Shown here: in pieces, positions 1-64,000 of the stretch
Numbering within the stretch: the first letter of the stretch is position 1
Layout: every line of letters begins with the position of its first letter
Assembly (NCBI GenBank): GCA_035606695.1
Contig: DATNEW010000026.1
Location: forward strand, 62,001-126,000
DNA from: Gemmatimonadaceae bacterium
GTDB taxonomy: Bacteria; Gemmatimonadota; Gemmatimonadetes; Gemmatimonadales; Gemmatimonadaceae
DNA length: 64,000 nucleotides
Direction of reading: 5' to 3'
Notes under the pieces: generated by a model
The model's database searches: none
Seen by the model: the letters and a program-made list of their open reading frames with translations, nothing else
Told to the model about the DNA's origin: nothing
Program-made: the position numbers and the translations under genes

Positions 1-51
1 GATTGCATCGGTAGGCGGAAACTTGGGACGCTCGATCACACTTCGCCAAAC

Positions 52-576
52 ATGGATTTCAATCTCCAACAGGGCATCGCCGTTCTCGAGCGCACATCCG
101 CGACGCTCCGCGCGATGCTCCTCGGGCTGCCCCGCGAATGGACGGAAGCCAACGAAGGTCCGAACACGTGGAGCGCCTACGACATCGTCGGGCACCTCGT
201 GCACGGCGAGCGGACTGACTGGATTACCCGCGCGAAGATCATCCTGGCGCAGGGCGTCGACACGCGGTTCACGCCGTACGACCGCTTCGCGCAATTTCGG
301 GAGAGCGAAGGGAAGTCGCTTCCACAGCTGCTCGACGAATTCGCGCGCTTGCGTACCGAAAATCTGACGCAGCTTGCCGGTTGGAGACTCACCGACGCGC
401 AGCTCGCGTTGGAGGGCGTGCATCCGGAGTTCGGCGCCGTGACGCTGCGACAACTCTTCTCGACATGGGTTGCTCATGACCTCGGCCACATTGCGCAGAT
501 TGCCCGGGTAATGGCGAAACAGTATCGTGACGCGATCGGTCCGTGGCGGGCATACTTGCCGATCATGGAGCGATAA
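52..576 (+). CDS. DinB family protein
   Basis: A 174-residue protein of the DinB/YfiT-like four-helix bundle superfamily. These proteins usually bind a divalent metal through three histidines, and some act as thiol-dependent transferases. Visible support is the N-terminal helix with WSAYDIVGHLVHGE, where two histidines are spaced as in the family, and the C-terminal HDLGHIAQIARVM, which carries the remaining ligands. The substrate is unknown. Its TAA stop shares one base with the ATG of the following glycogen synthase frame, so the two may be co-transcribed, although a functional link is not evident. Two other DinB proteins lie in the window at 17475 and 36270. Confidence 0.85.
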   Translation: MDFNLQQGIAVLERTSATLRAMLLGLPREWTEANEGPNTWSAYDIVGHLVHGERTDWITRAKIILAQGVDTRFTPYDRFAQFRESEGKSLPQLLDEFARLRTENLTQLAGWRLTDAQLALEGVHPEFGAVTLRQLFSTWVAHDLGHIAQIARVMAKQYRDAIGPWRAYLPIMER

Positions 577-2132
577 TGTTGTTGGAATCGTCCTTGCCAC
601 TGCGCCGGGAAGGTATGCAACGGACCCCGCCGCCTCTCGTATCGCCCGACGGGCGCGCCGTGCGAGTCGTGCATCTCGTCGCCGAGCTCGCTCCGTTCGC
701 GCGAAGCGGTGGATTGGGTGAGGCGATCGCGAGCCTGGCGCGATTCCAATCCGCGTCCGGCGTTTCGACGGCGATCGTGATGCCGCTGTACGATCGCGTG
801 CGCGACGTCGTCAGCGACATGGAGCCGGTCGGCTCGACATTTCACGTGCAGGTTGGTCCGCGTGCCGAGCGCGTTCGGCTCTGGAAGCATCGCCCGCAGG
901 CGCACGAGGCATTGGCGGCGACCGACGTCTATTTCCTCGAGGCCGACGAGTACTTCGCCCGTCCGTACATCTACGGACCGCCGGGCTCCGACTACCCCGA
1001 CAATGCACGGCGCTACGCGTGCTTCGCGAAGGCGGCCGTGAGTGCGCTGCCGTTGATCGCGCCGGGCGCGCCGGTGTTGCTGCACGCGCACGATTGGCAC
1101 ACGGCGTTGGCACCCGTCTATCTCCGCTTGATGCCGCCCCTCCTGAATGTCGGCACCGTGAAGTGCGTGTTCACCGTTCATAACGCCGGCTTTCAGGGAC
1201 ACTTTCCGCCGGCCACGCTGGCGGACATTGGCTTGCCGGCGTCGCTGTTCAACATGCGGCAGCTCGAGTGGTACGGCATCGTGAATCTGCTCAAGGGCGG
1301 GCTGGTCTTCGCCGACGCGGTGACGACGGTCAGCCCGACGCACGCGCACGAGCTGCGCACGGGCGCCGGCGGCTTCGGACTGGACGGTGTGTTCGTCGCG
1401 CTGCGCGACCGATTCAGCGGCATCCTGAACGGCATCGACCAGGCGGCGTGGGACCCGGCCACCGATCGAGTCCTGCCATCCAACTACTCATTAGAGGATT
1501 TGAATGGCAAGTACGCCTGCCGCCAGGCGCTGCAGCTCGAGACGGGCCTTCGCGCCACGGACGAGATGCCGATCGTCGCCATGAGCGCCCGGCTGGTCTC
1601 CCAGAAGGGTCTGGATCTCATTCTCGGCGATCCGGCCTACTTCGCCATCGACGCCCAATTCCTTTTCCTCGGCAGCGGCGAGCCGCGCTATGAAGCCGCA
1701 CTGCACGCGATCGCGGACCGCGCGCCCAACCGCATCGTCGTCGAGACGCGCTTCTCCGAGGAGCTCGAGCATCGCCTGCTCGCCGGCGCCGACGTGTGCC
1801 TCATGCCCTCGCAGTACGAGCCGTGCGGCCTCACGCAAATGCGCGCGCAGCGCTACGGCACCATTCCCGTGGCGCGACGGGTCGGCGGTCTCGCCGACAC
1901 CATCGAGGACGGCGAGACCGGATTCCTGTTCGACGAATACACCTCGTCGGATTTCATGCGCGCCGTCATGCGCGCGGTCGAACAGTTCGAGGAGCCCGAC
2001 GGCTGGCTGCACATGATTCGCTCCGCGATGTCCCGCGATTTCGGGTGGGAGCGTTCGGCGGCCAGGTATCTTGCGCTGTATCAGCGCGTCATCGCGAGCC
2101 ACGGAACGCGATCGGCCGCCTCGGTCGTGTGA
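576..2132 (+). CDS. glgA: Glycogen/starch synthase, GT5 family
   Basis: Transfers glucose from ADP-glucose or UDP-glucose to the growing alpha-1,4-glucan in the cytoplasm. The N-terminal Rossmann domain carries RSGGLGE at about residues 43-49, the GlgA K/R-x-GGL signature that binds the nucleotide sugar. The second Rossmann domain has the diagnostic C-terminal stretch QYEPCGLTQMRAQRYGT followed by GGLADT. The length of 518 residues is slightly longer than the usual 470-500. The chosen ATG overlaps the upstream stop as TAATG. The ATG at 615 is an alternative, because the first ~28 residues look like a poorly conserved extension. No other glycogen genes are nearby. Confidence 0.93.
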   Translation: MLLESSLPLRREGMQRTPPPLVSPDGRAVRVVHLVAELAPFARSGGLGEAIASLARFQSASGVSTAIVMPLYDRVRDVVSDMEPVGSTFHVQVGPRAERVRLWKHRPQAHEALAATDVYFLEADEYFARPYIYGPPGSDYPDNARRYACFAKAAVSALPLIAPGAPVLLHAHDWHTALAPVYLRLMPPLLNVGTVKCVFTVHNAGFQGHFPPATLADIGLPASLFNMRQLEWYGIVNLLKGGLVFADAVTTVSPTHAHELRTGAGGFGLDGVFVALRDRFSGILNGIDQAAWDPATDRVLPSNYSLEDLNGKYACRQALQLETGLRATDEMPIVAMSARLVSQKGLDLILGDPAYFAIDAQFLFLGSGEPRYEAALHAIADRAPNRIVVETRFSEELEHRLLAGADVCLMPSQYEPCGLTQMRAQRYGTIPVARRVGGLADTIEDGETGFLFDEYTSSDFMRAVMRAVEQFEEPDGWLHMIRSAMSRDFGWERSAARYLALYQRVIASHGTRSAASVV

Positions 2133-2138
2133 AGGAAA

Positions 2139-2273
2139 GTTTCAAAACCAGTCGTCATCCCGAGTGAAGCGAGGGATCTAGCCAGCTTGGTAGAGGGACG
2201 TCACTCTTCCTGGACGAAAACGCCCACCGGGTACCCGCTCGCCTTCGGCTCGGAATGACGGGCGTTTTGAAAC
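2139..2273. repeat. Intergenic palindromic repeat, copy A
   Basis: An inverted-repeat element between glgA and the racemase-like gene. The core starts with GTCATCCCGAG at 2154 and ends with CTCGGAATGAC at 2259. The symmetry continues outside the core as GTTTCAAAAC (2139-2148) and GTTTTGAAAC (2264-2273), giving a potential long hairpin. The same ends recur in eight other intergenic places in the window. Because all copies lie next to a gene 3' end, a role in transcription termination or mRNA 3' protection is plausible but inferred. Confidence 0.8.
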
Positions 2274-2285
2274 ACACCCGAACTC

Positions 2286-2996
2286 ATGACACACATCGTC
2301 GGCCTGGTTGGTGGGCTCGGTCCCGAGTCCACCATCGACTATTATCGCCGCATTCTCGAGACGTGGCAGCGCACGGCGCCCGACAGCGCGCCGTCGATCG
2401 TGATCGACAGCCTCGACGTGCGCCTTGCGCTGAGGCTCGTCGAGACCGATCGTGCCGCGCTGATCGAGTATCTCCTCGAGTCGCTGCGCCGGCTGGGCGG
2501 CGCCGGTGTCGATTTCGCCGCCCTCACCGCCAACACGCCGCACCTCGTCTTCGATGAGCTCGCGGCTCGCTCGCCGGTGCCCCTGCTCAGTATCGTCGAG
2601 GCGTGCGCCGACGAAGCACGCAAGCGCGGTCTCACGCGGCTTGCGCTGCTCGGCACGCGCTTCACGATGGAGGCCCCGTTTTACCCGAAGGTGTGTTCAC
2701 ACCGCGGTATTACCGTGGTAATACCGGATGAAGTCGAGCGCGCGTGGGTGCACGAGCGGTACGTCGGCGAGCTCCTGCGCGGCGACTTTCGCGACGAGAC
2801 ACGCCGCGGCTTCGAGGCGCTCGTCGAACGGCTGCGCGACGCCGAACAGATCGACGGCGTCATCCTCGGCGGCACGGAGCTGCCGTTGTTGCTGGGATCC
2901 GAGCGCATTGCCGGTGTTCCGGCGCTCGATACGACAGCGCTCCACGTCCATGCGATAGTCGAACGGCTGCGAAGCGCGCATATTCCCGCGCCATGA
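2286..2996 (+). CDS. Aspartate/glutamate racemase family protein lacking both catalytic Cys
   Basis: A 236-residue member of the Asp/Glu/hydantoin racemase superfamily. The N-terminal [18 protein letters not shown] is typical of the family. Active racemases use two cysteines, or Thr/Cys in the E. coli YgeA type, in the motifs (C/T)NTxH and GCTE. Here the first reads A82-N-T-P-H and the second G195-G196-T-E, so both general acid/base residues appear replaced. It may be inactive as a classical racemase, or use another chemistry. It is the first gene of an operon, and its stop overlaps the galT start by ATGA. A 22-bp palindrome lies inside the gene at 2705-2726. Confidence 0.88.
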
Positions 2997-4036
2997 CGTC
3001 ATCGCCCGCCTGGGAAGAACGCTGGCATCCATTGCGCGAGGAATGGGTGATCGTTGCCGCGCATCGTCAGTCGCGGCCGTGGCTCGGCGAAACGATTCCC
3101 ACGTCGGACCAAACGCTGCCCGCGTACGATCCGACGTGTTATCTCTGTCCCGGCAACGCGCGCGTGAGCGGCCGTACGAATCCGCGCTACGACGGCGTGT
3201 TCGTATTCGACAACGATCATCCGTGCGTCGGGCCCGCCGCGCCTGACGATTTCGCGCCGCCCCCCGCGCCGTACGTGGCGCGCCGTGCCGACGGAGTAGC
3301 ACGCGTGATCTCGTATTCGCCGCGACACGATCTCACGCTCGCGCGCATGCCGGTGCCGGAGATCGCCGCCATCGTCGATACCTGGCGTCGCGAGACGCGC
3401 GATCTCGGCACGCGGCCCGAAGTGCGGCAGGTGCTGATCTTCGAGAACAAAGGCGACGTTGTCGGCGTGTCGAATCCGCATCCCCACGGGCAGATCTACG
3501 CGACCAACTTCACGTGGAAGACGTTCGACACCGAGCTCGAGGCGCAACATCGCTACGCGCGCGAGACCGGACGCGCGCTGTTCGCCGACATCATTGCCGC
3601 CGAACAGCAGGACGGTCGCCGCGTGCTGTTCGAGGACGAGCACGCGATCGCGTTCGTTCCGTACTTCGCCCGATACGCGTACGAGGTCTACGTCGCGCCG
3701 AAGCGCGCCGTCCCGCACGTCTCGGCGCTGTCTGATGCGGAAGCCGAGTCGCTTGCGCGGGCGCTCAAGGATGTGACGGTGCGCTACGACAATCTGTGGC
3801 GGCAGGCATTTCCGTACGTGATGCCGGTACATCAAGCGCCAACCGACGGCGGGAATTATGAGAACTATCATTGCTTCGTCGGATTCCTGCCGCCGCTGCG
3901 CCGCCCAAATACGCTCAAGTATCTCGCGGGGCCCGAGATCGGTGGCGGCAATTTCCTGAGCGACACGTCGCCCGAGGAGAAGGCGGCCGAGCTGCGATCG
4001 CAGCCCGCGAGGCACTACAGCGAGGTGACAGCGTGA
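2993..4036 (+). CDS. galT: GalT-family galactose-1-phosphate uridylyltransferase
   Basis: Exchanges UMP between UDP-glucose and a hexose-1-phosphate, normally galactose-1-phosphate in the Leloir pathway, through a uridylyl-histidine intermediate. The 347-residue protein carries CYLCPGN near residue 52, a zinc-site region in bacterial GalTs, and the catalytic SNPHPHGQ with H163-P-H165. The C-terminal AGPEIGGG and [12 protein letters not shown] match bacterial GalTs. The second metal motif H-x-H-x-E appears changed to H293-C-F-V-G, so metal content or substrate may differ. The start overlaps the upstream stop (ATGA) and the stop overlaps the next GTG (GTGA), implying translational coupling with the phosphatase-kinase fusion. 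Confidence 0.9.
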
Positions 4037-6453
4037 TCCGCGAGCCCGACGCGCTGCTCGCTCGTCTTCGCGCCATTCACGCTGCCATACGCGACGCCGT
4101 CGTCGCCGCGTGCGAGCGGGAGAACATGGAGCAGCTCGCCGCTGCCGTTGCCGATGAAGGTGGCGATACGATCTTCGCCATCGACCGAATCTCCGAGGAT
4201 GTGCTTCTCGAGCATTTCGGTGCACTGGCGAAGGAGTGGCCGCTGGTGCTGATCGCGGAAGGCCTTGGCGCGGACGGACGAATGGTGTTGCCGAAGGGCA
4301 CGCCGGCGCGCGAGGCGGAGCTTCGCGTCATCGTCGATCCAATCGACGGGACGCGCGGGCTGATGTATCAGAAGCGCCCAGCGTGGATTCTCACCGGTGT
4401 CGCGCCGAATCGCGGTGGAGAGACGACGCTCGCGGACATCGGGCTGGCGCTGCAAACCGAAATTCCCCTGGTGAAACAGCATCTGTGCGATACGCTCTGG
4501 GTCGTGAACGGCGCAGCCGGTGGCGAGCGACTGAATCGAATCTCCGGCGACACGTCACGCCTCGATCCGCGCCCGTCGCGCGCGACGACGATCGCGCAGG
4601 GGTACGGCGGACTCGCGCGCTTCTTTCCCGGCGGCCGCGACATTCTCGCCGCGGTTGATGACACCGTGGTCGAACGCGTGCTCGGCCGCCCGCCGGCGGG
4701 GCGCGCGATGGCGTTCGAGGATCAATACATCTCGACCGGCGGGCAGCTTTACGAATTGATGATGGGTCACGACCGGTGGATCGCCGATTTGCGGCCGCTG
4801 CTCGACACGCGGCTGCGCGCCAAGGACCGCGCGCTCGGACTGACCTGTCATCCGTACGACATCTGCACCGAGTCGATCGCGCGTGCGTGCGGCGTGATCG
4901 TGACCGATGCCGAGGGCGCGCCGCTCAACGCACCGCTCGACGTCACGAGCGACGTCGCGTGGATCGGATTCGCCAACGGCGCGATTCGCGAGCAAGTCTG
5001 GTCCGCGTTGCCCGGCGTACTGCTCGAGCATGGCTTGCACACGAGCGTGGACGCCGCGGGTATCGCGCGCTTTACGGCGACGGTGCGAGCGCACGCCAGT
5101 GATTTCGTCGAGGATGCACCGATCGTCATCGCGCGCGCCCCAGGGCGGCTGGATGTGATGGGCGGGATCGCGGACTATTCCGGCTCGCTCGTTCTGGAGC
5201 TGCCGCTCGCCGACGCAACGTATGTGGCCGCGCAACGCACGAATGATGCGCAGATCTGGGTACGCAGCCTCACGACGCGCGGTGTCGATGTCGACGCTGC
5301 CGCTTCGATCGCCGTGTCGGCAATCGCGCCGAATGGCCAACCGATCGACTACGACGCCGCGCGTGAGCTGTTCCGCGCGAATCCTCGACAACACTGGGCC
5401 GCGTACGTCGCCGGCGCGCTGCTCGTCCTCGCGCGTGAACGCGGTCTCGTGATTCGCGACGGCCTGCGCCTGCTCGTCGACTCGACGCTGCCGATGGGGA
5501 AGGGTGTCGCCTCCTCGGCCGCGCTCGAAGTCGCGGCGATGCGCGCACTGGCCGGCGCGTACGATCTCGAGATCGACGGGCAAACGCTCGGCATCCTCTG
5601 TCAAAGAGTTGAAAACCTCGTCGTCGGCGCGCCATGCGGTGTGATGGACCAGATGACGGCGGCGTGCGGCGAGGAAAATCGCCTGCTCGCGCTTTTGTGC
5701 CAGCCCGCGGACGTGATCGGACACACCTCGCTGCCGCCAGGCCTCGAGTTATGGGGCATCGACTCAGGCATTCGTCATGAAATCGGCGGCGCCGACTACG
5801 GCGCCGTGCGCGTCGCGGCGTTCATGGGCTATCGCATTCTCGCGCATGCGTTCCAGATGCCCATTGTCGACCGCGGCGACGGGCACGTCGATATCGACGA
5901 CACGCGTTGGCATGGCTACCTCGCGAACATCTCGCCCGGGGATTGGCGCACGCTGCACAAGATGATTCCCGAGCAGATGCGCGGCGACGAATTCCTGGAG
6001 ATGTTCCAGGGCATCTCGGATCGCGTGACACGAGTCGATCCCAATCGCGAATACGCCGTGCGCCAGGCGACGGAGCATCCGATTCTCGAGCACGAGCGCG
6101 TGCGCGAGTTCAGCTACGCGCTCGATGCCGGCGCTGCGTCGGAAGCCGAGCGAGCTCGGCTCGGCGAATTGATGTATGCCTCGCACGCGAGCTACAGCGC
6201 GTGCGGATTGGGCTCGAGTGGAACGGATCGGTTGGTGGAGATGGTGCGCACGTCGGTGGGTGACGGACTCTATGGCGCCAAGATCACCGGCGGGGGTAGC
6301 GGTGGCACCGTCGCGGTGCTCGCGCGTGCCGGGTCGCGCGCGGCGATCGAGCGGATTGCGAATGAGTACGCTGCCGAGACCGGGCGCGCGGCGATGGTGC
6401 TTGGTGGCGCGTCGAATGGCGCGATGCGGAGTGGGGCGCGCGTATTGTCATGA
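4033..6453 (+). CDS. Inositol-monophosphatase-like domain fused to L-arabinokinase-like GHMP sugar kinase
   Basis: An 806-residue two-domain protein. The N-terminal part (about 1-350) has the IMPase/FBPase metal motif VDPIDGTRG at about 101-109 and the distal [15 protein letters not shown] at about 273, equivalent to the WDxAA region, so both metal-binding motifs look intact. The C-terminal part (about 360-806) is a GHMP kinase with [19 protein letters not shown] at 367, [11 protein letters not shown] at about 487 and [11 protein letters not shown] at about 748. Motif 1 reads like plant L-arabinokinase rather than GalK, whose version is close to GRVNLIGEHTDYNGG. The protein may phosphorylate L-arabinose or galactose at C1 for the adjacent GalT. 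It starts with GTG overlapping galT. The physical phosphatase-kinase pairing is unusual. Confidence 0.88.
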
Positions 6454-6494
6454 TTCGCTCTAGCCACCTCCCGTCACGCGTGTTCTAATACCTC

Positions 6495-8303
6495 ATGCCC
6501 GACTCGTTCTCCCGCCGCGATTGGCTCAAGACCCTCGGCGCCGCCGGTGTCGGCGGCGCGATGATCCCGGCCCTCTCGCTCGATGCCGTCGCGTCGACAC
6601 CGCTGCCCTCCGCACGGCAGCCGATCACGCAGTACGCCCCCGGCGACATCGTGGAGCTGTACTCGACGAGCGACGTGTTCATTCCGCCGCGCGGCCGCTC
6701 GTTCATGAAATTCAGCTTCGACTTTCCGGAGCCGGCGGTCGTCTTCGGAGATCATCGCTTTAGCTTTCTGGTATTCACGGATGAGAATACCTACGCGCTC
6801 GACCGCACGCGGATGACGGCGCGCGGCGACGCGAACGCGCTCGAGCTGACCTGCGACGGCTTTACCTGGGCCGGCGGCCAGGGGCACGCATCGGGGACGC
6901 TCACCGCGAGGTTCACGAAGACCGGTGACACCATCGAGTGGCACGTCAGCGCGGAGATGCAGCACCCGATCAAGACGGTCACCACCGTCATTCGCGACGT
7001 GCCGCGCGGCCTCGTCTCGCTCGGCGGCGGCCAACTCACCGATACGCGCGACGGCGACATCCTCGGCGGCTATACGTTCGGCGCGGGTGACCTGCACAAC
7101 TTCGGCGTCACGAGCATGACGACGCCTATCGCGATCGTACAGAAAAATGATGGTGATTTTCTGTACTTCACGACGCTCGACACCCGCATGCGCCCGAAGC
7201 GCTACTACTTTCAGGCGGGCGAGCACGCGTTCCGCGTCGAGGCGATTTACGAGCACGACGCATGGCGCAACGACCACCGCGTCGACGTGCCAGGATGGCG
7301 CCTTGGCCACGCGACGACGTTCGAGGGCGCGATGCAGCCGCACATGACGCATGTCGAGCAGGCGTTCGCGCTGCCGTCGTGGGACACGCGACCGGACGTG
7401 CCGGACTGGATGCGCAACCTCGCGCTCGTCACGACGCTCCACGGCATGCACTACACGGGCTTCATCTTCAACGACTACGCCCACCAGGTCGAGATCCTGC
7501 GCTGGATGGCGACGCAGATTCCCGCCAATCGCGTGCTCGTGTTCCTGTCGTCGTGGGACGGGCGCTACTACTGGGACTATCCGAACTACACCGTGCCCGC
7601 GCGCATGGGCGGCGAGCGCGGCTTTCACACGCTCATCTCCGAAGCGCGGAAGCTCGGCTTCAGAATGATGCCGATGTTCGGCACGAATGCGGCGAATCGA
7701 AAGCAGCCGGTGTGGCCGAAGATCGAAGCCGGCGCGACGTACAAGATCGACGGCGACCTGTACAATCTGAATTGGGTCGACTGGAACAACGATCGCCACC
7801 AGGACGGCTGGCTCACCTACATGAACCTCGGCGCCGACGCGTGGCGCAACTGGCTCGAGGGACGCATTTCCGACGTGATCGATCGGTACGGGGTGGATGC
7901 GTACTTTCTCGACATCGTCGGCGGTCACGTCAACAGCACGACCGGCGACATGCACGAAGGCACGAAGCGCCTGGTCACCGATCTGCGCGCGAAGTATCCG
8001 AAGGTGGCGTGCGTCGGTGAAATGCCGTACGATGCGTTGTACGAGTTCATTCCGATGTACCACGCCGGCGGCGGCGCACGCTGGCAGAAGTACGCGCGCT
8101 TTTTCTCGCATTTGAGCGCGCCGGCGCCGGGAAGAGGGTCGAGCGGTGTTCACGAGTCCGGCTTCGGTCGGTTCAACACCGAGACGTTGGGTCTTTCGCC
8201 GAATGCGATCCCGACGCTGCAGGTGGTGGACGACACGTTCACGAAGTATCGGGATACGATGGCGGCGATTATTTCGCGCGCGAAGGCGAGAGCTGGAATC
8301 TGA
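6495..8303 (+). CDS. Tat-exported putative glycoside hydrolase (TIM-barrel-like)
   Basis: A 602-residue secreted protein. The N-terminus SRRDWLKTLGAAGVGGAMIP is a twin-arginine signal, followed by an Ala-rich cleavage region near residue 30. The remainder resembles large uncharacterised glycosidase-like proteins: a beta-sandwich-like N-terminal half, then a region rich in W, Y and D with VDAYFLDIVGGH and CVGEMPYDALYEF. These suggest an Asp (about residue 475) and a Glu (about 515) in a barrel active site. The family assignment (DUF6259-like) is tentative and the substrate is unknown. It lies between the kinase fusion and a GH127 enzyme, suggesting plant-polysaccharide or glycan breakdown. Confidence 0.7.
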   Translation: MPDSFSRRDWLKTLGAAGVGGAMIPALSLDAVASTPLPSARQPITQYAPGDIVELYSTSDVFIPPRGRSFMKFSFDFPEPAVVFGDHRFSFLVFTDENTYALDRTRMTARGDANALELTCDGFTWAGGQGHASGTLTARFTKTGDTIEWHVSAEMQHPIKTVTTVIRDVPRGLVSLGGGQLTDTRDGDILGGYTFGAGDLHNFGVTSMTTPIAIVQKNDGDFLYFTTLDTRMRPKRYYFQAGEHAFRVEAIYEHDAWRNDHRVDVPGWRLGHATTFEGAMQPHMTHVEQAFALPSWDTRPDVPDWMRNLALVTTLHGMHYTGFIFNDYAHQVEILRWMATQIPANRVLVFLSSWDGRYYWDYPNYTVPARMGGERGFHTLISEARKLGFRMMPMFGTNAANRKQPVWPKIEAGATYKIDGDLYNLNWVDWNNDRHQDGWLTYMNLGADAWRNWLEGRISDVIDRYGVDAYFLDIVGGHVNSTTGDMHEGTKRLVTDLRAKYPKVACVGEMPYDALYEFIPMYHAGGGARWQKYARFFSHLSAPAPGRGSSGVHESGFGRFNTETLGLSPNAIPTLQVVDDTFTKYRDTMAAIISRAKARAGI

Positions 8304-8306
8304 TCG

Positions 8307-8381
8307 GATCTGGTCGGACTTGGTCTGATGTTGTCGTGGTTCTTGTAACAACGACCAGATCTGACAAGATCTGACCAGATC
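8307..8381. repeat. Imperfect 35-bp inverted repeat between two carbohydrate-active genes
   Basis: The left arm begins GATCTGGTCGGACTTGGTCT at 8307. The right arm ends AGATCTGACCAGATC at 8381. The reverse complement of the right arm aligns with the left over about 35 bases with several mismatches, leaving a loop of about 5 bases near 8342-8346. It begins four bases after the upstream stop codon and has no clear T-run. It could be a hairpin that partly terminates or stabilises mRNA between the two co-directional genes. Confidence 0.6.
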
Positions 8382-8398
8382 GGGAAATCGGAGTTTCT

Positions 8399-10885
8399 AT
8401 GACGAAGAGACGGGACTTCTTGAAGGCGTCCGCTGCGACTGCCGCCGGCGCGATGGTTGGATCACGCGGATCCGGTCTTCCAGTCGCGAACGCCGAGACG
8501 GCGACTCCGACAACCGCCGATCGTCTCCGCGCCCACCGCGTCCCGCTCGACAAAGTCCGCCTCACCGGCGGTCCACTCAAACAAGCGCAGGACTCCGCCG
8601 CCGCGTATCTGTTGTCGCTCGATCCCGACCGCATGATGGCCCTCTACCGCACGCGCGCGGGATTGACGCCGAAAGCGCAGCCGTACGCCGGCTGGGACGG
8701 ACCCGGTCGCAATCTCACCGGACACATCGCCGGGCATCATCTCTCCGCCGTGAGCTTGATGTACGTCGCCACCGGCGACGCGCGCTTCAGGCAGCGCGCC
8801 GACTATCTCGTGCGCGAGCTCGACACCGTGCAGCGCAAGAATGGCGACGGGTACTTGAGCGCGCTCGAAGGCGGTCGCGAGGCGTTTGCGGCACTCTCGC
8901 GCGGCGAGATCAAGTCGGCGGCGTTCGACTTGAACGGACTCTGGTCGCCGTGGTACACGCTGCACAAAACGTTCGCCGGCCTGCGCGACGCCTACCGCTA
9001 CACCGGCAACAAGACCGCGCTGGGCGTCGAGACCAAATTCGCCGGCTGGGCCGACCGCGTGCTCGCACCGCTCGACCAGGCGCAGCTCGCGCGCATGCTC
9101 AACACCGAGCATGGCGGCATGAATGAAGTGTTGGCCGATCTCTACGTCGACACGCGCGACCAGCGGTGGCTGACGCTCTCGCGCAAATTCGAGCATCACG
9201 CATTCACGGACGCGCTCAAGCGCCACCAGGACAACCTGCCGGGCAAGCACGGCAACTGTCAGATCCCGAAGCTCATCGGCTCGGCCGCACGCTACGAATA
9301 CGTGGGCGACGGGAGCGATCTCGTGGCGGCGTCGTTCTTCTGGGATCGCGTGGCGCAGCATCACAGCTACGCGACCGGCGGCCACGGGCTCGCCGAGTAT
9401 TTCGGCTATCCCGATGAGTTGAGTCATCGCGTGGACGGGCGTACCTGCGAGTCGTGCAATGTTTACAATATGCTCAAGCTCACCCGGCGCCTCTTCTCGT
9501 TCCGGCCCGATCCGCTCTACGCCGATTTCCACGAGCGCGCGCTGTTCAATCATGCGCTCGCCTCGTTCGATCCGGCGGGCGTGCGCATGTCGTACATGGT
9601 GCCCGTGGGCCGCGCGGTGCAGCAGGAGTACCAGGACATGCAGAAGGATTTCACCTGCTGCGTGGGCACGGGGATGGAGAACCACGCGCTGCACGGCGAC
9701 GGCATCTACTACGAATCGCCCGCGGACGGCACCGTGTGGGTGAACCTCTTCGCGCCGTCGACCGCCGAGTTGCGCTCGGGCGTGCACCTCGCGATGGAGT
9801 CGACGTTTCCCGACGGCGACAAGGCCAAGCTCACGATGAGCGTGCCGCGGCCGTCGCGCACGTTCGCGCTCATGGTGCGGCGTCCGGGTTGGGCGGGCGA
9901 CGCATTCGCGATCTCGGTGAACGGTCAGGCGGTGACGGTGCCGACGCTCGCGAGCGAGCGTGTCGGCGGCGCGGGCGGCCGCGATCTCGGCTTCGATGAT
10001 CCCGCGCCGAGCTCGTACGTCGAGCTGCGTCGCGAGTGGAAAACGGGCGACGTCGTCGAGATCGCGCTGCCGAAAACGGTGCGCCTCGAACCAACGCCGG
10101 ACGATCGCACGATCTCCGCGATCATGTGGGGCCCGCTGGTGCTGGCGGCCGATCTTGGCCCGCGTCGCGACGGGCGCGGCGCGCCGAACGGGACGAACGC
10201 CGTCGTCGCACCGGTGCTCGTTGCCGATCAACCGGTGACCGCGTGGGTGTCGCCGTCGGGCGCGCGCGCCGGTGATTTCCACACCGCCGCCATCGGACAT
10301 ACCATCGCGCAGCCCAACACGGCTCCGACCGAAGTGAGCTTGACGCCGTTCTATCGCACGCACGGCCGCACGTACAGCGTGTACTTCGATACGCTGTCAC
10401 AGGCGCAGTTCGACGCACGCGTGGCGTCACATGTCGCGGAAGCCGATCAGCAGCATGCGATCGAGGCGGCGACGATCGCGTACGTGCAGCCCGGCGACAC
10501 GGCGGCGGAGTCGAAGTACAACTACAGGAGCGACCCGGCGGAGCGGCCGGCGGCGCGGATTGGCCGTAACACGTCGCGCGGCGGGACCGGGTGGTTCTCG
10601 TTCGATTTGCCGACGGATGCCGCCGCCGGCGATGCGACGCTCATCCTGACCTACTTCAACGACCTGGGTTTGCCGGTATTAGCAAACTTTAATATCATTG
10701 TCGACGGGACGACGGTTGGGCGCTACATGCCCGATCACTCGGCCGGCGGATTCTGGAGCGCGTCGTACGCGGTGCCGGCGTCGCTCATGGCGGGAAAGAA
10801 GAGCGTGACGGTCACCGCGCAAGCCGCGCCCGGTGCGCGCATCGCGCCCATTTTCGGAATTCGGCTGGTGCGCGGGAAATCCTGA
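8399..10885 (+). CDS. GH127-family beta-L-arabinofuranosidase-like enzyme, Tat-exported
   Basis: An 828-residue protein of the DUF1680/GH127 family, whose characterised member HypBA1 releases beta-L-arabinofuranose using a zinc-bound catalytic cysteine. TKRRDFLKASAATAAG is a twin-arginine signal. The (alpha/alpha)6 barrel region contains GGMNEVLADLY, GGHGLAEYFG and TCESCNVYNMLKL, then the paired cysteines FTCCVGTGMEN, which match the Cys-rich zinc site. C-terminal beta domains follow, and the end (about 680-828) resembles an extra carbohydrate-associated domain. The arabinokinase-like motif encoded upstream makes an arabinose salvage role attractive, though this is inferred. Confidence 0.88.
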   Translation: MTKRRDFLKASAATAAGAMVGSRGSGLPVANAETATPTTADRLRAHRVPLDKVRLTGGPLKQAQDSAAAYLLSLDPDRMMALYRTRAGLTPKAQPYAGWDGPGRNLTGHIAGHHLSAVSLMYVATGDARFRQRADYLVRELDTVQRKNGDGYLSALEGGREAFAALSRGEIKSAAFDLNGLWSPWYTLHKTFAGLRDAYRYTGNKTALGVETKFAGWADRVLAPLDQAQLARMLNTEHGGMNEVLADLYVDTRDQRWLTLSRKFEHHAFTDALKRHQDNLPGKHGNCQIPKLIGSAARYEYVGDGSDLVAASFFWDRVAQHHSYATGGHGLAEYFGYPDELSHRVDGRTCESCNVYNMLKLTRRLFSFRPDPLYADFHERALFNHALASFDPAGVRMSYMVPVGRAVQQEYQDMQKDFTCCVGTGMENHALHGDGIYYESPADGTVWVNLFAPSTAELRSGVHLAMESTFPDGDKAKLTMSVPRPSRTFALMVRRPGWAGDAFAISVNGQAVTVPTLASERVGGAGGRDLGFDDPAPSSYVELRREWKTGDVVEIALPKTVRLEPTPDDRTISAIMWGPLVLAADLGPRRDGRGAPNGTNAVVAPVLVADQPVTAWVSPSGARAGDFHTAAIGHTIAQPNTAPTEVSLTPFYRTHGRTYSVYFDTLSQAQFDARVASHVAEADQQHAIEAATIAYVQPGDTAAESKYNYRSDPAERPAARIGRNTSRGGTGWFSFDLPTDAAAGDATLILTYFNDLGLPVLANFNIIVDGTTVGRYMPDHSAGGFWSASYAVPASLMAGKKSVTVTAQAAPGARIAPIFGIRLVRGKS

Positions 10886-10891
10886 ACCTGG

Positions 10892-10919
10892 GTCATCCTT
10901 TCGCTTCGCTCAGGATGAC
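10892..10919. repeat. Intergenic palindromic repeat, minimal copy B
   Basis: GTCATCC (10892-10898) and GGATGAC (10913-10919) flank 14 bases containing TTCGCTTCGCT. This is the shortest form of the intergenic repeat family, essentially the two ends closed into a hairpin. It lies between two convergent genes, the GH127 gene and the small minus-strand gene, a typical place for a bidirectional terminator. Confidence 0.7.
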
Positions 10920-10927
10920 GAGCGGCG

Positions 10928-11218
10928 CTACGTCAGCTCCAGTCCCGCCGTATCGGGATTGTCGCGATGGATGCGCGGGCCGCGGCGACGGTCGACGATC
11001 TCGCTGCCCGCGAGCAGCATGCGCAGCGCATCGACCGAGAACTCGACCCATTCGGGCGGGTAGGGCGCGAGCCGTCGCCGTTCCACGCCGCCGTCAAACA
11101 CGAGCCACCCGTTCCGGAATTCCGCCGGCAGGAAGTCGGGCCGTCCGAGGGCGAGCGCATCGCGCGACACCTCGTAGACCTGCCACTGTGCTCCAGTTTC
11201 GTCGTCGAAGAGGCGCAT
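10928..11218 (-). CDS. Small hypothetical protein
   Basis: A 96-residue soluble protein that I cannot assign. It begins MRLFDDETGAQWQVYEV and contains DALALGRPDFLPAEFRNGWLVFD and a Pro/Arg-rich centre (RRRLAPYPPEWVEFS), a pattern consistent with a small beta-rich domain. Codon use matches a genuine high-GC gene. It is convergent with the GH127 gene across a short repeat hairpin. It is divergent from the TMEM175-like gene, with a gap of about 106 bases that should hold both promoters. No signal peptide or membrane segment is visible. Confidence 0.65.
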   Translation of the reverse strand: MRLFDDETGAQWQVYEVSRDALALGRPDFLPAEFRNGWLVFDGGVERRRLAPYPPEWVEFSVDALRMLLAGSEIVDRRRGPRIHRDNPDTAGLELT

Positions 11219-11324
11219 CGGGCTCTGGTCGAGAATGCTCCAACCGGCTGCAAGTTCCGCTCCCTGATTGTGACGCGGATTACATGTTCCGGTTGGGACC
11301 GCTGGGCGCTAAGGTCCGGACACC

Positions 11325-11924
<600 letters not shown>

Positions 11925-11932
11925 TCGTAGTA

Positions 11933-11952
11933 TAATTATAGTACTATAATTA
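11933..11952. terminator. AT-rich perfect 20-bp palindrome between convergent genes
   Basis: TAATTATAGTACTATAATTA is self-complementary over 20 bases and sits in an AT-only pocket of a GC-rich genome. It lies between the stop of the TMEM175-like gene and the stop of the small minus-strand membrane gene. The stem has few G:C pairs, so a strong intrinsic terminator is doubtful. It also contains TATAAT on both strands. Its role is uncertain. Confidence 0.45.
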
Positions 11953-11956
11953 GCAT

Positions 11957-12268
11957 TTATTGATTGATGTCGCTGCCCGGCGCGATCCGCGGCGGCTCGC
12001 CCGGCGCCAGCGGGCGCGACGCGTCGCGCTCGGCCATGACCTTCGTCACGAACCGCTGACCTTCGCTGATCCGCTCGACCTCCACCGCGATCGAGTCGAT
12101 CGCCTGCTCGAGCCGCTCCATGCGCGACTCCACCGCGCGCAGCTCGGGACTTCCGGGCTTGCCGAGCGTCGTCATCTTCTCCTTGTGCCGGAAATAGGAG
12201 ATCAACGACAGCGTCCCACCGATGGTCAGGAAGACGATGGGCACGATGATGATTTCTGGCTCGATCAT
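11957..12268 (-). CDS. Small single-pass membrane protein with EVERIxEGQRF motif
   Basis: A 103-residue protein with one N-terminal membrane helix (about residues 5-24, IIIVPIVFLTIGGTLSLISY), a short basic segment, then a predicted amphipathic helix. The helix ends in AIDSIAVEVERISEGQRFVT, and a Pro-rich tail follows. The family is unknown to me. The divergently transcribed neighbour at 12399 encodes a protein with the same topology and nearly the same helix motif, so the two are probably paralogues. The helix may mediate coiled-coil pairing (inference). Confidence 0.75.
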   Translation of the reverse strand: MIEPEIIIVPIVFLTIGGTLSLISYFRHKEKMTTLGKPGSPELRAVESRMERLEQAIDSIAVEVERISEGQRFVTKVMAERDASRPLAPGEPPRIAPGSDINQ

Positions 12269-12398
12269 GGGCTCGCGTCGGTGAGAGCGAAGGCGGGGCT
12301 GCTCTCAGTACGGTAGCTGAACGCGCGAGTTTCCTCCATCCTTGTTGACACCCCCACGCTGAATCGTCCGTAGACAGTAGATCCCAGCCGGAGATGTC

Positions 12399-12752
12399 AT
12401 GATTTTCGCCGTCCTTTGGACCGCCGTCGTCGCCATGATCCTCGGCGCCATCATGGGCCGCGCCTACGAGCGCAACGCGTGGCAGCAGCGGCTGCTCGAC
12501 CGTACCGGCTTGCTTCCCGACGCGCCCAAGCGCTTGTCCGATGCCGTGCGCGACGTGCGCACGACGGCGAACTCCGCGCCGCAGGATCTCGCGCAGGCCG
12601 TGGACGCCATCGCGCTGGAAGTCGAGCGAATTGGCGAGGGCCAACGCTTCCTCACAAAACTGCTCGCCGAGCGCGACGCGCGGATAACTCCGCGAGGCAC
12701 GAACTCGCCGGCGCCGGGTAGCCTCCGTTCGCCGGTTCCGCCGGCGAGCTAA
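12399..12752 (+). CDS. Small single-pass membrane protein, paralogue of the divergent neighbour
   Basis: A 117-residue protein with an N-terminal membrane helix (residues about 3-20, FAVLWTAVVAMILGAIMG), a linker, and the conserved segment AVDAIALEVERIGEGQRFLT followed by K-L-L-A-E-R-D-A and a disordered Pro/Ser tail. GGAG lies about 8 bases before the ATG as a ribosome binding site. Sharing of the helix motif with the protein at 11957-12268 suggests duplication and perhaps hetero-oligomerisation. The function is unknown. Confidence 0.75.
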   Translation: MIFAVLWTAVVAMILGAIMGRAYERNAWQQRLLDRTGLLPDAPKRLSDAVRDVRTTANSAPQDLAQAVDAIALEVERIGEGQRFLTKLLAERDARITPRGTNSPAPGSLRSPVPPAS

Positions 12753-12853
12753 CAGCGACGTCGAGTGCGTTGCGTCACGGTGTGCGATTTACCCGTTGAC
12801 CGATCATTCAAGCGACTTAGTTTGCACGCTCCCTCGACACGCTGGGTTGCTCC

Positions 12854-13114
12854 ATGTCACCGTTGTTTCCAGTTGCCGGCACGTCACCCTACGTGGTCAC
12901 GACGGACGACGGCACCATGTTTCACTGTCAGCCGCACGAGATGAGCGGCGAGACGAGTGATGCTCACGGTGACGGCGACGACGGGCGCAGCGCGCGCTGG
13001 ATCTTCATCGACACCAAGCGCGTCCCGCACGTGGGCCCGGTCTACGACGGTCAGGTCGCGCCGCAAACGCTGCAGCGATTGCTCACCGAGTGGTGGCGAC
13101 AGGCACGCTGTTGA
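12854..13114 (+). CDS. Small hypothetical protein
   Basis: An 86-residue protein of unknown function. After a variable start, the C-terminal half ARWIFIDTKRVPHVGPVYDG followed by LQRLLTEWWRQ has the look of a folded small domain. No signal, membrane helix or cofactor motif is apparent. Its last 32 bases overlap the 3' end of the convergent YidC-like gene. A motif CTTAGTTTGCAC (12816-12827), resembling the sequence before trpS and glyS, lies 27-38 bases upstream. A TTGACC at 12796 may be a -35 element. Confidence 0.55.
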   Translation: MSPLFPVAGTSPYVVTTDDGTMFHCQPHEMSGETSDAHGDGDDGRSARWIFIDTKRVPHVGPVYDGQVAPQTLQRLLTEWWRQARC

Positions 13115-13754
13115 CCTTCGTGGGGCCGCTGACCGGATCGCGCGAGACGATCCAATTCTGTACGAGCGACACCAGCGACCCCGCGCCCATCGATATCGCG
13201 AACGCGCTCGACGCGGACCACAGGAACATCAACGTCAGCCCGCCCGACAGAATCCACACCACGCTCGGCGTCGGGCGTCCGGGTACACCCGGCGTGGTGG
13301 CGACGATCGCGATGCTGAGGCTCGTCACGAGCCCGGTCAGCAGCAGATCGGGACGCGCGAGATCGCCAATCCAGAAAAATCGCACGCCCGCGCCAAGCCC
13401 GCGTCGGACCGCCGTGTACATGGCGCCGAGCAGCGGCGCTTGCACGAGCAGCGAGAGGGCACTCCGAGGCGTCACGAGCTGAATGCCATGTGCGCGATGC
13501 AACGCGCTGGTCTCGGCCATCATGCGCGCAGGGTCCTTCTCGTAGCGATTGCGAATCGCCGCAAGCTCGGGCTCGAGCGCGGCGAGCTTGATTTGTTTCG
13601 CTCGCACCTCACGCGCCAGGCGCAGCGTCAACGGCAGCAGCGCGACGCGAACCGCCGCGGAGACCAACAGAATGCCGGCGCCCAGGCTGCCGCCGCAGAG
13701 GTGCGCGACGGTAAACATCGCGACGCGAACGACGGTGACGACACTGTCCCACAT
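13083..13754 (-). CDS. YidC/Oxa1-family membrane insertase paralogue
   Basis: A 223-residue polytopic membrane protein of the YidC/Oxa1/Alb3 family, which inserts proteins into the inner membrane. The helix AGILLVSAAVRVALLPLTL carries the arginine characteristic of the hydrophilic groove. It is followed by the coiled cytoplasmic region with REVRAKQIKLAALEPELAAI and the helix RSALSLLVQAPLLGAMYTAV. It lacks the long periplasmic domain of Gram-negative YidC, so it is probably an accessory, shorter YidC2-like copy. The ATG at 13754 is preferred over an upstream one because GAGGA precedes it at suitable spacing. Confidence 0.85.
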   Translation of the reverse strand: MWDSVVTVVRVAMFTVAHLCGGSLGAGILLVSAAVRVALLPLTLRLAREVRAKQIKLAALEPELAAIRNRYEKDPARMMAETSALHRAHGIQLVTPRSALSLLVQAPLLGAMYTAVRRGLGAGVRFFWIGDLARPDLLLTGLVTSLSIAIVATTPGVPGRPTPSVVWILSGGLTLMFLWSASSAFAISMGAGSLVSLVQNWIVSRDPVSGPTKVNSVPVATTR

Positions 13755-13904
13755 GGTGAGTCCTCGCTGATTTGGCGCCGATGAGCCACTACGGAGAGCG
13801 CGGAGGGGAAGTGTCACTCTCCGGCCGCAATCGGCGGCTCATTAGCGCCTCGCCCGCACCGGCCTCATATTCCACCGATCGCCGACTCTCACCGGAGCCC
13901 TTCC

Positions 13905-14312
13905 ATGAAGTACATGCTCCTGATCTACAACGACGAAAAAGTCATCGGGTCGCTGCAGGCCGAGGGCAAGTTCGACTCGCTCATGCGCGACTGCTTCGAT
14001 CATGTCGACGTCCTCGCGCGCCAGGGCAAATTCCTCGACGCGCAGCAGCTCGACCTCGCGTCCACCGCCAAGTCGGTGCGCGTGCGCGGCGGCAAGGTCA
14101 CCGCGCTCGACGGCCCGTTCGCGGAGACCAAGGAAGTCCTCGGCGGCTTCAACATCATCGAAGCCGACAGTATGGAGGAGGCGATCGAGATCGCGTCGCA
14201 CTTTCCGTGGGCGCAGACCGGGACGGTGGAAGTGCGGCCGATTCGCGACATCAATACGGTGCGCGAGAACGTGCACACCGGCCAGGCGGCCTGGGCGAAG
14301 CAAGGCGCGTAG
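13905..14312 (+). CDS. YCII-related (YciI-like) protein
   Basis: A 135-residue member of the YCII superfamily (dimeric alpha/beta ferredoxin-like fold). It starts MKYMLLIYNDEK and carries the family core LDGPFAETKEVLGGFNIIE. A subset of such proteins occurs beside ECF sigma factors, but no such partner adjoins this one. The biochemical role is unclear. GGAG is placed about 8 bases before the ATG. It is divergent from the YidC-like gene, and the 150-base gap between them should hold both promoters. Confidence 0.9.
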   Translation: MKYMLLIYNDEKVIGSLQAEGKFDSLMRDCFDHVDVLARQGKFLDAQQLDLASTAKSVRVRGGKVTALDGPFAETKEVLGGFNIIEADSMEEAIEIASHFPWAQTGTVEVRPIRDINTVRENVHTGQAAWAKQGA

Positions 14313-14538
14313 CGTCGTTCGACCGAGGCCAGCCGCTCGTGAATTGAAGCGTACTGACGCGTAGCTGACGGCTTCTCGAGCGGCAACCTTCTGCGGTCGC
14401 GGAGTGACGAACGGAAGTGATGGCACGCGCGCGGCACTCGCGTGGCACTCGCGTGTATCACAAACGTGGCTTCGCCGGCGGAGCATCTCGCCGGCCCTCA
14501 TTCCAAGACATCGCGAACATCGCAGGAGAGCAGCTCTC

Positions 14539-16176
14539 ATGAATCCCATCAAGCGCCATCGGTGGGGCAAACGCTCCGCCGCTGCCGTTACCGCCGCCGC
14601 GGCCATTGTCGCCGTCGCGGCCGCCGAAGCACCTGGCGTACTGCACGCCTTTCCCGCAGCGACCAGCATCGACAGTACGCTCGCCAAGCGCCCCGTCGTC
14701 GCGCCGAACTCGTCCGTTGCAAAGCTCGATGAGCTGAGTGACGCGTTCGCCACGATCGCCGCCCGCATCAAGCCGAGCGTCGTGTATATCACCGCGCGTG
14801 AGGCCGCCGAGCCGGTCGCAAATCGCCAGCGTGGCCGCGGACAACGCCAGCAGGCGCCGAATCTCGATCAGCTTCCGCCCGAGTTCCGCCAGTTCTTCAA
14901 GGATATGCCCGGCATGGGCAGTGGTCCGCAGAGTGACGATCCGGCTCCGCGTGGCGGCGGCATCGCGTCGGGCTCGGGCTTCATCGTCTCGACCGACGGC
15001 TACATCCTCACCAACAACCACGTCGTCGACGGCGCGAGCGAAGTGCGCGTGCGCCTTCTCGATCGCCGCGAGTTCAAAGCGAAGGTCGTCGGCCGCGATC
15101 CGAACACCGACGTCGCCGTGATCAAGATCGACGCGAACAACCTTGTCGCCGCGCCGCTGGGTGACAGCGATGCCTCGCGCGTCGGCGAATGGGTGCTTGC
15201 CGTCGGCAACCCGCTCGGCGAAAACCTCACGTTCACCGTGACGCAGGGGATCATCAGCGCGAAGGGCCGTTCGCTTCAGCTGCCCGGCCAGTCGCAGCAG
15301 AGCATTCAGGATTTCATTCAGACCGATGCGGCCATCAACCCGGGCAACTCGGGTGGTCCGCTCGTGAATACGCGCGGCGAAGTGATCGGCATCAACAGCG
15401 CGATCGAGAGCCCCACGGGCTACAACGCCGGCTATGGTTTCGCCGTGCCGATGAACATCGCGCGCTCGGTGATGAATCAGATCATCAAGTCCGGTCACGT
15501 CGAGCGTGCGGCGTTGGGCATCCAGGTTCGTGACGCAAGTGTCGACGACGCGGCGTATGCCGGACTGAAGGAAACGCGCGGCGTGCTCGTCGAGGATTTC
15601 GGCGATGCAACGTCGCCCGCGGCGAAGGCCGGCATCCAGGCTGGTGACGTGATCCTGAGTGTCGACGGCAAGCGCGTCGACTATGTCGCGCAGCTTCAGG
15701 AAGCGATCGCGTTCCGGAAGCCGGGCGACGTGGTCTCGGTGCAGGTCGCGCGGAAGGGCGGACAGCTCGTGACGGTGCGCGTTCCGTTGCAGCGTGTCGG
15801 CGGCGCGGATGTGAAGACGTCGAACGACGACATGTCGAAGCCCGACGACTCGAAGGGTTTGGCGATGCGCTCGCTCGGCGCGCATGTGATGGCGCTGGAC
15901 GTGAACACGGAGCGTCAGCTCAAGCTCCCGTCTGACATCAAGGGTGTCGTGGTGACGGGCGTCGATGACGGCACACCGGCCGCGAGCCATCTCGTGGGAC
16001 CGGACGAAGGCGGCCCGGACATCATCATGTCGGTGGAAGGCACGCCGGTGACGACGCCCGAGCAGCTTCGCGCGGCGTTGTCGAAGGTGAAGTCCGGAGA
16101 CATCGTGAGTCTGCGCGTGTACAATGCGCCGGCGAAGACCAAGCGGATCGAGCGGGTGAGACTGGGTAGCGAGTAA
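14539..16176 (+). CDS. htrA: Do-family (HtrA/DegP) periplasmic serine protease
   Basis: A 545-residue envelope protease and chaperone that degrades misfolded periplasmic proteins. An N-terminal signal or anchor (about residues 13-33) is followed by a trypsin-like domain with catalytic triad H161 (TNNHVVDGA), D191 (NTDVAVI) and S271 (NPGNSGGPLVN). Two PDZ domains follow (about 340-430 and 455-540), as in DegP/DegQ. A Gln-rich insertion with NRQRGRGQRQQAPN lies before the protease core. GGAGAG lies before the ATG. The 226-base upstream gap contains GGCACTCGCGT twice in direct repeat near 14433-14454 but no recognisable sigma-E box. Confidence 0.95.
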   Translation: MNPIKRHRWGKRSAAAVTAAAAIVAVAAAEAPGVLHAFPAATSIDSTLAKRPVVAPNSSVAKLDELSDAFATIAARIKPSVVYITAREAAEPVANRQRGRGQRQQAPNLDQLPPEFRQFFKDMPGMGSGPQSDDPAPRGGGIASGSGFIVSTDGYILTNNHVVDGASEVRVRLLDRREFKAKVVGRDPNTDVAVIKIDANNLVAAPLGDSDASRVGEWVLAVGNPLGENLTFTVTQGIISAKGRSLQLPGQSQQSIQDFIQTDAAINPGNSGGPLVNTRGEVIGINSAIESPTGYNAGYGFAVPMNIARSVMNQIIKSGHVERAALGIQVRDASVDDAAYAGLKETRGVLVEDFGDATSPAAKAGIQAGDVILSVDGKRVDYVAQLQEAIAFRKPGDVVSVQVARKGGQLVTVRVPLQRVGGADVKTSNDDMSKPDDSKGLAMRSLGAHVMALDVNTERQLKLPSDIKGVVVTGVDDGTPAASHLVGPDEGGPDIIMSVEGTPVTTPEQLRAALSKVKSGDIVSLRVYNAPAKTKRIERVRLGSE

Positions 16177-16216
16177 GCAGGACCGTTCGCCGAGAGATCT
16201 TCAAAAAAGGTCGATT

Positions 16217-16337
16217 ACCACGGACGACGGCGGACGAATTCGGAACGGCACGGAGAAGGCGTTACGAGTAACGGCGGTTGACTGCCGTTTCCGCCTTCTC
16301 CGTGCCGTTCCGCATTTGTCCGCCGTCTGTCCGTGGT
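16217..16337. repeat. Large nested palindromic element after htrA
   Basis: The left arm 16217-16261 and right arm 16292-16337 are inverted copies of about 45 bases with only about two mismatches and one indel. The arms carry GGAACGGCACGGAGAAGGC and its complement. The 30-base loop itself contains hairpins GTTACGAGTAAC and AACGGC...GCCGTT. CTTTTTTTTTT-like T-rich sequence follows at 16341-16352. The element could be a strong terminator for htrA or a mobile miniature repeat. It is unrelated to the GTCATCC family. Confidence 0.75.
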
Positions 16338-16470
16338 GAGCTTCTTTTTTTTGACTCGCCTGGTAGAGTGGCTTCCTGACGGAACCGGACACCATCTCCC
16401 CCGGATTATCGGGAGGTTCTATACTCCAGCCCTAGCGGCCAGACCTCTCGAACCTCCCGGAGCTCCGTTC

Positions 16471-17466
16471 ATGTCCGTTTTTCGCTCTCTCCTCGGTGCG
16501 TGCGCGATCGCCTGCGCCCTCACGGCGTGTCATCGCTCGTCGTACTCAGCGGATGATCACAGTGCCCACGCGGCGGGCGACATGGCGATGTCGTCGACGC
16601 CGACCGCGGGGCAGGGCATCGCCGGCTTGCCGCCGAGTAATAATTCCGCGCCCGCGCGGCTCGCGAACTCACCGCGACATGGCGAGTGGGTGAAGATCGC
16701 GTGGGAGCCAGGCTCCAAAGATTCGCTGATGGCGTGGATCGTCTACCCGATGACGAACCGCGCGCATTCGCCCGTTGTGGTGGTCGTGCACGAGATTTTC
16801 GGGTTATCGACGTGGGTGCGCGGCGTAGCCGATCAGGTTGCGGCGGAAGGATTCATCGCGATCGCGCCGGATCTCGAGTCGCGCGTGCGTGGCGGCCCGA
16901 GCACCGAAGAGCTTCCGCGCGACTCGGCGACCAAGCTCATTCAGGGTGTGAACATCGCGGAACGTAACCGCGGCATCATCGCCTCGGCACGCTATGCGAT
17001 GATGCAGCCGTCGGCGGCGCCGAAGTACGCGGTGATCGGCTTCTGCTGGGGCGGACAGACCGTGTGGGGGCACGCGGTGCAGGGGGGCACGAATGGGTTC
17101 GTGGGCGGCGTCGCGTACTACGGCGCCTTCCCGTTCATGAACGGCGGCCAGATCGCGGCGGATTCGATGGCGAAGATCAAGGTGCCGGTGATGCTGCTCT
17201 CGGGGTCGCTCGACTCGCGCATCACGGCGTCGATGCCGGCGATCGATTCGATCATGAAGGCGCAGGGCCATTGGTATTTCGGCAAGAACTACGAGGGCGC
17301 GTCACACGGCTTCGCGCGCTCGCAGAATGACGTGCGCAACCTGCCGCCGAACCCGACACAGCAGCAGATCGACGCGGCGAAGAATGGTCCGATCGCCGAC
17401 CTCGCCGCGATCAAGGATGCATGGCCGCGGACGGTAGAGTTCTTGAAGAAGAATCTGGGTATCTGA
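16471..17466 (+). CDS. Dienelactone hydrolase family lipoprotein
   Basis: A 331-residue alpha/beta hydrolase. The signal peptide ends in the lipobox LTAC with C20, predicting a lipid-anchored envelope protein. The dienelactone-hydrolase core contains VVVVHEIFGLSTWVR, the nucleophile cysteine C192 in GFCWGGQ, D248 in LDSR and H279 in SHGF, a complete Cys-Asp-His triad. The natural substrate is unknown. The ATG at 16471 is chosen because the signal peptide begins there. A 10-bp inverted repeat CGGGAGGTTC (16410) and GAACCTCCCG (16450) lies in the leader. Confidence 0.9.
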   Translation: MSVFRSLLGACAIACALTACHRSSYSADDHSAHAAGDMAMSSTPTAGQGIAGLPPSNNSAPARLANSPRHGEWVKIAWEPGSKDSLMAWIVYPMTNRAHSPVVVVVHEIFGLSTWVRGVADQVAAEGFIAIAPDLESRVRGGPSTEELPRDSATKLIQGVNIAERNRGIIASARYAMMQPSAAPKYAVIGFCWGGQTVWGHAVQGGTNGFVGGVAYYGAFPFMNGGQIAADSMAKIKVPVMLLSGSLDSRITASMPAIDSIMKAQGHWYFGKNYEGASHGFARSQNDVRNLPPNPTQQQIDAAKNGPIADLAAIKDAWPRTVEFLKKNLGI

Positions 17467-17474
17467 GAACTATA

Positions 17475-17942
17475 ATGACGGCCTGGCGTGAGATCGTCGC
17501 GTCCTCGCTCGACTGGGAGCAGGCTCACGCCAGCCTCGATCACGCCATCGAGGGTCTCCCGGCCGAGCTGCGCGGCCGGCGGCCGGACCACTTCCCGCAC
17601 TCGGCGTGGGAGCTGCTCGATCACATCCGCCGCACGCAGCACGATCTCCTCGAGTTCATGACGAACGCGAATTACGAGGAGCCAAAGTGGCCGGACGACT
17701 ACTGGCCCTCGTCACCGGCGCCGGAGGACGGCGCCGCGTGGCAGAAGGCGATCGACGACATCCATCGCGAGCGGAAGGCGATCGCCGCGTTCGCCACGGA
17801 CGAGTCGCACGATCTGACGCAGAAGATCCCGCATGGGAACGGGCAGACCTATCTACGAACGATCATCGTCGCGGTGGATCATGCGGCGTATCATGTGGGA
17901 CAGATCGTTGCGGTGCGGCGGTTGCTGGGGGTGTGGAAGTAG
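17475..17942 (+). CDS. DinB family protein
   Basis: A 155-residue DinB-like four-helix protein. Metal-ligand histidines are suggested by SAWELLDHIRRTQHDLLEF and DHAAYHVGQIVAVRRLLG. The central region is rich in W and P (EEPKWPDDYWPSS). It begins 8 bases after the hydrolase lipoprotein gene, in the sequence ACTATAATG, and is probably co-transcribed with it. Substrate and role are unknown. Confidence 0.85.
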   Translation: MTAWREIVASSLDWEQAHASLDHAIEGLPAELRGRRPDHFPHSAWELLDHIRRTQHDLLEFMTNANYEEPKWPDDYWPSSPAPEDGAAWQKAIDDIHRERKAIAAFATDESHDLTQKIPHGNGQTYLRTIIVAVDHAAYHVGQIVAVRRLLGVWK

Positions 17943-17990
17943 CGAGGCTCGTAACGCACATGGCGTCGCTGTCTCGAGCAACCAGACGTT

Positions 17991-18008
17991 GTCATCCCGA
18001 GCGATGAC
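17991..18008. repeat. Intergenic palindromic repeat, minimal copy C
   Basis: GTCATCCCGAGCGATGAC forms a short hairpin with six-base arms (GTCATC and GATGAC). It consists of the two ends of the intergenic repeat family brought together. It lies between the convergent DinB and plug-like genes and fits a bidirectional terminator position. Confidence 0.65.
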
Positions 18009-18019
18009 ACGCTGTCGCG

Positions 18020-19045
18020 CTAGTGGTCCCGCAGCCATACCACGGCCGTAGACGTGCGGCGCGAATTCGCACACCCGCGATCGCGCAGCGTATCGCTCCA
18101 ATCAGAACCCGGCGGATAAAACTCGACTGACTCCACGTCGTCCACCTCGAATGCCTCGAGCGGCAGCGCGGTCGACCGATCGCCGTTGATGACGACACAC
18201 TGCGCTCTCACGGGACACCGACTCCCCGAGCGCATCTCCGCGCTCGTTCCGCAGAGCGCGTACGCGAGCACACGATTGCCATTCTTCTCCAACTCATCGT
18301 GCGTGACCACCGATGCGCGCCCGGTCTTGAACGCAATCCGCGTCGACGTCTGCGCGAACGCCGTCTGCATTCGCCCGAACCCGCTCGCGGTCTCGTTCGC
18401 CTTGCTCAGCGGAGTGAGAATGATCTCCGCTTCGTCGCCTTCATCCGGCGCCAGAGCCACGCTCGTTTGCGCGAATGCATAACCCTCCTTGCGCGCGATC
18501 ACGAGAAACGTCCCGGAGTGCTGCGTCGGCAGCGTGAACTCACCCGCTGAATCCGTGACAACGGGTTTGGCGCTCGTTCCAAGCAGCTGCACCTGCGCTG
18601 CCGGAATCGGCACGCCCCACGGCGTGCGCACCGTGCCCCACACGCCGGTGCGCTTGGCGACTACGCGAAACGTCGCGATCGATTGCGCGAGCGGGGTCAG
18701 CACGATCACCACGTCGACGTGCGCCGAGTCGCGGAACATGACCTCCTTATCCTTGGGCTCGTATCCCAGGCGGCGAACGTGAACGACGACGTCGCGCGGC
18801 CTGGACGTGGAGATCGCGAACGCCCCCGCATCGTTCGTCGTCACGACCGTTGAATCGCCCGCGACAGACACCTCCGCGCGCGAAACGGCGTGGCCGGCGG
18901 AATCCCGGACGGTGCCGTGAATCTGCACCGGCGTCTGTGCGCCGAGGATGGCGGGGAGGATCGCGGGGTAGATCGCGGCCAGCGCGAGCGCCGCCGCCAT
19001 CCGTATGAGCTTGCTAAACGACGTTGTATTCCCCAGCGCTCGCAT
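18020..19045 (-). CDS. Secreted protein: two carboxypeptidase-regulatory-like domains plus TonB plug-like end
   Basis: A 341-residue exported protein. After a signal peptide (cleavage near ILGAQ, about residue 36) there are two beta-sandwich domains, beginning VQIHGTVRDSAGHAVSRAEV and GVWGTVRTPWGVPIPAAQV. The C-terminal part, with CVVINGDRST and EVDDVESVEFYPPGSDW, resembles the plug of TonB-dependent receptors, but no beta-barrel follows. The start at 19045 has GAGGTG seven bases upstream and overlaps the preceding gene by 32 bases. A related architecture is encoded at 59672-60790. The function is unknown, perhaps an envelope partner of a transporter. Confidence 0.8.
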   Translation of the reverse strand: MRALGNTTSFSKLIRMAAALALAAIYPAILPAILGAQTPVQIHGTVRDSAGHAVSRAEVSVAGDSTVVTTNDAGAFAISTSRPRDVVVHVRRLGYEPKDKEVMFRDSAHVDVVIVLTPLAQSIATFRVVAKRTGVWGTVRTPWGVPIPAAQVQLLGTSAKPVVTDSAGEFTLPTQHSGTFLVIARKEGYAFAQTSVALAPDEGDEAEIILTPLSKANETASGFGRMQTAFAQTSTRIAFKTGRASVVTHDELEKNGNRVLAYALCGTSAEMRSGSRCPVRAQCVVINGDRSTALPLEAFEVDDVESVEFYPPGSDWSDTLRDRGCANSRRTSTAVVWLRDH

Positions 19046-20219
19046 CTGCCGTCACCTCGCCGTTGCCGTCGCGGATGAATCGCCCGTACCGCAGCGGGTC
19101 CACGTCGATCGTCGTCGCGCGACCGTCGAGAATCTCTTCGGCCATGAGCAATCCCGCCGCCGGTCCATGCATCAGGCCGTGTCCGCTGAAACCTGCGCAC
19201 ACGTACAGCCCACGACCATTGGACAACCGCCCCAGAATCGGCTGGTCATCGGGCGTCACCTCGTACAACCCCGCCCATTCCGCCGAGATCTCCGCGTCGG
19301 CCAGCATCGGCATGCGCGCCATGGCGTTTTCCAGATGCACCAGCCGCCACGCATCGTCCACCCGGGTGTCATACCCGGGCAGCTCGTCACGGTTCGACAT
19401 GCCGGTGAGCAGGCCCGCGCCCTCGCGATGAAAATACAGCGCGCGCGAAAAGTCGATGATGAACGGAAAGTCCGCGCGCAGGTTCGCGATCGGCGCCGTC
19501 ACCGCGATCTGCCGGCGAATCGGTTGAATGGGCAGCGGCACGCCGACCATCGTGCCGATCGCGGCCGACCACGCACCGGCCGCGATCACGACGGTCGGCG
19601 CCTCGTACCTGCGGCCGTCGCTCGTGCTCACACACCATACGTCGTTGCCGACATCGTCAATCGCGATCACCTCGGCGCCCGTTTTCAACAGGGCGCCGAG
19701 CCGGCGAGCGTTCGATACGAATCCCTGGAGGAGCCCGTTCGGATCGACCAACCCGTCGCGCGGACACCACGAGCCGCCGATGACGCCGCTCAGCTCGATC
19801 TCCGGCGCCAGCCGCGCGATCTCGCCGACGTCGACGATGCAACTTGGCACGTCATGAGCATTCTGTAACGCGACGTTTCGCCGGAATTGCGCGAGATCGC
19901 CCTCGTCGTCGAGCAGGAACAGGTAGCCGCAGCGCTTGAGACCGAGCGGCTGGTCCATCTCGTCGGCGAAGCGCTCCATCATCGCGATGCTCAGCTTCGA
20001 CAGCTCGATGTTCACCGCCGTCGCGAACTGATAGCGAATGCCGCCGGCGTTGAGCCCGGTCGAGCCCATGCCGAACAGCTCGGACGACTCGAGCACGACG
20101 ACGTTCGTGCATCCACGCTTCGCGAGGTGATACGCCGTGCTCGCGCCCATGACGCCGCCGCCGACGATCACGACGTCGGCCGTCGCCGATGCTCCGGTCG
20201 CTGATGCTCCGGTCGCCAT
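19014..20219 (-). CDS. FAD-dependent amine oxidase, DAO/sarcosine-oxidase-like
   Basis: A 401-residue flavoprotein of the D-amino-acid oxidase fold family. It contains ADVVIVGGGVMGASTAYHLA (dinucleotide-binding GxGxxG), GSTGLNAGGIRYQF after the FAD site, and the C-terminal EVTPDDQPILGRL and CAGFSGHGLMHGPAAG, typical of sarcosine dehydrogenase/glycine oxidase-like enzymes that oxidise secondary amines. The N-terminus has a short in-frame duplication (ATGASATGASAT), so the true start may be slightly downstream. It follows the Ser/Thr kinase gene with one intervening base, so the two are co-transcribed. Confidence 0.9.
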   Translation of the reverse strand: MATGASATGASATADVVIVGGGVMGASTAYHLAKRGCTNVVVLESSELFGMGSTGLNAGGIRYQFATAVNIELSKLSIAMMERFADEMDQPLGLKRCGYLFLLDDEGDLAQFRRNVALQNAHDVPSCIVDVGEIARLAPEIELSGVIGGSWCPRDGLVDPNGLLQGFVSNARRLGALLKTGAEVIAIDDVGNDVWCVSTSDGRRYEAPTVVIAAGAWSAAIGTMVGVPLPIQPIRRQIAVTAPIANLRADFPFIIDFSRALYFHREGAGLLTGMSNRDELPGYDTRVDDAWRLVHLENAMARMPMLADAEISAEWAGLYEVTPDDQPILGRLSNGRGLYVCAGFSGHGLMHGPAAGLLMAEEILDGRATTIDVDPLRYGRFIRDGNGEVTADASAGEYNVV

Positions 20220-20220
20220 C

Positions 20221-21915
20221 CTACGGATCGCGGATGCTGCCGCGCACTTTCGCGACGATCGTCTCGGTCAGCTCGGTCACTTGGCGTTCGCTCGCGCGGT
20301 AGAAGCGCTTGAGCAGCACGCGCCCGAATCCCCACACCCCGAGGGTGACGCCGACCCCAAGGAACGCGCAGATCGCGTCGATGTTTTGATGCGAGATCAC
20401 CGCCCAGGATGGGCCGGGCAGGTACATCAGCGCGTCGAGCGCTGCGCCCACGGCCGGTCCCGCGACCGCGCCGAGCAACGCCGTGACGCCAAGCGTTCGC
20501 CGCGTCAGACGGCGCGTCCCCTGCGTAACACGAACGGTGGAGACGCCGTCGAGCGGAATGATCGAAACCTGCGTGCTCTTCGACCGCCAGTAGATCTCGC
20601 GCGTCTTCGCGGGTGCCGAGCCCATCTCGCCGATTGCTTCCCGCACCGTGTTGAGCACGCGATCGAAGTCGCGCGCGGCAAGCTCGCCTTGCACGACGCC
20701 TTCGCGAACGATGCGCGCGGGAATCCCCGTCGCCCACGACTGAGGCAGCCGGGGCGCGGCGATCGCGGGCACACCGGCCAAGCCATGTTCCACCAGCGCA
20801 TGATCGACATACTGCGTGTCGATACCGGCGACGTTCGCCGCGCCGCGAATCTCGTCGATGCGAAAGCCGGAGGTGCGCGCGCGATCCTTCGATGCGTCGC
20901 GCGCTCGTGGAATGGCGTCGGGACGCGGTTGAATTCCGGTGAGTGCCTGGAGCTCCGCGGCACGCTGCCATACCGCGTGCGCCTCGGTGTCCGAGATCAA
21001 TCGCGGACGCGGTGATGGAAGGTTCGACGAATCCGATTGTGCGATCGCGCTGTCGACCGCCGCCAGCAGCTCCTCGGCGCTCGCGAACCGGTCGGCGGCT
21101 TTTTTCGCCAGCAGACGATCGACGATGGCCGCCAGCGCGGCGGGCACCGCGGGATTGATCGACGCGACCGGCGGCGCCGGTTTCGTGACGTGCGCCACGA
21201 GCACCGCCGACGCGATGTCGGAATCGAATGGAAAGCGGCCGGTCAACGCGAAGAATCCAACGATGCCCAAGGAGTAGAGGTCGCTGCGCGCGTCGATTGG
21301 TTCGCCGGAGACCTGTTCCGGGCTGACGTAGTACACGGTGCCCAGCAGTTGGCCCGTCGCCGTGAGCGGCTGCGCATCGGCCAGCCGTGCGATGCCGAAG
21401 TCGGTGACCAGCGCGCGTCCCGTCGCGCGATCGATGAGAATGTTCTCGGCCTTGATGTCGCGATGCACGATGCCGCGCGCATGCGCATGCGAGAGCGCCG
21501 CCGCGACGTCGTGCAGGTACGTCGCCACGAGGCGCGGCGGAAGCTGGCCCTGCGCGCGCACGTGCGCGGCGAGTGACTCGCCGTCGACATATCCCATGAC
21601 GAAGAAAACATGGGTGCCGACTTCGTCCGCGCCGTGAATGGGCACGATGTTCGGATGCGCCATGGCGCCGGCCGTGCGCGTCTCGCGGAGAAACCGTTCG
21701 CGCACCACCGGGTCGGCGGCGAGCTGCGGCAGCAAGGTTTTGATCGCCACGAGGCGATCGAGCCGCTTGTCGCGCGCCAGGTAGACGAGTCCCATGCCGC
21801 CCTGGCCGATCAGTTTCTTGACCGCATAGTGCGAGGCGATCGCCTCGGCGAACGGCCGCGACACGTCGTCGAGCGTGCGCGGGTCGGGGGTGGGGACCAG
21901 CTCGAGAACTGTCAT
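20221..21915 (-). CDS. Serine/threonine protein kinase with C-terminal membrane region
   Basis: A 564-residue PknB-like kinase. The kinase domain (about residues 30-290) has the P-loop GQGGMGLVY, catalytic HRDIKAEN at about 155, DFG at about 173 and VSPEQ in the activation loop. A linker region resembling a SHOCT-free regulatory domain follows (about 310-450). Two hydrophobic segments (VTALLGAVAGPAVGAALDAL and ICAFLGVGVTLGVWGFG) precede a charged tail. Membrane attachment at the C-terminal side without an extracellular sensor is notable. It is the first gene of the minus-strand operon with the FAD oxidase and the plug-like protein. Confidence 0.92.
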   Translation of the reverse strand: MTVLELVPTPDPRTLDDVSRPFAEAIASHYAVKKLIGQGGMGLVYLARDKRLDRLVAIKTLLPQLAADPVVRERFLRETRTAGAMAHPNIVPIHGADEVGTHVFFVMGYVDGESLAAHVRAQGQLPPRLVATYLHDVAAALSHAHARGIVHRDIKAENILIDRATGRALVTDFGIARLADAQPLTATGQLLGTVYYVSPEQVSGEPIDARSDLYSLGIVGFFALTGRFPFDSDIASAVLVAHVTKPAPPVASINPAVPAALAAIVDRLLAKKAADRFASAEELLAAVDSAIAQSDSSNLPSPRPRLISDTEAHAVWQRAAELQALTGIQPRPDAIPRARDASKDRARTSGFRIDEIRGAANVAGIDTQYVDHALVEHGLAGVPAIAAPRLPQSWATGIPARIVREGVVQGELAARDFDRVLNTVREAIGEMGSAPAKTREIYWRSKSTQVSIIPLDGVSTVRVTQGTRRLTRRTLGVTALLGAVAGPAVGAALDALMYLPGPSWAVISHQNIDAICAFLGVGVTLGVWGFGRVLLKRFYRASERQVTELTETIVAKVRGSIRDP

Positions 21916-21993
21916 GATTCTTTAATTATCATTCTATAATTGAGCGATGATGGCGGGGCGACAAGTCAACAACGACGGCCGCGCCGGGAAGTT

Positions 21994-22938
21994 TCATTTC
22001 GTGAGCTCGAGCACCGGGGCGGCGGTGCTCAACCAGCGGCGGTACTGCGGCAGCCGTCCGTGGACCGCGTCGTAGAAGACGCGCTGAATGCGCTGCGTCA
22101 TCGGACCGGGCTGGCCGTCGCCGACCGCGCGGCCGTCGACCTCGCGAATGGGCGTGACCTCGACCGCGGTGCCGCAGAAGAATGCCTCGTCGGCGGTCTG
22201 GACGTCGGCGAGGGGCATCGGGCGGATCACGATCGGCAGATTGAGATCGCGCGCGATCTGCAACACCGTATCGCGCGTGATGCCGGGCAGGATCGATTCC
22301 CCGATGTCGTTGGTGATGAGCGTGCCGTCGCGCACGATGAACAGGTTCGCGCCCGAGCCCTCCGAGATATCGCCCTTGGCGTTGAAGAGCAGTGCATCGT
22401 CGTAGCCGCGGCGAATGGCCTCCTGCACCGCGAGCACCGAATTCGTGTAGTGGCCGCTTGCCTTGATGTGCGGCGGCAGCGTCGACGATTCGATGCGCTT
22501 GACCGTGGACACGGTAACGCGGACGCCTTGCTCCGGGCCGCCTTGCAGATACGCCCGCCCCGGCACCGCGATGATCGCCACACTCACCGGACAATCCTTG
22601 GGCCACACCGAGAAACTGTACGAATCGAAGAACGCGAGGGGACGGAAGTACGCGTTCTCGAGCCGGTTCGCGCGCAGCACGTCGAGCGCCGCGTCGCACA
22701 GTTCTTCGACCGAATACGGAATTTTCAATTCGTAGAAGCTCGCCGACGCGATCAAGCGCTTCATGTGCGCCTCGAGGCGGAAGATCGCCGGACCGTCCGG
22801 CGTGTCGTACGATCGCATGCCTTCGAAGACGCCGGTTCCGTATTGCAGCGCGTGCGCGCTCACATGCACGTTCGCTTCGGCCCATGGCAGCAGCTCGCCG
22901 TTCATCCAGATCGAGTCAGTCTTCGTGAAGGGAGCCAT
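21994..22938 (-). CDS. ilvE: Branched-chain amino-acid aminotransferase
   Basis: A 314-residue PLP-dependent fold-type IV enzyme performing the last step of Leu/Ile/Val synthesis. Visible markers are HALQYGTGVFEGMRSY near residue 35, the PLP lysine in PPHIKASGHYTNS at about 160, and FNAKGDISEGSGANLF at about 190, all standard for IlvE. The ATG at 22938 gives the family's usual length, and a GAGG lies 8-11 bases upstream. It is divergent from the spermidine-synthase-like gene. Confidence 0.95.
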   Translation of the reverse strand: MAPFTKTDSIWMNGELLPWAEANVHVSAHALQYGTGVFEGMRSYDTPDGPAIFRLEAHMKRLIASASFYELKIPYSVEELCDAALDVLRANRLENAYFRPLAFFDSYSFSVWPKDCPVSVAIIAVPGRAYLQGGPEQGVRVTVSTVKRIESSTLPPHIKASGHYTNSVLAVQEAIRRGYDDALLFNAKGDISEGSGANLFIVRDGTLITNDIGESILPGITRDTVLQIARDLNLPIVIRPMPLADVQTADEAFFCGTAVEVTPIREVDGRAVGDGQPGPMTQRIQRVFYDAVHGRLPQYRRWLSTAAPVLELTK

Positions 22939-23074
22939 CGGCCAGCCTCGAGGGGAGTTTGAGGTGGGAGTATGTCCGCTGGGGGGCGACGCCTGCAAGT
23001 GGGCCGCGAGTCGCTGCGGGGCCCGGGCCGCGCACTCGGAATGACATGGCCGCGCGTAAGTCGTCCTTTCGAGG

Positions 23075-25288
23075 ATGACCGTCCTCTTCATCGCCGCGAT
23101 TTTTCTCAACTCCGCGCTGCTCTTTTGGCTCGAGCCGCTCTTCGGCAAGACGGTGCTGCCGCTGCTCGGCGGCACACCCGCCGTGTGGAACGCGTGCATT
23201 CTCTTTTATCAAACCGCGCTGCTCGCGGGATACGCGTGGGCCCACGCGGCCGACAAGATCGGCATTCGCCGGCACGCGTTGATGCATCTCGCGTTGGCTC
23301 TCGCCGCGCTTGCGTTCATGCCGTTCGCGGTCGCGCGCTCGCTCTTGCCGCCGCCGAGCGATCGTCCGCTGGGTTGGCTGTTGATGGTGTTGGTGTCGTC
23401 GGTCGGGCTGCCGTTCGTCGTCGTCGCGGCGAATGGGCCGCTATTGCAACGCTGGTATAGCCGCAGCGGGGCGAAAGGCGCGCGCGATCCCTACTTCCTC
23501 TACGCGGCGAGCAATCTCGGCAGCTTTGCGTCACTGCTGCTCTTTCCGGTCGTGCTCGAGCCGAATCTCACGCTCTCGCAGCAGGGGCGCGGGTGGCGCG
23601 TCGTCTACGTCATCACGTTGCTATTCGCGGGTGCGGCCGCGCTGGTGCTTCGTCGCATGCCGGCGCGCCTCGCGCCTGATCCGACGCCCGCCGCGAACGA
23701 TATCATTCCGATCAGACGAAAGCTCTACTGGGTCTCGCTCTCGGCCATTCCGTCGAGTCTCATGCTCGGCGTGACGACGTACATCGCGGCGGAAGTGGCG
23801 TCCATTCCGCTCGTGTGGATCGTTCCGCTCGCGCTGTATCTCGCGACGCTCGTCGCCGCGTACGGAGCGACCGACAAGCTCCGGCGCGCGCTCGACGGCG
23901 TGTTCGCGCGCGAGCTGTCGGCGCGCGCCGCCATCGCGACGATCGGCACACTCGCTCTCTTCGCCGTTCCATGCGCGATCGTCTATGTCGAGTGGGGGGC
24001 GCGCGGCGCGGTGGTCGTCGCGCATCTCATGCTGTTCACGATCGCGGCGCTCATCTGCCACGTGCAGCTCGCGGCCGATCGCCCGTCCGCGGCGCATCTC
24101 ACGAACTACTATCTCTGGTCGGCGGCCGGCGGCGCGCTTGGCGGCGCATTCAACACGCTGATTGGTCCGGCGCTGTTCACGAGCGTTCTCGAATACCCGA
24201 TCGCGCTCACCGCGGTACTCACCGTGTTGCCCGCGCGCGGAAGCAAGCGGCCGAGTGCGGCGTGGTCGGATGTGGCATGGGCGGTCGTCATCGGCGTTGC
24301 AACGACCGCGATCGCCCTCGTGCTTCGCTGGTCGCACGCCGAGCTTCCATTCTCGCCGCGCCTGCTGCTTGGCGTGCCGGCGCTCGCATGCCTTGGATTC
24401 TCGGGGCGACCGCTGCGCTTCGGCGGGGGACTCGTCGCGGTCGTGCTCGCGAGCGCGGCGTTTCCTTCGGAGATCGGCAATGTGCAGTACGCGAGCCGAA
24501 ATTTCTTCGGCGTGCACCGTGTATTGCTCGACGAGCGCCACGGATTTCGCTGGTTGACGCATGGCGTCACCATTCACGGCGGCGAGCGGCTGCGCGATTC
24601 GTTGTCGCCCAAGCCGTTGACCTATTACACGCCCGTCGGCCCCGTGGGCGACATCTTCCGCGCGTACGGCATGAGCCGTCCGAACATGCGCATCGGCGTC
24701 ATCGGGCTCGGCGCGGGTGCGATGCTTTTCTATGGGCGCCGCGATCAGGACTGGACGTTCTACGAGATCGATCCAGGCGTCACCGAGATTGCCGAGAATC
24801 CGCGGTATTTCGGATTTCTTGCTCGATCGCGCTCGAAGTATCGTGTCGTGGCCGGCGATGCACGGCTCTCGATGCAGACGGAAACCGGTGCGCCGTACGA
24901 CATGCTCGTGCTCGACGCATTTTCATCCGACGCCATTCCGACGCATCTCCTCACGCGTGAAGCGCTGCGATTGTATCTGTCGCGTCTCGCGCCCGGCGGC
25001 CTGCTCGTGATGCACATCTCGAATCGATTCTTCGATCTGAGCCCGGTGGTGGCGCGATTGGCGAGCGACGCGAGGCTGGCCGGCGCCATTCGCGTGGATG
25101 GATTACCGGACGATCTCGAGGACACGGGAGTCTTCGGCTCGCGCTGGGCGGTACTCGCGCGCGATCCTTCGCAGCTCGCGCCGCTCGCCGCGCTCGGGTG
25201 GCAGCCATTGGTGTCCGGCGGCCGGCTTCGTGTCTGGACGGACGACTATTCGAGCGTGCTGCCGCTGCTTCGGCGGGGGGCGCCGTGA
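23075..25288 (+). CDS. Membrane protein with C-terminal spermidine-synthase-like domain
   Basis: A 737-residue protein. The first ~480 residues hold about 12 or more hydrophobic helices, starting VLFIAAIFLNSALLFWLEPL, which is typical of fused MFS/spermidine-synthase proteins. The C-terminal ~230 residues form an AdoMet/aminopropyltransferase-like fold, with GVIGLGAGAML at about 540, FYEIDPG, and DMLVLDAFSSDAIPTHLLT. Substrate and direction are unknown. The family is widespread but uncharacterised. The start codon is immediately preceded by CGAGG, unusually close for a ribosome binding site. Confidence 0.9.
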   Translation: MTVLFIAAIFLNSALLFWLEPLFGKTVLPLLGGTPAVWNACILFYQTALLAGYAWAHAADKIGIRRHALMHLALALAALAFMPFAVARSLLPPPSDRPLGWLLMVLVSSVGLPFVVVAANGPLLQRWYSRSGAKGARDPYFLYAASNLGSFASLLLFPVVLEPNLTLSQQGRGWRVVYVITLLFAGAAALVLRRMPARLAPDPTPAANDIIPIRRKLYWVSLSAIPSSLMLGVTTYIAAEVASIPLVWIVPLALYLATLVAAYGATDKLRRALDGVFARELSARAAIATIGTLALFAVPCAIVYVEWGARGAVVVAHLMLFTIAALICHVQLAADRPSAAHLTNYYLWSAAGGALGGAFNTLIGPALFTSVLEYPIALTAVLTVLPARGSKRPSAAWSDVAWAVVIGVATTAIALVLRWSHAELPFSPRLLLGVPALACLGFSGRPLRFGGGLVAVVLASAAFPSEIGNVQYASRNFFGVHRVLLDERHGFRWLTHGVTIHGGERLRDSLSPKPLTYYTPVGPVGDIFRAYGMSRPNMRIGVIGLGAGAMLFYGRRDQDWTFYEIDPGVTEIAENPRYFGFLARSRSKYRVVAGDARLSMQTETGAPYDMLVLDAFSSDAIPTHLLTREALRLYLSRLAPGGLLVMHISNRFFDLSPVVARLASDARLAGAIRVDGLPDDLEDTGVFGSRWAVLARDPSQLAPLAALGWQPLVSGGRLRVWTDDYSSVLPLLRRGAP

Positions 25289-25301
25289 GGCGTGAGCTCA
25301 T

Positions 25302-25413
25302 GTCATCCCGAGCGGAGGCGCGCAGCGCCGCAGTCGAGGGACTCTCGTCCCGACGGAGGAGCCGGATGCAGCGCTCCGCTCAGCAAGGGGTCCTTCGCTT
25401 CGCTCAGGATGAC
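25302..25413. repeat. Intergenic palindromic repeat, copy D
   Basis: Runs from GTCATCCCGAGCGGAGGCGC at 25302 to CGCTTCGCTCAGGATGAC ending at 25413, with internal GGGACTCTCGTCCC. It lies between two convergent genes. Its last ten bases are read in the minus direction as the final codons of ftcD: CTG-TCA-TCC-TGA, ending at 25404. It shares its internal sequence with copy I at 46285-46401. Confidence 0.8.
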
Positions 25414-26930
25414 AGCTGCGCCTCGACCGCTCCCGTGGCCTGCTCGACGAACCGCTTCGTCTGCGCCAGCAGCTGATTCGCTTCCTGCACCAGCCCCGCG
25501 CCGCGCGACTTGTCGTCTAATGAGTGAACGTTAATTCTAATATTATAAACAGCGCCCCGGCATGCCGCATCGGCGAGCAGGGCCGCGACGCCGGCGTCCG
25601 AGACGGCATTCGTGTTGCCTTTGGTCGCGCACGTCGCCGCCAGCTCCGCGACCGCCGCGCACGCACGCGCCGTCTCGAGCGGCACTTCCGCGGCGCCGAG
25701 GAGCGCGTCGGTGATCGCGGCCTGTCGCTTGTGCGCGGCGTCTTCCGGCTCCGACGGCAGCTTGTACGCCGCCGTCACCATGCCATACGCCTCGGCATCC
25801 TTGGCGACGAGCGCGGACAATGTGTTGACGAGTCGCGCCGCCTCGAGCCCGATCTCGCGCATCTCGGCGTCGACGGCCGCGTATTTCTTTCGGCCCATCG
25901 TGAGGCCCGCGACCATCTGCGCCAGCGCGGCGCCGAGCGCGCCGGCGTGCGCCGCAACGCTTCCGCCGCCTGGCGCCGGCACGGGCGACGCGACCGCGGC
26001 GACGAATCCCGTGAGCGACTCGCCACCTTGAACAGCCGAGCGCACCTTGTGCTCGAGCACCATCTCCGGCTTGAAGTCGCGCAGTTGAATGTGTCGCGCC
26101 GCCGTTTCGAACAGCGCACGTTCGGGCACGAGTCCGACGATCTCACTCCACGTCGGCGACACGCCCTGCGCCTCGGCCTCCATCTTCACCATGTCGTACG
26201 CGCGGTACAGCGGTGTCTTCTCGGTGTCGACGAGGTTCATCGACACCTGCGCCTGCCCGTCGACCTCGAGACCGAGGCCTTTCACGTAGCGCAGTCCGCC
26301 CGACGACCCGCGCACGGCCTTCGCGACATTCTTCGCGACGCCCAAGTTCGACGCTGGTCCCAGGTACACGTTGTACGCAACGAGGAATGGGCGCGCGCCG
26401 ATCGCGACGGCACCGGCCGTTGCGTGAATCCTGCCCGGGCCAAAGTCCGGCTTCCGCGATGCGGCGCCGGCGTTCATCTCATCGCGAATGCCTTCGAACT
26501 CGCCGCGGCGTACGTCGGCGAGATTTTCGCGCGCTGGGCTCGACGCCGCGCGCTCGTAGAGGAAGACGGGAATCTCCAGATCGCGGCCAACGCGCTCACC
26601 CAGCGTGCGAGCGAGCACGATACAGTCTTCCATCGTCGAGCCTTCGAGCGGAATGAACGGCACGACGTCGGTGGCGCCCATGCGCGGATGTTCGCCCGTG
26701 TGATGCGTCAGATCGATGACGTCGCGCGCCTTCGCGATACCCGCGAACGCCGCGTCCACCGCGCGCTCGACCGGTACGACGAACGTGATGACGGTGCGAT
26801 TGTGCGATTGGTCCGACGACACGTCGAGCACCGCCACGCCGTCGACGGCGGCGATAGCGTCGCGGATTTGGGCGACGATCTCAGGGCGACGGCCTTCGGA
26901 AAAATTCGGGACGCACTCGACGAGCTTCAT
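25404..26930 (-). CDS. ftcD: Glutamate formimidoyltransferase / formimidoyltetrahydrofolate cyclodeaminase fusion
   Basis: A 508-residue bifunctional enzyme of histidine catabolism and one-carbon metabolism. The N-terminal formiminotransferase part (about 1-300) starts KLVECVPNFSEGRRPEIV and has DLTHHTGEHPRMGATDVVPF with the catalytic histidine. The C-terminal cyclodeaminase (about 320-500) has FVAAVASPVPAPGGGSVAAH and GNTNAVSDAGVAALL. The fusion resembles the vertebrate FTCD layout and is known in several bacterial phyla. No hut genes are adjacent. The last residues and the stop are encoded by the neighbouring repeat. An AT-rich patch (25518-25552) encodes the conserved YNIRINVHSL. Confidence 0.95.
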   Translation of the reverse strand: MKLVECVPNFSEGRRPEIVAQIRDAIAAVDGVAVLDVSSDQSHNRTVITFVVPVERAVDAAFAGIAKARDVIDLTHHTGEHPRMGATDVVPFIPLEGSTMEDCIVLARTLGERVGRDLEIPVFLYERAASSPARENLADVRRGEFEGIRDEMNAGAASRKPDFGPGRIHATAGAVAIGARPFLVAYNVYLGPASNLGVAKNVAKAVRGSSGGLRYVKGLGLEVDGQAQVSMNLVDTEKTPLYRAYDMVKMEAEAQGVSPTWSEIVGLVPERALFETAARHIQLRDFKPEMVLEHKVRSAVQGGESLTGFVAAVASPVPAPGGGSVAAHAGALGAALAQMVAGLTMGRKKYAAVDAEMREIGLEAARLVNTLSALVAKDAEAYGMVTAAYKLPSEPEDAAHKRQAAITDALLGAAEVPLETARACAAVAELAATCATKGNTNAVSDAGVAALLADAACRGAVYNIRINVHSLDDKSRGAGLVQEANQLLAQTKRFVEQATGAVEAQLSS

Positions 26931-26974
26931 TGTTCTCGGGGGATCGGGGAATCAGAAACTTAGCGAAACCTCGT

Positions 26975-27134
26975 GTCATCCTGAGGAACGCAGTGACGAA
27001 GGACCCCTTGCTCAGCGGAGCGCTGCGTACAGCTCCACCGTCGGGACGGGGGTCCTTCGACTCCGGCGCTGCGCGCCTCCGCTCAGGATGACGCGGAGGG
27101 GCGGCGCTGCGCGCCTCCGCTCAGGATGACGCGG
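26975..27134. repeat. Intergenic palindromic repeat, copy E, with duplicated end
   Basis: Begins GTCATCCTGAGGAACGC at 26975 and ends CTCCGCTCAGGATGAC at 27092. A 33-bp terminal segment (27064-27096, starting CGGCGCTGCGCGCC) is repeated directly at 27102-27134. It lies downstream of the 3' end of the minus-strand inositol-phosphatase gene and upstream of the ftcD start. Confidence 0.8.
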
Positions 27135-27153
27135 CTCTTTCGCGATGCTGCCG

Positions 27154-27966
27154 CTACCGCACCGCCTCCAACAACCACTTGTGCATCGCCGGATTCCCGG
27201 CGACGAGCGACGTGTGATCGATCGGGATCGGCTCGCCCGTCATCGTCGTCACGACACCGCCCGCCTCGCGCACGATCAGCACGCCGGCGGCAATGTCCCA
27301 CGGCGCGAGCTTCATTTCCCAGAAGCCTTCGAATCGCCCGCACGCCACGTCGGTGAGGTCGAGTGACGCGGCGCCCGGACGACGGATGCCCGACGTCTCA
27401 CGCATGATCCTCGGCAACGTTCGCAAATACTCATCGAATGGCGCGCCGTGCTTGAACGGAAAGCCCGTCGCGATGAGCGAACGAATCGGCTCGTCGATCG
27501 TCGACACCGCGATCGGCTGGCCGTTGCGCCGCGCGCCGCCGCCGGTCGTCGCCGTGAACAACTCGCCGTTCGCCGCGTTGAGCACGGCCGCGGCCGCGAG
27601 CTCGCCGTCGATCAGCGCCGCGACCGACACGGCGTACCACGGAAAGCCGTGCAGAAAGTTCGTCGTGCCGTCGAGCGGATCCGCGACGAACAACAGCCCG
27701 CCACGATCCGCCACCGACGACGACATCTCTTCGGCGAGCAGCTTCGCGTCCGCATGCCGATCGCGCACCATGTTGCCGATCGCCTGCTCAGCCGCGCGAT
27801 CGACGTCGCTCACGAAATCGCCCGGCGACTTCGTTTCCCACGTGAGTGTTGCGCGCTCGTCCGCCTTGGCGCGAATGATTTCCGCCGCCCGCGCCGCGGC
27901 CGCGACACACGTCGCCAGCAGCTGACGCGCCTCTGCTCGATTCGTATTAGTTTGCGCGGATGTCAC
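27154..27966 (-). CDS. suhB: Inositol-1-monophosphatase family protein
   Basis: A 270-residue IMPase/SuhB-type enzyme hydrolysing inositol monophosphates or related sugar phosphates. It shows the metal motifs LLAEEMS (about 77), ADPLDGTTNFLHGFPWYAVS (about 95) and APWDIAAGVLIVREAGG (about 220). The GTG start at 27966 overlaps the divergent trpS ATG at 27960, an unusual arrangement. A later non-ATG start is possible because no ribosome binding site precedes the GTG. It is distinct from the IMPase-like domain fused to the kinase at 4033. Confidence 0.92.
   Translation of the reverse strand: MTSAQTNTNRAEARQLLATCVAAAARAAEIIRAKADERATLTWETKSPGDFVSDVDRAAEQAIGNMVRDRHADAKLLAEEMSSSVADRGGLLFVADPLDGTTNFLHGFPWYAVSVAALIDGELAAAAVLNAANGELFTATTGGGARRNGQPIAVSTIDEPIRSLIATGFPFKHGAPFDEYLRTLPRIMRETSGIRRPGAASLDLTDVACGRFEGFWEMKLAPWDIAAGVLIVREAGGVVTTMTGEPIPIDHTSLVAGNPAMHKWLLEAVR
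27941..27962 (+). promoter_or_regulatory. Putative -10-like element of a leaderless trpS transcript
   Basis: TATTAGTTTGCGCGGATG ends with the trpS start codon. There is no Shine-Dalgarno sequence. TTAGTTT lies exactly 13 bases before the ATG, the same distance as TTAGTTT before glyS (43350 to 43363). The interpretation as a promoter giving little or no leader is inferred from spacing alone. Confidence 0.35.
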
Positions 27967-28988
27967 GGATATTCAGTGGAATTCAGCCCACCGGCGAGCT
28001 GCACATCGGCAACTATCTGGGGGCCGTCAAGAATTGGGTCGCGCTGCAGCACGAGTACGATACGATCATCTGCATCGTCGACTATCACGCGATTACGATC
28101 GCCTACGACCCCGAGCTGCTGCGCCGGCGCCGCCACGACATGGCTGTCAGCTTGCTGGCTGCCGGAATCGATCCGAACGTATGCGCGCTGTTCGCGCAAT
28201 CGCAGGTTCCGGAACATACCGAGCTCGCGTGGTTCTTCAACACCATCACGCCGCTCGGTGAGCTCGAGCGTCAGACGCAGTTCAAGGAAAAGTCCGCGTC
28301 GCAGGAAAGCGTGCTCGCCGGCATTTTGAATTATCCCGTGCTTCAGGCCGCGGACATTCTGTTGTATCGCGCCGACACCGTCCCCGTCGGTGAAGACCAG
28401 GTCCAGCATCTCGAGCTCTCGCGCGTGGTCGCGCGACGGTGGAACGCGGCGTTCGGCCGGCTCACCGGACGGAAGACGGAAGACGGCGCCGATGAGCGTG
28501 AAGAATTCTTTCCTGAACCCAAGGCGCTGCTCACGCCGACGCGCCGCATCATGGGGCTCGACGGCCAGTCGAAGATGTCCAAGTCCAAGGGCAACACGAT
28601 CGGCATGCTCGAGACTTCGGAATCGATCTGGGCCAAGCTGCGGCCGGCGGTGACCGATCCCAAGCGCATCAAGAAAACCGATCCCGGAACGCCGGAGGTG
28701 TGCAACATCTATCACTTGCACAAGGCGTTCAGCCCGATCGCTACGGTCGAGCATGTCGCGGTTCAATGCAGCACGGCCGGGTGGGGCTGTATCGACTGCA
28801 AGAAAGTGTTGGCCGAGTCGATCGAACAGGAGCTCGTGCCGATTCGCGGCCGGGCCGCCGAATTGGCGGCTCGCCCCAGGCTCATCGACGACGCCCTCGC
28901 TGCCGGCGGCGAACGCTGCCGACGTCTGGCGCGCGAAACGATCGGCGTGGTCCGCGACCGCATGGGGTTCGACGGCGTTTCGCCGTGA
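27960..28988 (+). CDS. trpS: Tryptophan--tRNA ligase
   Basis: A 342-residue class I aminoacyl-tRNA synthetase charging tRNA-Trp. The HIGH-type motif is H15-I-G-N in QPTGELHIGNYLGAV, and KMSKS is at about residue 205 in GQSKMSKSKGN. The length and the C-terminal helical domain are those of bacterial TrpRS. The start overlaps the divergent suhB start by seven bases, with no Shine-Dalgarno sequence, suggesting leaderless translation. Confidence 0.97.
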   Translation: MSRIFSGIQPTGELHIGNYLGAVKNWVALQHEYDTIICIVDYHAITIAYDPELLRRRRHDMAVSLLAAGIDPNVCALFAQSQVPEHTELAWFFNTITPLGELERQTQFKEKSASQESVLAGILNYPVLQAADILLYRADTVPVGEDQVQHLELSRVVARRWNAAFGRLTGRKTEDGADEREEFFPEPKALLTPTRRIMGLDGQSKMSKSKGNTIGMLETSESIWAKLRPAVTDPKRIKKTDPGTPEVCNIYHLHKAFSPIATVEHVAVQCSTAGWGCIDCKKVLAESIEQELVPIRGRAAELAARPRLIDDALAAGGERCRRLARETIGVVRDRMGFDGVSP

Positions 28989-29012
28989 TCTTTCGCACGA
29001 TTCGCACGCGGC

Positions 29013-29375
29013 ATGAGCCGTGCATTTTACGCCCTCGGACTCACCAAGCGTGCTATGAAGTTTTCGATCGTCTCCGGCCTGAAGTTCCGCCAGCTGTTTC
29101 AGCGCGTGCAGCGCATTCAGCTCTTTCATCCGTTCCAGCGGATCGGCGAGCGCGTGCGCGCGTGGAGCGCGCGGCGGAAAGCCATCCAGCCGTTCACCGC
29201 GCCGTCGTATTTACACTTTCCGTTGCCGTACACCGCGTCGATTCATCGCGACGTTACGCCCAACGGCGTACGTGTGTACTGTCTCTGCGGGGAATGCGGC
29301 TCACGGCTCAGCGCGAGCGCGACGCTGTGCGAGGACTGCGCGCAGAAGCGCAGCCGGCCCGCTCGGCCCTATTGA
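29013..29375 (+). CDS. Small zinc-ribbon-like hypothetical protein
   Basis: A 120-residue protein of unknown function (106 residues if the ATG at 29055, MKFSIVSGLKF, is used). The N-terminal half is basic and aromatic, with repeated phenylalanines. The C-terminal part has two cysteine pairs, VYCLCGECGSRLSASATLCE followed by DCAQKR, a C-x-C-x2-C...C-x2-C arrangement fitting a zinc ribbon. It lies just downstream of trpS and upstream of two small membrane genes, possibly in one transcript. Confidence 0.55.
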   Translation: MSRAFYALGLTKRAMKFSIVSGLKFRQLFQRVQRIQLFHPFQRIGERVRAWSARRKAIQPFTAPSYLHFPLPYTASIHRDVTPNGVRVYCLCGECGSRLSASATLCEDCAQKRSRPARPY

Positions 29376-29400
29376 GCTTCGCTGACGTGGCGGGCGTGGC

Positions 29401-29550
29401 GTGATCGCGACGCCGCCACCGCGATTCGCGCACCTCACCATCGGTTGGCTCGCGGTTGGTGTCGCGCTCGTCCTTCCGTGGATCTGGTTGATCGTGCTCG
29501 ACCGGTTGTTGCGCCGGAGGCTTCGCTCGAACTCCACCCAGGCCCGCTGA
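29401..29550 (+). CDS. Very small single-pass membrane protein
   Basis: A 49-residue reading frame beginning with GTG and ending TGA directly abutting the ATG of the next gene at 29551. It encodes one strong membrane helix, GWLAVGVALVLPWIWLIVL, flanked by an N-terminal Pro/Arg segment and a basic RLLRRRLRS end, a classic positive-inside small membrane protein. The tight junction with the next gene supports translation. No homologue is recalled. Confidence 0.45.
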   Translation: MIATPPPRFAHLTIGWLAVGVALVLPWIWLIVLDRLLRRRLRSNSTQAR

Positions 29551-30057
29551 ATGTACGCCGGCCACGCCGCACTGGCGACCCTCGCCAAGGGACGCCGCCC
29601 ACGAATTCCCATCGCGCTCCTCGTTCCGATCGCGTTCGCTCCGGATTGGATAGAGTGGATCGCCGATGCGTTGGGTCATCACAACCGTATGATCTCGCAC
29701 TCGCTCGTCTCGGTGGCGATCGGCGCGACGACAGTGGGAGTGCTGTACTGGATCTTTACACACAGCGCCGCGGACGCGTTCGGCGTGTGGCTCACCTATG
29801 CGTCGCATTGGCCGGCGGATTTCATCACGGGCATCAAGCCGACGTGGCCGGGCGGTCCGATGGTCGGCCTCATGCTGTACGATCACCCGATGGGCGACGT
29901 CGTAGTCGAGTCCGTCTTGATCGTGCTGTGCTGGCTCTACTATCGCCGCTCGCTGCCCATTGAAGCGCGCCCGCGCGCGATTGCGTGGCTGATTCCATTC
30001 GGCTTGATCGGAATGCAGCTGGCGTTCGGCGCGATTTCGGATCCGAGTTTTCGGTAG
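29551..30057 (+). CDS. Membrane protein, possibly YdjM/DUF457-like hydrolase
   Basis: A 168-residue protein with about four membrane helices. Histidines in GHHNRMISHSLVS and YASHWPADF resemble the metal-ligand pattern of LexA-regulated YdjM-type putative membrane hydrolases, but the match is partial. It may be co-transcribed with the preceding small membrane gene, whose stop abuts its start. The catalytic function is uncertain. Confidence 0.65.
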   Translation: MYAGHAALATLAKGRRPRIPIALLVPIAFAPDWIEWIADALGHHNRMISHSLVSVAIGATTVGVLYWIFTHSAADAFGVWLTYASHWPADFITGIKPTWPGGPMVGLMLYDHPMGDVVVESVLIVLCWLYYRRSLPIEARPRAIAWLIPFGLIGMQLAFGAISDPSFR

Positions 30058-30058
30058 T

Positions 30059-30253
30059 CTGCCATCCTGACCCTGAGCGTCCACTCGCTTGTCATCCTGA
30101 CCCTGAACGTCCACTCGCTTGTCATCCTGACCCTGAACGTCCACTCCCTTGTCATCCTGACCCTGAGCGTAGCGAAGGGGAAGGACCCCTCGACGCCGAG
30201 GAGAGCGCACCGCGGCGAAAGGGGGCCTTCGCTCCGTCGGCGCTCAGGATGAC
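30059..30253. repeat. Intergenic palindromic repeat, copy F, with tandemly amplified left end
   Basis: Four direct units with an exact 30-bp period (30061, 30091, 30121, 30151), each reading G(T/C)CATCCTGACCCTGA(A/G)CGT, followed by the rest of the element to GGCGCTCAGGATGAC at 30253. There are no intervening variable spacers, so this is not a CRISPR. It fills most of the gap between two co-directional genes. Confidence 0.85.
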
Positions 30254-30341
30254 AAATTGTTCGAGACCGATAGATTGCTCAGGTCGCCAACGCCGCACAG
30301 CTCTTGCAACGGCTGCTGTCGGACTCAACCCCGAGCGGACT

Positions 30342-30602
30342 ATGGCGAACGACAAAGGCCCCAGTGGTCTCGTGACGCTGGTGTGTTTGACCTGTGGAAA
30401 CGAGAAGTTCTACGATCAGGAAGTGCCGAACGCCGTGAAGTGCGACAAATGCGGCGGCACGGTGTTCCGCAACTTTGCCACCCCGACCGAGCCTGATGAC
30501 GCGTCGATCGCGGCCCTCGACGAGCAAGCACGCAGTATCGCCTACGGTGACTCCTCGCCGGATACCGGTCCGGGAGACCTGCGCGACCTGGACGCTCGCT
30601 AG
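30342..30602 (+). CDS. Small zinc-ribbon protein
   Basis: An 86-residue cytoplasmic protein with two CxxC knuckles: VCLTCGNEKFYDQE and VKCDKCGGTVFRNF. These form a classical zinc ribbon. The acidic C-terminus has DDASIAALDEQARSIAYGD. The start is placed at the ATG before ANDKGPSG because the upstream in-frame extension runs through the repeat. The function is unknown. Similar tiny zinc ribbons are often nucleic-acid or ribosome associated. Confidence 0.75.
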   Translation: MANDKGPSGLVTLVCLTCGNEKFYDQEVPNAVKCDKCGGTVFRNFATPTEPDDASIAALDEQARSIAYGDSSPDTGPGDLRDLDAR

Positions 30603-30718
30603 CGTCGCTCTCGCTCGCGGCGCGGCGCCGCGAAGACGGTCACGTCGTTCTCAGGCGGGAGGACGCCATCACGATCGCCTTTGCTGACGCCGGCGCCGCG
30701 CAGGGATTTCAACAATCG

Positions 30719-31396
30719 ATGAGCGCGGTCGCCGAGGCCTTGAGCTTGAGCGTGCTCGCGAAGCTGCTCCTCGCCACGCTCCTCGGCGGCGCCATCGGCC
30801 TGGAGCGCGAGATCGCAGGGAAGGCCGCCGGCCTTCGTACCAATATTCTCATCTGCGTCGGCGCCGCGCTGTTCACCCAGATGTCGATGGACATCGCGAC
30901 GAGCGGATTCTCTCCCGACCAACATCCCTTCGGCGACAACACCCGCATCGCCGCGCAGATCGTCTCCGGCATCGGATTCCTCGGCGCGGGCGCGATTCTC
31001 CACGGCGAAGGCGCCGTCGTCGGACTCACCACAGCCGCGACGATCTGGGTCGTCGCCGCGATCGGCATGGCCGTGGGCGGCGGTCACTACGTCGACGCGC
31101 TCGGGTCCACGGCCCTCATCATGGTCGTGCTCATCGGTTTGAGGCCGGTCGAGTCACGCCTGCTCGCGAAACGCCGCCGACTGCACGTGACGCTGCGCGT
31201 CAAACCCGGATGCGACTTCGCACCCTTCGAGCGAATGATTCAGGAAGCCGGCGTGCACGTCTATTCGCGCCGCACCTTCGAGCACGACAGCGACCGAACG
31301 TTCGAGATGGACCTGATCGGCGCGACCAAGCAGTTCGACGTGCTGGCGGACGTTCTACGCGCGAACAAGAGCGTCGTCAGCGTCACGACGGAATGA
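30719..31396 (+). CDS. MgtC/SapB family membrane protein
   Basis: A 225-residue inner-membrane protein. The MgtC core is visible: LLLATLLGGAIGLEREIAGK, AAGLRTNILICVGAALF with the conserved RT, and GIGFLGAGAIL. A cytoplasmic ACT-like C-terminal domain follows (about 150-225). Family members are linked to magnesium limitation and modulation of ATP synthase, but the role here is not shown. It overlaps the following dehydrogenase gene by ATGA, so the pair is coupled. Confidence 0.92.
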   Translation: MSAVAEALSLSVLAKLLLATLLGGAIGLEREIAGKAAGLRTNILICVGAALFTQMSMDIATSGFSPDQHPFGDNTRIAAQIVSGIGFLGAGAILHGEGAVVGLTTAATIWVVAAIGMAVGGGHYVDALGSTALIMVVLIGLRPVESRLLAKRRRLHVTLRVKPGCDFAPFERMIQEAGVHVYSRRTFEHDSDRTFEMDLIGATKQFDVLADVLRANKSVVSVTTE

Positions 31397-32439
31397 CCGG
31401 AGTGGCGGAACGCATTCTCGTCGTCGACCTGGCCGCGAAGTCGAAGAATTGGGCACTCACGCCGGAAGGTGAGCGGCGCATTCGCGAGGCCACGCCACCG
31501 GGCTGGCGGGTCAACATCGTGCAGGCGCCCACGAGCTCCGACGGCGACGGACCGCCGCGGCCCAATGACGAGGTGATGGCCGCCGTCAGCGACGCCGAGA
31601 TCTACTTCGGCTTCGGCATTCCGCGGCTGCTGTTTCTCGAGGCGAAAAAGCTGCGCTGGGTCCATTCCGCGGCGGCCGGCGTCGGCAGCGCGCTCTACGA
31701 CGAGATGGTGAGCAGCGACGTTCTCTTCACCAACTCCGCCGGCATTCACGCCGTGCCGATCGCCGAGTACTGCGTGGCAGGCGTGCTGCACTTCCTGCGC
31801 GGGCTGGATTTCGCGCTCGATCAACAGCGGCGATCGGAATGGAACAAGGCTCCGTTCGTCGCGCTCGATTCCGTGTTGCGCGAAGTCGATACCGTTCGCG
31901 CCCTCATCGTCGGCGTCGGCGGGCTCGGCGGTGCGACCGGCGAACGCCTCGCCGCACTCGGCGCACATTGCACGGGAGTGCGCCGCCGCGTGGAGTTGGG
32001 ACCGCCGCCAGGCTTCGAGCGCGTCATCTCGCTCGACGAATTCGAGGCCGAGCTGCCGAAGCACAACGTCGTCGTTCTCGCCGCGCCGCTCACCGAGGCG
32101 ACGAAGGGTTTGTTGACGCGCGAACGATTGCAGCTCCTGTCCCCCGACACGATCGTCGTCAACGTCGCCCGCGGCGCGATGATCGATGAGGACGCTCTCG
32201 CCGAGCTCCTCGAGGCGGGCCGAATCCGCGGAGCGGTGCTGGACGTCTTTCGCGAGGAACCACTGGCGGCGACGAGCCCATTTTGGCACCTTCGACAGGT
32301 TCTTCTCACCCCGCACGTGTCGCCCGTATCGCCGGGCCGCTTCTGGCCACGCCAGCTCGATCTATTTATCGGTAACTGGCGCCGATACTTACGTGGTGAA
32401 CGCTTGGAAAATCTCGTCGATAAGCGCGCGGGGTATTGA
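31393..32439 (+). CDS. D-isomer-specific 2-hydroxyacid dehydrogenase
   Basis: A 348-residue NAD(P)-dependent dehydrogenase. The nucleotide-binding Rossmann domain carries ALIVGVGGLGGATGERLAAL near residue 170. The catalytic residues follow as R in VNVARGAMIDE, E in VFREEPL and H in LLTPHVSPVSP. The sequence suggests a glyoxylate/hydroxypyruvate-reductase-like subgroup (GhrA type). The start overlaps the mgtC-like stop, and its stop is two bases from the pilT ATG, so all three may be co-transcribed. Confidence 0.92.
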   Translation: MTGVAERILVVDLAAKSKNWALTPEGERRIREATPPGWRVNIVQAPTSSDGDGPPRPNDEVMAAVSDAEIYFGFGIPRLLFLEAKKLRWVHSAAAGVGSALYDEMVSSDVLFTNSAGIHAVPIAEYCVAGVLHFLRGLDFALDQQRRSEWNKAPFVALDSVLREVDTVRALIVGVGGLGGATGERLAALGAHCTGVRRRVELGPPPGFERVISLDEFEAELPKHNVVVLAAPLTEATKGLLTRERLQLLSPDTIVVNVARGAMIDEDALAELLEAGRIRGAVLDVFREEPLAATSPFWHLRQVLLTPHVSPVSPGRFWPRQLDLFIGNWRRYLRGERLENLVDKRAGY

Positions 32440-32441
32440 GC

Positions 32442-33632
32442 ATGGAAAAAATCATCAAGGCAGCGGTGGACCGCGGCGCATCGGACCTGCACATCAAGGC
32501 CGGCGACGTCTTTCGCGCGCGCATTCACGGCGATCTCGTGCCGCTCACCAAGCAGACGCTCACGCCGGAACAGACGCGCGCGATCGCGCTGCACCTCATG
32601 TCCAACGAGGACGACAAGGCGCGCATCGACAAACTGCTCGACTACGATTGCTCGTGGGCCGCCGCCGGCATCGGACGCTTCCGCGTGAACATGATGAAGC
32701 AGCGCGGATCGTTTTCGATCATCATGCGCGTCATTCCGTGGGAGATTCCGTCGTTCGAGAAGCTTGGTCTGCCGCAATCGCTCGCGAAGATCTCGGAAGC
32801 CGAGCGCGGCATGATCCTCGTCACCGGCGTCACCGGGTCGGGCAAGTCGAGCACCATGGCAGCGATGATCGATTGGATCAACCGCTCGGTGAACGGCCAC
32901 ATTCTCACGCTCGAGAATCCGATCGAGTTCCTGCACAAGGACAAGAACTGCTCGGTGACCCAGCGCGAGATCGGCAGCGACACGACCGATTTCAAGATGG
33001 GCCTGCGCGCCGCGCTGCGTCAGGACCCCGACGTGATCATGATCGGCGAGCTGCGCGATGCCGAGACGATCGACACCGCGCTCAAGGCGGCCGAGACCGG
33101 ACACCTGCTCATGTCCACCCTGCACACGCCGGATGCGACGAGCACCATCATGCGCATGATGGCCATGTTCCCGCCCGAAGAGCAGGAAGTCGTACGCGTG
33201 CGACTCGCCGAGTCGCTGACGGCGGTGATCTCGCAGCGCTTGCTGCCGACGAAGAACGGCAAAGGCCGCGCGGTCGCGGCCGAGATCATGGTCAACACGC
33301 CGTCGATCAAAGATCTCATTCTCGACGGCACGCGACTCGGCGAGATCAAGGATTTCATCGCCGAGGGACGCGAGCAGTACGGCATGCAGACGTTCGACCA
33401 GTGTCTGACCGATCTCGTCACGAGCGGTGTCGTGACGTTCGAGACGGCCAAGTCGGCGGCGAGCAACCCGTCGGACTTCGAGCTCAAGCTCAAAATGTTC
33501 TCGCGCCTGTCGCAGACCGTGAAGATGGAGGACATTCCGCCGGACGAGCCGTCTGTCCTGGAGCCGATCCAGACCGACGAGCCGGCGCTGGAAGGCATTC
33601 AGACGGGTGGGCTGGATTTTCTGAATCAGTGA
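32442..33632 (+). CDS. pilT: Type IV pilus retraction ATPase PilT
   Basis: A 396-residue hexameric secretion-type ATPase that depolymerises pili and powers twitching motility. Walker A is GVTGSGKSST at about 129-138, the Walker B/Asp-box region contains VIMIGELRDAETI, and LMSTLHTPDATSTI is the His box. The N-terminal PAS-like domain begins KAAVDRGASDLHIKAGD. ATG at 32442 is preferred, and an in-frame TTG six bases upstream is possible. No other pilus genes adjoin it. Confidence 0.96.
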   Translation: MEKIIKAAVDRGASDLHIKAGDVFRARIHGDLVPLTKQTLTPEQTRAIALHLMSNEDDKARIDKLLDYDCSWAAAGIGRFRVNMMKQRGSFSIIMRVIPWEIPSFEKLGLPQSLAKISEAERGMILVTGVTGSGKSSTMAAMIDWINRSVNGHILTLENPIEFLHKDKNCSVTQREIGSDTTDFKMGLRAALRQDPDVIMIGELRDAETIDTALKAAETGHLLMSTLHTPDATSTIMRMMAMFPPEEQEVVRVRLAESLTAVISQRLLPTKNGKGRAVAAEIMVNTPSIKDLILDGTRLGEIKDFIAEGREQYGMQTFDQCLTDLVTSGVVTFETAKSAASNPSDFELKLKMFSRLSQTVKMEDIPPDEPSVLEPIQTDEPALEGIQTGGLDFLNQ

Positions 33633-33637
33633 TTCAT

Positions 33638-33805
33638 GTCATCGGGAGGGTGCTTGTCATCCCGAGCGTGCTTGTCATCCCGAGCGCAGCGAGGGATCTT
33701 TCATCCTGGTAGAGTGACTTGCCCCTCTACCGGGACAGTAGATTCCTCGCTCCGCTCGGAATGACAGCGCTTCGCTCGGAATGACAGCGCTTCGCTTGGA
33801 ATGAC
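33638..33805. repeat. Intergenic palindromic repeat, copy G, with both ends amplified
   Basis: The left end GTGCTTGTCATCCCGAGC appears in two consecutive copies, preceded by a degenerate third at 33638. The right end GACAGCGCTTCGCTCGGAAT appears two to three times up to 33805. The centre is GGGATCT...GGTAGAGTGACTTGCCCCTCTACC, a stem shared with copy A. It lies downstream of pilT and upstream of the aldolase gene. Confidence 0.85.
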
Positions 33806-33814
33806 AAGGCCACA

Positions 33815-34714
33815 ATGACAAACAAATCGCTCGAAGGGGTTCTCGCCCCGGTCGTCAGCACGTTCTACAAGGAATCAGGCGAGCTCGATTGCGCCGCCTT
33901 CGCCGCGAACGCTCGCGCGCACCTCGCCGCCGGAATGAACGGGATCGTCGTCACCGGCTCAACGGGTGAAGCCGCATTGCTCGACTTCGATGAGCGTGCC
34001 TCGCTCGTCGACGTCGCGCGCGAAATGGTGCCGCGTGAGAAGTGGCTCATCGTCGGCACCGGCGCCGAGTCGACGCGGACGTGCGTAAAGCAGACGCGCG
34101 ATGCGGCCGAGCGCGGCGCGGATGCGGTGCTCGTCGTTGCGCCGCACTACTATGCGTCGGCGATGACCGGCCCCGCGCTCATGCAGCACTACTGGCGGGT
34201 CGCGGAAGAGAGCTCAGTCCCCGTCATCCTCTACAACATTCCGAAGTACATGCACTTCGCGCTCGCGCCGAACCTCGTCAGCGAGCTTGCGGCGCACCCG
34301 AACGTGATCGGCATCAAGGACAGCTCGGGCAACCGCGAGCTGTTTTCGTCGTACATGAACATCCAGTCCGCGAAGTTCGCCGTGCTCGACGGCAACGCGC
34401 AGCTCTTCCAGCATGCGATGGAATCCGGCGCGCGCGGCGGCATTCTCGCGGCGGCGCTCTTCGCGCCCGCGCTCTGCGTTGAGATCTACGAAGCGGTGAA
34501 GCGCGGCGACGCCGCTGCCGCCACCGCGGCCCAGTCGCGTCTCACGCCGCTCGGCGCCAAGATCGTTGGCGAGTTGGGTGTGGCGGGCGTGAAGGCGGCC
34601 ATGGACCGCGTGGGATTGTCGGGCGGGCCGGTGCGCTCGCCGCTCGTGTCGCTCGACGCCGAGCAGGGCGAGATCGTGGAAGGACTGCTCAAGTCGGAGC
34701 TCGTCGGCGCCTGA
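33815..34714 (+). CDS. Dihydrodipicolinate synthase (DapA/NAL) family lyase
   Basis: A 299-residue TIM-barrel class I aldolase. GIVVTGSTGEAALLD carries the carboxylate-binding motif, the tyrosine of VILYNIPKY and the Schiff-base lysine of VIGIKDSSGN are all present. Members cleave or condense pyruvate with aldehydes. The motif context resembles 4-hydroxy-2-oxoglutarate aldolase-like members as much as true DapA, and no lysine pathway genes adjoin, so the substrate is left open. Confidence 0.9.
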   Translation: MTNKSLEGVLAPVVSTFYKESGELDCAAFAANARAHLAAGMNGIVVTGSTGEAALLDFDERASLVDVAREMVPREKWLIVGTGAESTRTCVKQTRDAAERGADAVLVVAPHYYASAMTGPALMQHYWRVAEESSVPVILYNIPKYMHFALAPNLVSELAAHPNVIGIKDSSGNRELFSSYMNIQSAKFAVLDGNAQLFQHAMESGARGGILAAALFAPALCVEIYEAVKRGDAAAATAAQSRLTPLGAKIVGELGVAGVKAAMDRVGLSGGPVRSPLVSLDAEQGEIVEGLLKSELVGA

Positions 34715-34718
34715 GTCC

Positions 34719-35774
34719 GTGAGCGACGGCGCCGCGCATCTCGCCCGTCTGGGCGGCCTCAGTCGCCCGACGGGGAGCGCGGCCTGCGCCGATGCGCGCC
34801 GGTACTGCGGTGACGTCCTCGCCCCGCTCGGGTTCGTCATTCAAGAACACTCATTTGAGTATTCTCAATTCATCGGCCGGTGGGCCGCGCCGGCCATTGG
34901 GCTCGTCGCGGGAATGGCGGCGACGCTCTGGTACGCCGCCGGCTCGATCAGCGCGAGTCAAGCCTTGGGGATCGCAGTCGCGCTCGCGATGGCGACTTGG
35001 GCCATGCCGTTACGCGGCGTTCTGCGCGGACGCATCCTTCGCGCGACCGGCACCAATCTTTTCGCCACGCGTGGCGAGCCGCGCGTATGGCTCGTGGCGC
35101 ACATCGACTCCAAGTGGCAGCCGGTCTCGATGCTCGTTCGCGTCGCCGGTGTGCTGCTCCTGGTCGTCGGCATCATCGCGGTGATCGTCTCGTCCACGAT
35201 TGGTGGATCGTTCGGCGGGCCCGCGCTCATCGTCGCCTGGATCGGTGCCTTGCCTCTCATGCTGTCCGTCGTCGGCGCGCGCAACCACGGAACGCTCGAC
35301 AACGCGAGCGGTGTCGCGGCCGTGCTCGAGGCGGCCGCGCTCATCCCGCCGACGTGTGCCATTGGCATCGCGATCACGGATGCCGAGGAGCTCGCGCTCG
35401 CCGGCGCAACGGCGTGGACGCGCGATGCAAAGCCCGGCATCGCTCTCAATTGCGACAGCGTCGACGATGACGGGCCACTGGTCGTGATGTACTCCGGCCG
35501 GTCCCCGCGCGAGATCATCTCGCGGCTCGAGCAGGCCGCTACGGCGCACGACGAACCGATGCGAATCATGCGCCTCATCCCGGGCATTCTGACGGACCAC
35601 GTCCCGCTCGCGCACGCCGGCTGGCGCACCGTGACACTCAGCCGGGGCACGATTCGTACGCTACAGAGAATTCACACGTCGCGCGACACGCTCGCCCACA
35701 TGAGTGGACGCGGCATCGCCGGCGCCGCGCAGGTCCTCGCTCGCGCCGCAACGGAGCTCTCGCAATGCAAGTGA
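34719..35774 (+). CDS. M28-family-like metallopeptidase with membrane helices
   Basis: A 351-residue protein with several hydrophobic helices (about residues 55-95 and 145-195) interspersed with a M28-like zinc aminopeptidase fold. Potential zinc ligands are VAHIDSKWQ, RNHGTLDNASGVAAVLEA and ITDAEELALAGA, in the correct M28 order. The insertion of helices is unusual. It starts with GTG four bases after the aldolase stop and overlaps the DUF456 gene start by 10 bases. Confidence 0.75.
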   Translation: MSDGAAHLARLGGLSRPTGSAACADARRYCGDVLAPLGFVIQEHSFEYSQFIGRWAAPAIGLVAGMAATLWYAAGSISASQALGIAVALAMATWAMPLRGVLRGRILRATGTNLFATRGEPRVWLVAHIDSKWQPVSMLVRVAGVLLLVVGIIAVIVSSTIGGSFGGPALIVAWIGALPLMLSVVGARNHGTLDNASGVAAVLEAAALIPPTCAIGIAITDAEELALAGATAWTRDAKPGIALNCDSVDDDGPLVVMYSGRSPREIISRLEQAATAHDEPMRIMRLIPGILTDHVPLAHAGWRTVTLSRGTIRTLQRIHTSRDTLAHMSGRGIAGAAQVLARAATELSQCK

Positions 35775-36253
35775 TCCTTCTCGCCGCCATCGCGCTGCTC
35801 GGTCTCGTGATGATCCCGTTCGGGCTGCCGGGCACGCTCGTGATGTTCTGCGGCGCGCTTGGCTACTACCTGCTCGTGCCTGGCAGCATCAGCCTGATCT
35901 CGCTCATCGGCCTCGGCGTGTTGATGGCGGGCGCCGAAGGAATGGACTGGGTGTTGACCGCGCGCTTCACGAAGAAGTACGGCGGCTCTCGCCGCGCGGG
36001 ATGGGGTGCCATCATCGGCGGCATGATCGGGGCATTTCTCGGCGTACCGGTGCCGGTTGTCGGTTCGATCATCGGCGCGTTTGCCGGCGCCTTCGTCGGC
36101 GCGTTCGTATTCGAGTGGAGTCGCGAAGGGAAACACACCACCGCCGCGCGCGTGGCGTGGGGCGCGCTGATCGGACGCGCCGCCGCCGCCGCGCTCAAGG
36201 TCGCCGTCGGATTCGTCATGGCGGTGTGGATGATCGCGGCGGCCATGTTCTAA
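35765..36253 (+). CDS. DUF456 family membrane protein
   Basis: A 162-residue hydrophobic protein with about five helices. The glycine-rich segment GGSRRAGWGAIIGGMIGAFLG and FAGAFVGAFVFEW match the DUF456 pattern. The function is unknown. The start lies inside the 3' end of the M28-like gene, implying co-translation. It is convergent with the DinB-SRPBCC-ArsR operon 17 bases downstream. Confidence 0.85.
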   Translation: MQVILLAAIALLGLVMIPFGLPGTLVMFCGALGYYLLVPGSISLISLIGLGVLMAGAEGMDWVLTARFTKKYGGSRRAGWGAIIGGMIGAFLGVPVPVVGSIIGAFAGAFVGAFVFEWSREGKHTTAARVAWGALIGRAAAAALKVAVGFVMAVWMIAAAMF

Positions 36254-36269
36254 CGCTTCGACTGTTGGG

Positions 36270-36761
36270 CTACATCCACGGCTCGTCCGCCGTCGGTCCG
36301 TAAATCGACGGCACCTTCGCCTGCATTCCGCGCAGGTAGATCGACAGCTGCCCGCGGTGATGCACGCTGTCCAGCAGCATGAACCACACGAGATCCGCGA
36401 TCTTCACCGGGCCCAGCTGCTTCGGCGCCGTGAAGAACGTGACCGTTTCATCGAACTGCGATTCACTCGCCTTGGCGAGCGCGTCGCGAACGGCGGCAGT
36501 CGACGTGTCGAACGCGGCGCGCACCTCGTCGAGCGTTGCGGGCGCCGTCCGAGGCTGCGGCGGCGGCCACTGCCACTGGTTGGTGAGCGCCGCGGCGATC
36601 CCTCCCTGCCCGAGCGAAAAAATGTACGCGACTTCGCGCGCCGTCTTCGTGTTCGGCGACGGACGGAACTCCGCCTGATCGGCGGGCAGGGCGTGCAGCA
36701 CACGTCGCGTCGTCGCATTCTCGCGCGTCCACACGTCGGTGAATTGCTCGAGGCGATTCAT
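36270..36761 (-). CDS. DinB family protein
   Basis: A 163-residue DinB-like protein, the third in the window. VWFMLLDSVHHRGQLSIYLR provides the characteristic C-terminal histidines, and TAREVAYIFSLGQGG is the first-helix region, where the usual histidine is less obvious. Its ATG overlaps the stop of the upstream SRPBCC gene, so it is the third gene of the ArsR-controlled operon. The role is unknown. Confidence 0.85.
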   Translation of the reverse strand: MNRLEQFTDVWTRENATTRRVLHALPADQAEFRPSPNTKTAREVAYIFSLGQGGIAAALTNQWQWPPPQPRTAPATLDEVRAAFDTSTAAVRDALAKASESQFDETVTFFTAPKQLGPVKIADLVWFMLLDSVHHRGQLSIYLRGMQAKVPSIYGPTADEPWM

Positions 36762-37231
36762 GCCGCGCCTCCTTCGATGTCGGCGGCGAATTTCTCCATG
36801 ATGCTCGTCCAGCCTCCGTTGTGGCTGTCCCGCTGCTTGTCGGTGGCGAAGCCTTCGTGGCGCAACACGACTTCGGTGCTGGCGCCACGCTCGTGGAACT
36901 CGAGCGTGACGACGCTGTTCTGCACGTCGCTCTGATCGTCCCAGCTCCAGGTATAGACGACGCGCTTGGGCGGATCCACCTCGCGGTACACGCCCGACAC
37001 CTTGTGCTCGGTGCCGTTGGGTTCGCGCATGTGAATGCGATACCCGCCCCCGACGCGCAAGTCGATTTCGGCGAACGAAACCGTCAGCGGACCCGGCGCA
37101 TGCCAGCGCTTCAGCTCTTCCGCTTTCGTCCACGCGTCGAAGACGCGCTGCCGCGGCGCGCGGATGGTGCGCCGGACTTCGAGGGACGGCGCCGCGCTGT
37201 TTTTTTCGCCGAGTGGGGTCGAGGTGGCCAT
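36758..37231 (-). CDS. SRPBCC (AHSA1-like) domain protein
   Basis: A 157-residue START-like protein with a helix-grip fold. The typical motifs are VRRTIRAPRQRVFDAWTKAE and GGWTSIMEKFAADIE at the end. Such proteins commonly accompany ArsR regulators and may bind hydrophobic ligands. Its first ~120 bases overlap the 3' end of the ArsR gene in another frame. A GGAG-like ribosome binding site precedes the ATG. Confidence 0.9.
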   Translation of the reverse strand: MATSTPLGEKNSAAPSLEVRRTIRAPRQRVFDAWTKAEELKRWHAPGPLTVSFAEIDLRVGGGYRIHMREPNGTEHKVSGVYREVDPPKRVVYTWSWDDQSDVQNSVVTLEFHERGASTEVVLRHEGFATDKQRDSHNGGWTSIMEKFAADIEGGAA

Positions 37232-37590
37232 GGAGACTCCGGTGAGGGTGAGGAGATGTCGTCGGCGACGTCTTCGAGATATGCCGCGAGCAACGCGAGC
37301 TCGGATTCCCAGAACGCGCGATAGTGCTCGATCCACTCGAGCGCGGTGCGCATGGGTGCGGGTGTGAGGCGAACGCGGCGGACGCGTCCGTCGCGCTGCA
37401 CGTCGGCGAGCCCGGCACTCCGCAACACGTGCACGTGCTTCGAGACGGCAGGGAGCGTCATGTCGAAGCGGGCGGCGAGCTCCTTGATCGTGCGCTCGCC
37501 CAGCGCGAGCCGGGACAGGATTTCGCGCCGCGTGGGATCGGACAGTGCACCGAACGTGGCGTCCAGGGCGTGTTGGTGATGGTAAACCAT
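37111..37590 (-). CDS. ArsR-family transcriptional regulator with extended tail
   Basis: A winged-helix repressor of 159 residues. The core HALDATFGALSDPTRREILS, ELAARFDMTLPAVSKHVHVL and RRVRLTPAPMRTALEWIEHY are typical of the ArsR subgroup encoded with SRPBCC proteins. The start codon lies at the centre of an 18-bp perfect palindrome, a likely autoregulatory operator. The last ~40 residues are Ser/Pro/Arg-rich and are encoded within the overlapping SRPBCC gene. The usual family length is about 110 residues, so this tail is probably non-essential. A non-canonical upstream ATG is disfavoured. Confidence 0.88.
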   Translation of the reverse strand: MVYHHQHALDATFGALSDPTRREILSRLALGERTIKELAARFDMTLPAVSKHVHVLRSAGLADVQRDGRVRRVRLTPAPMRTALEWIEHYRAFWESELALLAAYLEDVADDISSPSPESPWPPRPHSAKKTARRRPSKSGAPSARRGSASSTRGRKRKS

Positions 37591-37599
37591 ATGGTTTAC
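37582..37599. promoter_or_regulatory. Perfect 18-bp palindromic operator spanning the ArsR start codon
   Basis: GTAAACCATATGGTTTAC is perfectly self-complementary and contains the ArsR gene ATG at its centre on the minus strand. It is AT-richer than its surroundings. ArsR regulators of SRPBCC operons bind dyad operators of the ACC-N4-GGT type at their own promoters, so it is a strong autoregulation candidate. Confidence 0.7.
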
Positions 37600-37726
37600 T
37601 ATCGCGCGCAGGCGTGAAAAACGCAAGAGGAACCGGTGGCCGACCTGATGGCTCGCCGGCGTCCTCGCAGGAGTCCTCGCGGGCGTCCCCCATTCCCAAT
37701 TCAGACGTAGCGCGTAGATTCAATCA

Positions 37727-37760
37727 ACGCCCCGGGCAACGCCGCGGGGCGTATTTTTTT
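37727..37760 (+). terminator. Intrinsic terminator-like hairpin in the purA leader
   Basis: ACGCCCCG (37727-37734) pairs with CGGGGCGT (37745-37752) and is followed by ATTTTTTT. It lies about 50 bases before the purA ATG on the same strand, and no plus-strand gene ends nearby that it would serve, so it may act as an attenuator of purA. A further T-run follows at about 37769. Confidence 0.6.
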
Positions 37761-37811
37761 GCCCGTCGTTTTTTGTCGTTGCCCAGCGCCCATCGCCCAC
37801 CGCCCATCGCC

Positions 37812-39092
37812 ATGTTCACCCAATCGAACCGCACCGTAGTCGTCGTCGGCGCTCAGTGGGGCGACGAAGGAAAGGGCAAGCTCGTCGACGTGCTCGCCGA
37901 GCGTGCCGATTGGGTCGTGCGGTATCAGGGCGGCGCGAACGCCGGGCACACGGTCGACCTCGGTGACCATTCGTTCGTGCTGCATCAGATCCCGAGCGGC
38001 ATCCTCCACGAAGGAGTCCGCTGCGCGATCGGCAACGGCGTCGTGCTCGACCCGGACACGCTCTTTACGGAAATCGACGAGCTGGTGCGCGATGGCATCG
38101 ACGTCGAGGGCCGCCTGTACGTCAGCGATCGCGCGCATCTCGTGCTGCCGTACCACAAGGTCATCGACGCCGAGAGCTCGCACTCGCAGTCACTGGGCAC
38201 CACGGGGCGCGGCATCGGGCCCGCGTACGAAGACAAGATCGCGCGGCGCGGCGTGCGCGTCCTCGACCTGCGCAATCGCGAGCGGCTGCGCGAGCTCGTG
38301 TCACGCGGCGTCGAACGCGCGAACGCACAGCTCGCGGGCTTCGGCTCGAAGACGCGCGCCGACACGGACCAAACGGTCGAGCTTCTCGGACGCTTGGCGG
38401 AGCGACTGCTCCCTCTGGCCGAAGACGTTGGCTTGAAGGTGCATCGCGCGCAGAAGAGCGGCGCCGCCGTGCTGCTCGAGGGCGCACAAGGGTCGTTGCT
38501 CGACGTCGATCACGGCACGTATCCGTTCGTGACGTCGAGCAGCACGACGGCAGGCGGCGCGTCGACCGGCGTCGGCATCGCGCCAACGTCGATCGACGCG
38601 GTGCTCGGCGTCGTGAAAGCGTACACCACGCGTGTCGGTACGGGCCCGCTGCCCACGGAAATGGACGAGGCCATGGGCGGACGCGTGCGCAAGCTCGGCA
38701 ACGAATTCGGCGCGACGACCGGCCGCGCACGCCGCTGCGGCTGGTTCGACGCCGTCGTGGTACGGTACGCCACGCGCATCAACGGTCTCACCGATCTCGC
38801 GGTGACGAAGCTCGACGTGCTCGACACGCTCGAGCGCATCGCGATCTGCACCGGCTACGAGTGCGACGGCGAAGTGCACACGGAATTCCCGGGTGACGTG
38901 ACGATGCTGGAGCAGGTGGCGCCGCGCTACGAGTGGATGGAGGGGTGGCAGCAGTCGACCGCGGGCGCGCGCAAGCTGGATGATCTCCCGCCGAAGGCGC
39001 GAGCATATGTCGATCGCATGCAGGAGCTGATCGAATCGCGGGTGACCTACGTGAGCGTCGGGACGAGGCGTGATCAGATTATTGGGTTGTGA
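37812..39092 (+). CDS. purA: Adenylosuccinate synthetase
   Basis: A 426-residue enzyme joining aspartate to IMP using GTP, the first committed step to AMP. The P-loop GAQWGDEGKGKLVD is near the N-terminus, GGANAGHTV follows, and the GTTGRGIGPAYEDKIARRG loop and AYTTRVGTGPLPTE are standard. The ATG at 37812 gives the normal length. The leader holds a terminator-like hairpin and a short tandem CGCCCATCGCCCACCGCCC just before the start. Confidence 0.97.
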   Translation: MFTQSNRTVVVVGAQWGDEGKGKLVDVLAERADWVVRYQGGANAGHTVDLGDHSFVLHQIPSGILHEGVRCAIGNGVVLDPDTLFTEIDELVRDGIDVEGRLYVSDRAHLVLPYHKVIDAESSHSQSLGTTGRGIGPAYEDKIARRGVRVLDLRNRERLRELVSRGVERANAQLAGFGSKTRADTDQTVELLGRLAERLLPLAEDVGLKVHRAQKSGAAVLLEGAQGSLLDVDHGTYPFVTSSSTTAGGASTGVGIAPTSIDAVLGVVKAYTTRVGTGPLPTEMDEAMGGRVRKLGNEFGATTGRARRCGWFDAVVVRYATRINGLTDLAVTKLDVLDTLERIAICTGYECDGEVHTEFPGDVTMLEQVAPRYEWMEGWQQSTAGARKLDDLPPKARAYVDRMQELIESRVTYVSVGTRRDQIIGL

Positions 39093-39093
39093 C

Positions 39094-39226
39094 GTCATCC
39101 TCGCGAGCGCAGCGAGGGTTGTCATCCTCGCGAGCGCAGCGAGACGAGGATCTGCTCTTATGAACGCTCGCCACCACAAACAGATCCTCGACGCGCCTTC
39201 GCTTCGCTGCGGCTTGCGAGGATGAC
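39094..39226. repeat. Intergenic palindromic repeat, copy H, supplying the ypdA start
   Basis: The left end GTCATCCTCGCGAGCGCAGC occurs twice (39094 and about 39121). The right end GCTTGCGAGGATGAC closes at 39226. AGGATCTG and CAGATCCT form the inner stem. The ATG at 39222, used by the next gene, lies within the terminal GAGGATGAC of the element, which also contributes the GAGG. Confidence 0.8.
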
Positions 39227-40244
39227 AACGAGTCCCGTCGACCTCCTCATCATCGGCGCCGGCCCGTGCGGCCTCGCGGCCGCGATCTCCGCCCAGCGCG
39301 CCGGCCTCTCCGCCGTCGTGATCGACGCGCATTCCGTCGTCAGCACGATCACGCAGTACCCCTACTACGTCCGCTTCTTCTCCACCGCCGAGAAGCTGTC
39401 GCTCGGCGGTTTGCCGTTCGTCATCGCGACCGAGAAGCCGAGCCGTCGCGACGCGCTCGCGTACTACCGCGCCGTCGTGACGCACTTCGACGTCACCGTG
39501 CGCCAGTACGAGCGTGTGACGGCGATCGAGCGCAGCGGCGACGGCTTTGTGGTGCACTCCGATTCGCGCGCCGAGGGCGTACGCCGCACCGAGGCGCGCG
39601 CCGTCGTCGTCGCGACGGGATACTTTGGCTCGCCGAATTATTTGCGCGTGCCGGGCGAAGATTTGCCGCACGTGTCGCACGTGTACCGCGAGGGACACGA
39701 AGCCTTCGACCAGGACGTCGTCGTGGTCGGCGGCGGCAACTCGGCGGCCGAGGCGGCGTTGGATTTGTGGCGCTCGGGCGCGCGGGTGACGCTGGTGCAC
39801 TTTCTCGAAACATTCGACAAGAAGATCAAGCCGTGGGTGCTGCCCGATTTTCTGAATCGCGAGAAGGAAGGGAGCATCACGGCGCGATGGGCGTCGCGCG
39901 TCACGTCGATCGAGCGCGGCGCGGTGCGGATCATGTCGCCCCGCGGTGAGGAAACTCTAAAGGCCGGCTTCGTCTATGTGATGACCGGCTTCGCGCCGAA
40001 TACGCAGCTGCTGCGTGCGGCGGGTGTGCCGATCGACGCGGTGACGGGAATTCCCCAGCACGATTCCGAGACGCTCGAGACGAGCGTGCCGAACCTGTTC
40101 ATCGCCGGCGTCGTCGTGGCGGGCTTCGACGCGAACAAGGTGTTCATCGAGAACGGGCGCTATCACGGCGACAAGATCGTGGCGCGGCTGCTCGGCAAGC
40201 ATGCGCCGCCCGAGCCCAGGTTGAGCGCGGAGCTGGATACCTGA
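39222..40244 (+). CDS. ypdA: YpdA-family FAD disulfide reductase (putative bacillithiol reductase)
   Basis: A 340-residue flavoprotein. LLIIGAGPCGLAAAISAQRA binds FAD, VVVVGGGNSAAEAALDLW binds NAD(P)H, and the insert VVSTITQYPYYVRFFSTAEKL is characteristic of YpdA, which in Firmicutes reduces bacillithiol disulfide using a single cysteine. C16 lies in GPCG as in YpdA. The start codon is contributed by the preceding repeat, and there is little room for a different one because the first beta strand begins seven residues later. Confidence 0.92.
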   Translation: MTTSPVDLLIIGAGPCGLAAAISAQRAGLSAVVIDAHSVVSTITQYPYYVRFFSTAEKLSLGGLPFVIATEKPSRRDALAYYRAVVTHFDVTVRQYERVTAIERSGDGFVVHSDSRAEGVRRTEARAVVVATGYFGSPNYLRVPGEDLPHVSHVYREGHEAFDQDVVVVGGGNSAAEAALDLWRSGARVTLVHFLETFDKKIKPWVLPDFLNREKEGSITARWASRVTSIERGAVRIMSPRGEETLKAGFVYVMTGFAPNTQLLRAAGVPIDAVTGIPQHDSETLETSVPNLFIAGVVVAGFDANKVFIENGRYHGDKIVARLLGKHAPPEPRLSAELDT

Positions 40245-40261
40245 CGTTTGTCGAATGGAAG

Positions 40262-40510
40262 ATGGAGGAGCGTGTCGAAGGCATCCTCCTTCGCCCGCGC
40301 GGCCACGTCGATGCGAAGTTGTCGTGGGCGGATACGGCTCGCGACATGGCGGCGAATGCCGAGGATTGGAGCGCGTGGGACGCGGTCGCGTCGGATGGCC
40401 TCGATGACCTCCCATGGGACGCACGTGGCACGAAGCGCGTTGCGGAGGATTCCGCGGAGCACCACGCGCCGGTCGCCGGCCGGAGGCCGCGCAAAAAGAA
40501 GCGCACATGA
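40262..40510 (+). CDS. Putative antitoxin of a MazEF-like module
   Basis: An 82-residue protein with a charged N-terminus, a Trp-rich middle (AEDWSAWDAVASDGLDDLPW) and a very basic RRPRKKKRT end. The sequence alone is not diagnostic. The call rests on its small size and four-base ATGA overlap with a downstream MazF-like fragment, the usual antitoxin-toxin layout. It lies 17 bases after ypdA. Confidence 0.55.
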   Translation: MEERVEGILLRPRGHVDAKLSWADTARDMAANAEDWSAWDAVASDGLDDLPWDARGTKRVAEDSAEHHAPVAGRRPRKKKRT

Positions 40511-40784
40511 GGCGCTACGAAGTGCGTTGGACGTCGCTCGACCCAACGACCGGCGCCGACATGGCCAAGACCCGGCCGGTCGTCATCATCAGCCTCGACG
40601 TCCTCAACGAGCGGTTGCAAACGGTCGTGGTCTGTCCGCTCACGACGCAGCTGCACCCGGCATGGCGATCGCGCATAGGCGGCTCATCACCGAGATGTAC
40701 GGCGAACAGCGCGCCGGACTTGGCTGGCTCGAATTCCCTTCGAGCGTGCTGTCATATGGATCCGACGCCGAGGCCACTCAATAG
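40507..40784 (+). pseudogene. Truncated MazF/PemK-like toxin
   Basis: Starting at the ATG, about 55 residues match the MazF/PemK fold: YEVRWTSLDPTTGADMAKTR, then PVVIISLDVLNERLQTVVVC and PLTTQLHP. Resemblance stops at RSRI, near 40677. The frame then runs on without family features into the sigma factor gene. The expected C-terminal VDQIRxVSK region is missing in every frame. A different frame ends in an apparently unrelated tail stopping at 40784, so a deletion junction is likelier than a single frameshift. The toxin is probably inactive. Confidence 0.6.
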
Positions 40785-41333
40785 ATGCCACGCTCGTTCG
40801 AGGTCCACGTCGCGATGGAACGCCAGGAGCTCGAGCGCGAGCTGGAGCGGTTGCACGCGGAGAGCTGGGGTTGGGCGCTCGCGTGCGCGGGGCGGCGTCG
40901 TGACGTCGCCGAGGACGCGCTTCAGACGGCGTACGTTCGCGTGCTCTCGGGCGCCGCGCGGCCTTCTGGCGGATCGAGCCTTCGCACGTGGTTGTTCGGA
41001 GTAATTCGTTTGACGGTGATGGAAGAACTGCGGCGCGAGCGCGTCGCCGACGAGCGGCGAGATCCTGAGGCGACGATCGATGCCGTCGATCCCGCGCCGC
41101 GGCCGGACACATCGGCGGAACATGCCGAGCGATCGGCGGCGCTGCGGGCAGGACTGTCGACGTTGTCGCCGCGCCAGCGAGAGGTGTTACAGCTCGTGTT
41201 CTATCACGGCATGACGATCGAAGAGGCGGCCGTGGTGATGCGCGTATCGCTCGGCTCGGCGCGGACGCACTATGAGCGCGGCAAGAAGTCACTCGCGGCG
41301 GCGGTGGCGAGCCTGCAGGGAGATTTGCGATGA
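40785..41333 (+). CDS. ECF-family RNA polymerase sigma factor
   Basis: A 182-residue sigma-70 family protein. Region 2 is seen as ALACAGRRRDVAEDALQTAY and SSLRTWLFGVIRLTVMEELR. Region 4 is LSTLSPRQREVLQLVFYHGM followed by TIEEAAVVMRVSLGSARTHY. It overlaps the next gene by ATGA, so sigma factor and the putative anti-sigma are made together. The first residues (about 1-10) are uncertain, and an internal ATG at 40815 is possible. Confidence 0.92.
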   Translation: MPRSFEVHVAMERQELERELERLHAESWGWALACAGRRRDVAEDALQTAYVRVLSGAARPSGGSSLRTWLFGVIRLTVMEELRRERVADERRDPEATIDAVDPAPRPDTSAEHAERSAALRAGLSTLSPRQREVLQLVFYHGMTIEEAAVVMRVSLGSARTHYERGKKSLAAAVASLQGDLR

Positions 41334-41740
41334 ATCATCACGACCAGTACGACGACGATTTGCTTGCGCATTTCCAGGCGACGCGGCGCGCCGACGGCGA
41401 GCGAGCGCCGGACTTCGCGGACATGTGGCGTGAAGCAGAGGATCGCGCGCAGCGCACGCAACGAATGCAGCGAGCGCAGCGAACGCATCGAACCCGGCGC
41501 GCACGATGGATCGCGCTGGCGGCGGGTGTCGGTATCGCCGCGTCAGCGCTCGCGATCGTCCACGTTCGTCGCGCGCGCACGGCGGAGTTCGAGATCAAGC
41601 CCGAGGTGCTGAACTGGCAGGCGCCGACGGACGTGTTTCTACAGATGGCGCGGTCGAACATCCCGGCGACGCCAACGATTCTGGAATCGGCGCTCGACGA
41701 CGCGGCCATCATCTCTGGGCGCGGCGCTTCTTCAAAATGA
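41330..41740 (+). CDS. Putative membrane anti-sigma factor
   Basis: A 136-residue protein with an acidic/His N-terminus (MNHHDQYDDDLLAHFQATRR), a Gln/Arg-rich repetitive linker (RTQRMQRAQRTHRTRRAR) and one membrane helix (WIALAAGVGIAASALAIV). A short periplasmic domain follows. Size, topology and gene position directly after an ECF sigma gene support an anti-sigma role, although no zinc HxxxCxxC motif is present. Confidence 0.75.
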   Translation: MNHHDQYDDDLLAHFQATRRADGERAPDFADMWREAEDRAQRTQRMQRAQRTHRTRRARWIALAAGVGIAASALAIVHVRRARTAEFEIKPEVLNWQAPTDVFLQMARSNIPATPTILESALDDAAIISGRGASSK

Positions 41741-41750
41741 GGAAAGTATA

Positions 41751-42398
41751 ATGAAACGACATCTCGTAGTCGTGTGGTGCGTGTCGCTGTCGGCGACGGC
41801 GGCGGCCGGCGCGCAGGGACGCGGAAGCCGACAGGTTGAGCTTGGCGGTCCGCCGCGCGGACCCCGGTGCATCAATCCCAACATGGAAGCCGGCGTGCAG
41901 ATCACCAAAGGGCCGCCGGTCGCCGAGCAGTATGGTGTCGATCCGGCGAATGGAGTGATCGTCATTCGGCCCGCGGGCGACGCGAACCTGTATATCCAGC
42001 CGTGCTCGAATTTCCCGGCGGCCGACGATCCGTTCGGCAAGTTTCTCTTCGCGCCGGACTTCGTGATGAGTCATCAACAGGCGATCAACTTGTCGGAGGC
42101 TCAACAAAAGACGATCAAGGACGCGGTGGTTTATGCGCAAGTCGCGCTCGCCACCGCGCAGATGAAGACCGCGGGCGAAGTCGAGAAGCTGCAGTCGATG
42201 ATGCAGCCGACGACGGTCGACGAGGCGCGCGTGCTCGATCAGGTCGATCGCGTGCTCGCCCTGGAGCGCGACATCAAGCGCGCGCAGCTCAGCTTGATGA
42301 TTCGCGTGAAGAACACGCTGACCGCGCAACAGCAGGACGCGCTCGCGAACCTCCGGCCGACCACCTACCGCTACAACGTTCCGCGCGATCGCGATTAG
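41751..42398 (+). CDS. Periplasmic Spy/CpxP-like protein
   Basis: A 215-residue exported protein (signal cleavage near AAAGAQG, about residue 21). LSEAQQKTIKDAV and LTAQQQDALANLRP, separated by a long helix, reproduce the two LTxxQ-type motifs of Spy/CpxP chaperones and heavy-metal sensors. It follows the sigma/anti-sigma pair by ten bases and may be its effector in envelope stress. It starts in GTATAATG after GGAAAG. It is convergent with vapC with a four-base overlap. Confidence 0.75.
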   Translation: MKRHLVVVWCVSLSATAAAGAQGRGSRQVELGGPPRGPRCINPNMEAGVQITKGPPVAEQYGVDPANGVIVIRPAGDANLYIQPCSNFPAADDPFGKFLFAPDFVMSHQQAINLSEAQQKTIKDAVVYAQVALATAQMKTAGEVEKLQSMMQPTTVDEARVLDQVDRVLALERDIKRAQLSLMIRVKNTLTAQQQDALANLRPTTYRYNVPRDRD

Positions 42399-42802
42399 TC
42401 GAGCAGGGTGAACCCCGCCGTTTCGAAGTGACGATCGAACGCGAACGCCTGCTTGATCCGTTCGCGGCGCATGAGCTCGAAGCTCACAGCGTCCGTAAGC
42501 GAAAATCGCTGGTCGACAAAGCGACGCAGCCAGCGGCCGATGGCTTCACCGACGAGCGCCGAGTCGACGGGAAGCCATTCGTACACTGGATCGTCGAGCA
42601 GGGCGGTGACGGCGCGACGAGCATCGTCACCGCCGCGAAGATACAGCAGGTGCGCGTGCAGTTCGGCGAGCACCAGCATGGTGCCGGCGTAGCGTACGCC
42701 GCTCCGGGCGTTGGCGCGCTGGGTGCGAATGGCGCGGGAATGCCATTGGTCGCGTGGGTTGGCGAGCGCGAGGAGCGCGCTCGTGTCAACGAGAACGCGC
42801 AC
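42395..42802 (-). CDS. vapC: VapC-type PIN-domain toxin
   Basis: A 135-residue PIN-domain ribonuclease. The acidic metal-binding residues are visible in RVLVDTSALLALANP (D6), the glutamate of VLAELHAHLL, the aspartate of FSLTDAVSFELM and the aspartate of FAFDRHFET. VapC toxins cleave tRNA or rRNA when free from antitoxin. It overlaps the upstream antitoxin gene by 17 bases, typical for a VapBC module. Confidence 0.92.
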   Translation of the reverse strand: MRVLVDTSALLALANPRDQWHSRAIRTQRANARSGVRYAGTMLVLAELHAHLLYLRGGDDARRAVTALLDDPVYEWLPVDSALVGEAIGRWLRRFVDQRFSLTDAVSFELMRRERIKQAFAFDRHFETAGFTLLD

Positions 42803-43193
42803 CGCGCCCGGGGCCGCGCTTGCGCGGCCGTTTCGCTTCTCTCAACTCCTTCGGCTCGCCCGATTGCGCTGACGGCACCAATTCGCTCGGCGACTCGGCC
42901 ACCGCGGTGACGCTGCGCTCGTAGGCGTCGTATCCGCCGCCGTACAGGTAGTCGTCGGCGCGTTCGGAGAGATCCGGCGGCCCGTCGACATCCTTGGACA
43001 TCGTGATGAGTAGTTCCATACCGGATACACGGTTCGGCGCGCGAAGCTGCTCCGCCAACGCCCACAGTCCGCGACGGAACAGTTCCGTGCGCGACAGGCC
43101 GGTCTCGTGAGCGAGATCGTCGAGCAACGCGCGGTCCCGGTCACCGAGATAGACGACCGCCTGTTCGCGGACGCGCTTCGGCGTAGCTGACAT
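42786..43193 (-). CDS. vapB: Ribbon-helix-helix antitoxin of the VapBC module
   Basis: A 135-residue protein. The N-terminal QAVVYLGDRDRALLDDLAHE followed by TGLSRTELFRRGLW is a ribbon-helix-helix DNA-binding fold. The remaining acidic/basic tail (EELREAK and RPRKRGPGRG-like) is where the toxin would be bound. It is longer than typical VapB (about 75-90 residues). The promoter region contains two ACATGT cores that are likely operator half-sites. Confidence 0.82.
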   Translation of the reverse strand: MSATPKRVREQAVVYLGDRDRALLDDLAHETGLSRTELFRRGLWALAEQLRAPNRVSGMELLITMSKDVDGPPDLSERADDYLYGGGYDAYERSVTAVAESPSELVPSAQSGEPKELREAKRPRKRGPGRGARSR

Positions 43194-43208
43194 AACGTAC
43201 TCCTCAAG

Positions 43209-43232
43209 TGTACATGTACATCATACATGTGT
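43209..43232. promoter_or_regulatory. Likely VapB operator
   Basis: TGTACATGTACA (43209-43220) is a perfect palindrome. A second ACATGT core lies in ATACATGTGT (43223-43232), 13 bases centre to centre from the first. It is located about 16-39 bases upstream of the vapB ATG, where an autoregulating toxin-antitoxin complex would bind. Binding is inferred. Confidence 0.55.
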
Positions 43233-43349
43233 TCGTTCCCGGGGTCAAGACGAACATCGCCCCGCGCGCAGGCATGATCGGTTCCGCGCGCCTCCAACAC
43301 GCCATCGTCCCGGAGCAATCGGTATCAATCGCTTGCCCGCCCGGCTGGC

Positions 43350-43362
43350 TTAGTTTTCGAGG

Positions 43363-43365
<3 letters not shown>
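43350..43365 (+). promoter_or_regulatory. TTAGTTT motif before glyS
   Basis: TTAGTTTTCGAGGATG ends with the glyS ATG. It matches TTAGTTTGCGCGGATG before trpS at 13 of 16 positions with identical spacing. The GAGG is too close to ATG for a standard Shine-Dalgarno, so a leaderless transcript is possible. The promoter reading is inferred. Confidence 0.35.
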
Positions 43366-44708
<1,343 letters not shown>

Positions 44709-44712
<4 letters not shown>

Positions 44713-46238
44713 GCCCGGTGGCTGCCGGCGCGTTGACGCTCGAGCGTTTGCGGGGCGAGGGTGAGGCATTCTTCACCGAAATCTCGCGCGAATATTATCT
44801 CGCCCACGCGGGGCTCAAGGCGACCGCGGATCTTCAGCCGATCTACGTGAAGTACGCCGACATTCTCGGCCCCGACGCGCTGGCGTTCACGCTCGACATG
44901 TTTCGCGGCTCGACCGAGGGCAGCGAGGAGCATCGCTCGGCGCGGCTGCTGCTCGACTGGACGGCCGAGTCACAGAGCTCGCGCCAGCTGGTGTCGCTCG
45001 ACGAGCGTGAGATCGCGTGGGAGGGAAGCGCGGTCGTCGACGTCGATCAGGGCCGGCGCATTCAGTACGAGGCGGTCTCGATCGAGATGGCGAATGCCGC
45101 GGACCGACGTGACCGGCACGCGATCGAGGCGGCGCGCGCGAAGCTCGTCCAGTCCGGGTTGGCGCCAATCCGCCGCGAACGCACGCAGCGCGAGCGCGAC
45201 ATCACCGAGCAGCTGGGCCTCGCAGCGGGGTACAACCAGACGTGGGAGCTGCTGAGCGGCATCTCGCTCGACGGACTCCGAGCCGAGTGCGAGCAGTTCC
45301 TGCGCGATACGGATGCGTTGTGGAACGAGGTATTGCCGGAGTTCGCCAAGCGCGTGCTCGGCATGACGCCGGCCGAGTTGACGCGCGCCGATGCACTGGC
45401 CCTGTTCCGGGCGCGCGAGTTCGACGCGTACTTCCCGCCGGCGCGGATGGAGGAATCGATCGCGCGGCAGGTGCGCGAGATGGGCGTCGATCCGCTCGCG
45501 TCGGGGCGCGTGATTCTCGACACCAGCGAGCGCGAAGGGAAGCGCGGCCGCGCGTTCTGCTCGCCGGTGCGCATTCCGGACGAGGTGTATCTGGTCTTGC
45601 GGCCGCACGGCGGCCAGTCGGACTGGACCACGTTTCTGCACGAGCTGGGACACGCGCTCCACTTCGCGTACATGCGTCCCGACCTGGCGTTCGAGTATCG
45701 CTGCCTGGGCGACAGCTCGATCACGGAAGGCTATGCGATGCTGTTCGACCACCGCATGGAGGACGCGGGGTGGCTCAAACGGTACACGGAGCTCGGGGCG
45801 ACGAACCTACAGCCGTTCGTGCGTGCGTCGGGATTCGAGGAGCTGCATTTCCTGCGCCGGTATTGCGCAAAGTTGATTTATGAAGTTCAAATGTACGCGA
45901 CGGACGACTGGAACACGGTGCCCGATCTCTACGTCGACGTGCTGACGTCGGCGACGACGTTTCGCTACGACCGCGCGGACGCCTTCGTCGACGTCGATGC
46001 GCGGTTCTATGCGGCGCGCTATCTCCGCGCGTGGCAGTTGCAGGCGCTGATCAACGAAACGCTCGTCGAACGCTACGATATGGATTGGTGGCGCAATCCG
46101 CGCGCGGGGCCGTGGATCTGTTCGGCGTTGTTTGGTGAAGGGCAGCGCGAGTTGGCGCACGAGCAGGCGCAGCGCGTGGCGGGGAAGCCGTTGTCGTTTG
46201 CGCCGCTGGTGCGGGCGGTGGAGCGGATGCTGGGGTAG
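44709..46238 (+). CDS. M3-like zinc metallopeptidase
   Basis: A 509-residue cytoplasmic peptidase. The catalytic zinc site is HELGHALHF at about residue 311, with the third ligand expected in [16 protein letters not shown] about 30 residues later. The all-helical N-terminal part resembles oligoendopeptidase-like enzymes. It starts with GTG overlapping the glyS stop, a consistent operon signal. The substrate is unknown. No signal peptide. Confidence 0.88.
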
Positions 46239-46284
46239 GGCAGCGCAGTCACCCCGCGCGGAGGCGCGTGGCGCTCCGCCTTTT

Positions 46285-46401
46285 GTCATCCCGAGCGGAG
46301 GCGCGTAGCGCCGGAGTCGAGGGACCCCCGTCCCGACGGAGAAGCCGTACGGAGCGCTCCGCTGAGCCAGGGGTCCTTCGTTGCGCTCCGCTCAGGACGA
46401 C
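46285..46401. repeat. Intergenic palindromic repeat, copy I
   Basis: Starts GTCATCCCGAGCGGAGGCGC and ends CGCTCCGCTCAGGACGAC, with internal GGGACCCCCGTCCC. It shares the internal design of copy D (25302). A partial extra left end, CGCGCGGAGGCGCGTGGCGC, precedes it at about 46255. It lies between convergent genes. Confidence 0.75.
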
Positions 46402-46461
46402 ACAGGAAAATGATGCTCGTTCACGATGACAAACGAGCTGCACCTACAATTGCGGGTGCAC

Positions 46462-48882
46462 CTACTCCAACCGCATCGCCGTCAGCGGATCGACCCGCGA
46501 CGCTCGCACCGCCGGTACCAAGCTCGCCGTCAACGCCGCGAGCACGATCAGCGTCGTGACGCCAATCCATGTCGCCGGATCGTGCACGCCGATGCCGTAC
46601 AGCATGCCTGCCACGAATCGCGTGAGCAGCGACGCCGCGACGAGGCCGACTGCCACGCCCGTCGCCGCGAGCTTCGCGGCGTCCCACAACACCATGCGCG
46701 TGACGTCGCCGCCCTTCGCGCCCAACGCCATGCGAATACCGAGCTCGCGCGTTCGCTGCGCGACGCCGTACGACATCACGCCGTACACACCGGCCGACGA
46801 GAGCAGCGTCGCGAGAATCGCGAACACGGCGAGGAGCGACAGCGTGAGCTTGCGTGCCTGGAGCGATTCGGACATCACCTGCTCCATCGATTCCAGCTGC
46901 GCGATCGGTTGATTCGGCGCGATGTCGTGAATGACCTGGCGCACTGAGGGCACCAGGGCCTCGGGATCGCCCTGCGTCGCGACGAGCATCGTCATGTTGC
47001 CCAGCTGCCACGGCTGCTGCGCGGCCGGAACGTAAATGCCCGGGGACGGCGTGCCCTCGAGCCCCGCTTCGCGAATGTCGGCCGCGACGCCGACGATCGT
47101 CGCCGGCTTGTCGGTCCACGGCATCAACTGGTGGCCAATCGGATTGTCGGTGAAATACTTCTTCGCGAACGTTTCGTTGATCACCACCACCGGTTGCTGC
47201 CCAAGGACGTCGGCGTCGGTGATACCGCGGCCCGACTTGATCGTGATGCCGAACGTCCGGAAAAAGTCGGAGCCGACCACACGGAACTCGCCGAACGGCT
47301 GCCGCGTCGGATCCGTCTCCGTCGGCCTTCCCACGATTTCGAAGCTGCCGTTCGTCCCCCAGCTTTGCGCCGGCAGAAGCGAGATCATCGACACGCTGCG
47401 CACGCCTGGAATCGCGCGCAGACGATCCGTCACCGGGCCGAAGAATCCAGTGTAGCGCGCGCTGTCACCGAACTGTCCCGTGGGCGCCGACACCTTGAAC
47501 GTCAGCAGGCGATCGGTCTTGAAACCCGGATCGGTATTCACGACGGCGACGAACGCGCGAACCACGAGTCCCGCACCAATCAGCAGGACCACCGAGAGCG
47601 CGATCTCCGTGGCGATGAACGTGTTGAGCGTGCGATGCTGCCGCCGGCTCGTGCCGCCGCGGCCCGCGGTCTCGGTGAGATCCTGCCGGAGATCGACGTC
47701 GCTCGAGCGCAGCGCCGGCACGATGCCGAACACGATTCCCGTGACGCACGAAACGCCGAACGCGAACAACAAGACGCTGGCATTGAGATGGACCGTCTCC
47801 GCCCGCGGGAGCGCGGCCGCGGCATAGGTGAGAATTGCGTGCAGTCCCCAGTAGGCCACGAGTAAGCCGAGCAACCCGCCGCTCACGGCGAGCAGGATGC
47901 TTTCCGTCAACAGCTGTCGAACGAGCCGTGCGCGCTCGGCGCCGAGCGCGGTGCGAATTGCCACCTCACGCGTGCGACCGGCGGCACGCGCGAGCAACAG
48001 ATTCGCGACGTTCGCGCATGCGATGAGCAGCACCATGCCCACCGCGCCGAGCAGCAGCATGAGCGTCGGGCGAACGCGGCCGACAACAATGGTGTTGAGC
48101 GGCACCATCTGCAGCAGGCGATCCTTCTGCTGATCGGGAAAATCGCGCGCGAGCTGTTTGGCGAGTGGATCGAGCCGCGCGTTCGCGGCGACCGAGTCGA
48201 TGCCCGGCCTGAGCCGCCCGACGACCTGCAGCCAATGACTGCCGCGCTGCTTGAGATTATCGGGCGTGAACACGAGCGGCACCCACACGTCGTTGTGCGA
48301 GGCGGAGATCGGGAAATCGAACGTCGACGGCATGACGCCGATCACGGTGAACGCCCGATTGTCGAGTGAGATCGTTTGGCCGATGAGGTGTGGATCGCCC
48401 GCGTAGCGTCGGCGCCAGAAGCCTTCGCTCAGAATGGCGACGTCGTGTCCGGCCTGATCTTCGCCAGGCGCGAAGGTGCGGCCGATCAACGGCCGCGATC
48501 CGAGCACATCGAAGAACTCGGCGGTCGCGCGGACCTGTTTCACACGTTCGGGCTGGCCAGTGCCGCCGAGGTCGGCGCCGCCGCCATTGTACGCGGCCAT
48601 CGATACGAACGCCGTGTTCCGTGCCTTGATGTCGAGGTAATTGGGCACCGACACCGACCCGAGGCCGCGCTTGCCGTTGTAGATCCCGGCTTCGTACAGC
48701 TTGGCGAGATGCGATGGATCGCGATACGGCAGCGACTCCAGCAGGACGGCCCGAACGACGGTGAAGATCGCGGTGTTGGCGCCGATGCCGAGGGCCAGGC
48801 AGAGGATCGCGATGGCGGTGGTGCCGCGCTGCTTGCGGAGCGAACGCGCGGCGAAGCGGAGGTCCTGGAGAAGCGTGTCCAT
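46462..48882 (-). CDS. ADOP-family ABC transporter permease (FtsX/MacB-like)
   Basis: An 806-residue inner-membrane permease with two MacB-PCD/FtsX units. Each has a signature: LRFAARSLRKQRGTTAIAIL near the start, then a periplasmic domain, helices around 280-420, the second PCD domain (about 470-660), and the final FtsX block with GVYGVMSYGVAQRTRELGIR and SRVDPLTAMRLE at the C-terminus. ADOP proteins are abundant in Acidobacteria and Gemmatimonadota and are thought to export substrates or act with a separate ATPase, which is absent here. It starts 54 bases from the divergent SDR gene. Confidence 0.95.
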   Translation of the reverse strand: MDTLLQDLRFAARSLRKQRGTTAIAILCLALGIGANTAIFTVVRAVLLESLPYRDPSHLAKLYEAGIYNGKRGLGSVSVPNYLDIKARNTAFVSMAAYNGGGADLGGTGQPERVKQVRATAEFFDVLGSRPLIGRTFAPGEDQAGHDVAILSEGFWRRRYAGDPHLIGQTISLDNRAFTVIGVMPSTFDFPISASHNDVWVPLVFTPDNLKQRGSHWLQVVGRLRPGIDSVAANARLDPLAKQLARDFPDQQKDRLLQMVPLNTIVVGRVRPTLMLLLGAVGMVLLIACANVANLLLARAAGRTREVAIRTALGAERARLVRQLLTESILLAVSGGLLGLLVAYWGLHAILTYAAAALPRAETVHLNASVLLFAFGVSCVTGIVFGIVPALRSSDVDLRQDLTETAGRGGTSRRQHRTLNTFIATEIALSVVLLIGAGLVVRAFVAVVNTDPGFKTDRLLTFKVSAPTGQFGDSARYTGFFGPVTDRLRAIPGVRSVSMISLLPAQSWGTNGSFEIVGRPTETDPTRQPFGEFRVVGSDFFRTFGITIKSGRGITDADVLGQQPVVVINETFAKKYFTDNPIGHQLMPWTDKPATIVGVAADIREAGLEGTPSPGIYVPAAQQPWQLGNMTMLVATQGDPEALVPSVRQVIHDIAPNQPIAQLESMEQVMSESLQARKLTLSLLAVFAILATLLSSAGVYGVMSYGVAQRTRELGIRMALGAKGGDVTRMVLWDAAKLAATGVAVGLVAASLLTRFVAGMLYGIGVHDPATWIGVTTLIVLAALTASLVPAVRASRVDPLTAMRLE

Positions 48883-48936
48883 GCATTCACCGACAAGGAA
48901 AACCGGAAAAAGGTTGGACCCGAGTACATTCCTTAC

Positions 48937-49632
48937 ATGCCCCTACCTCTGGCCGTCGTCACCGGTGCATCGCGCGGCATTGGCCGGGCTATCGCGCTGC
49001 GCTTGTGCTCCCAGTACGAGATCGTCGCGGTTGCGCGATCGGACGACGAGCTGGAGTCGCTGGCGCAGGACATCGAGAACTTAGGCGGTGCGTGCCGGCC
49101 GCGCACGGTCGACATCACCGATCCCGAAGCGGTTCGCGCCGCCCTTGGCGACATCGAAGCGAAAGTCCTCGTCAACAACGCCGGCGTCGGGGTCATCAAG
49201 CCGCTGATGGAGATGAGCCGCGACGAATGGCGGCGGATGGTCGACGTCAACGTCAACGCACTCTTCGACGTCACACGCACCGTGCTGCCGGGCATGCTGC
49301 GGCTCGGACCCGGGGGACACGTCGTCGTCATCGGTTCGATCGCGGGACGGAGCGCCTTCGTGGGCGGCACCTGCTACACCGGCACCAAGGCGGCCGTACA
49401 GTCGTTCACCGAATGTCTCATGCTCGAGCTTCGCGAGCATGGCATCAAGGTGTCGGTGGTGAATCCGGGCGGCGTCGCGTCCGACTTCGGCAGCGGCGGC
49501 TTCGGCGATCAGAGCTTGAAGCTCAAGCCCGAGGACGTCGCCGACGCCGTCGCGAAGGTCATCGACACGCCGCCCGACGTGCTGATCCACCGCGTGGAAG
49601 TCCGCACGCTCACCGTACCCAAGAAGAACTGA
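48937..49632 (+). CDS. Short-chain dehydrogenase/reductase
   Basis: A 231-residue classical SDR. The cofactor motif TGASRGIGRA, NNAGVG, catalytic Ser in IGSIAGRSA and YTGTK (Y147, K151) are all present. The late PEDVADAVAKVIDTPPDVLIH is typical of the sepiapterin-reductase-like subgroup. The substrate cannot be named. It is followed at 47 bases by the histidine kinase and may share its transcript. Confidence 0.93.
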   Translation: MPLPLAVVTGASRGIGRAIALRLCSQYEIVAVARSDDELESLAQDIENLGGACRPRTVDITDPEAVRAALGDIEAKVLVNNAGVGVIKPLMEMSRDEWRRMVDVNVNALFDVTRTVLPGMLRLGPGGHVVVIGSIAGRSAFVGGTCYTGTKAAVQSFTECLMLELREHGIKVSVVNPGGVASDFGSGGFGDQSLKLKPEDVADAVAKVIDTPPDVLIHRVEVRTLTVPKKN

Positions 49633-49679
49633 ATTCGGTAGTTTCCGAGCGGTAATCGACGCACCATCCAGCAACACAC

Positions 49680-50996
49680 ATGTCGACGAGCTCGAACTCC
49701 GAACGCATTCGCACGCCGGAAGAGCCGGCGGATGTCGGACTCCGCGAGTTGATGGCGGTCCGGGAGGTGGCGCACGCCTTCCACACCGCCAAGCGGCCGG
49801 AAGAGGTGTTCCAGATCGCGCTCGACCGGGTGAGCCCGCTGATCGGCGCCACGTTCGCGTGTGTCTTCGCGGTCGGCGAGGGCGAGGACAACATGCACCT
49901 GGCCGCGGTGCACAACTGGCCGCAGCGCTACGCCAAGTTTCTTCGGCAGATGCGCGTGCGGCTGGGCGCGGGCCCCAGCGGACAAGCGGCGAGCGAACGC
50001 AAGTTGATCGAAGTACCGGACGTGTTCGCGGACGCCGGCGCGGGCGATTGGCAGGAAGTCGCGATGGAGCTCGGATTCCGGTCGATCGTCGCGCTGCCGC
50101 TGCAAGCCGGCGACACGGTGCTCGGCGCCCTGACGTTTTACTTCGCTTCGCCGCGCGCGATCGGACCCGACTCACGGCATTTGATGCGGATCGTCGCCGA
50201 TCAGATGGCGGCATCGGCCGAGAAGGCGCGCTTGATCCAGAATCTGGAACAAGCGAACGCGGCGCTCAGCACGAGCAACGCGGAGCTCGAGCGGCAATAC
50301 GCCGATCTCCTCGAAGCGCGGCGCGTCAAGGATGAATTCCTCTCGAACATCTCACACGAGCTGCGCACGCCGCTCACGGCCGTGATCGGCTACATTTCGC
50401 TCATGCAGGAAGGGCTTGCCGGTCCCATGACCGACGAGCAGCAGAACACGCTCGATCAGGTCAAGGGGTCGAGCGAGCAGCTGCTCTCGCTGATCGGCGA
50501 TCTGCTCCAGCTCACGGCGCTCAAGCGCGGCGACGTCGAGGCGGCCTTCTCGGACGTCGATCCGCGGCAGCCGCTGCGCGATGCGGTGGCCGCGACCACG
50601 CCGCGCGACGGCGTGACGCTCGACGTGCGCGAGCCGAGCGACGTGCCGATGATGCGTACTGATGCGCGGCTCGTGACGCGAACGTTGCGCGCGCTGCTCG
50701 ACAACGCGGTCAAGTTCACGCGTGAAGGGAGCGTTCACGCGTCGCTGCACGTCGACGGCGATCGGGTCGCGTACGTGATCGAGGATACGGGAATCGGTAT
50801 CCCCGAGGACGCGCACCGGTTGGTGTTCGAGGAGTTTCGGCAGGTGGATGGTTCGACCACACGCGAGTTCGGCGGCTCGGGACTTGGTCTCGCGCTCGCT
50901 CGGCGGCTTGCGCGGATGCTGCACGGAGACATTTCGTTGACGTCGTCGCCCGGTCAGGGCTCGACGTTCCGGTTGGAGTTACCACTGAGGTCGTGA
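49680..50996 (+). CDS. Cytoplasmic sensor histidine kinase with GAF domain
   Basis: A 438-residue protein without membrane helices. A GAF domain (about 25-185, with FACVFAVGEGED) senses an unknown small molecule or redox state. A coiled coil leads to HisKA with the phosphoacceptor H226 in SNISHELRTPLTAVIGY. The ATPase domain has N-box LRALLDNAVKFT, G1 EDTGIGIP and G2 GGSGLGLALA. No response regulator lies nearby. Only seven bases separate it from the following gene, so it could be cotranscribed with the MoxR operon. Confidence 0.93.
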   Translation: MSTSSNSERIRTPEEPADVGLRELMAVREVAHAFHTAKRPEEVFQIALDRVSPLIGATFACVFAVGEGEDNMHLAAVHNWPQRYAKFLRQMRVRLGAGPSGQAASERKLIEVPDVFADAGAGDWQEVAMELGFRSIVALPLQAGDTVLGALTFYFASPRAIGPDSRHLMRIVADQMAASAEKARLIQNLEQANAALSTSNAELERQYADLLEARRVKDEFLSNISHELRTPLTAVIGYISLMQEGLAGPMTDEQQNTLDQVKGSSEQLLSLIGDLLQLTALKRGDVEAAFSDVDPRQPLRDAVAATTPRDGVTLDVREPSDVPMMRTDARLVTRTLRALLDNAVKFTREGSVHASLHVDGDRVAYVIEDTGIGIPEDAHRLVFEEFRQVDGSTTREFGGSGLGLALARRLARMLHGDISLTSSPGQGSTFRLELPLRS

Positions 50997-51003
50997 TACA
51001 CGC

Positions 51004-51285
51004 ATGCACAGCGCACAAACCCTTCAGGAAACTGTCACGAGCCTGAGCGGCGACGAAGTCGTGTCGCGCGCCAAGGCCTTCTTCTCGAATCGTCCGACGC
51101 TGTATGCGGCGTTCATCGATCGCGAAGGTCCGAGCTTCGTGTCGTTTCGCGGCCAGGGCACGGAAGAGCTGGTGATCGGCGTCGCGCCGGCTGATGGTGG
51201 TGGCACGCGCGTCACCGGATCCACGTACCTCTTCGACATGCAGGTGTCGCGTTTCTTCGCGACGCTGCCGCCGGTGGGCGCGTGA
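51004..51285 (+). CDS. Small hypothetical protein, first gene of the MoxR operon
   Basis: A 93-residue soluble protein I cannot place. An N-terminal helix (LQETVTSLSGDEVVSRAKAF) leads to a beta-rich part containing AAFIDREGPSFVSFRGQGTE and TRVTGSTYLFDMQVSRFF. It could be a small ligand- or protein-binding module. The ATGA overlap with the ubiquitin-like gene shows that both are produced together. Confidence 0.7.
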   Translation: MHSAQTLQETVTSLSGDEVVSRAKAFFSNRPTLYAAFIDREGPSFVSFRGQGTEELVIGVAPADGGGTRVTGSTYLFDMQVSRFFATLPPVGA

Positions 51286-51614
51286 TGAAGGCGCCGTTCG
51301 TCTCGAACCTTCGCGCGCGCAAATCGACGATCACCCTCGCGCCCGAGGGCGCCGCGGACGCGATCACCATCCGCGTCGAGATGCCTGAAGTGTGGGACGT
51401 CGTGCGCATCGTCGTGCTGCCCACCGACAGCGTGCTCGAGGTGAAACAGCGCGCGCTCGCCGCGTTGTATCCCGAGAGCGACGTCCTCGAGGAGTTCGTG
51501 CTCAAGCTGCGCGGCTGGGTCGTGCTCGACGAGATGGCGTCGCTGGCGGACGCCGGCGTCGTGAACGGATCGATCCTGCTGCTGACGCACCGCCGGCGCC
51601 GGCCGGTGCGGTAG
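51282..51614 (+). CDS. Ubiquitin-like beta-grasp protein
   Basis: A 110-residue protein. After an N-terminal extension (about residues 1-30), VRIVVLPTDSVLEVKQRALA and FVLKLRGWVVLDEMASLADA, then GVVNGSILLLTHRRRR, follow the ubiquitin layout: first strand, helix with xEVKxx, strand ending in a Gly-containing turn, LxDxxSLxDxGIxxGSxLxL. The C-terminus is Arg-rich (RRRRPVR) with no GlyGly, so conjugation in the eukaryotic way is not expected from this form. It is encoded between a small unknown protein and a MoxR ATPase. A YukD-like scaffold role is one alternative. Confidence 0.7.
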   Translation: MMKAPFVSNLRARKSTITLAPEGAADAITIRVEMPEVWDVVRIVVLPTDSVLEVKQRALAALYPESDVLEEFVLKLRGWVVLDEMASLADAGVVNGSILLLTHRRRRPVR

Positions 51615-51624
51615 CCGCTCGCGC

Positions 51625-52644
51625 ATGGCGGCCGTACCGGCAACACTCCTGTCACGACGGGACGCGCTGGTGGCGGCCGCGGGGCGGCTGCGCGCCGAAG
51701 TACGGCGTCGCATCGTCGGTCAGGAGCAAGTGCTCGACGAGCTGCTCGCGGCGCTCATCGCCGGCGGCCACGCGCTGCTCGTCGGCGTTCCGGGACTTGC
51801 AAAAACTCTAATGGTCCGCTCGCTCGCCGAAGCGGTCCATCTCGATTTCCGGCGCATTCAGTTCACGCCCGATCTCGTGCCGAGCGACATCACGGGCACC
51901 GAGATTCTGGAAGAAGACTCGGCGACGGGCGGCCGCAGCTTTCGCTTCGTGCGCGGGCCGATCTTCGCCAACATCGTGCTCGCCGACGAGATCAACCGCG
52001 CGCCGCCGCGCACGCAGGCCGCGCTGCTCGAAGCGATGCAGGAGCATAGCGTGACCGCGAGCGGCGACACGATGCGCCTGCCCGAACCGTTCTTCGTGCT
52101 CGCGACGCAGAATCCAATCGAGCAGGAAGGCACTTACCCGCTGCCCGAAGCGCAGCTCGATCGCTTTCTGTTCGACATTCGCGTCGGCTACCCGCGCGAG
52201 GATGAAGAAATCGCCATTCTCCGCAGCACGACCGGCGTGAACAGCGAGTCGATCGCACCGGTACTCGGCGCCGACGAGCTGCTTGCGCTCCAACAGCTCG
52301 CACGCGAAGTCGTCGCGAGCGAATCGGTGCTGCGGTACGCGGCCGCACTGGTGCGCGCGACGCGTCCCGATGAATCCGCCGCGCCCGAGCTGGTGCACCA
52401 GTACGTTCGCTGGGGCGCCGGTCCGCGCGCCGGCCAATCGCTGGTGCTTGGCGCCAAGGCCAACGCGCTGCTCGACGGGCGACTCGCCGTGTCGCCGACC
52501 GACATCAAGCGCGTTGCGCGTCCGGTGTTGCGGCACCGCGTGCTGCCGAACTTCGCCGCCGAAGCCGAGGGCGTGAACGTGGAACGGATCATCGAGGACT
52601 TGCTGGCGCGTATCGAGCCGCCGCGCAGCGACATTCGCGTGTGA
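51625..52644 (+). CDS. MoxR-family AAA+ ATPase
   Basis: A 339-residue AAA+ chaperone. Walker A is GVPGLAKTLM (about residues 54-63) with the family's A in place of G. Walker B is NIVLADEINRAPPRTQAALL, and the sensor region is FFVLATQNPIEQEGTYPLPE, with the C-terminal lid VLRHRVLPNFAAEAEG. MoxR enzymes work with von Willebrand factor A proteins, and the following DUF58 gene supplies one. CTA-ATG codons at 51808-51813 form a low-GC patch. Confidence 0.95.
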   Translation: MAAVPATLLSRRDALVAAAGRLRAEVRRRIVGQEQVLDELLAALIAGGHALLVGVPGLAKTLMVRSLAEAVHLDFRRIQFTPDLVPSDITGTEILEEDSATGGRSFRFVRGPIFANIVLADEINRAPPRTQAALLEAMQEHSVTASGDTMRLPEPFFVLATQNPIEQEGTYPLPEAQLDRFLFDIRVGYPREDEEIAILRSTTGVNSESIAPVLGADELLALQQLAREVVASESVLRYAAALVRATRPDESAAPELVHQYVRWGAGPRAGQSLVLGAKANALLDGRLAVSPTDIKRVARPVLRHRVLPNFAAEAEGVNVERIIEDLLARIEPPRSDIRV

Positions 52645-53510
52645 CCATCACCCGGTACGGCGCGCTCCTCGACGCCGTGCGCGGCGTGCGCTGGCCGGCG
52701 CGGCACGCGGTGTCGAGCGCGGTGGTCGGAGCGCATCACTCCCGAACGCGCGGGACGTCGGCCGAGTTCACGGAGTATCGCTTGTATCGGCAGGGCGATG
52801 ATCCGCGGCGTCTCGATTGGCGGCTGCTCGCGCGGAGCGATCGCGCCTACATCCGCCTCGCGAACGATCGCGCGGTGCTTCCGACGATGATCCTGCTCGA
52901 CACGTCGGCCTCGATGGCCTATCCGATTCTGTCGCGTCTCAAATGGATTCACGCGCAGAATCTTTCCGTGGGACTTTCCGCGGTCGCTCACGCGGAGGGC
53001 GACCCGGTCGGCGTCGCATTGCACGATGCACGCGGGCACGTTCGCGTGCTGCCACCGCGCACACGACGCAGCGTCGTCGACGAGATCGCGCGCGTCGTGG
53101 ACGCGGCAGATCCCGACGGACTCGAGCCGCTCGCGCCCGTGCTCGCCGCGCTGCGTGCACCGCGGATCGTCATCGTCACCGACATGCTCGGCGATTCGGA
53201 CGACATGCTGCGCGCCGCGCGTGTGCACATCGTTGGAGGCGGAGAAGTGCATCTCGCGCACGTCGTCGCCGAAGAGGAGCTCGAACCGCCGCGCCGTACG
53301 CTGCTGGCCGCCGATCCCGAGCTGCCGGGCGTGCAGCGTTTGCTCGCCGATGCGTCGCGCCGAGACTATCAGAATGCGTTCGGCGAATGGCGCGCCGAGA
53401 TCGCGCGTCTCTGGCGGGCGGCGGGCGCGGCGTACACTGAAGTGGTGACCGATGAGCCGGCGTCGCACGCGGTGCGCCGCATCGCCGGCGGGGTCGGAGT
53501 GGCGTCGTGA
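52641..53510 (+). CDS. DUF58 / von Willebrand factor A-like protein
   Basis: A 289-residue MoxR partner. The DUF58 signature FTEYRLYRQGDDPRRLDWRL is followed by a vWA domain with a MIDAS-like DTSASM (D-x-S-x-S) at about residue 91. The C-terminal half lacks a membrane segment. It starts with GTG overlapping the MoxR stop, and its own stop overlaps the next start, indicating strict coupling. Confidence 0.93.
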   Translation: MTITRYGALLDAVRGVRWPARHAVSSAVVGAHHSRTRGTSAEFTEYRLYRQGDDPRRLDWRLLARSDRAYIRLANDRAVLPTMILLDTSASMAYPILSRLKWIHAQNLSVGLSAVAHAEGDPVGVALHDARGHVRVLPPRTRRSVVDEIARVVDAADPDGLEPLAPVLAALRAPRIVIVTDMLGDSDDMLRAARVHIVGGGEVHLAHVVAEEELEPPRRTLLAADPELPGVQRLLADASRRDYQNAFGEWRAEIARLWRAAGAAYTEVVTDEPASHAVRRIAGGVGVAS

Positions 53511-54778
53511 GCTGGTTGCTTCCATCGGCCCTTGGCGTTGGCGCGGCTGCGCTCATCGGTCTCGTGGCCGTGCACTTCATTGCGCGCAGCAGACCGATCG
53601 CCGAGCCGCTGCCGACGGCGCGATTCATTCCGGAGCGCGCGATTCGTGCGCGCACGCGCTCCTACGCATTGAGCGACATCGTGTTGTTGCTGCTGCGCGC
53701 GCTGGCGATTGTCGCGATCTGTGCCGCCGTTGCCGCGCCGGCGTTCTCGACGACGCATGGGCGAACGGCGCGCGTGATCGTCGCCGATCGATCGCGCGAC
53801 GTCGCGAGCATCGGAGAAGTGCGAGACAGCGTTCGCGCGCTCGCGCGCGCCGGTGACGTCATCGTACCGCTCGACAGCGCCGCGAGCCGTCGCGTGCGTG
53901 CCACGGATTCGCTGGTCCAGAGCGATGCGCGCGGTTCGCTCTCGGCAGGATTCGCCGAGGCGATGCGCGCCGGGGCGGAGTTGGCGCGCGCGAACGATTC
54001 TCTCGAGCTGATCGTGGTCTCGCCGTTCGCGCGCGAGGAGATTGATCATGCGACCGCACGAATTCGCGCCGCATGGCCAGGGCGGGTGCGGTTGGTTCGT
54101 GTCGCACCTCGTCCGATCGCCAGCGCTGGCACGGTGCCGCGCGTCGAGATCAGAGCCGATACGAACGACGCGGTCGCCGCCGGGCTTGCGCTTGCCGGCT
54201 TTGTTTCAACTGACGGCGCCGCGACCGTTCGCGTCGTGCGCGACAAGCTGACGACGGCCGATTCCGCGTGGGCGACCGCGAGCGGTCACGTACTCGTGCA
54301 CTGGCCGGTCGCGGAGGCCGACGCCGATTGGCCGACGCGTCGTACGATCGACGCGATCGGCGGCGTCGTCTCGACGAGCGGTGTGCTCGTCGCACGCTTG
54401 CCGCGTTTGTGGGTGCTGAATGGGACGGCGATCGCGCGCTGGGCCGATGGTGAGATCGCCGCGATGGAGCGTCCAACGGGCGGCGGCTGTATTCGCCACG
54501 TTGGCGTGTTGATTGATGAATCGAGCGACGTGACGTTGCGACCGCCGTTCCGGGACTTCGCGCGCGGCTTGCTTGCACCGTGCGGCGGCGACGCAACGTT
54601 CGCGGTTGCTGATTCCACAACGCTCATATCGCTTGGCGGCGCCGGCCCGCTCGCGCCGGCAGCCCAGCTCCGCGACGACGGGACTCGCTCGCGGTGGACG
54701 CCGTGGCTGCTGGCGTTCGGCGCGCTGGTGCTGATCGCCGAGCTCGCGGTGCGTCGCGGACCGGCGCGGACGACATGA
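53507..54778 (+). CDS. BatA-like membrane protein with degenerate vWA domain
   Basis: A 423-residue protein with an N-terminal membrane helix pair (LLPSALGVGAAALIGLVAVH; later IVLLLLRALAIVAICAAVAA), as in the BatA/aerotolerance N-terminal domain. A vWA-like region with VIVADRSRDVASIG follows, whose MIDAS is incomplete. A periplasmic domain precedes a final helix (WLLAFGALVLIAELAV). It is the membrane module of the MoxR operon. Its stop overlaps the next gene. Confidence 0.82.
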   Translation: MSWLLPSALGVGAAALIGLVAVHFIARSRPIAEPLPTARFIPERAIRARTRSYALSDIVLLLLRALAIVAICAAVAAPAFSTTHGRTARVIVADRSRDVASIGEVRDSVRALARAGDVIVPLDSAASRRVRATDSLVQSDARGSLSAGFAEAMRAGAELARANDSLELIVVSPFAREEIDHATARIRAAWPGRVRLVRVAPRPIASAGTVPRVEIRADTNDAVAAGLALAGFVSTDGAATVRVVRDKLTTADSAWATASGHVLVHWPVAEADADWPTRRTIDAIGGVVSTSGVLVARLPRLWVLNGTAIARWADGEIAAMERPTGGGCIRHVGVLIDESSDVTLRPPFRDFARGLLAPCGGDATFAVADSTTLISLGGAGPLAPAAQLRDDGTRSRWTPWLLAFGALVLIAELAVRRGPARTT

Positions 54779-56814
54779 GCGTCTTCGCACGGCTGCGCAT
54801 GGTGCGCGTGATTCTCGGCGTTGGTATTACCGTGCGCGCGGTCGCGTGGGGGATCGTCGCCGCGCTGTCGCTGGTCGCCGGCGCGGCGATCGCCGATGCG
54901 TTCGTCGATCTGTCGGTGGGTTCGCGACGGTCGCTGCTGCTCATCGCGGTGGCGTCGGCGGTGATCACGGCCGCGGCGCTCGCATGGCGCGACCGCCGCG
55001 TGTCGTCGCTGCTGCGCGTCGCGCTGTGGATCGAGGAGCGAGAACCGGCGTTGCAGTTCGCGCTCGCGTCGGCGGTGGAGACGGGAGACGAGCGTCTCGT
55101 TCGCGCGGGCGGGAGCGATCGGTGGACGCGAAGCGCCATTCGTCGCGCGCTTCGGGCCGTTGCGATTCCGCTTGCCGCTGGAATCGCCGCGGTCGTCGTC
55201 TTGTTCGCCCTGCCTGCGGGCGCGGTAGCTCGAATTCGATCGCCGCGCGCCGGCGACGCTCTCGCGCGCGGGGGCCCGCGCCCGCCGGGCGCGTCGCGGC
55301 TGTCGCCGCTGATCGCGCGCCTCCAGCCGCCGGCGTACACCGACAGCGCGGCGACGACGATCGACGACCCCGCGGACTTGCGCGTCGTCGTCGGCAGCAC
55401 TGTCGTGCTGGAAGGACGCGGCGATGCGGCGGGAATTGTCGCGATCACCGGCGGCGATGCCCTCGCCGCGTCATCGCACGGCGATCGCTGGTCAGTCACG
55501 GTTCGTGTTTCGAAACCTCTGACAGTTCGCCTGCGCGACGGGCCGGATCAGCGTCTCGTCGCGATCGAGCCGATCGCGGACAATCCGCCCACGGTGACGC
55601 TCACCGCACCGGCGCACGATTCGGTGCTTCGCGCCGCGCGCGGCCGTCTGATCCTGTCGGCCGACGTGAGCGACGATTTCGGACTCGCGAGCGCCGCGTT
55701 CGAATACATCGTGAGCTCCGGCGAAGGCGAAACGTTCACATTCAAATCCGGAACGCTTGGCGCGCGGCCCTTGCACGGAGCACGCGCGACGTTCGTCGCG
55801 TCGCTGCCATTCGACTCGTTGCCGCTCAAGCCGGGCGACATCGTGCACCTGCGCGCGGTGGCGCGCGACGCGAACAACGTCACTGGTCCCGGCATCGGTG
55901 CATCGGAAACACGAACGATTCGCATCGCACGCGCCGATGAGTACGACTCGGTGGCCGTCGATGCCGTGCCGCCCAGCGAGGCGGACAAGAGCTTGATCAG
56001 CGAGCGAATGCTGATCCAGCTCGCCGCAGCGCTCGAGAAGCGGCGCCCGTCGCTCGCGCGCGACACGCTCGTCCGCGAATCGCACTCGATCGCCGTCGAT
56101 CAAAAGCGGTTGCGCCGCACCGTCGGCGAGATCGTGTTCTCGCGACTTGGCGAGCCGACGGGCGAAGAGCATACCGACGACGAATCGCCCGCCCGCGCGA
56201 AATCGATGGAAGAGTTGATCGCGCGCGCCGACTCGGCGACCAATCGCTCGACCGATCCGATCGACTTCGCCGGTGGTGAGAGCCCGGTCGTCGCGACGAA
56301 CAAGCCGTTGCTCGAGGCGTACAATGCGATGTGGGACGCGAGCACCGAGCTCGAGCTCGGGCAGCCCGGCCGCGCGCTGCCGCACATGCGTCTCGCGCTC
56401 GCCGCGATTCAACGCGCGCGGCAAGCCGAGCGTCTCTATTTACGCGGACAGCCGCCACCGGTGGTGATCGATCTCGCGAAGGTGCGGCTTACGGGCAAGG
56501 ACAAGGGCGGGTCGAGCGCGCGGCGCCCGTTGACCGCGGTGGATTCCACGCGCGTCATGTTGACGACGCGGCTGCTGCGCATTGCCGAGCTCTCGGCGCG
56601 CGATACCCGAGCGGCACTCGACTCCTTGCTCGTGCTGCGCATCGCGGCGTTGTCGGTCGAGCCGGCGTTTGCGACGGCGGTGGGCGATGCCGCCACGGCG
56701 ATGCGTTCCGGCAACGGCGTCCGTGCGACCACCGCCTTCGTGCGAGCACGCCGCGCGCTGGCCGGCGCGCCGGCCGCGCGCGACTCGCTGTCGCGCTGGG
56801 GACTGATGCCATGA
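54775..56814 (+). CDS. DUF4175-like large membrane-anchored protein
   Basis: A 679-residue protein. Three helices near the N-terminus (about 17-37, 45-65, 130-155) precede a large periplasmic region with beta-rich Ig-like parts (about 180-380, LSPLIARLQPPAYTD and DNPPTVTLTAP), then a helical C-terminal region with ERMLIQLAAALEKRRPSLAR. This layout is that of the DUF4175 proteins next to MoxR/DUF4159 genes. The function is unknown, probably scaffold. It overlaps both neighbours by four bases. Confidence 0.78.
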   Translation: MSVFARLRMVRVILGVGITVRAVAWGIVAALSLVAGAAIADAFVDLSVGSRRSLLLIAVASAVITAAALAWRDRRVSSLLRVALWIEEREPALQFALASAVETGDERLVRAGGSDRWTRSAIRRALRAVAIPLAAGIAAVVVLFALPAGAVARIRSPRAGDALARGGPRPPGASRLSPLIARLQPPAYTDSAATTIDDPADLRVVVGSTVVLEGRGDAAGIVAITGGDALAASSHGDRWSVTVRVSKPLTVRLRDGPDQRLVAIEPIADNPPTVTLTAPAHDSVLRAARGRLILSADVSDDFGLASAAFEYIVSSGEGETFTFKSGTLGARPLHGARATFVASLPFDSLPLKPGDIVHLRAVARDANNVTGPGIGASETRTIRIARADEYDSVAVDAVPPSEADKSLISERMLIQLAAALEKRRPSLARDTLVRESHSIAVDQKRLRRTVGEIVFSRLGEPTGEEHTDDESPARAKSMEELIARADSATNRSTDPIDFAGGESPVVATNKPLLEAYNAMWDASTELELGQPGRALPHMRLALAAIQRARQAERLYLRGQPPPVVIDLAKVRLTGKDKGGSSARRPLTAVDSTRVMLTTRLLRIAELSARDTRAALDSLLVLRIAALSVEPAFATAVGDAATAMRSGNGVRATTAFVRARRALAGAPAARDSLSRWGLMP

Positions 56815-57455
56815 AACGGCTCATGGCACCCATCATGAGCGAATTCGTAAGCGAATTCGTATTCGCCACGGCGCAATACGAATCCGGCGACTGGGACAGC
56901 GCGCCGCTCCTGCCCGCCAACATCATCGATACGATCGCGCGTTACACCGAGATCAACGTCGCGCCGACGGGCGTCATCGTCCCGCTCTCCGACGAGCGCA
57001 TGCTGCGGTACCCGCTGCTGTATCTGACCGGCCACCTGCCGGTGCGATTCAGCGATGCCGAGCGGCGGAATGTGCGGCGGTTCGTCGCGCGCGGCGGGTT
57101 GCTGTTCGTCGACGACCACAACCACGACGTCGACGGCACGTTCCACCGGACGGCGACGGAAGAGATCGCGCGCACCGTCGCTCCGCTCGCCGACCTGCCG
57201 AACGATCATCCACTCTATTCAGCATTCTTCAAGTTCGAGGGTCCACCCACAACGAGCCACGAGCTCAATGGCTGGGGAGACAATCTCGTGCACAAGCATC
57301 TATTGGCTGTAGAGCACGCCGGTCGTATCGGCGTGCTCTACAGCAGCAAGGACTATAGCTCCGAGTGGAACTATCATCCCGACAGCAAGCGATTCATGTC
57401 GGTGGACAACACGCGCTTCGCGGTGAATCTGGTGGTGTATGCCCTCACCGCGTAG
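56811..57455 (+). CDS. DUF4159 family protein
   Basis: A 214-residue soluble-looking protein. FVFATAQYESGDWDS starts the domain, and RFVARGGLLFVDDHNHD resembles the glutamine-amidotransferase-like (class I) fold with a degenerate active site. The C-terminal SSKDYSSEWNYHP ends the domain. In other bacteria DUF4159 occurs with MoxR-vWA genes. Near the start there is a short duplication (SEFVSEFVF). It overlaps the next gene by 17 bases. Confidence 0.85.
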   Translation: MKRLMAPIMSEFVSEFVFATAQYESGDWDSAPLLPANIIDTIARYTEINVAPTGVIVPLSDERMLRYPLLYLTGHLPVRFSDAERRNVRRFVARGGLLFVDDHNHDVDGTFHRTATEEIARTVAPLADLPNDHPLYSAFFKFEGPPTTSHELNGWGDNLVHKHLLAVEHAGRIGVLYSSKDYSSEWNYHPDSKRFMSVDNTRFAVNLVVYALTA

Positions 57456-58743
57456 CCGCTTCGAATCCGCCTGTCGCATCGGCGCATTCGCGCTGCTCGG
57501 CTGGCTGCTCGGCGGGAGCTTCATCGGCTCAACGGTTCGGCGCGTCGAGCACGTGCAGGCATGTGACAAAAACTTGTCTCCATGTGACAAGAATTTGTCT
57601 GCTCGGCTGGCGGAGCTGTCGCGAACGTCGGAGGCTGTCGCGATTCACCTCGACGCCACGAGCGCGCCCGCACCGTGGGCGACGGATTGGCTGGCCGCGC
57701 TCGCGCATGCCGATGTCGCCGCCGCGCACTCCGTGTCGTGGAGCGGCGCGCCCGCTGCCGTCGCGATGAGCGTGCAGCCCGTGCCCGATCCACGCCGCGG
57801 CGCGCGGATCGACATCGCGGCGCCGACGGGTGCGCGCGTTCGCCTGCGCGACGACGCGAGCGACATCGACAGCGCACAGGTCATGGACTTGGGCGTCACG
57901 CTCACCACGCCGCTCGTTGTCGGTGCGTTGCGCGCGGACGTCGGCGGGCAATCAGTGATCGCGAACACCCACGATACGAGCTCCATCCGCGGCGTGCTCG
58001 TCGTGGGCGCGGCGGGGTGGGAAGGCAAGTTCATCGTCTCGGCGCTCGAGGAGCGTGGGTGGCGCGTCGTCACGCGCTTCGTCGTCGCGCCGGGCGCGGA
58101 CGTGACGGGGGGCGGCGCGGCGCCGCTCGACACGAATCGTTTCGCGGCCGTGATTGCGATCGATTCCACCGCGCAGGCCATGAGTGGCGCGATTGAGCGA
58201 TTCGTTCGCTCGGGTGGTGGACTCGTGCTCGTCGGACCGGCCGCAAATGCGCGCGCGTTCTCCGAGCTCGCGGCGGGAAGCGCGGGCGTGCGCACGCGCC
58301 CACGCGTGCAGGCGAACGATACGATCCGTCTCGGCACCACCGGTTTTTATCCCGTCGCGCGGCTGCGACCCGGCGCGCTCGCGCTGGAGCGCCGCGGTGA
58401 CGCCATTGTCGTCGCGGCACGCCGGGTCCGTGCGGGGCGCGTGATGCAGATCGGCTACGACGACACGTGGCGGTGGCGCATGGCCGGCGAAGCGGGGTCG
58501 GAGGAGGCGCATCGCGAATGGTGGTCGCGCGTCCTGCGATCGGTGGCGTACGCGCCCGTCTCGATGTCGAACGCGCTCGACGTCGGCGAGAGCGCACCGC
58601 TCGCCTATCTCACCGATCGGCTCGGCGCGCCCCGGCCCGCGCCGCCAGCGCGTCGCGGCACCGATCCGCGAATTATCATAACGCTCATAATGGTTCTCTT
58701 ATTGATGGAATGGGGCTCCCTGCGGCTGCGGGGGCTGCGATGA
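57439..58743 (+). CDS. Membrane-anchored BatA/ThuA-like protein of the MoxR operon
   Basis: A 434-residue protein with one N-terminal helix (IGAFALLGWLLGGSFIGS), a periplasmic region resembling a GATase-like fold (GGLVLVGPAANARAFSEL; VVGAAGWEGKFIVSALEE), and a C-terminal helix (IIITLIMVLLLMEWGSLRL). It is the last membrane component before the deacetylase. Residues about 43-54 are encoded by a 21-bp direct repeat and read CDKNLSPCDKNLS. Its stop overlaps the deacetylase ATG. Confidence 0.75.
   Translation: MPSPRSRFESACRIGAFALLGWLLGGSFIGSTVRRVEHVQACDKNLSPCDKNLSARLAELSRTSEAVAIHLDATSAPAPWATDWLAALAHADVAAAHSVSWSGAPAAVAMSVQPVPDPRRGARIDIAAPTGARVRLRDDASDIDSAQVMDLGVTLTTPLVVGALRADVGGQSVIANTHDTSSIRGVLVVGAAGWEGKFIVSALEERGWRVVTRFVVAPGADVTGGGAAPLDTNRFAAVIAIDSTAQAMSGAIERFVRSGGGLVLVGPAANARAFSELAAGSAGVRTRPRVQANDTIRLGTTGFYPVARLRPGALALERRGDAIVVAARRVRAGRVMQIGYDDTWRWRMAGEAGSEEAHREWWSRVLRSVAYAPVSMSNALDVGESAPLAYLTDRLGAPRPAPPARRGTDPRIIITLIMVLLLMEWGSLRLRGLR
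57560..57600 (+). repeat. Two tandem 21-bp units with internal hairpins inside a gene
   Basis: CATGTGACAAAAACTTGTCT (57560-57579) is followed one base later by CATGTGACAAGAATTTGTCT (57581-57600). Each carries a GACAA...TTGTC dyad. AT content is much higher than the flanks. The repeat keeps the frame and adds CDKNLSP-type residues to the surrounding protein. It looks like a recently amplified or inserted motif. Confidence 0.75.
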
Positions 58744-59666
58744 CCATCGCGTTCATCTCCAACTCCGACTGCGGGCGGCATGATACCGGTTGGGGGCATG
58801 CCGAGCACGTCGGGCGGCTGCGCGCGATACCGTCGGCGCTGCGCGAGCACCCGGAGCTCATCGGTCGCATTCACCACGTGGAATCGCGACACGCCACGGT
58901 GGACGAGCTCGCGCTGGCACACGATCGCGCGTACATCGAGACGGTCCGCGCGATCGTTGCGAGCGGCGGAGGACAGCTCGACGTCGATACGGTCGCGAGC
59001 GAAGGATCGTGGGACGCCGCGACGGCCGCGACCGGCGCGGTGCTCGACGGGTTGGACTTCGCCTTCGGAGCCGGACCGCGCCGCAGTTTTTGCGGCGTGC
59101 GTCCTCCGGGACATCATGCCGTGCGCGATCGCGCGATGGGTTTCTGTCTCTTCGGCAGCGTCGCGATCGGCGCGCACTATGCGCGCCGGCATCACGGCGC
59201 CGAACGCGTGTTGATCGTCGACTGGGACGTGCATCACGGCAACGGTACGCAGGCGCTCGTCGAGGACGACCGCGACATTCGATTCATCTCCATGCATCAG
59301 TGGCCGTGGTATCCCGGCACCGGTGCGGCCGACGATCGAGGTCCCCACGCGAACGTCTGGAATCGTCCGATGCGCGCGGGTCTGCCCGCATCGGTCTACG
59401 TCGACACGCTCGAGCGGGCGATCGACGAGGCGACCGCCGACTTTACGCCGGACATCGTGCTGATCTCCGCCGGCTTCGACTCACTCGCCGGCGATCCCCT
59501 CGGCGGCTTCACGCTCGAGTACGAGCACGTCGAACAGCTGACGCGCGGATTGGTCGAACGCGCCGAGCAGTGGTGCGGCGGCCGGGTGGTGAGCGCGCTC
59601 GAGGGAGGGTATGCGCCTCAGCGGCTCGCTCAGGCCTGCGTGCATCACATGCTGGCGCTCGAATAG
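58740..59666 (+). CDS. Histone deacetylase / acetylpolyamine amidohydrolase family enzyme
   Basis: A 308-residue zinc-dependent deacetylase of the AcuC/AphA/HDAC superfamily. RPPGHHA holds the catalytic His pair, DWDVHHGNGTQ the zinc Asp/His, and ISAGFDSLAGDP the second Asp. These match class II-like members such as HDAH and polyamine deacetylases. The substrate may be acetyl-lysine, acetylpolyamine or another amide. The ATG overlaps the previous stop, so it is the final gene of the coupled MoxR operon. Confidence 0.92.
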   Translation: MTIAFISNSDCGRHDTGWGHAEHVGRLRAIPSALREHPELIGRIHHVESRHATVDELALAHDRAYIETVRAIVASGGGQLDVDTVASEGSWDAATAATGAVLDGLDFAFGAGPRRSFCGVRPPGHHAVRDRAMGFCLFGSVAIGAHYARRHHGAERVLIVDWDVHHGNGTQALVEDDRDIRFISMHQWPWYPGTGAADDRGPHANVWNRPMRAGLPASVYVDTLERAIDEATADFTPDIVLISAGFDSLAGDPLGGFTLEYEHVEQLTRGLVERAEQWCGGRVVSALEGGYAPQRLAQACVHHMLALE

Positions 59667-59671
59667 CACCG

Positions 59672-60790
59672 TCAGTGCACCTTCTCGAGCACCAGCGTGA
59701 TCGGAATGGTGTCCGCCGGCGAGATCTTCACATCGAGCTTCGCCTCGGCGTAGCCGGGCTTCGTTACGCGGATCGTCGTCGTGCCTTCGGGAAGAAAAAG
59801 GAGTGTCACCGTTCCGGTCGGCGTCGAGCGCGCCGAGGTGCCGCTGATGACATCGGTGACGATCGCGTCGGGGACGGGATCGCCCGTGCGCGCGTCGAAG
59901 ATGCCGAGCAGCCGATTGCGATACACCACCGGGCTGACGGCGGCGACATTGGTGATCGCGCGAGCCGACGGCTTCCTCGCCGAATCGTCGACGACGTACG
60001 AGCCGCGGCGCGTGTCGAAGCCGATCCCGTCCTTGAGCACGACGAACAACGCGTCCTGCGCGTGCAGCTTGTCGACCGTGTTGTCGAAGCAGTCCGCGTA
60101 GTTCATCTCGGCGATGTGCTCGGGCTTGATCATCGACATGATCGTCCACACTTCCGTGAGCGACGCGCGCGACAGCGGTGACGCCGGCAACGGCCGACCC
60201 TGCGTGCGCATGCTCGGATCGGGCGGCTTCGGCTGGCGCGCTTCGACCATGGAAGAATACGGGACGTTGTAGATGCGTTTGCCGTTCACCCACACCTCTT
60301 CCACGCCGCAGCCTTGAATGCGCCCGTACACGATGTCCGGCTTGAGCTTGAGCAGCACGTCCATACCGTCGAAGATCGGGCGCGAGCTGTTCGCGATCTC
60401 GTCTGCGTCCACGTGATAGGCGCGACGTTTGATGTCTTCGATCGCGTTGACGGTGACCGCCGGCAGCGCCTGCACCGGACGATGCAGCACCAACGTCACG
60501 GACGCCGAGTCGACGCGCGGCGTGACGAACGCACTGGTGCGCGTGAAGCCGATCTTGCGGGCGATGATCTCGATTGGCGCATGTGGATGCGCGAATCGAA
60601 GAATGCGAACGCCGTCGCTTCCGGTGGTGCCGGTCGCTTGGACGTCGTTGAGGCCGACGACCACCGAGAGCTCGGCGGCCGGGATGGGATGGCTGGCACT
60701 GTCAGTCACGCGCACGCGCAGCGACAGGCTGTCAGCGTGTTGGGCGGCCAGTGGTGCCGCCAGGGCCAAGAGCGCGATTGCGAGTCGCAT
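59672..60790 (-). CDS. Secreted carboxypeptidase-regulatory and TonB plug-like protein
   Basis: A 372-residue exported protein. MRLAIALLALAAPLAAQ is the signal peptide. A first regulatory-like domain (LSLRVRVTDSASHPIPAAEL), a plug-like middle (IFDGMDVLLKLKPDIV, MIKPEHIAEMNYADCFD) and a last domain beginning GIFDARTGDPVPDAIVTDVI follow. The order differs from the relative at 18020, and again no barrel follows. It is convergent with the deacetylase (5 bases apart). TATAC lies 10-15 bases before the ATG. Confidence 0.78.
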   Translation of the reverse strand: MRLAIALLALAAPLAAQHADSLSLRVRVTDSASHPIPAAELSVVVGLNDVQATGTTGSDGVRILRFAHPHAPIEIIARKIGFTRTSAFVTPRVDSASVTLVLHRPVQALPAVTVNAIEDIKRRAYHVDADEIANSSRPIFDGMDVLLKLKPDIVYGRIQGCGVEEVWVNGKRIYNVPYSSMVEARQPKPPDPSMRTQGRPLPASPLSRASLTEVWTIMSMIKPEHIAEMNYADCFDNTVDKLHAQDALFVVLKDGIGFDTRRGSYVVDDSARKPSARAITNVAAVSPVVYRNRLLGIFDARTGDPVPDAIVTDVISGTSARSTPTGTVTLLFLPEGTTTIRVTKPGYAEAKLDVKISPADTIPITLVLEKVH

Positions 60791-60870
60791 GGTCAACTGT
60801 ATACAAAATGGCACGGGAGACCGCAAGGGCAGGCCGGTTAGTTGCCATACGACTACCCTTACAACTTCAT

Positions 60871-61869
60871 ATGACCGATACGCCCGCCGCACCTCGCATC
60901 GTTTTTTTCGAGCCGAACTCGAAGGATGCCCGCCGCGACCTCACGTTGGACGAGGTCAATCGCATCATCGCCGAGCGCCGCGGCCATTTGTGGGTGGACG
61001 TCGATCTGTCGGTGCCGGCGCAGGCGGACTTCCTTGCCAAGATTCAGAATCTGCATCCGCTGGCGATCGAAGACGCGACCGCGCGCAACAGCCGGCCCAA
61101 GCTCGAGGAATATCCGGAGTTCCTGTTCATGATCGTCGTCGGCGTGCGCTTTCATGAAGGCACGCCGGATCCGTACGATCTCGAGACGTACGACCTGTCG
61201 TTCTTTCTCGGCGCCAACTGGGCCGTGACGGTGCACGATGGTCCGTCGCAGCCGGTGGACGACGTGGCGAGCCGGGTCGAGAAGAAACCGGAGCTGCTGG
61301 AGCGCGGCAGCGACCGCCTGGTCCACGCGATCATGGATGCGTCGGTCGACGCCTACTTTCCGTTGCTCGACAAGCTGGACGAATTCGTGGATAACCTGGA
61401 GCAGCGGGTAATCGTCGACTTCGACCGCTCGGCGCTCAAGGAGATCTTCGCGGTCAAGAGGCTCGTGCTGGCGCTGCGCCGGCATGTGGCGCCCGAGCGC
61501 GAGGTGTTCAGCATTCTCACCAACCGGCCGAGCGCGCTGTTGTCGCCTGAATCACAGACATACTTTCGCGACGTGTACGATCATGTGCTCCGAATCAACG
61601 ACTCACTGGATTCGTATCGCGATCTGCTGAGCAGTGTGCTCGACAGCTATCTTACGCAGGTCTCGAACCGGCTGGGCACCATCACGAAGGGCCTGTCGGT
61701 GATTGCGACGATGAGCATTCCGTTCGTCGTGATCAGCGGGATGTGGGGCATGAACGTGGAGTACATCCCGTTGCAGCATCATGCGCACGCGTTCTGGTGG
61801 ATGTTCGCAATTCAGTTTGGCCTGGGACTCCTGCTCCTTCTCATCCTTCGCTTCTGGAAGCTGCTCTGA
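60871..61869 (+). CDS. corA: CorA-family magnesium/cobalt transporter
   Basis: A 332-residue pentameric channel subunit. The cytoplasmic N-terminal alpha/beta domain and long helix (about 150-265) precede two C-terminal helices. The pore motif GMN is in ISGMWGMNVEYIP, followed by HAFWWMFAIQFGLGLLLLLI. The ATG is chosen by the usual family start. The following Gvp-like gene starts directly at the base after its stop, so the two are coupled. Confidence 0.95.
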   Translation: MTDTPAAPRIVFFEPNSKDARRDLTLDEVNRIIAERRGHLWVDVDLSVPAQADFLAKIQNLHPLAIEDATARNSRPKLEEYPEFLFMIVVGVRFHEGTPDPYDLETYDLSFFLGANWAVTVHDGPSQPVDDVASRVEKKPELLERGSDRLVHAIMDASVDAYFPLLDKLDEFVDNLEQRVIVDFDRSALKEIFAVKRLVLALRRHVAPEREVFSILTNRPSALLSPESQTYFRDVYDHVLRINDSLDSYRDLLSSVLDSYLTQVSNRLGTITKGLSVIATMSIPFVVISGMWGMNVEYIPLQHHAHAFWWMFAIQFGLGLLLLLILRFWKLL

Positions 61870-62514
61870 ATGGCACTTCGCCTGCACGCGATCACGCTGG
61901 CTGACGCGCCGCACAACGCCGTAACGGCGCCGGCGACCGACGGCACTGGATCGCACAGTGAGACGATGATCGTGCCCTTCCGCGATCTGAGCGCGGTGGT
62001 GACCGAGCAGCGCGTGTTCGCGCTCGACGACGCCGGCGACGCCGAGGTCGAGCGGCATCGCGCCATCGTCGATGCCGCCTTTCATCGCTCGGCGGTACTG
62101 CCGGCGCCCGTCGGTGCGGTCTTTCGTTCGGCGGACGTGCTCAAGCGCTGGATGGAGCTGCACTACGTGTCGCTCAACGATGCGCTGCAATTCGTCGAGG
62201 ATCGCGAGGTCGCGCGCGTGCACGTGGTTCGCGCCGACGGAAAGGGCGGCGAGCTGGAGGCGGGGTCCGACCTCGCCGCCGCCGCGGCCGAATCATTTCG
62301 CGCGCTGCGGCGAAGAGCCGTCGCCGCGGTGCCGCTGCGCCTCGAGGAAGTGACCGGCCTGGTGCTGAGCGCCGCGTTTCTCGTCGAGCGCGACTTGTGG
62401 AAGGATTTCGGGAAGGCGGTGGAAGAGCAGCAGGACGCGCATCATCTCCTGCACTTCGACGTCACCGGGCCGTGGGCGCCGTACGACTTCGTGCGAATGC
62501 AGTTCGGCGGTTGA
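61870..62514 (+). CDS. GvpL/GvpF-like protein, orphan
   Basis: A 214-residue protein. The C-terminal VTGPWAPYDFVRMQF is the GvpF/L hallmark (usually GPWPPYSF), and FRSADVLKRWMELHYVSL and the helix-rich VEEQQDAHHLLHFD match the family. GvpF/L proteins take part in gas-vesicle assembly. No other gvp gene lies in this window, so another role is possible. It lies between corA and a kinase gene with 11 bases to the latter. Confidence 0.8.
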   Translation: MALRLHAITLADAPHNAVTAPATDGTGSHSETMIVPFRDLSAVVTEQRVFALDDAGDAEVERHRAIVDAAFHRSAVLPAPVGAVFRSADVLKRWMELHYVSLNDALQFVEDREVARVHVVRADGKGGELEAGSDLAAAAAESFRALRRRAVAAVPLRLEEVTGLVLSAAFLVERDLWKDFGKAVEEQQDAHHLLHFDVTGPWAPYDFVRMQFGG

Positions 62515-62525
62515 GAGTGTAGCGC

Positions 62526-63524
62526 ATGTTCTGCCCTCAATGTGGGACATGGAATCGCGCGTCGTCGGCCGCCTGCACGCGGTGCGGCGACGCGCTGCCC
62601 GATCTCGATCGCACGCCGTTCGAGCGGCCCGATGAAGAGCTGACGCGGTTGCGCCGCGCGGCGGGAAATCGCTATCGCGTCGTCAAGCGGTTGGGCGGCG
62701 GGGGCATGGCCGACGTGTACGTCGCCGAACAGGTGCAGCTCTCGCGGCGCGTCGTGATCAAGGTGTTGCACCCGCACCTGGCGCGCGACGAAGAAGTGGC
62801 GGAGCGTTTTCGGAGAGAAGCCGAGGCCGCGGCGAAGCTGGTGCATCCGCACATCTGCGGAATTCTCGATTACGGCGCGACGGAAGATGTGGTGTTCATC
62901 GTCATGCCGTATCTCGAGGGCGGCTCGCTGGCCGACGCGATTCAGAAGACTCGCTTCGTCGATCCGGCGCGCGCGGCGTCGGTGGCCGCGCAGGTCGCCT
63001 GCGCCCTCGACTACGCGCATCGCCGCGGCGTCGTCCATCGCGACGTGAAACCGGACAACGTGTTGTTCGACGAGGACGGCAACGCGTGCATCACGGATTT
63101 TGGCATCGCGACGGCGCGGTTTCACGGCCGGCTCACGGCGAGCGGCCGAGCGATGGGCACGCCGCATTACATGTCGCCGGAGCAGGCCATGGGCAAGCTC
63201 GTGGACGGGCGCAGCGACATCTACGCGATCGGCATCGTGCTCTACGAAGCGCTGCTCGGGTTCCCGCCGTTCGACGGCGCCGACGCGTTTTCAGTGAGTT
63301 ATAAGCAGGTCCATGAGGCCGCGCCGGCGCCTGTCGACGTCAACGCTCGCATTCCGGCGGCGCTTTCCGAGATCGTGGTGCGTTGTCTCGCCAAGCAGCC
63401 AACGGCTCGTTACGCGCGAGGATACGATCTTGCCGATGCCCTGATCGCGTTTCTGCGCACGGCGGCGGACGGGCAGGGCGCCTATCGCAACGCGACGCTG
63501 GCGAGACGCGCGGGCACCCAGTGA
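62526..63524 (+). CDS. Serine/threonine protein kinase with N-terminal zinc ribbon
   Basis: A 332-residue soluble kinase. MFCPQCGTWNRASSAACTRCG is a zinc ribbon (C3, C6, C17, C20). The kinase domain (about 49-315) has LGGGGMADVY, HRDVKPDN, the TDFGIAT activation site and HYMSPEQAMG. Unlike many bacterial kinases it lacks a C-terminal membrane anchor and sensor. It may be cotranscribed with the Gvp-like gene, which could be a target (inference). Confidence 0.92.
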   Translation: MFCPQCGTWNRASSAACTRCGDALPDLDRTPFERPDEELTRLRRAAGNRYRVVKRLGGGGMADVYVAEQVQLSRRVVIKVLHPHLARDEEVAERFRREAEAAAKLVHPHICGILDYGATEDVVFIVMPYLEGGSLADAIQKTRFVDPARAASVAAQVACALDYAHRRGVVHRDVKPDNVLFDEDGNACITDFGIATARFHGRLTASGRAMGTPHYMSPEQAMGKLVDGRSDIYAIGIVLYEALLGFPPFDGADAFSVSYKQVHEAAPAPVDVNARIPAALSEIVVRCLAKQPTARYARGYDLADALIAFLRTAADGQGAYRNATLARRAGTQ

Positions 63525-63537
63525 TACAGGTTCTCTC

Positions 63538-64000
63538 ATGAAGCTTCTGCACGACGTCTCCATCGTTCACACGAAGCATCCGTTCACGATCGCCCGCGGC
63601 AGCGCGAGCGAGCACCGGCTCATGCGCGTGCGCGTGATCGACGACGACGGCATGGAAGGATGGGGCGAAGCGGCGCCGAATCGGTTCTACGGCGAGACGG
63701 CCGACACGGCGCTTGCCGCGCTCGACCGCCTCAAGCCGATCGTCGAAGCGGCGAATCCGTGGATGCTCGAGGACGTTGAAGCGGAGATGAATCGCGCGCT
63801 GCGGTTCAACGGATCGGTGAAGTCGGCGATCAGCGCGGCGTTACACGATCTGGCGGGGAAGCGCCTCGGCGTTCCGGTGTACCGGCTCTGGGGTCTCGAT
63901 CCCGCGAAAGCGCCGCTCTCGAGCTTCACGATCGCGATCGCCGCGAATGACGACGAGCTGCGGCAGCGCGTGCATGAGGCGAGCGCCTATCCCGTGCTCA
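63538..64000 (+). CDS. Enolase-superfamily dipeptide epimerase-like protein, 3' truncated by window end
   Basis: The first 154 codons of a mandelate racemase/muconate lactonizing family member. The capping domain starts MKLLHDVSIVHTKHPFTIAR and includes MEGWGEAAPNRFYGE, as in L-Ala-D/L-Glu epimerases. The barrel begins before the cut, with AISAALHDLAGKRLGVPVYR. The catalytic lysines and metal ligands lie beyond the window. It starts 14 bases after the kinase stop. Confidence 0.85.
   Translation, partial: MKLLHDVSIVHTKHPFTIARGSASEHRLMRVRVIDDDGMEGWGEAAPNRFYGETADTALAALDRLKPIVEAANPWMLEDVEAEMNRALRFNGSVKSAISAALHDLAGKRLGVPVYRLWGLDPAKAPLSSFTIAIAANDDELRQRVHEASAYPVL

Follow-up and report, generated by a model that had tools for sequence, protein, structure and literature searches.

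Bacterial relatives of ubiquitin are mostly sulfur carriers, conjugated tags encoded in defence operons, or parts of secretion systems. The established chemistry of ubiquitin-like activation is the adenylation of a terminal glycine, and MoaD and ThiS need a GlyGly end. Bacterial ubiquitin-like proteins that are not conjugated are already known, namely YukD, RnfH and TmoB. In Escherichia coli the gene for RnfH (rnfH/yfjF), a ubiquitin-like protein with a basic C-terminus, follows ratA and the two genes overlap. Whether RatA acts as a ribosome toxin or as a Coq10-like lipid chaperone is disputed (PMC11988751). YukD is reported as unconjugated (Iyer et al. 2006, PMC1779556). In eukaryotes, the ubiquitin-like domain of SF3A1 reaches into an RNA groove with its basic RGGR tail (PMC13213911). 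Genes for MoxR and for ubiquitin-like proteins of conjugation systems are mentioned together by Kaur et al. 2020 (PMC7159879).

Here we describe a gene for a ubiquitin-like protein (UBL) encoded in a 64,000-nucleotide stretch of DNA (the window) from the 5.9-Mb genome of a Gemmatimonadaceae bacterium (G000). The protein is spread throughout its order together with an unstudied partner. Its tail excludes the usual chemistry, whereas a glycine still ends the proteins of sister lineages. In the literature on Gemmatimonadota ubiquitin-like proteins, and on MoxR together with UBL and DUF58, no description of the pair came to light (subscription papers being largely outside the scope of this search), and the passages retrieved from Iyer et al. 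2006 and Kaur et al. 2020 contain none.

The gene and its predicted fold

The first-pass annotation of the window, made from the sequence alone, had proposed a bacterial ubiquitin-like protein on the plus strand at positions 51282–51614. An open reading frame is indeed present there, starting with either GTG at 51282 or ATG at 51285 (110 or 109 aa) and ending in ...LLLTHRRRRPVR-stop, with THRRRRPVR as the last residues. It begins where an upstream open reading frame of 93 aa (51004–51285, plus strand), referred to below as small93, has its stop codon. Homologues of UBL were detected in 90 of the 98 related genomes and 54 of the 58 genera of the order-level survey, and a phylum-wide sample of 297 genomes contained 180 with a homologue; one scan of the whole genome collection covered the best 80 matches. 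In an alignment of 58 diverse homologues the mean column identity was 42%, with Trp37 (58/58 sequences), Lys74 and Gly77 invariant. The codon for Trp37 (51393..51395) falls in the loop joining the first two core strands (PEVWD), and codons 74–77 (K-L-R-G), which include those for Lys74 and Gly77, occupy positions 51504..51515. This conservation and the variation of tail codons described below bear out the proposed reading frame, which is a real gene beyond chance. UBL is a near-universal, single-copy gene of Gemmatimonadales. A second, distinct ubiquitin-like protein is encoded elsewhere in one genome (G019; L213:3062-3481) and matches DUF2604 with 36 bits, above the cut-off; this separate paralogue was removed from the 126 loci surveyed, leaving about 125.

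AlphaFold2 modelled UBL with a mean pLDDT of 91.8 and a pTM of 0.82, with the strands and the helix in the expected order. Foldseek searches with this model gave 343 matches at E≤0.001, and the top 50 were mostly ubiquitin-family entries; ubiquitin, ubiquitin variants, NEDD8, ISG15, SUMO, SF3A1-UBL and BilA-Ubl (1.9 Å) were among the matches, with TM scores of up to ∼0.86 on the target. A profile of the 58 homologues compared with the PDB matched tetra-ubiquitin (E 9e-9, a value helped by the repeats), 5zmb (1.5e-4), single ubiquitins (∼1e-3) and the bacterial BilA Ubl (4e-3). The designed toroid repeat proteins 5byo and 4yxz, retrieved by phmmer from the PDB, were set aside as sums of weak repeat matches. 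On the strength of these three lines of evidence, namely AlphaFold2, Foldseek and profile matches, the modelled UBL is a member of the ubiquitin-like beta-grasp superfamily with a beta-beta-alpha-beta-beta core. The resemblance to ubiquitin noted in the annotation was thus upheld, and the structure prediction and comparison suggested there returned the beta-grasp fold. The assignment of the individual elements needs minor adjustment: the helix VLEVKQRAL corresponds to approximately residues 50–58 of the 109-aa form; LRGWVVLDEMASLADAGV, given as the end of a strand, comprises a strand, a loop and a turn ahead of the last strand; and within NGSILLLTH only ILLLTH approximates the last strand.

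Taken as a single sequence, the window protein matched Pfam weakly, its nearest families (YukD, DUF2604 and ubiquitin) all remaining below their cut-offs. YukD, which scored 21.3 bits against a cut-off of 27, is the Pfam family matched by most members (37/58, best E 3.5e-7), and this affinity would suit an accessory protein of type VII secretion, similar to YukD/EsaB. No FtsK/EccC-like neighbour was seen, and WXG100 proteins were absent from all 10 genomes searched; the control, Bacillus subtilis, was positive. Given the absence of WXG100 proteins in addition to the sub-threshold score of the window protein, we rejected such a role, which we regard as extremely improbable; the ESX context that the annotation had mentioned is unsupported. 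The defence context fared no better, PADLOC giving no match for either UBL or small93.

The C-terminal tail and glycine-ended relatives

Alignment with hhalign places Arg105 of UBL opposite Arg74 of ubiquitin. When this ungapped alignment is extended over the last two tail positions, Gly75-Gly76 of ubiquitin correspond to Arg106-Pro107, with Val-Arg lying beyond; the tail RRRRPVR (51591..51611, plus strand) thus replaces RLRGG of ubiquitin. The same alignment matches the invariant Lys74 and Gly77 to Ile44 and Gly47 of ubiquitin, respectively, Ile44 being the centre of ubiquitin's main binding patch. None of 123 distinct Gemmatimonadales homologues has a terminal glycine or a GG within the last four residues; the annotated absence of a C-terminal GlyGly, read from the RRRRPVR end in the window, holds for all of them. 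Glycine is missing from the last eight residues in 120 of these 123 proteins, proline stands at position –3 in 104, the last residue is arginine or lysine in 106, and the last nine residues contain on average 4.5 arginines or lysines. The arginine codons of the tail vary (CGC, CGG, CGT, CGA and some AGG or AGA), and the residues they specify are constant; therefore, the tail is under protein-level selection. With a glycine-free end, the usual activation chemistry (adenylation, thiolation and conjugation) cannot apply to UBL.

Relatives with a different end are found outside the order. In families f7 and f9 of the class, a UBL gene whose product is clearly related to this one by reciprocal profile matches lies directly after a relative of small93. 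All 20 of these UBLs (L258–L277) terminate in glycine, with the pattern [FY]xG-stop and once FGG-stop; ATG12 and UFM1 likewise end in a terminal glycine. An E1-type gene is situated 1–7 kb from the pair, in varying orientation, in seven f7 genomes, and no such gene was seen near the pair in one f7 locus (9 kb) or in the f9 loci. In G163 the E1-type gene shares its reading frame with a ThiS-like domain and has a JAB gene before it. The arrangement of JAB followed by an open reading frame combining a ThiS-like domain with an E1-type ThiF was observed at G060:C47, G064:C2, G163:C1, G186:C1 and G193:C1 (L288–L292, L216–L222); these genes form a sulfur-transfer set of ubiquitin-like type that is distinct from the UBL under study.

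The glycine-ended sister proteins and their nearby E1-type genes, together with the presence of an E1-type ThiF protein in 10 of the 10 genomes tested, speak for a UBL that is still an active modifier or sulfur carrier in Gemmatimonadales, perhaps by way of tail trimming or an unusual linkage. Against this stands the composition of the tail: since the last eight residues are free of glycine in nearly all homologues, trimming cannot expose a GG, and the conservation of the tail up to its last residue argues against its removal. In addition, E1, E2 and JAB were not recognised within ∼6 kb of UBL in the Gemmatimonadales loci read, the E1 of the window genome is on another contig, and the JAB match of that genome is below the cut-off. 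We therefore hold an active modifier or sulfur carrier to be very unlikely, and the conjugation operon considered in the annotation did not materialise in Gemmatimonadales, where neither an E1 nor a JAB gene was found near UBL.

Neighbouring genes and their conservation

The gene neighbourhood survey, which the annotation had recommended, identified small93, a gene absent from the annotation's account, as the constant partner of UBL, and adjacency to MoxR was not conserved. Of 125 distinct Gemmatimonadales loci, 124 have a counterpart of the small93 gene (51004..51285, plus strand) directly upstream of UBL; the two genes overlap by 4 nt in 116 of the 123 loci measured. Its product is better conserved than UBL (mean 52%, nine invariant columns), carries the motif R-G-Q-G-G/T-E-E and a C-terminal F-D-x-Q-x-x-R-F-x-x-T-L-P helix, and matched no family in Pfam or NCBIfam. 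AlphaFold2 predicts a beta-alpha-4beta-alpha fold (pLDDT 91.6). The Foldseek matches of this model were all weak, the best being to KA1 domains of protein kinases with TM scores of 0.73–0.74 on the query (2zfd, E 1.6e-3, query TM 0.73; 4yom, query TM 0.74), followed at lower TM by SRPBCC/START-type proteins. Judging from these models, small93 may tentatively be described as a short KA1/START-like domain, ambiguous between KA1 and START. No conserved cysteine occurs in the columns that are invariant or nearly so; therefore, small93 is neither an E1 nor an E2.

Gene order, overlap and the size class of UBL all match ratA-rnfH, and both ubiquitin-like proteins have basic tails, which invites the view that small93 and UBL are the counterpart of RatA-RnfH in the literal sense, a pair that regulates ribosomes or behaves like a toxin and its antitoxin. 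However, hhalign assigned a probability of 0.2 to both proteins, that is, no detectable sequence relation; toxin-antitoxin systems are not single-copy genes carried by nearly every member of an order, as this pair is; and whether RatA is a toxin at all is contested (PMC11988751). A literal equivalence is in our opinion improbable. Homology to RnfH and RatA was rejected on the basis of the hhalign result and the lack of a match of UBL to Pfam RnfH (PF03658), and the comparison is kept as an analogy of layout.

The two genes were seen apart in a few cases. In genus g13 (L205, L206 and further genomes) and at L158 the UBL gene is gone and small93 adjoins the deacetylase gene; small93 kept in this way is either useful without UBL or a remnant. 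At L042 (G086) UBL lacks small93 upstream and is preceded by a gene for a multi-pass membrane protein. With one genus possessing small93 only and one genome UBL only, the pair is not strictly obligate. As for the proteins themselves, the invariant Lys74 of the Gemmatimonadales UBL is an invariant glutamate in the UBLs of f7 and f9, and the Glu54-Glu55 pair of the Gemmatimonadales small93 does not survive intact in the partners linked to f7/f9 UBLs, in which arginine is common nearby. This difference between two clades could reflect an exchange of charge across a putative interface, a weak hint drawn from the alignments; a mirror-tree comparison of small93 and UBL distances, with the deacetylase as control, lent no specific support to their coupling.

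Relatives of small93 are not confined to UBL. In families f6, f7 and f9, one lies directly upstream of MoaD, MoaE and MoaA in 16 of 19 loci (L165–L171, L173–L181), in some with a 4-nt overlap, and the small-UBL and small-MoaD pairs coexist in several f7 and f9 genomes. No small gene was recognisable beside the Gemmatimonadales MoaD in the genomes with ThiS/MoaD loci that were examined. MoaD is itself a beta-grasp protein; therefore, the association looks specific to beta-grasp proteins, and the small family is likely to be dedicated to them. The UBL pair may have arisen by duplication of the small-MoaD pair; in the tree of the small family, grouping of the UBL-linked members as one clade apart from the MoaD-linked ones received an AU p of 0.245. 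A fuller history, which we offer tentatively and consider somewhat doubtful, would have the small93 family as the partner of beta-grasp proteins and UBL as the descendant of an E1-handled glycine form, such as sister families still have, the end of which was lost in Gemmatimonadales, leaving a non-covalent, arginine-tailed adaptor. If true, nature would here provide an example of departure from a conjugation or sulfur-transfer pathway by a ubiquitin-like protein. The survey also flags two unannotated families of small proteins, one of which is found in molybdopterin operons as well.

On the other side of UBL, the window contains the gene for a MoxR AAA+ ATPase (51625..52644, plus strand; Pfam AAA_3 with E 3e-63, and AAA_lid_2), which begins 10 nt after UBL. 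It is the first member of a cassette, the remainder of which (52641..58743) consists of plus-strand, head-to-tail overlapping open reading frames: DUF58 (52641–53510), a BatA-type protein (53507–54778), a large membrane protein (about 54766–56814), DUF4159 (within 56739–57455) and a final membrane protein (57439–58743), with DUF58, BatA and DUF4159 assigned by Pfam. A class II histone-deacetylase-like gene, so named from the appearance of its sequence, follows at 58740..59666 on the same strand. Upstream of small93, a plus-strand gene encodes a GAF-HisKA-HATPase sensor kinase (49680..50996; Pfam) that is present at this place in many, not all, of the relatives covered by the neighbour survey, and further upstream a large ABC-type efflux permease, MacB/FtsX-like by eye and probably ordinary, is encoded on the minus strand (46462–48882).

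Adjacency to MoxR, on which the annotation laid weight as an undescribed association, is therefore real in the window and uncharacteristic of the order. Of the ∼125 distinct Gemmatimonadales loci, 66 continue after UBL with the deacetylase and 49 with MoxR; the remaining loci end too early or carry another next gene. In the sister families f2 and f3, UBL is followed by the deacetylase at 20 of 20 loci and by MoxR at none. Even within Gemmatimonadaceae, the MoxR-DUF58-BatA-DUF4159 cassette stands between UBL and the deacetylase in 25 of the 47 loci, these being from sampled genomes with enough downstream sequence. Adjacent and co-directional genes, as in the window and in the single-contig genome G026, are what would recommend UBL as an adaptor that brings substrates to the MoxR ATPase or regulates it. 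Yet one species of the window's own genus (G004, L007/L307) has UBL followed by the deacetylase and no MoxR cassette within 16 kb, genus g7 (L013, L016, L125, L131) has the cassette genes for DUF4159 and the last membrane protein on the other side, upstream of small93, and the tail is identical in UBLs with and without a MoxR neighbour. Together with the counts above, these observations leave little room for a MoxR adaptor, and as a general partner MoxR was ruled out by the survey. The simplest history starts from small-UBL-deacetylase as the ancestral order, beside which the MoxR cassette, a unit of its own, came to lie in some lineages; proximity to MoxR is then a chance feature of the window's lineage or, at the most, an association of secondary origin.

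The deacetylase itself deserves consideration, as the small-UBL-deacetylase order is shared across three Gemmatimonadales families and, in the analysis of distance covariation, UBL tracks the deacetylase as strongly as it tracks small93 (UBL-deacetylase partial r 0.53). Small93 and UBL might then assist the class II deacetylase, for instance if they hand it an acylated substrate. We consider this unlikely: the distance correlation may reflect shared ancestry, in the other families of the class no deacetylase was observed after the pair, and genus g13 combines small93 and the deacetylase without UBL.

A proposed role and comparison with known systems

Our preferred reading is a non-covalent small93-UBL adaptor, to which, taken as a whole, we give even odds; any particular target of UBL is less probable than that. 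Small93 and UBL would be translated together from their overlapping genes, most likely forming a putative complex. UBL, having no terminal glycine, would work non-covalently, as an adaptor. The face of its sheet that is equivalent to the Ile44 patch of ubiquitin (with Lys74, Gly77 and also Trp37) is the probable binding site for small93 or for a target, and the arginine-rich tail ending in Pro-Val-Arg may dock on an acidic surface, most likely RNA or the ribosome or else another protein, a guess made from its charge. The MoxR cassette would be a separate unit, which in some lineages came to stand between UBL and the gene for the deacetylase. The adaptor model gains plausibility from two precedents, the ratA-rnfH layout of E. 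coli and the basic tail of the SF3A1 domain. The protein also gives concrete form to the question of how a member of the ubiquitin family is put to use once the reactive end is missing, and by what route such a protein is withdrawn from its former function.

Among the described systems, RatA-RnfH (PasT-PasI) of beta- and gamma-proteobacteria resembles the locus in layout, with a START-type gene followed by an overlapping UBL gene whose product has a basic, glycine-free tail. A gene in the equivalent place, directly upstream of UBL and mostly overlapping it, recurs here throughout the order; the START-like fold match of its product small93 is weak, and the 93-aa protein fits KA1 as well as START. 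Furthermore, the two systems belong to different phyla, profile comparison shows no sequence relation between them, and smpB was not recognised in the stretches read. YukD, EsaB and the N-terminal UBL of EccD (PF08817) share with the window protein a ubiquitin fold without GlyGly, but their family cut-off is not reached by it and its host genomes have no WXG100 proteins (10/10). MoaD and ThiS share the beta-grasp fold, and MoaD also the upstream relative of small93 in other families of the class, whereas UBL ends in Arg-Pro-Val-Arg and has no Pfam match to ThiS/MoaD (PF02597). The MoxR-vWA systems differ in that the MoxR-UBL adjacency is not conserved here. Ubiquitin and conjugated relatives such as BilA have the fold, the core length and the place of the tail in common with UBL, which lacks both the GG and an E1/E2/JAB operon and carries an invariant lysine instead of Ile44. 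Finally, the ubiquitin-like domain of SF3A1 is eukaryotic and sits inside a large splicing factor; its basic tail is a functional element in RNA binding (PMC13213911) and offers a putative parallel for the tail of UBL.
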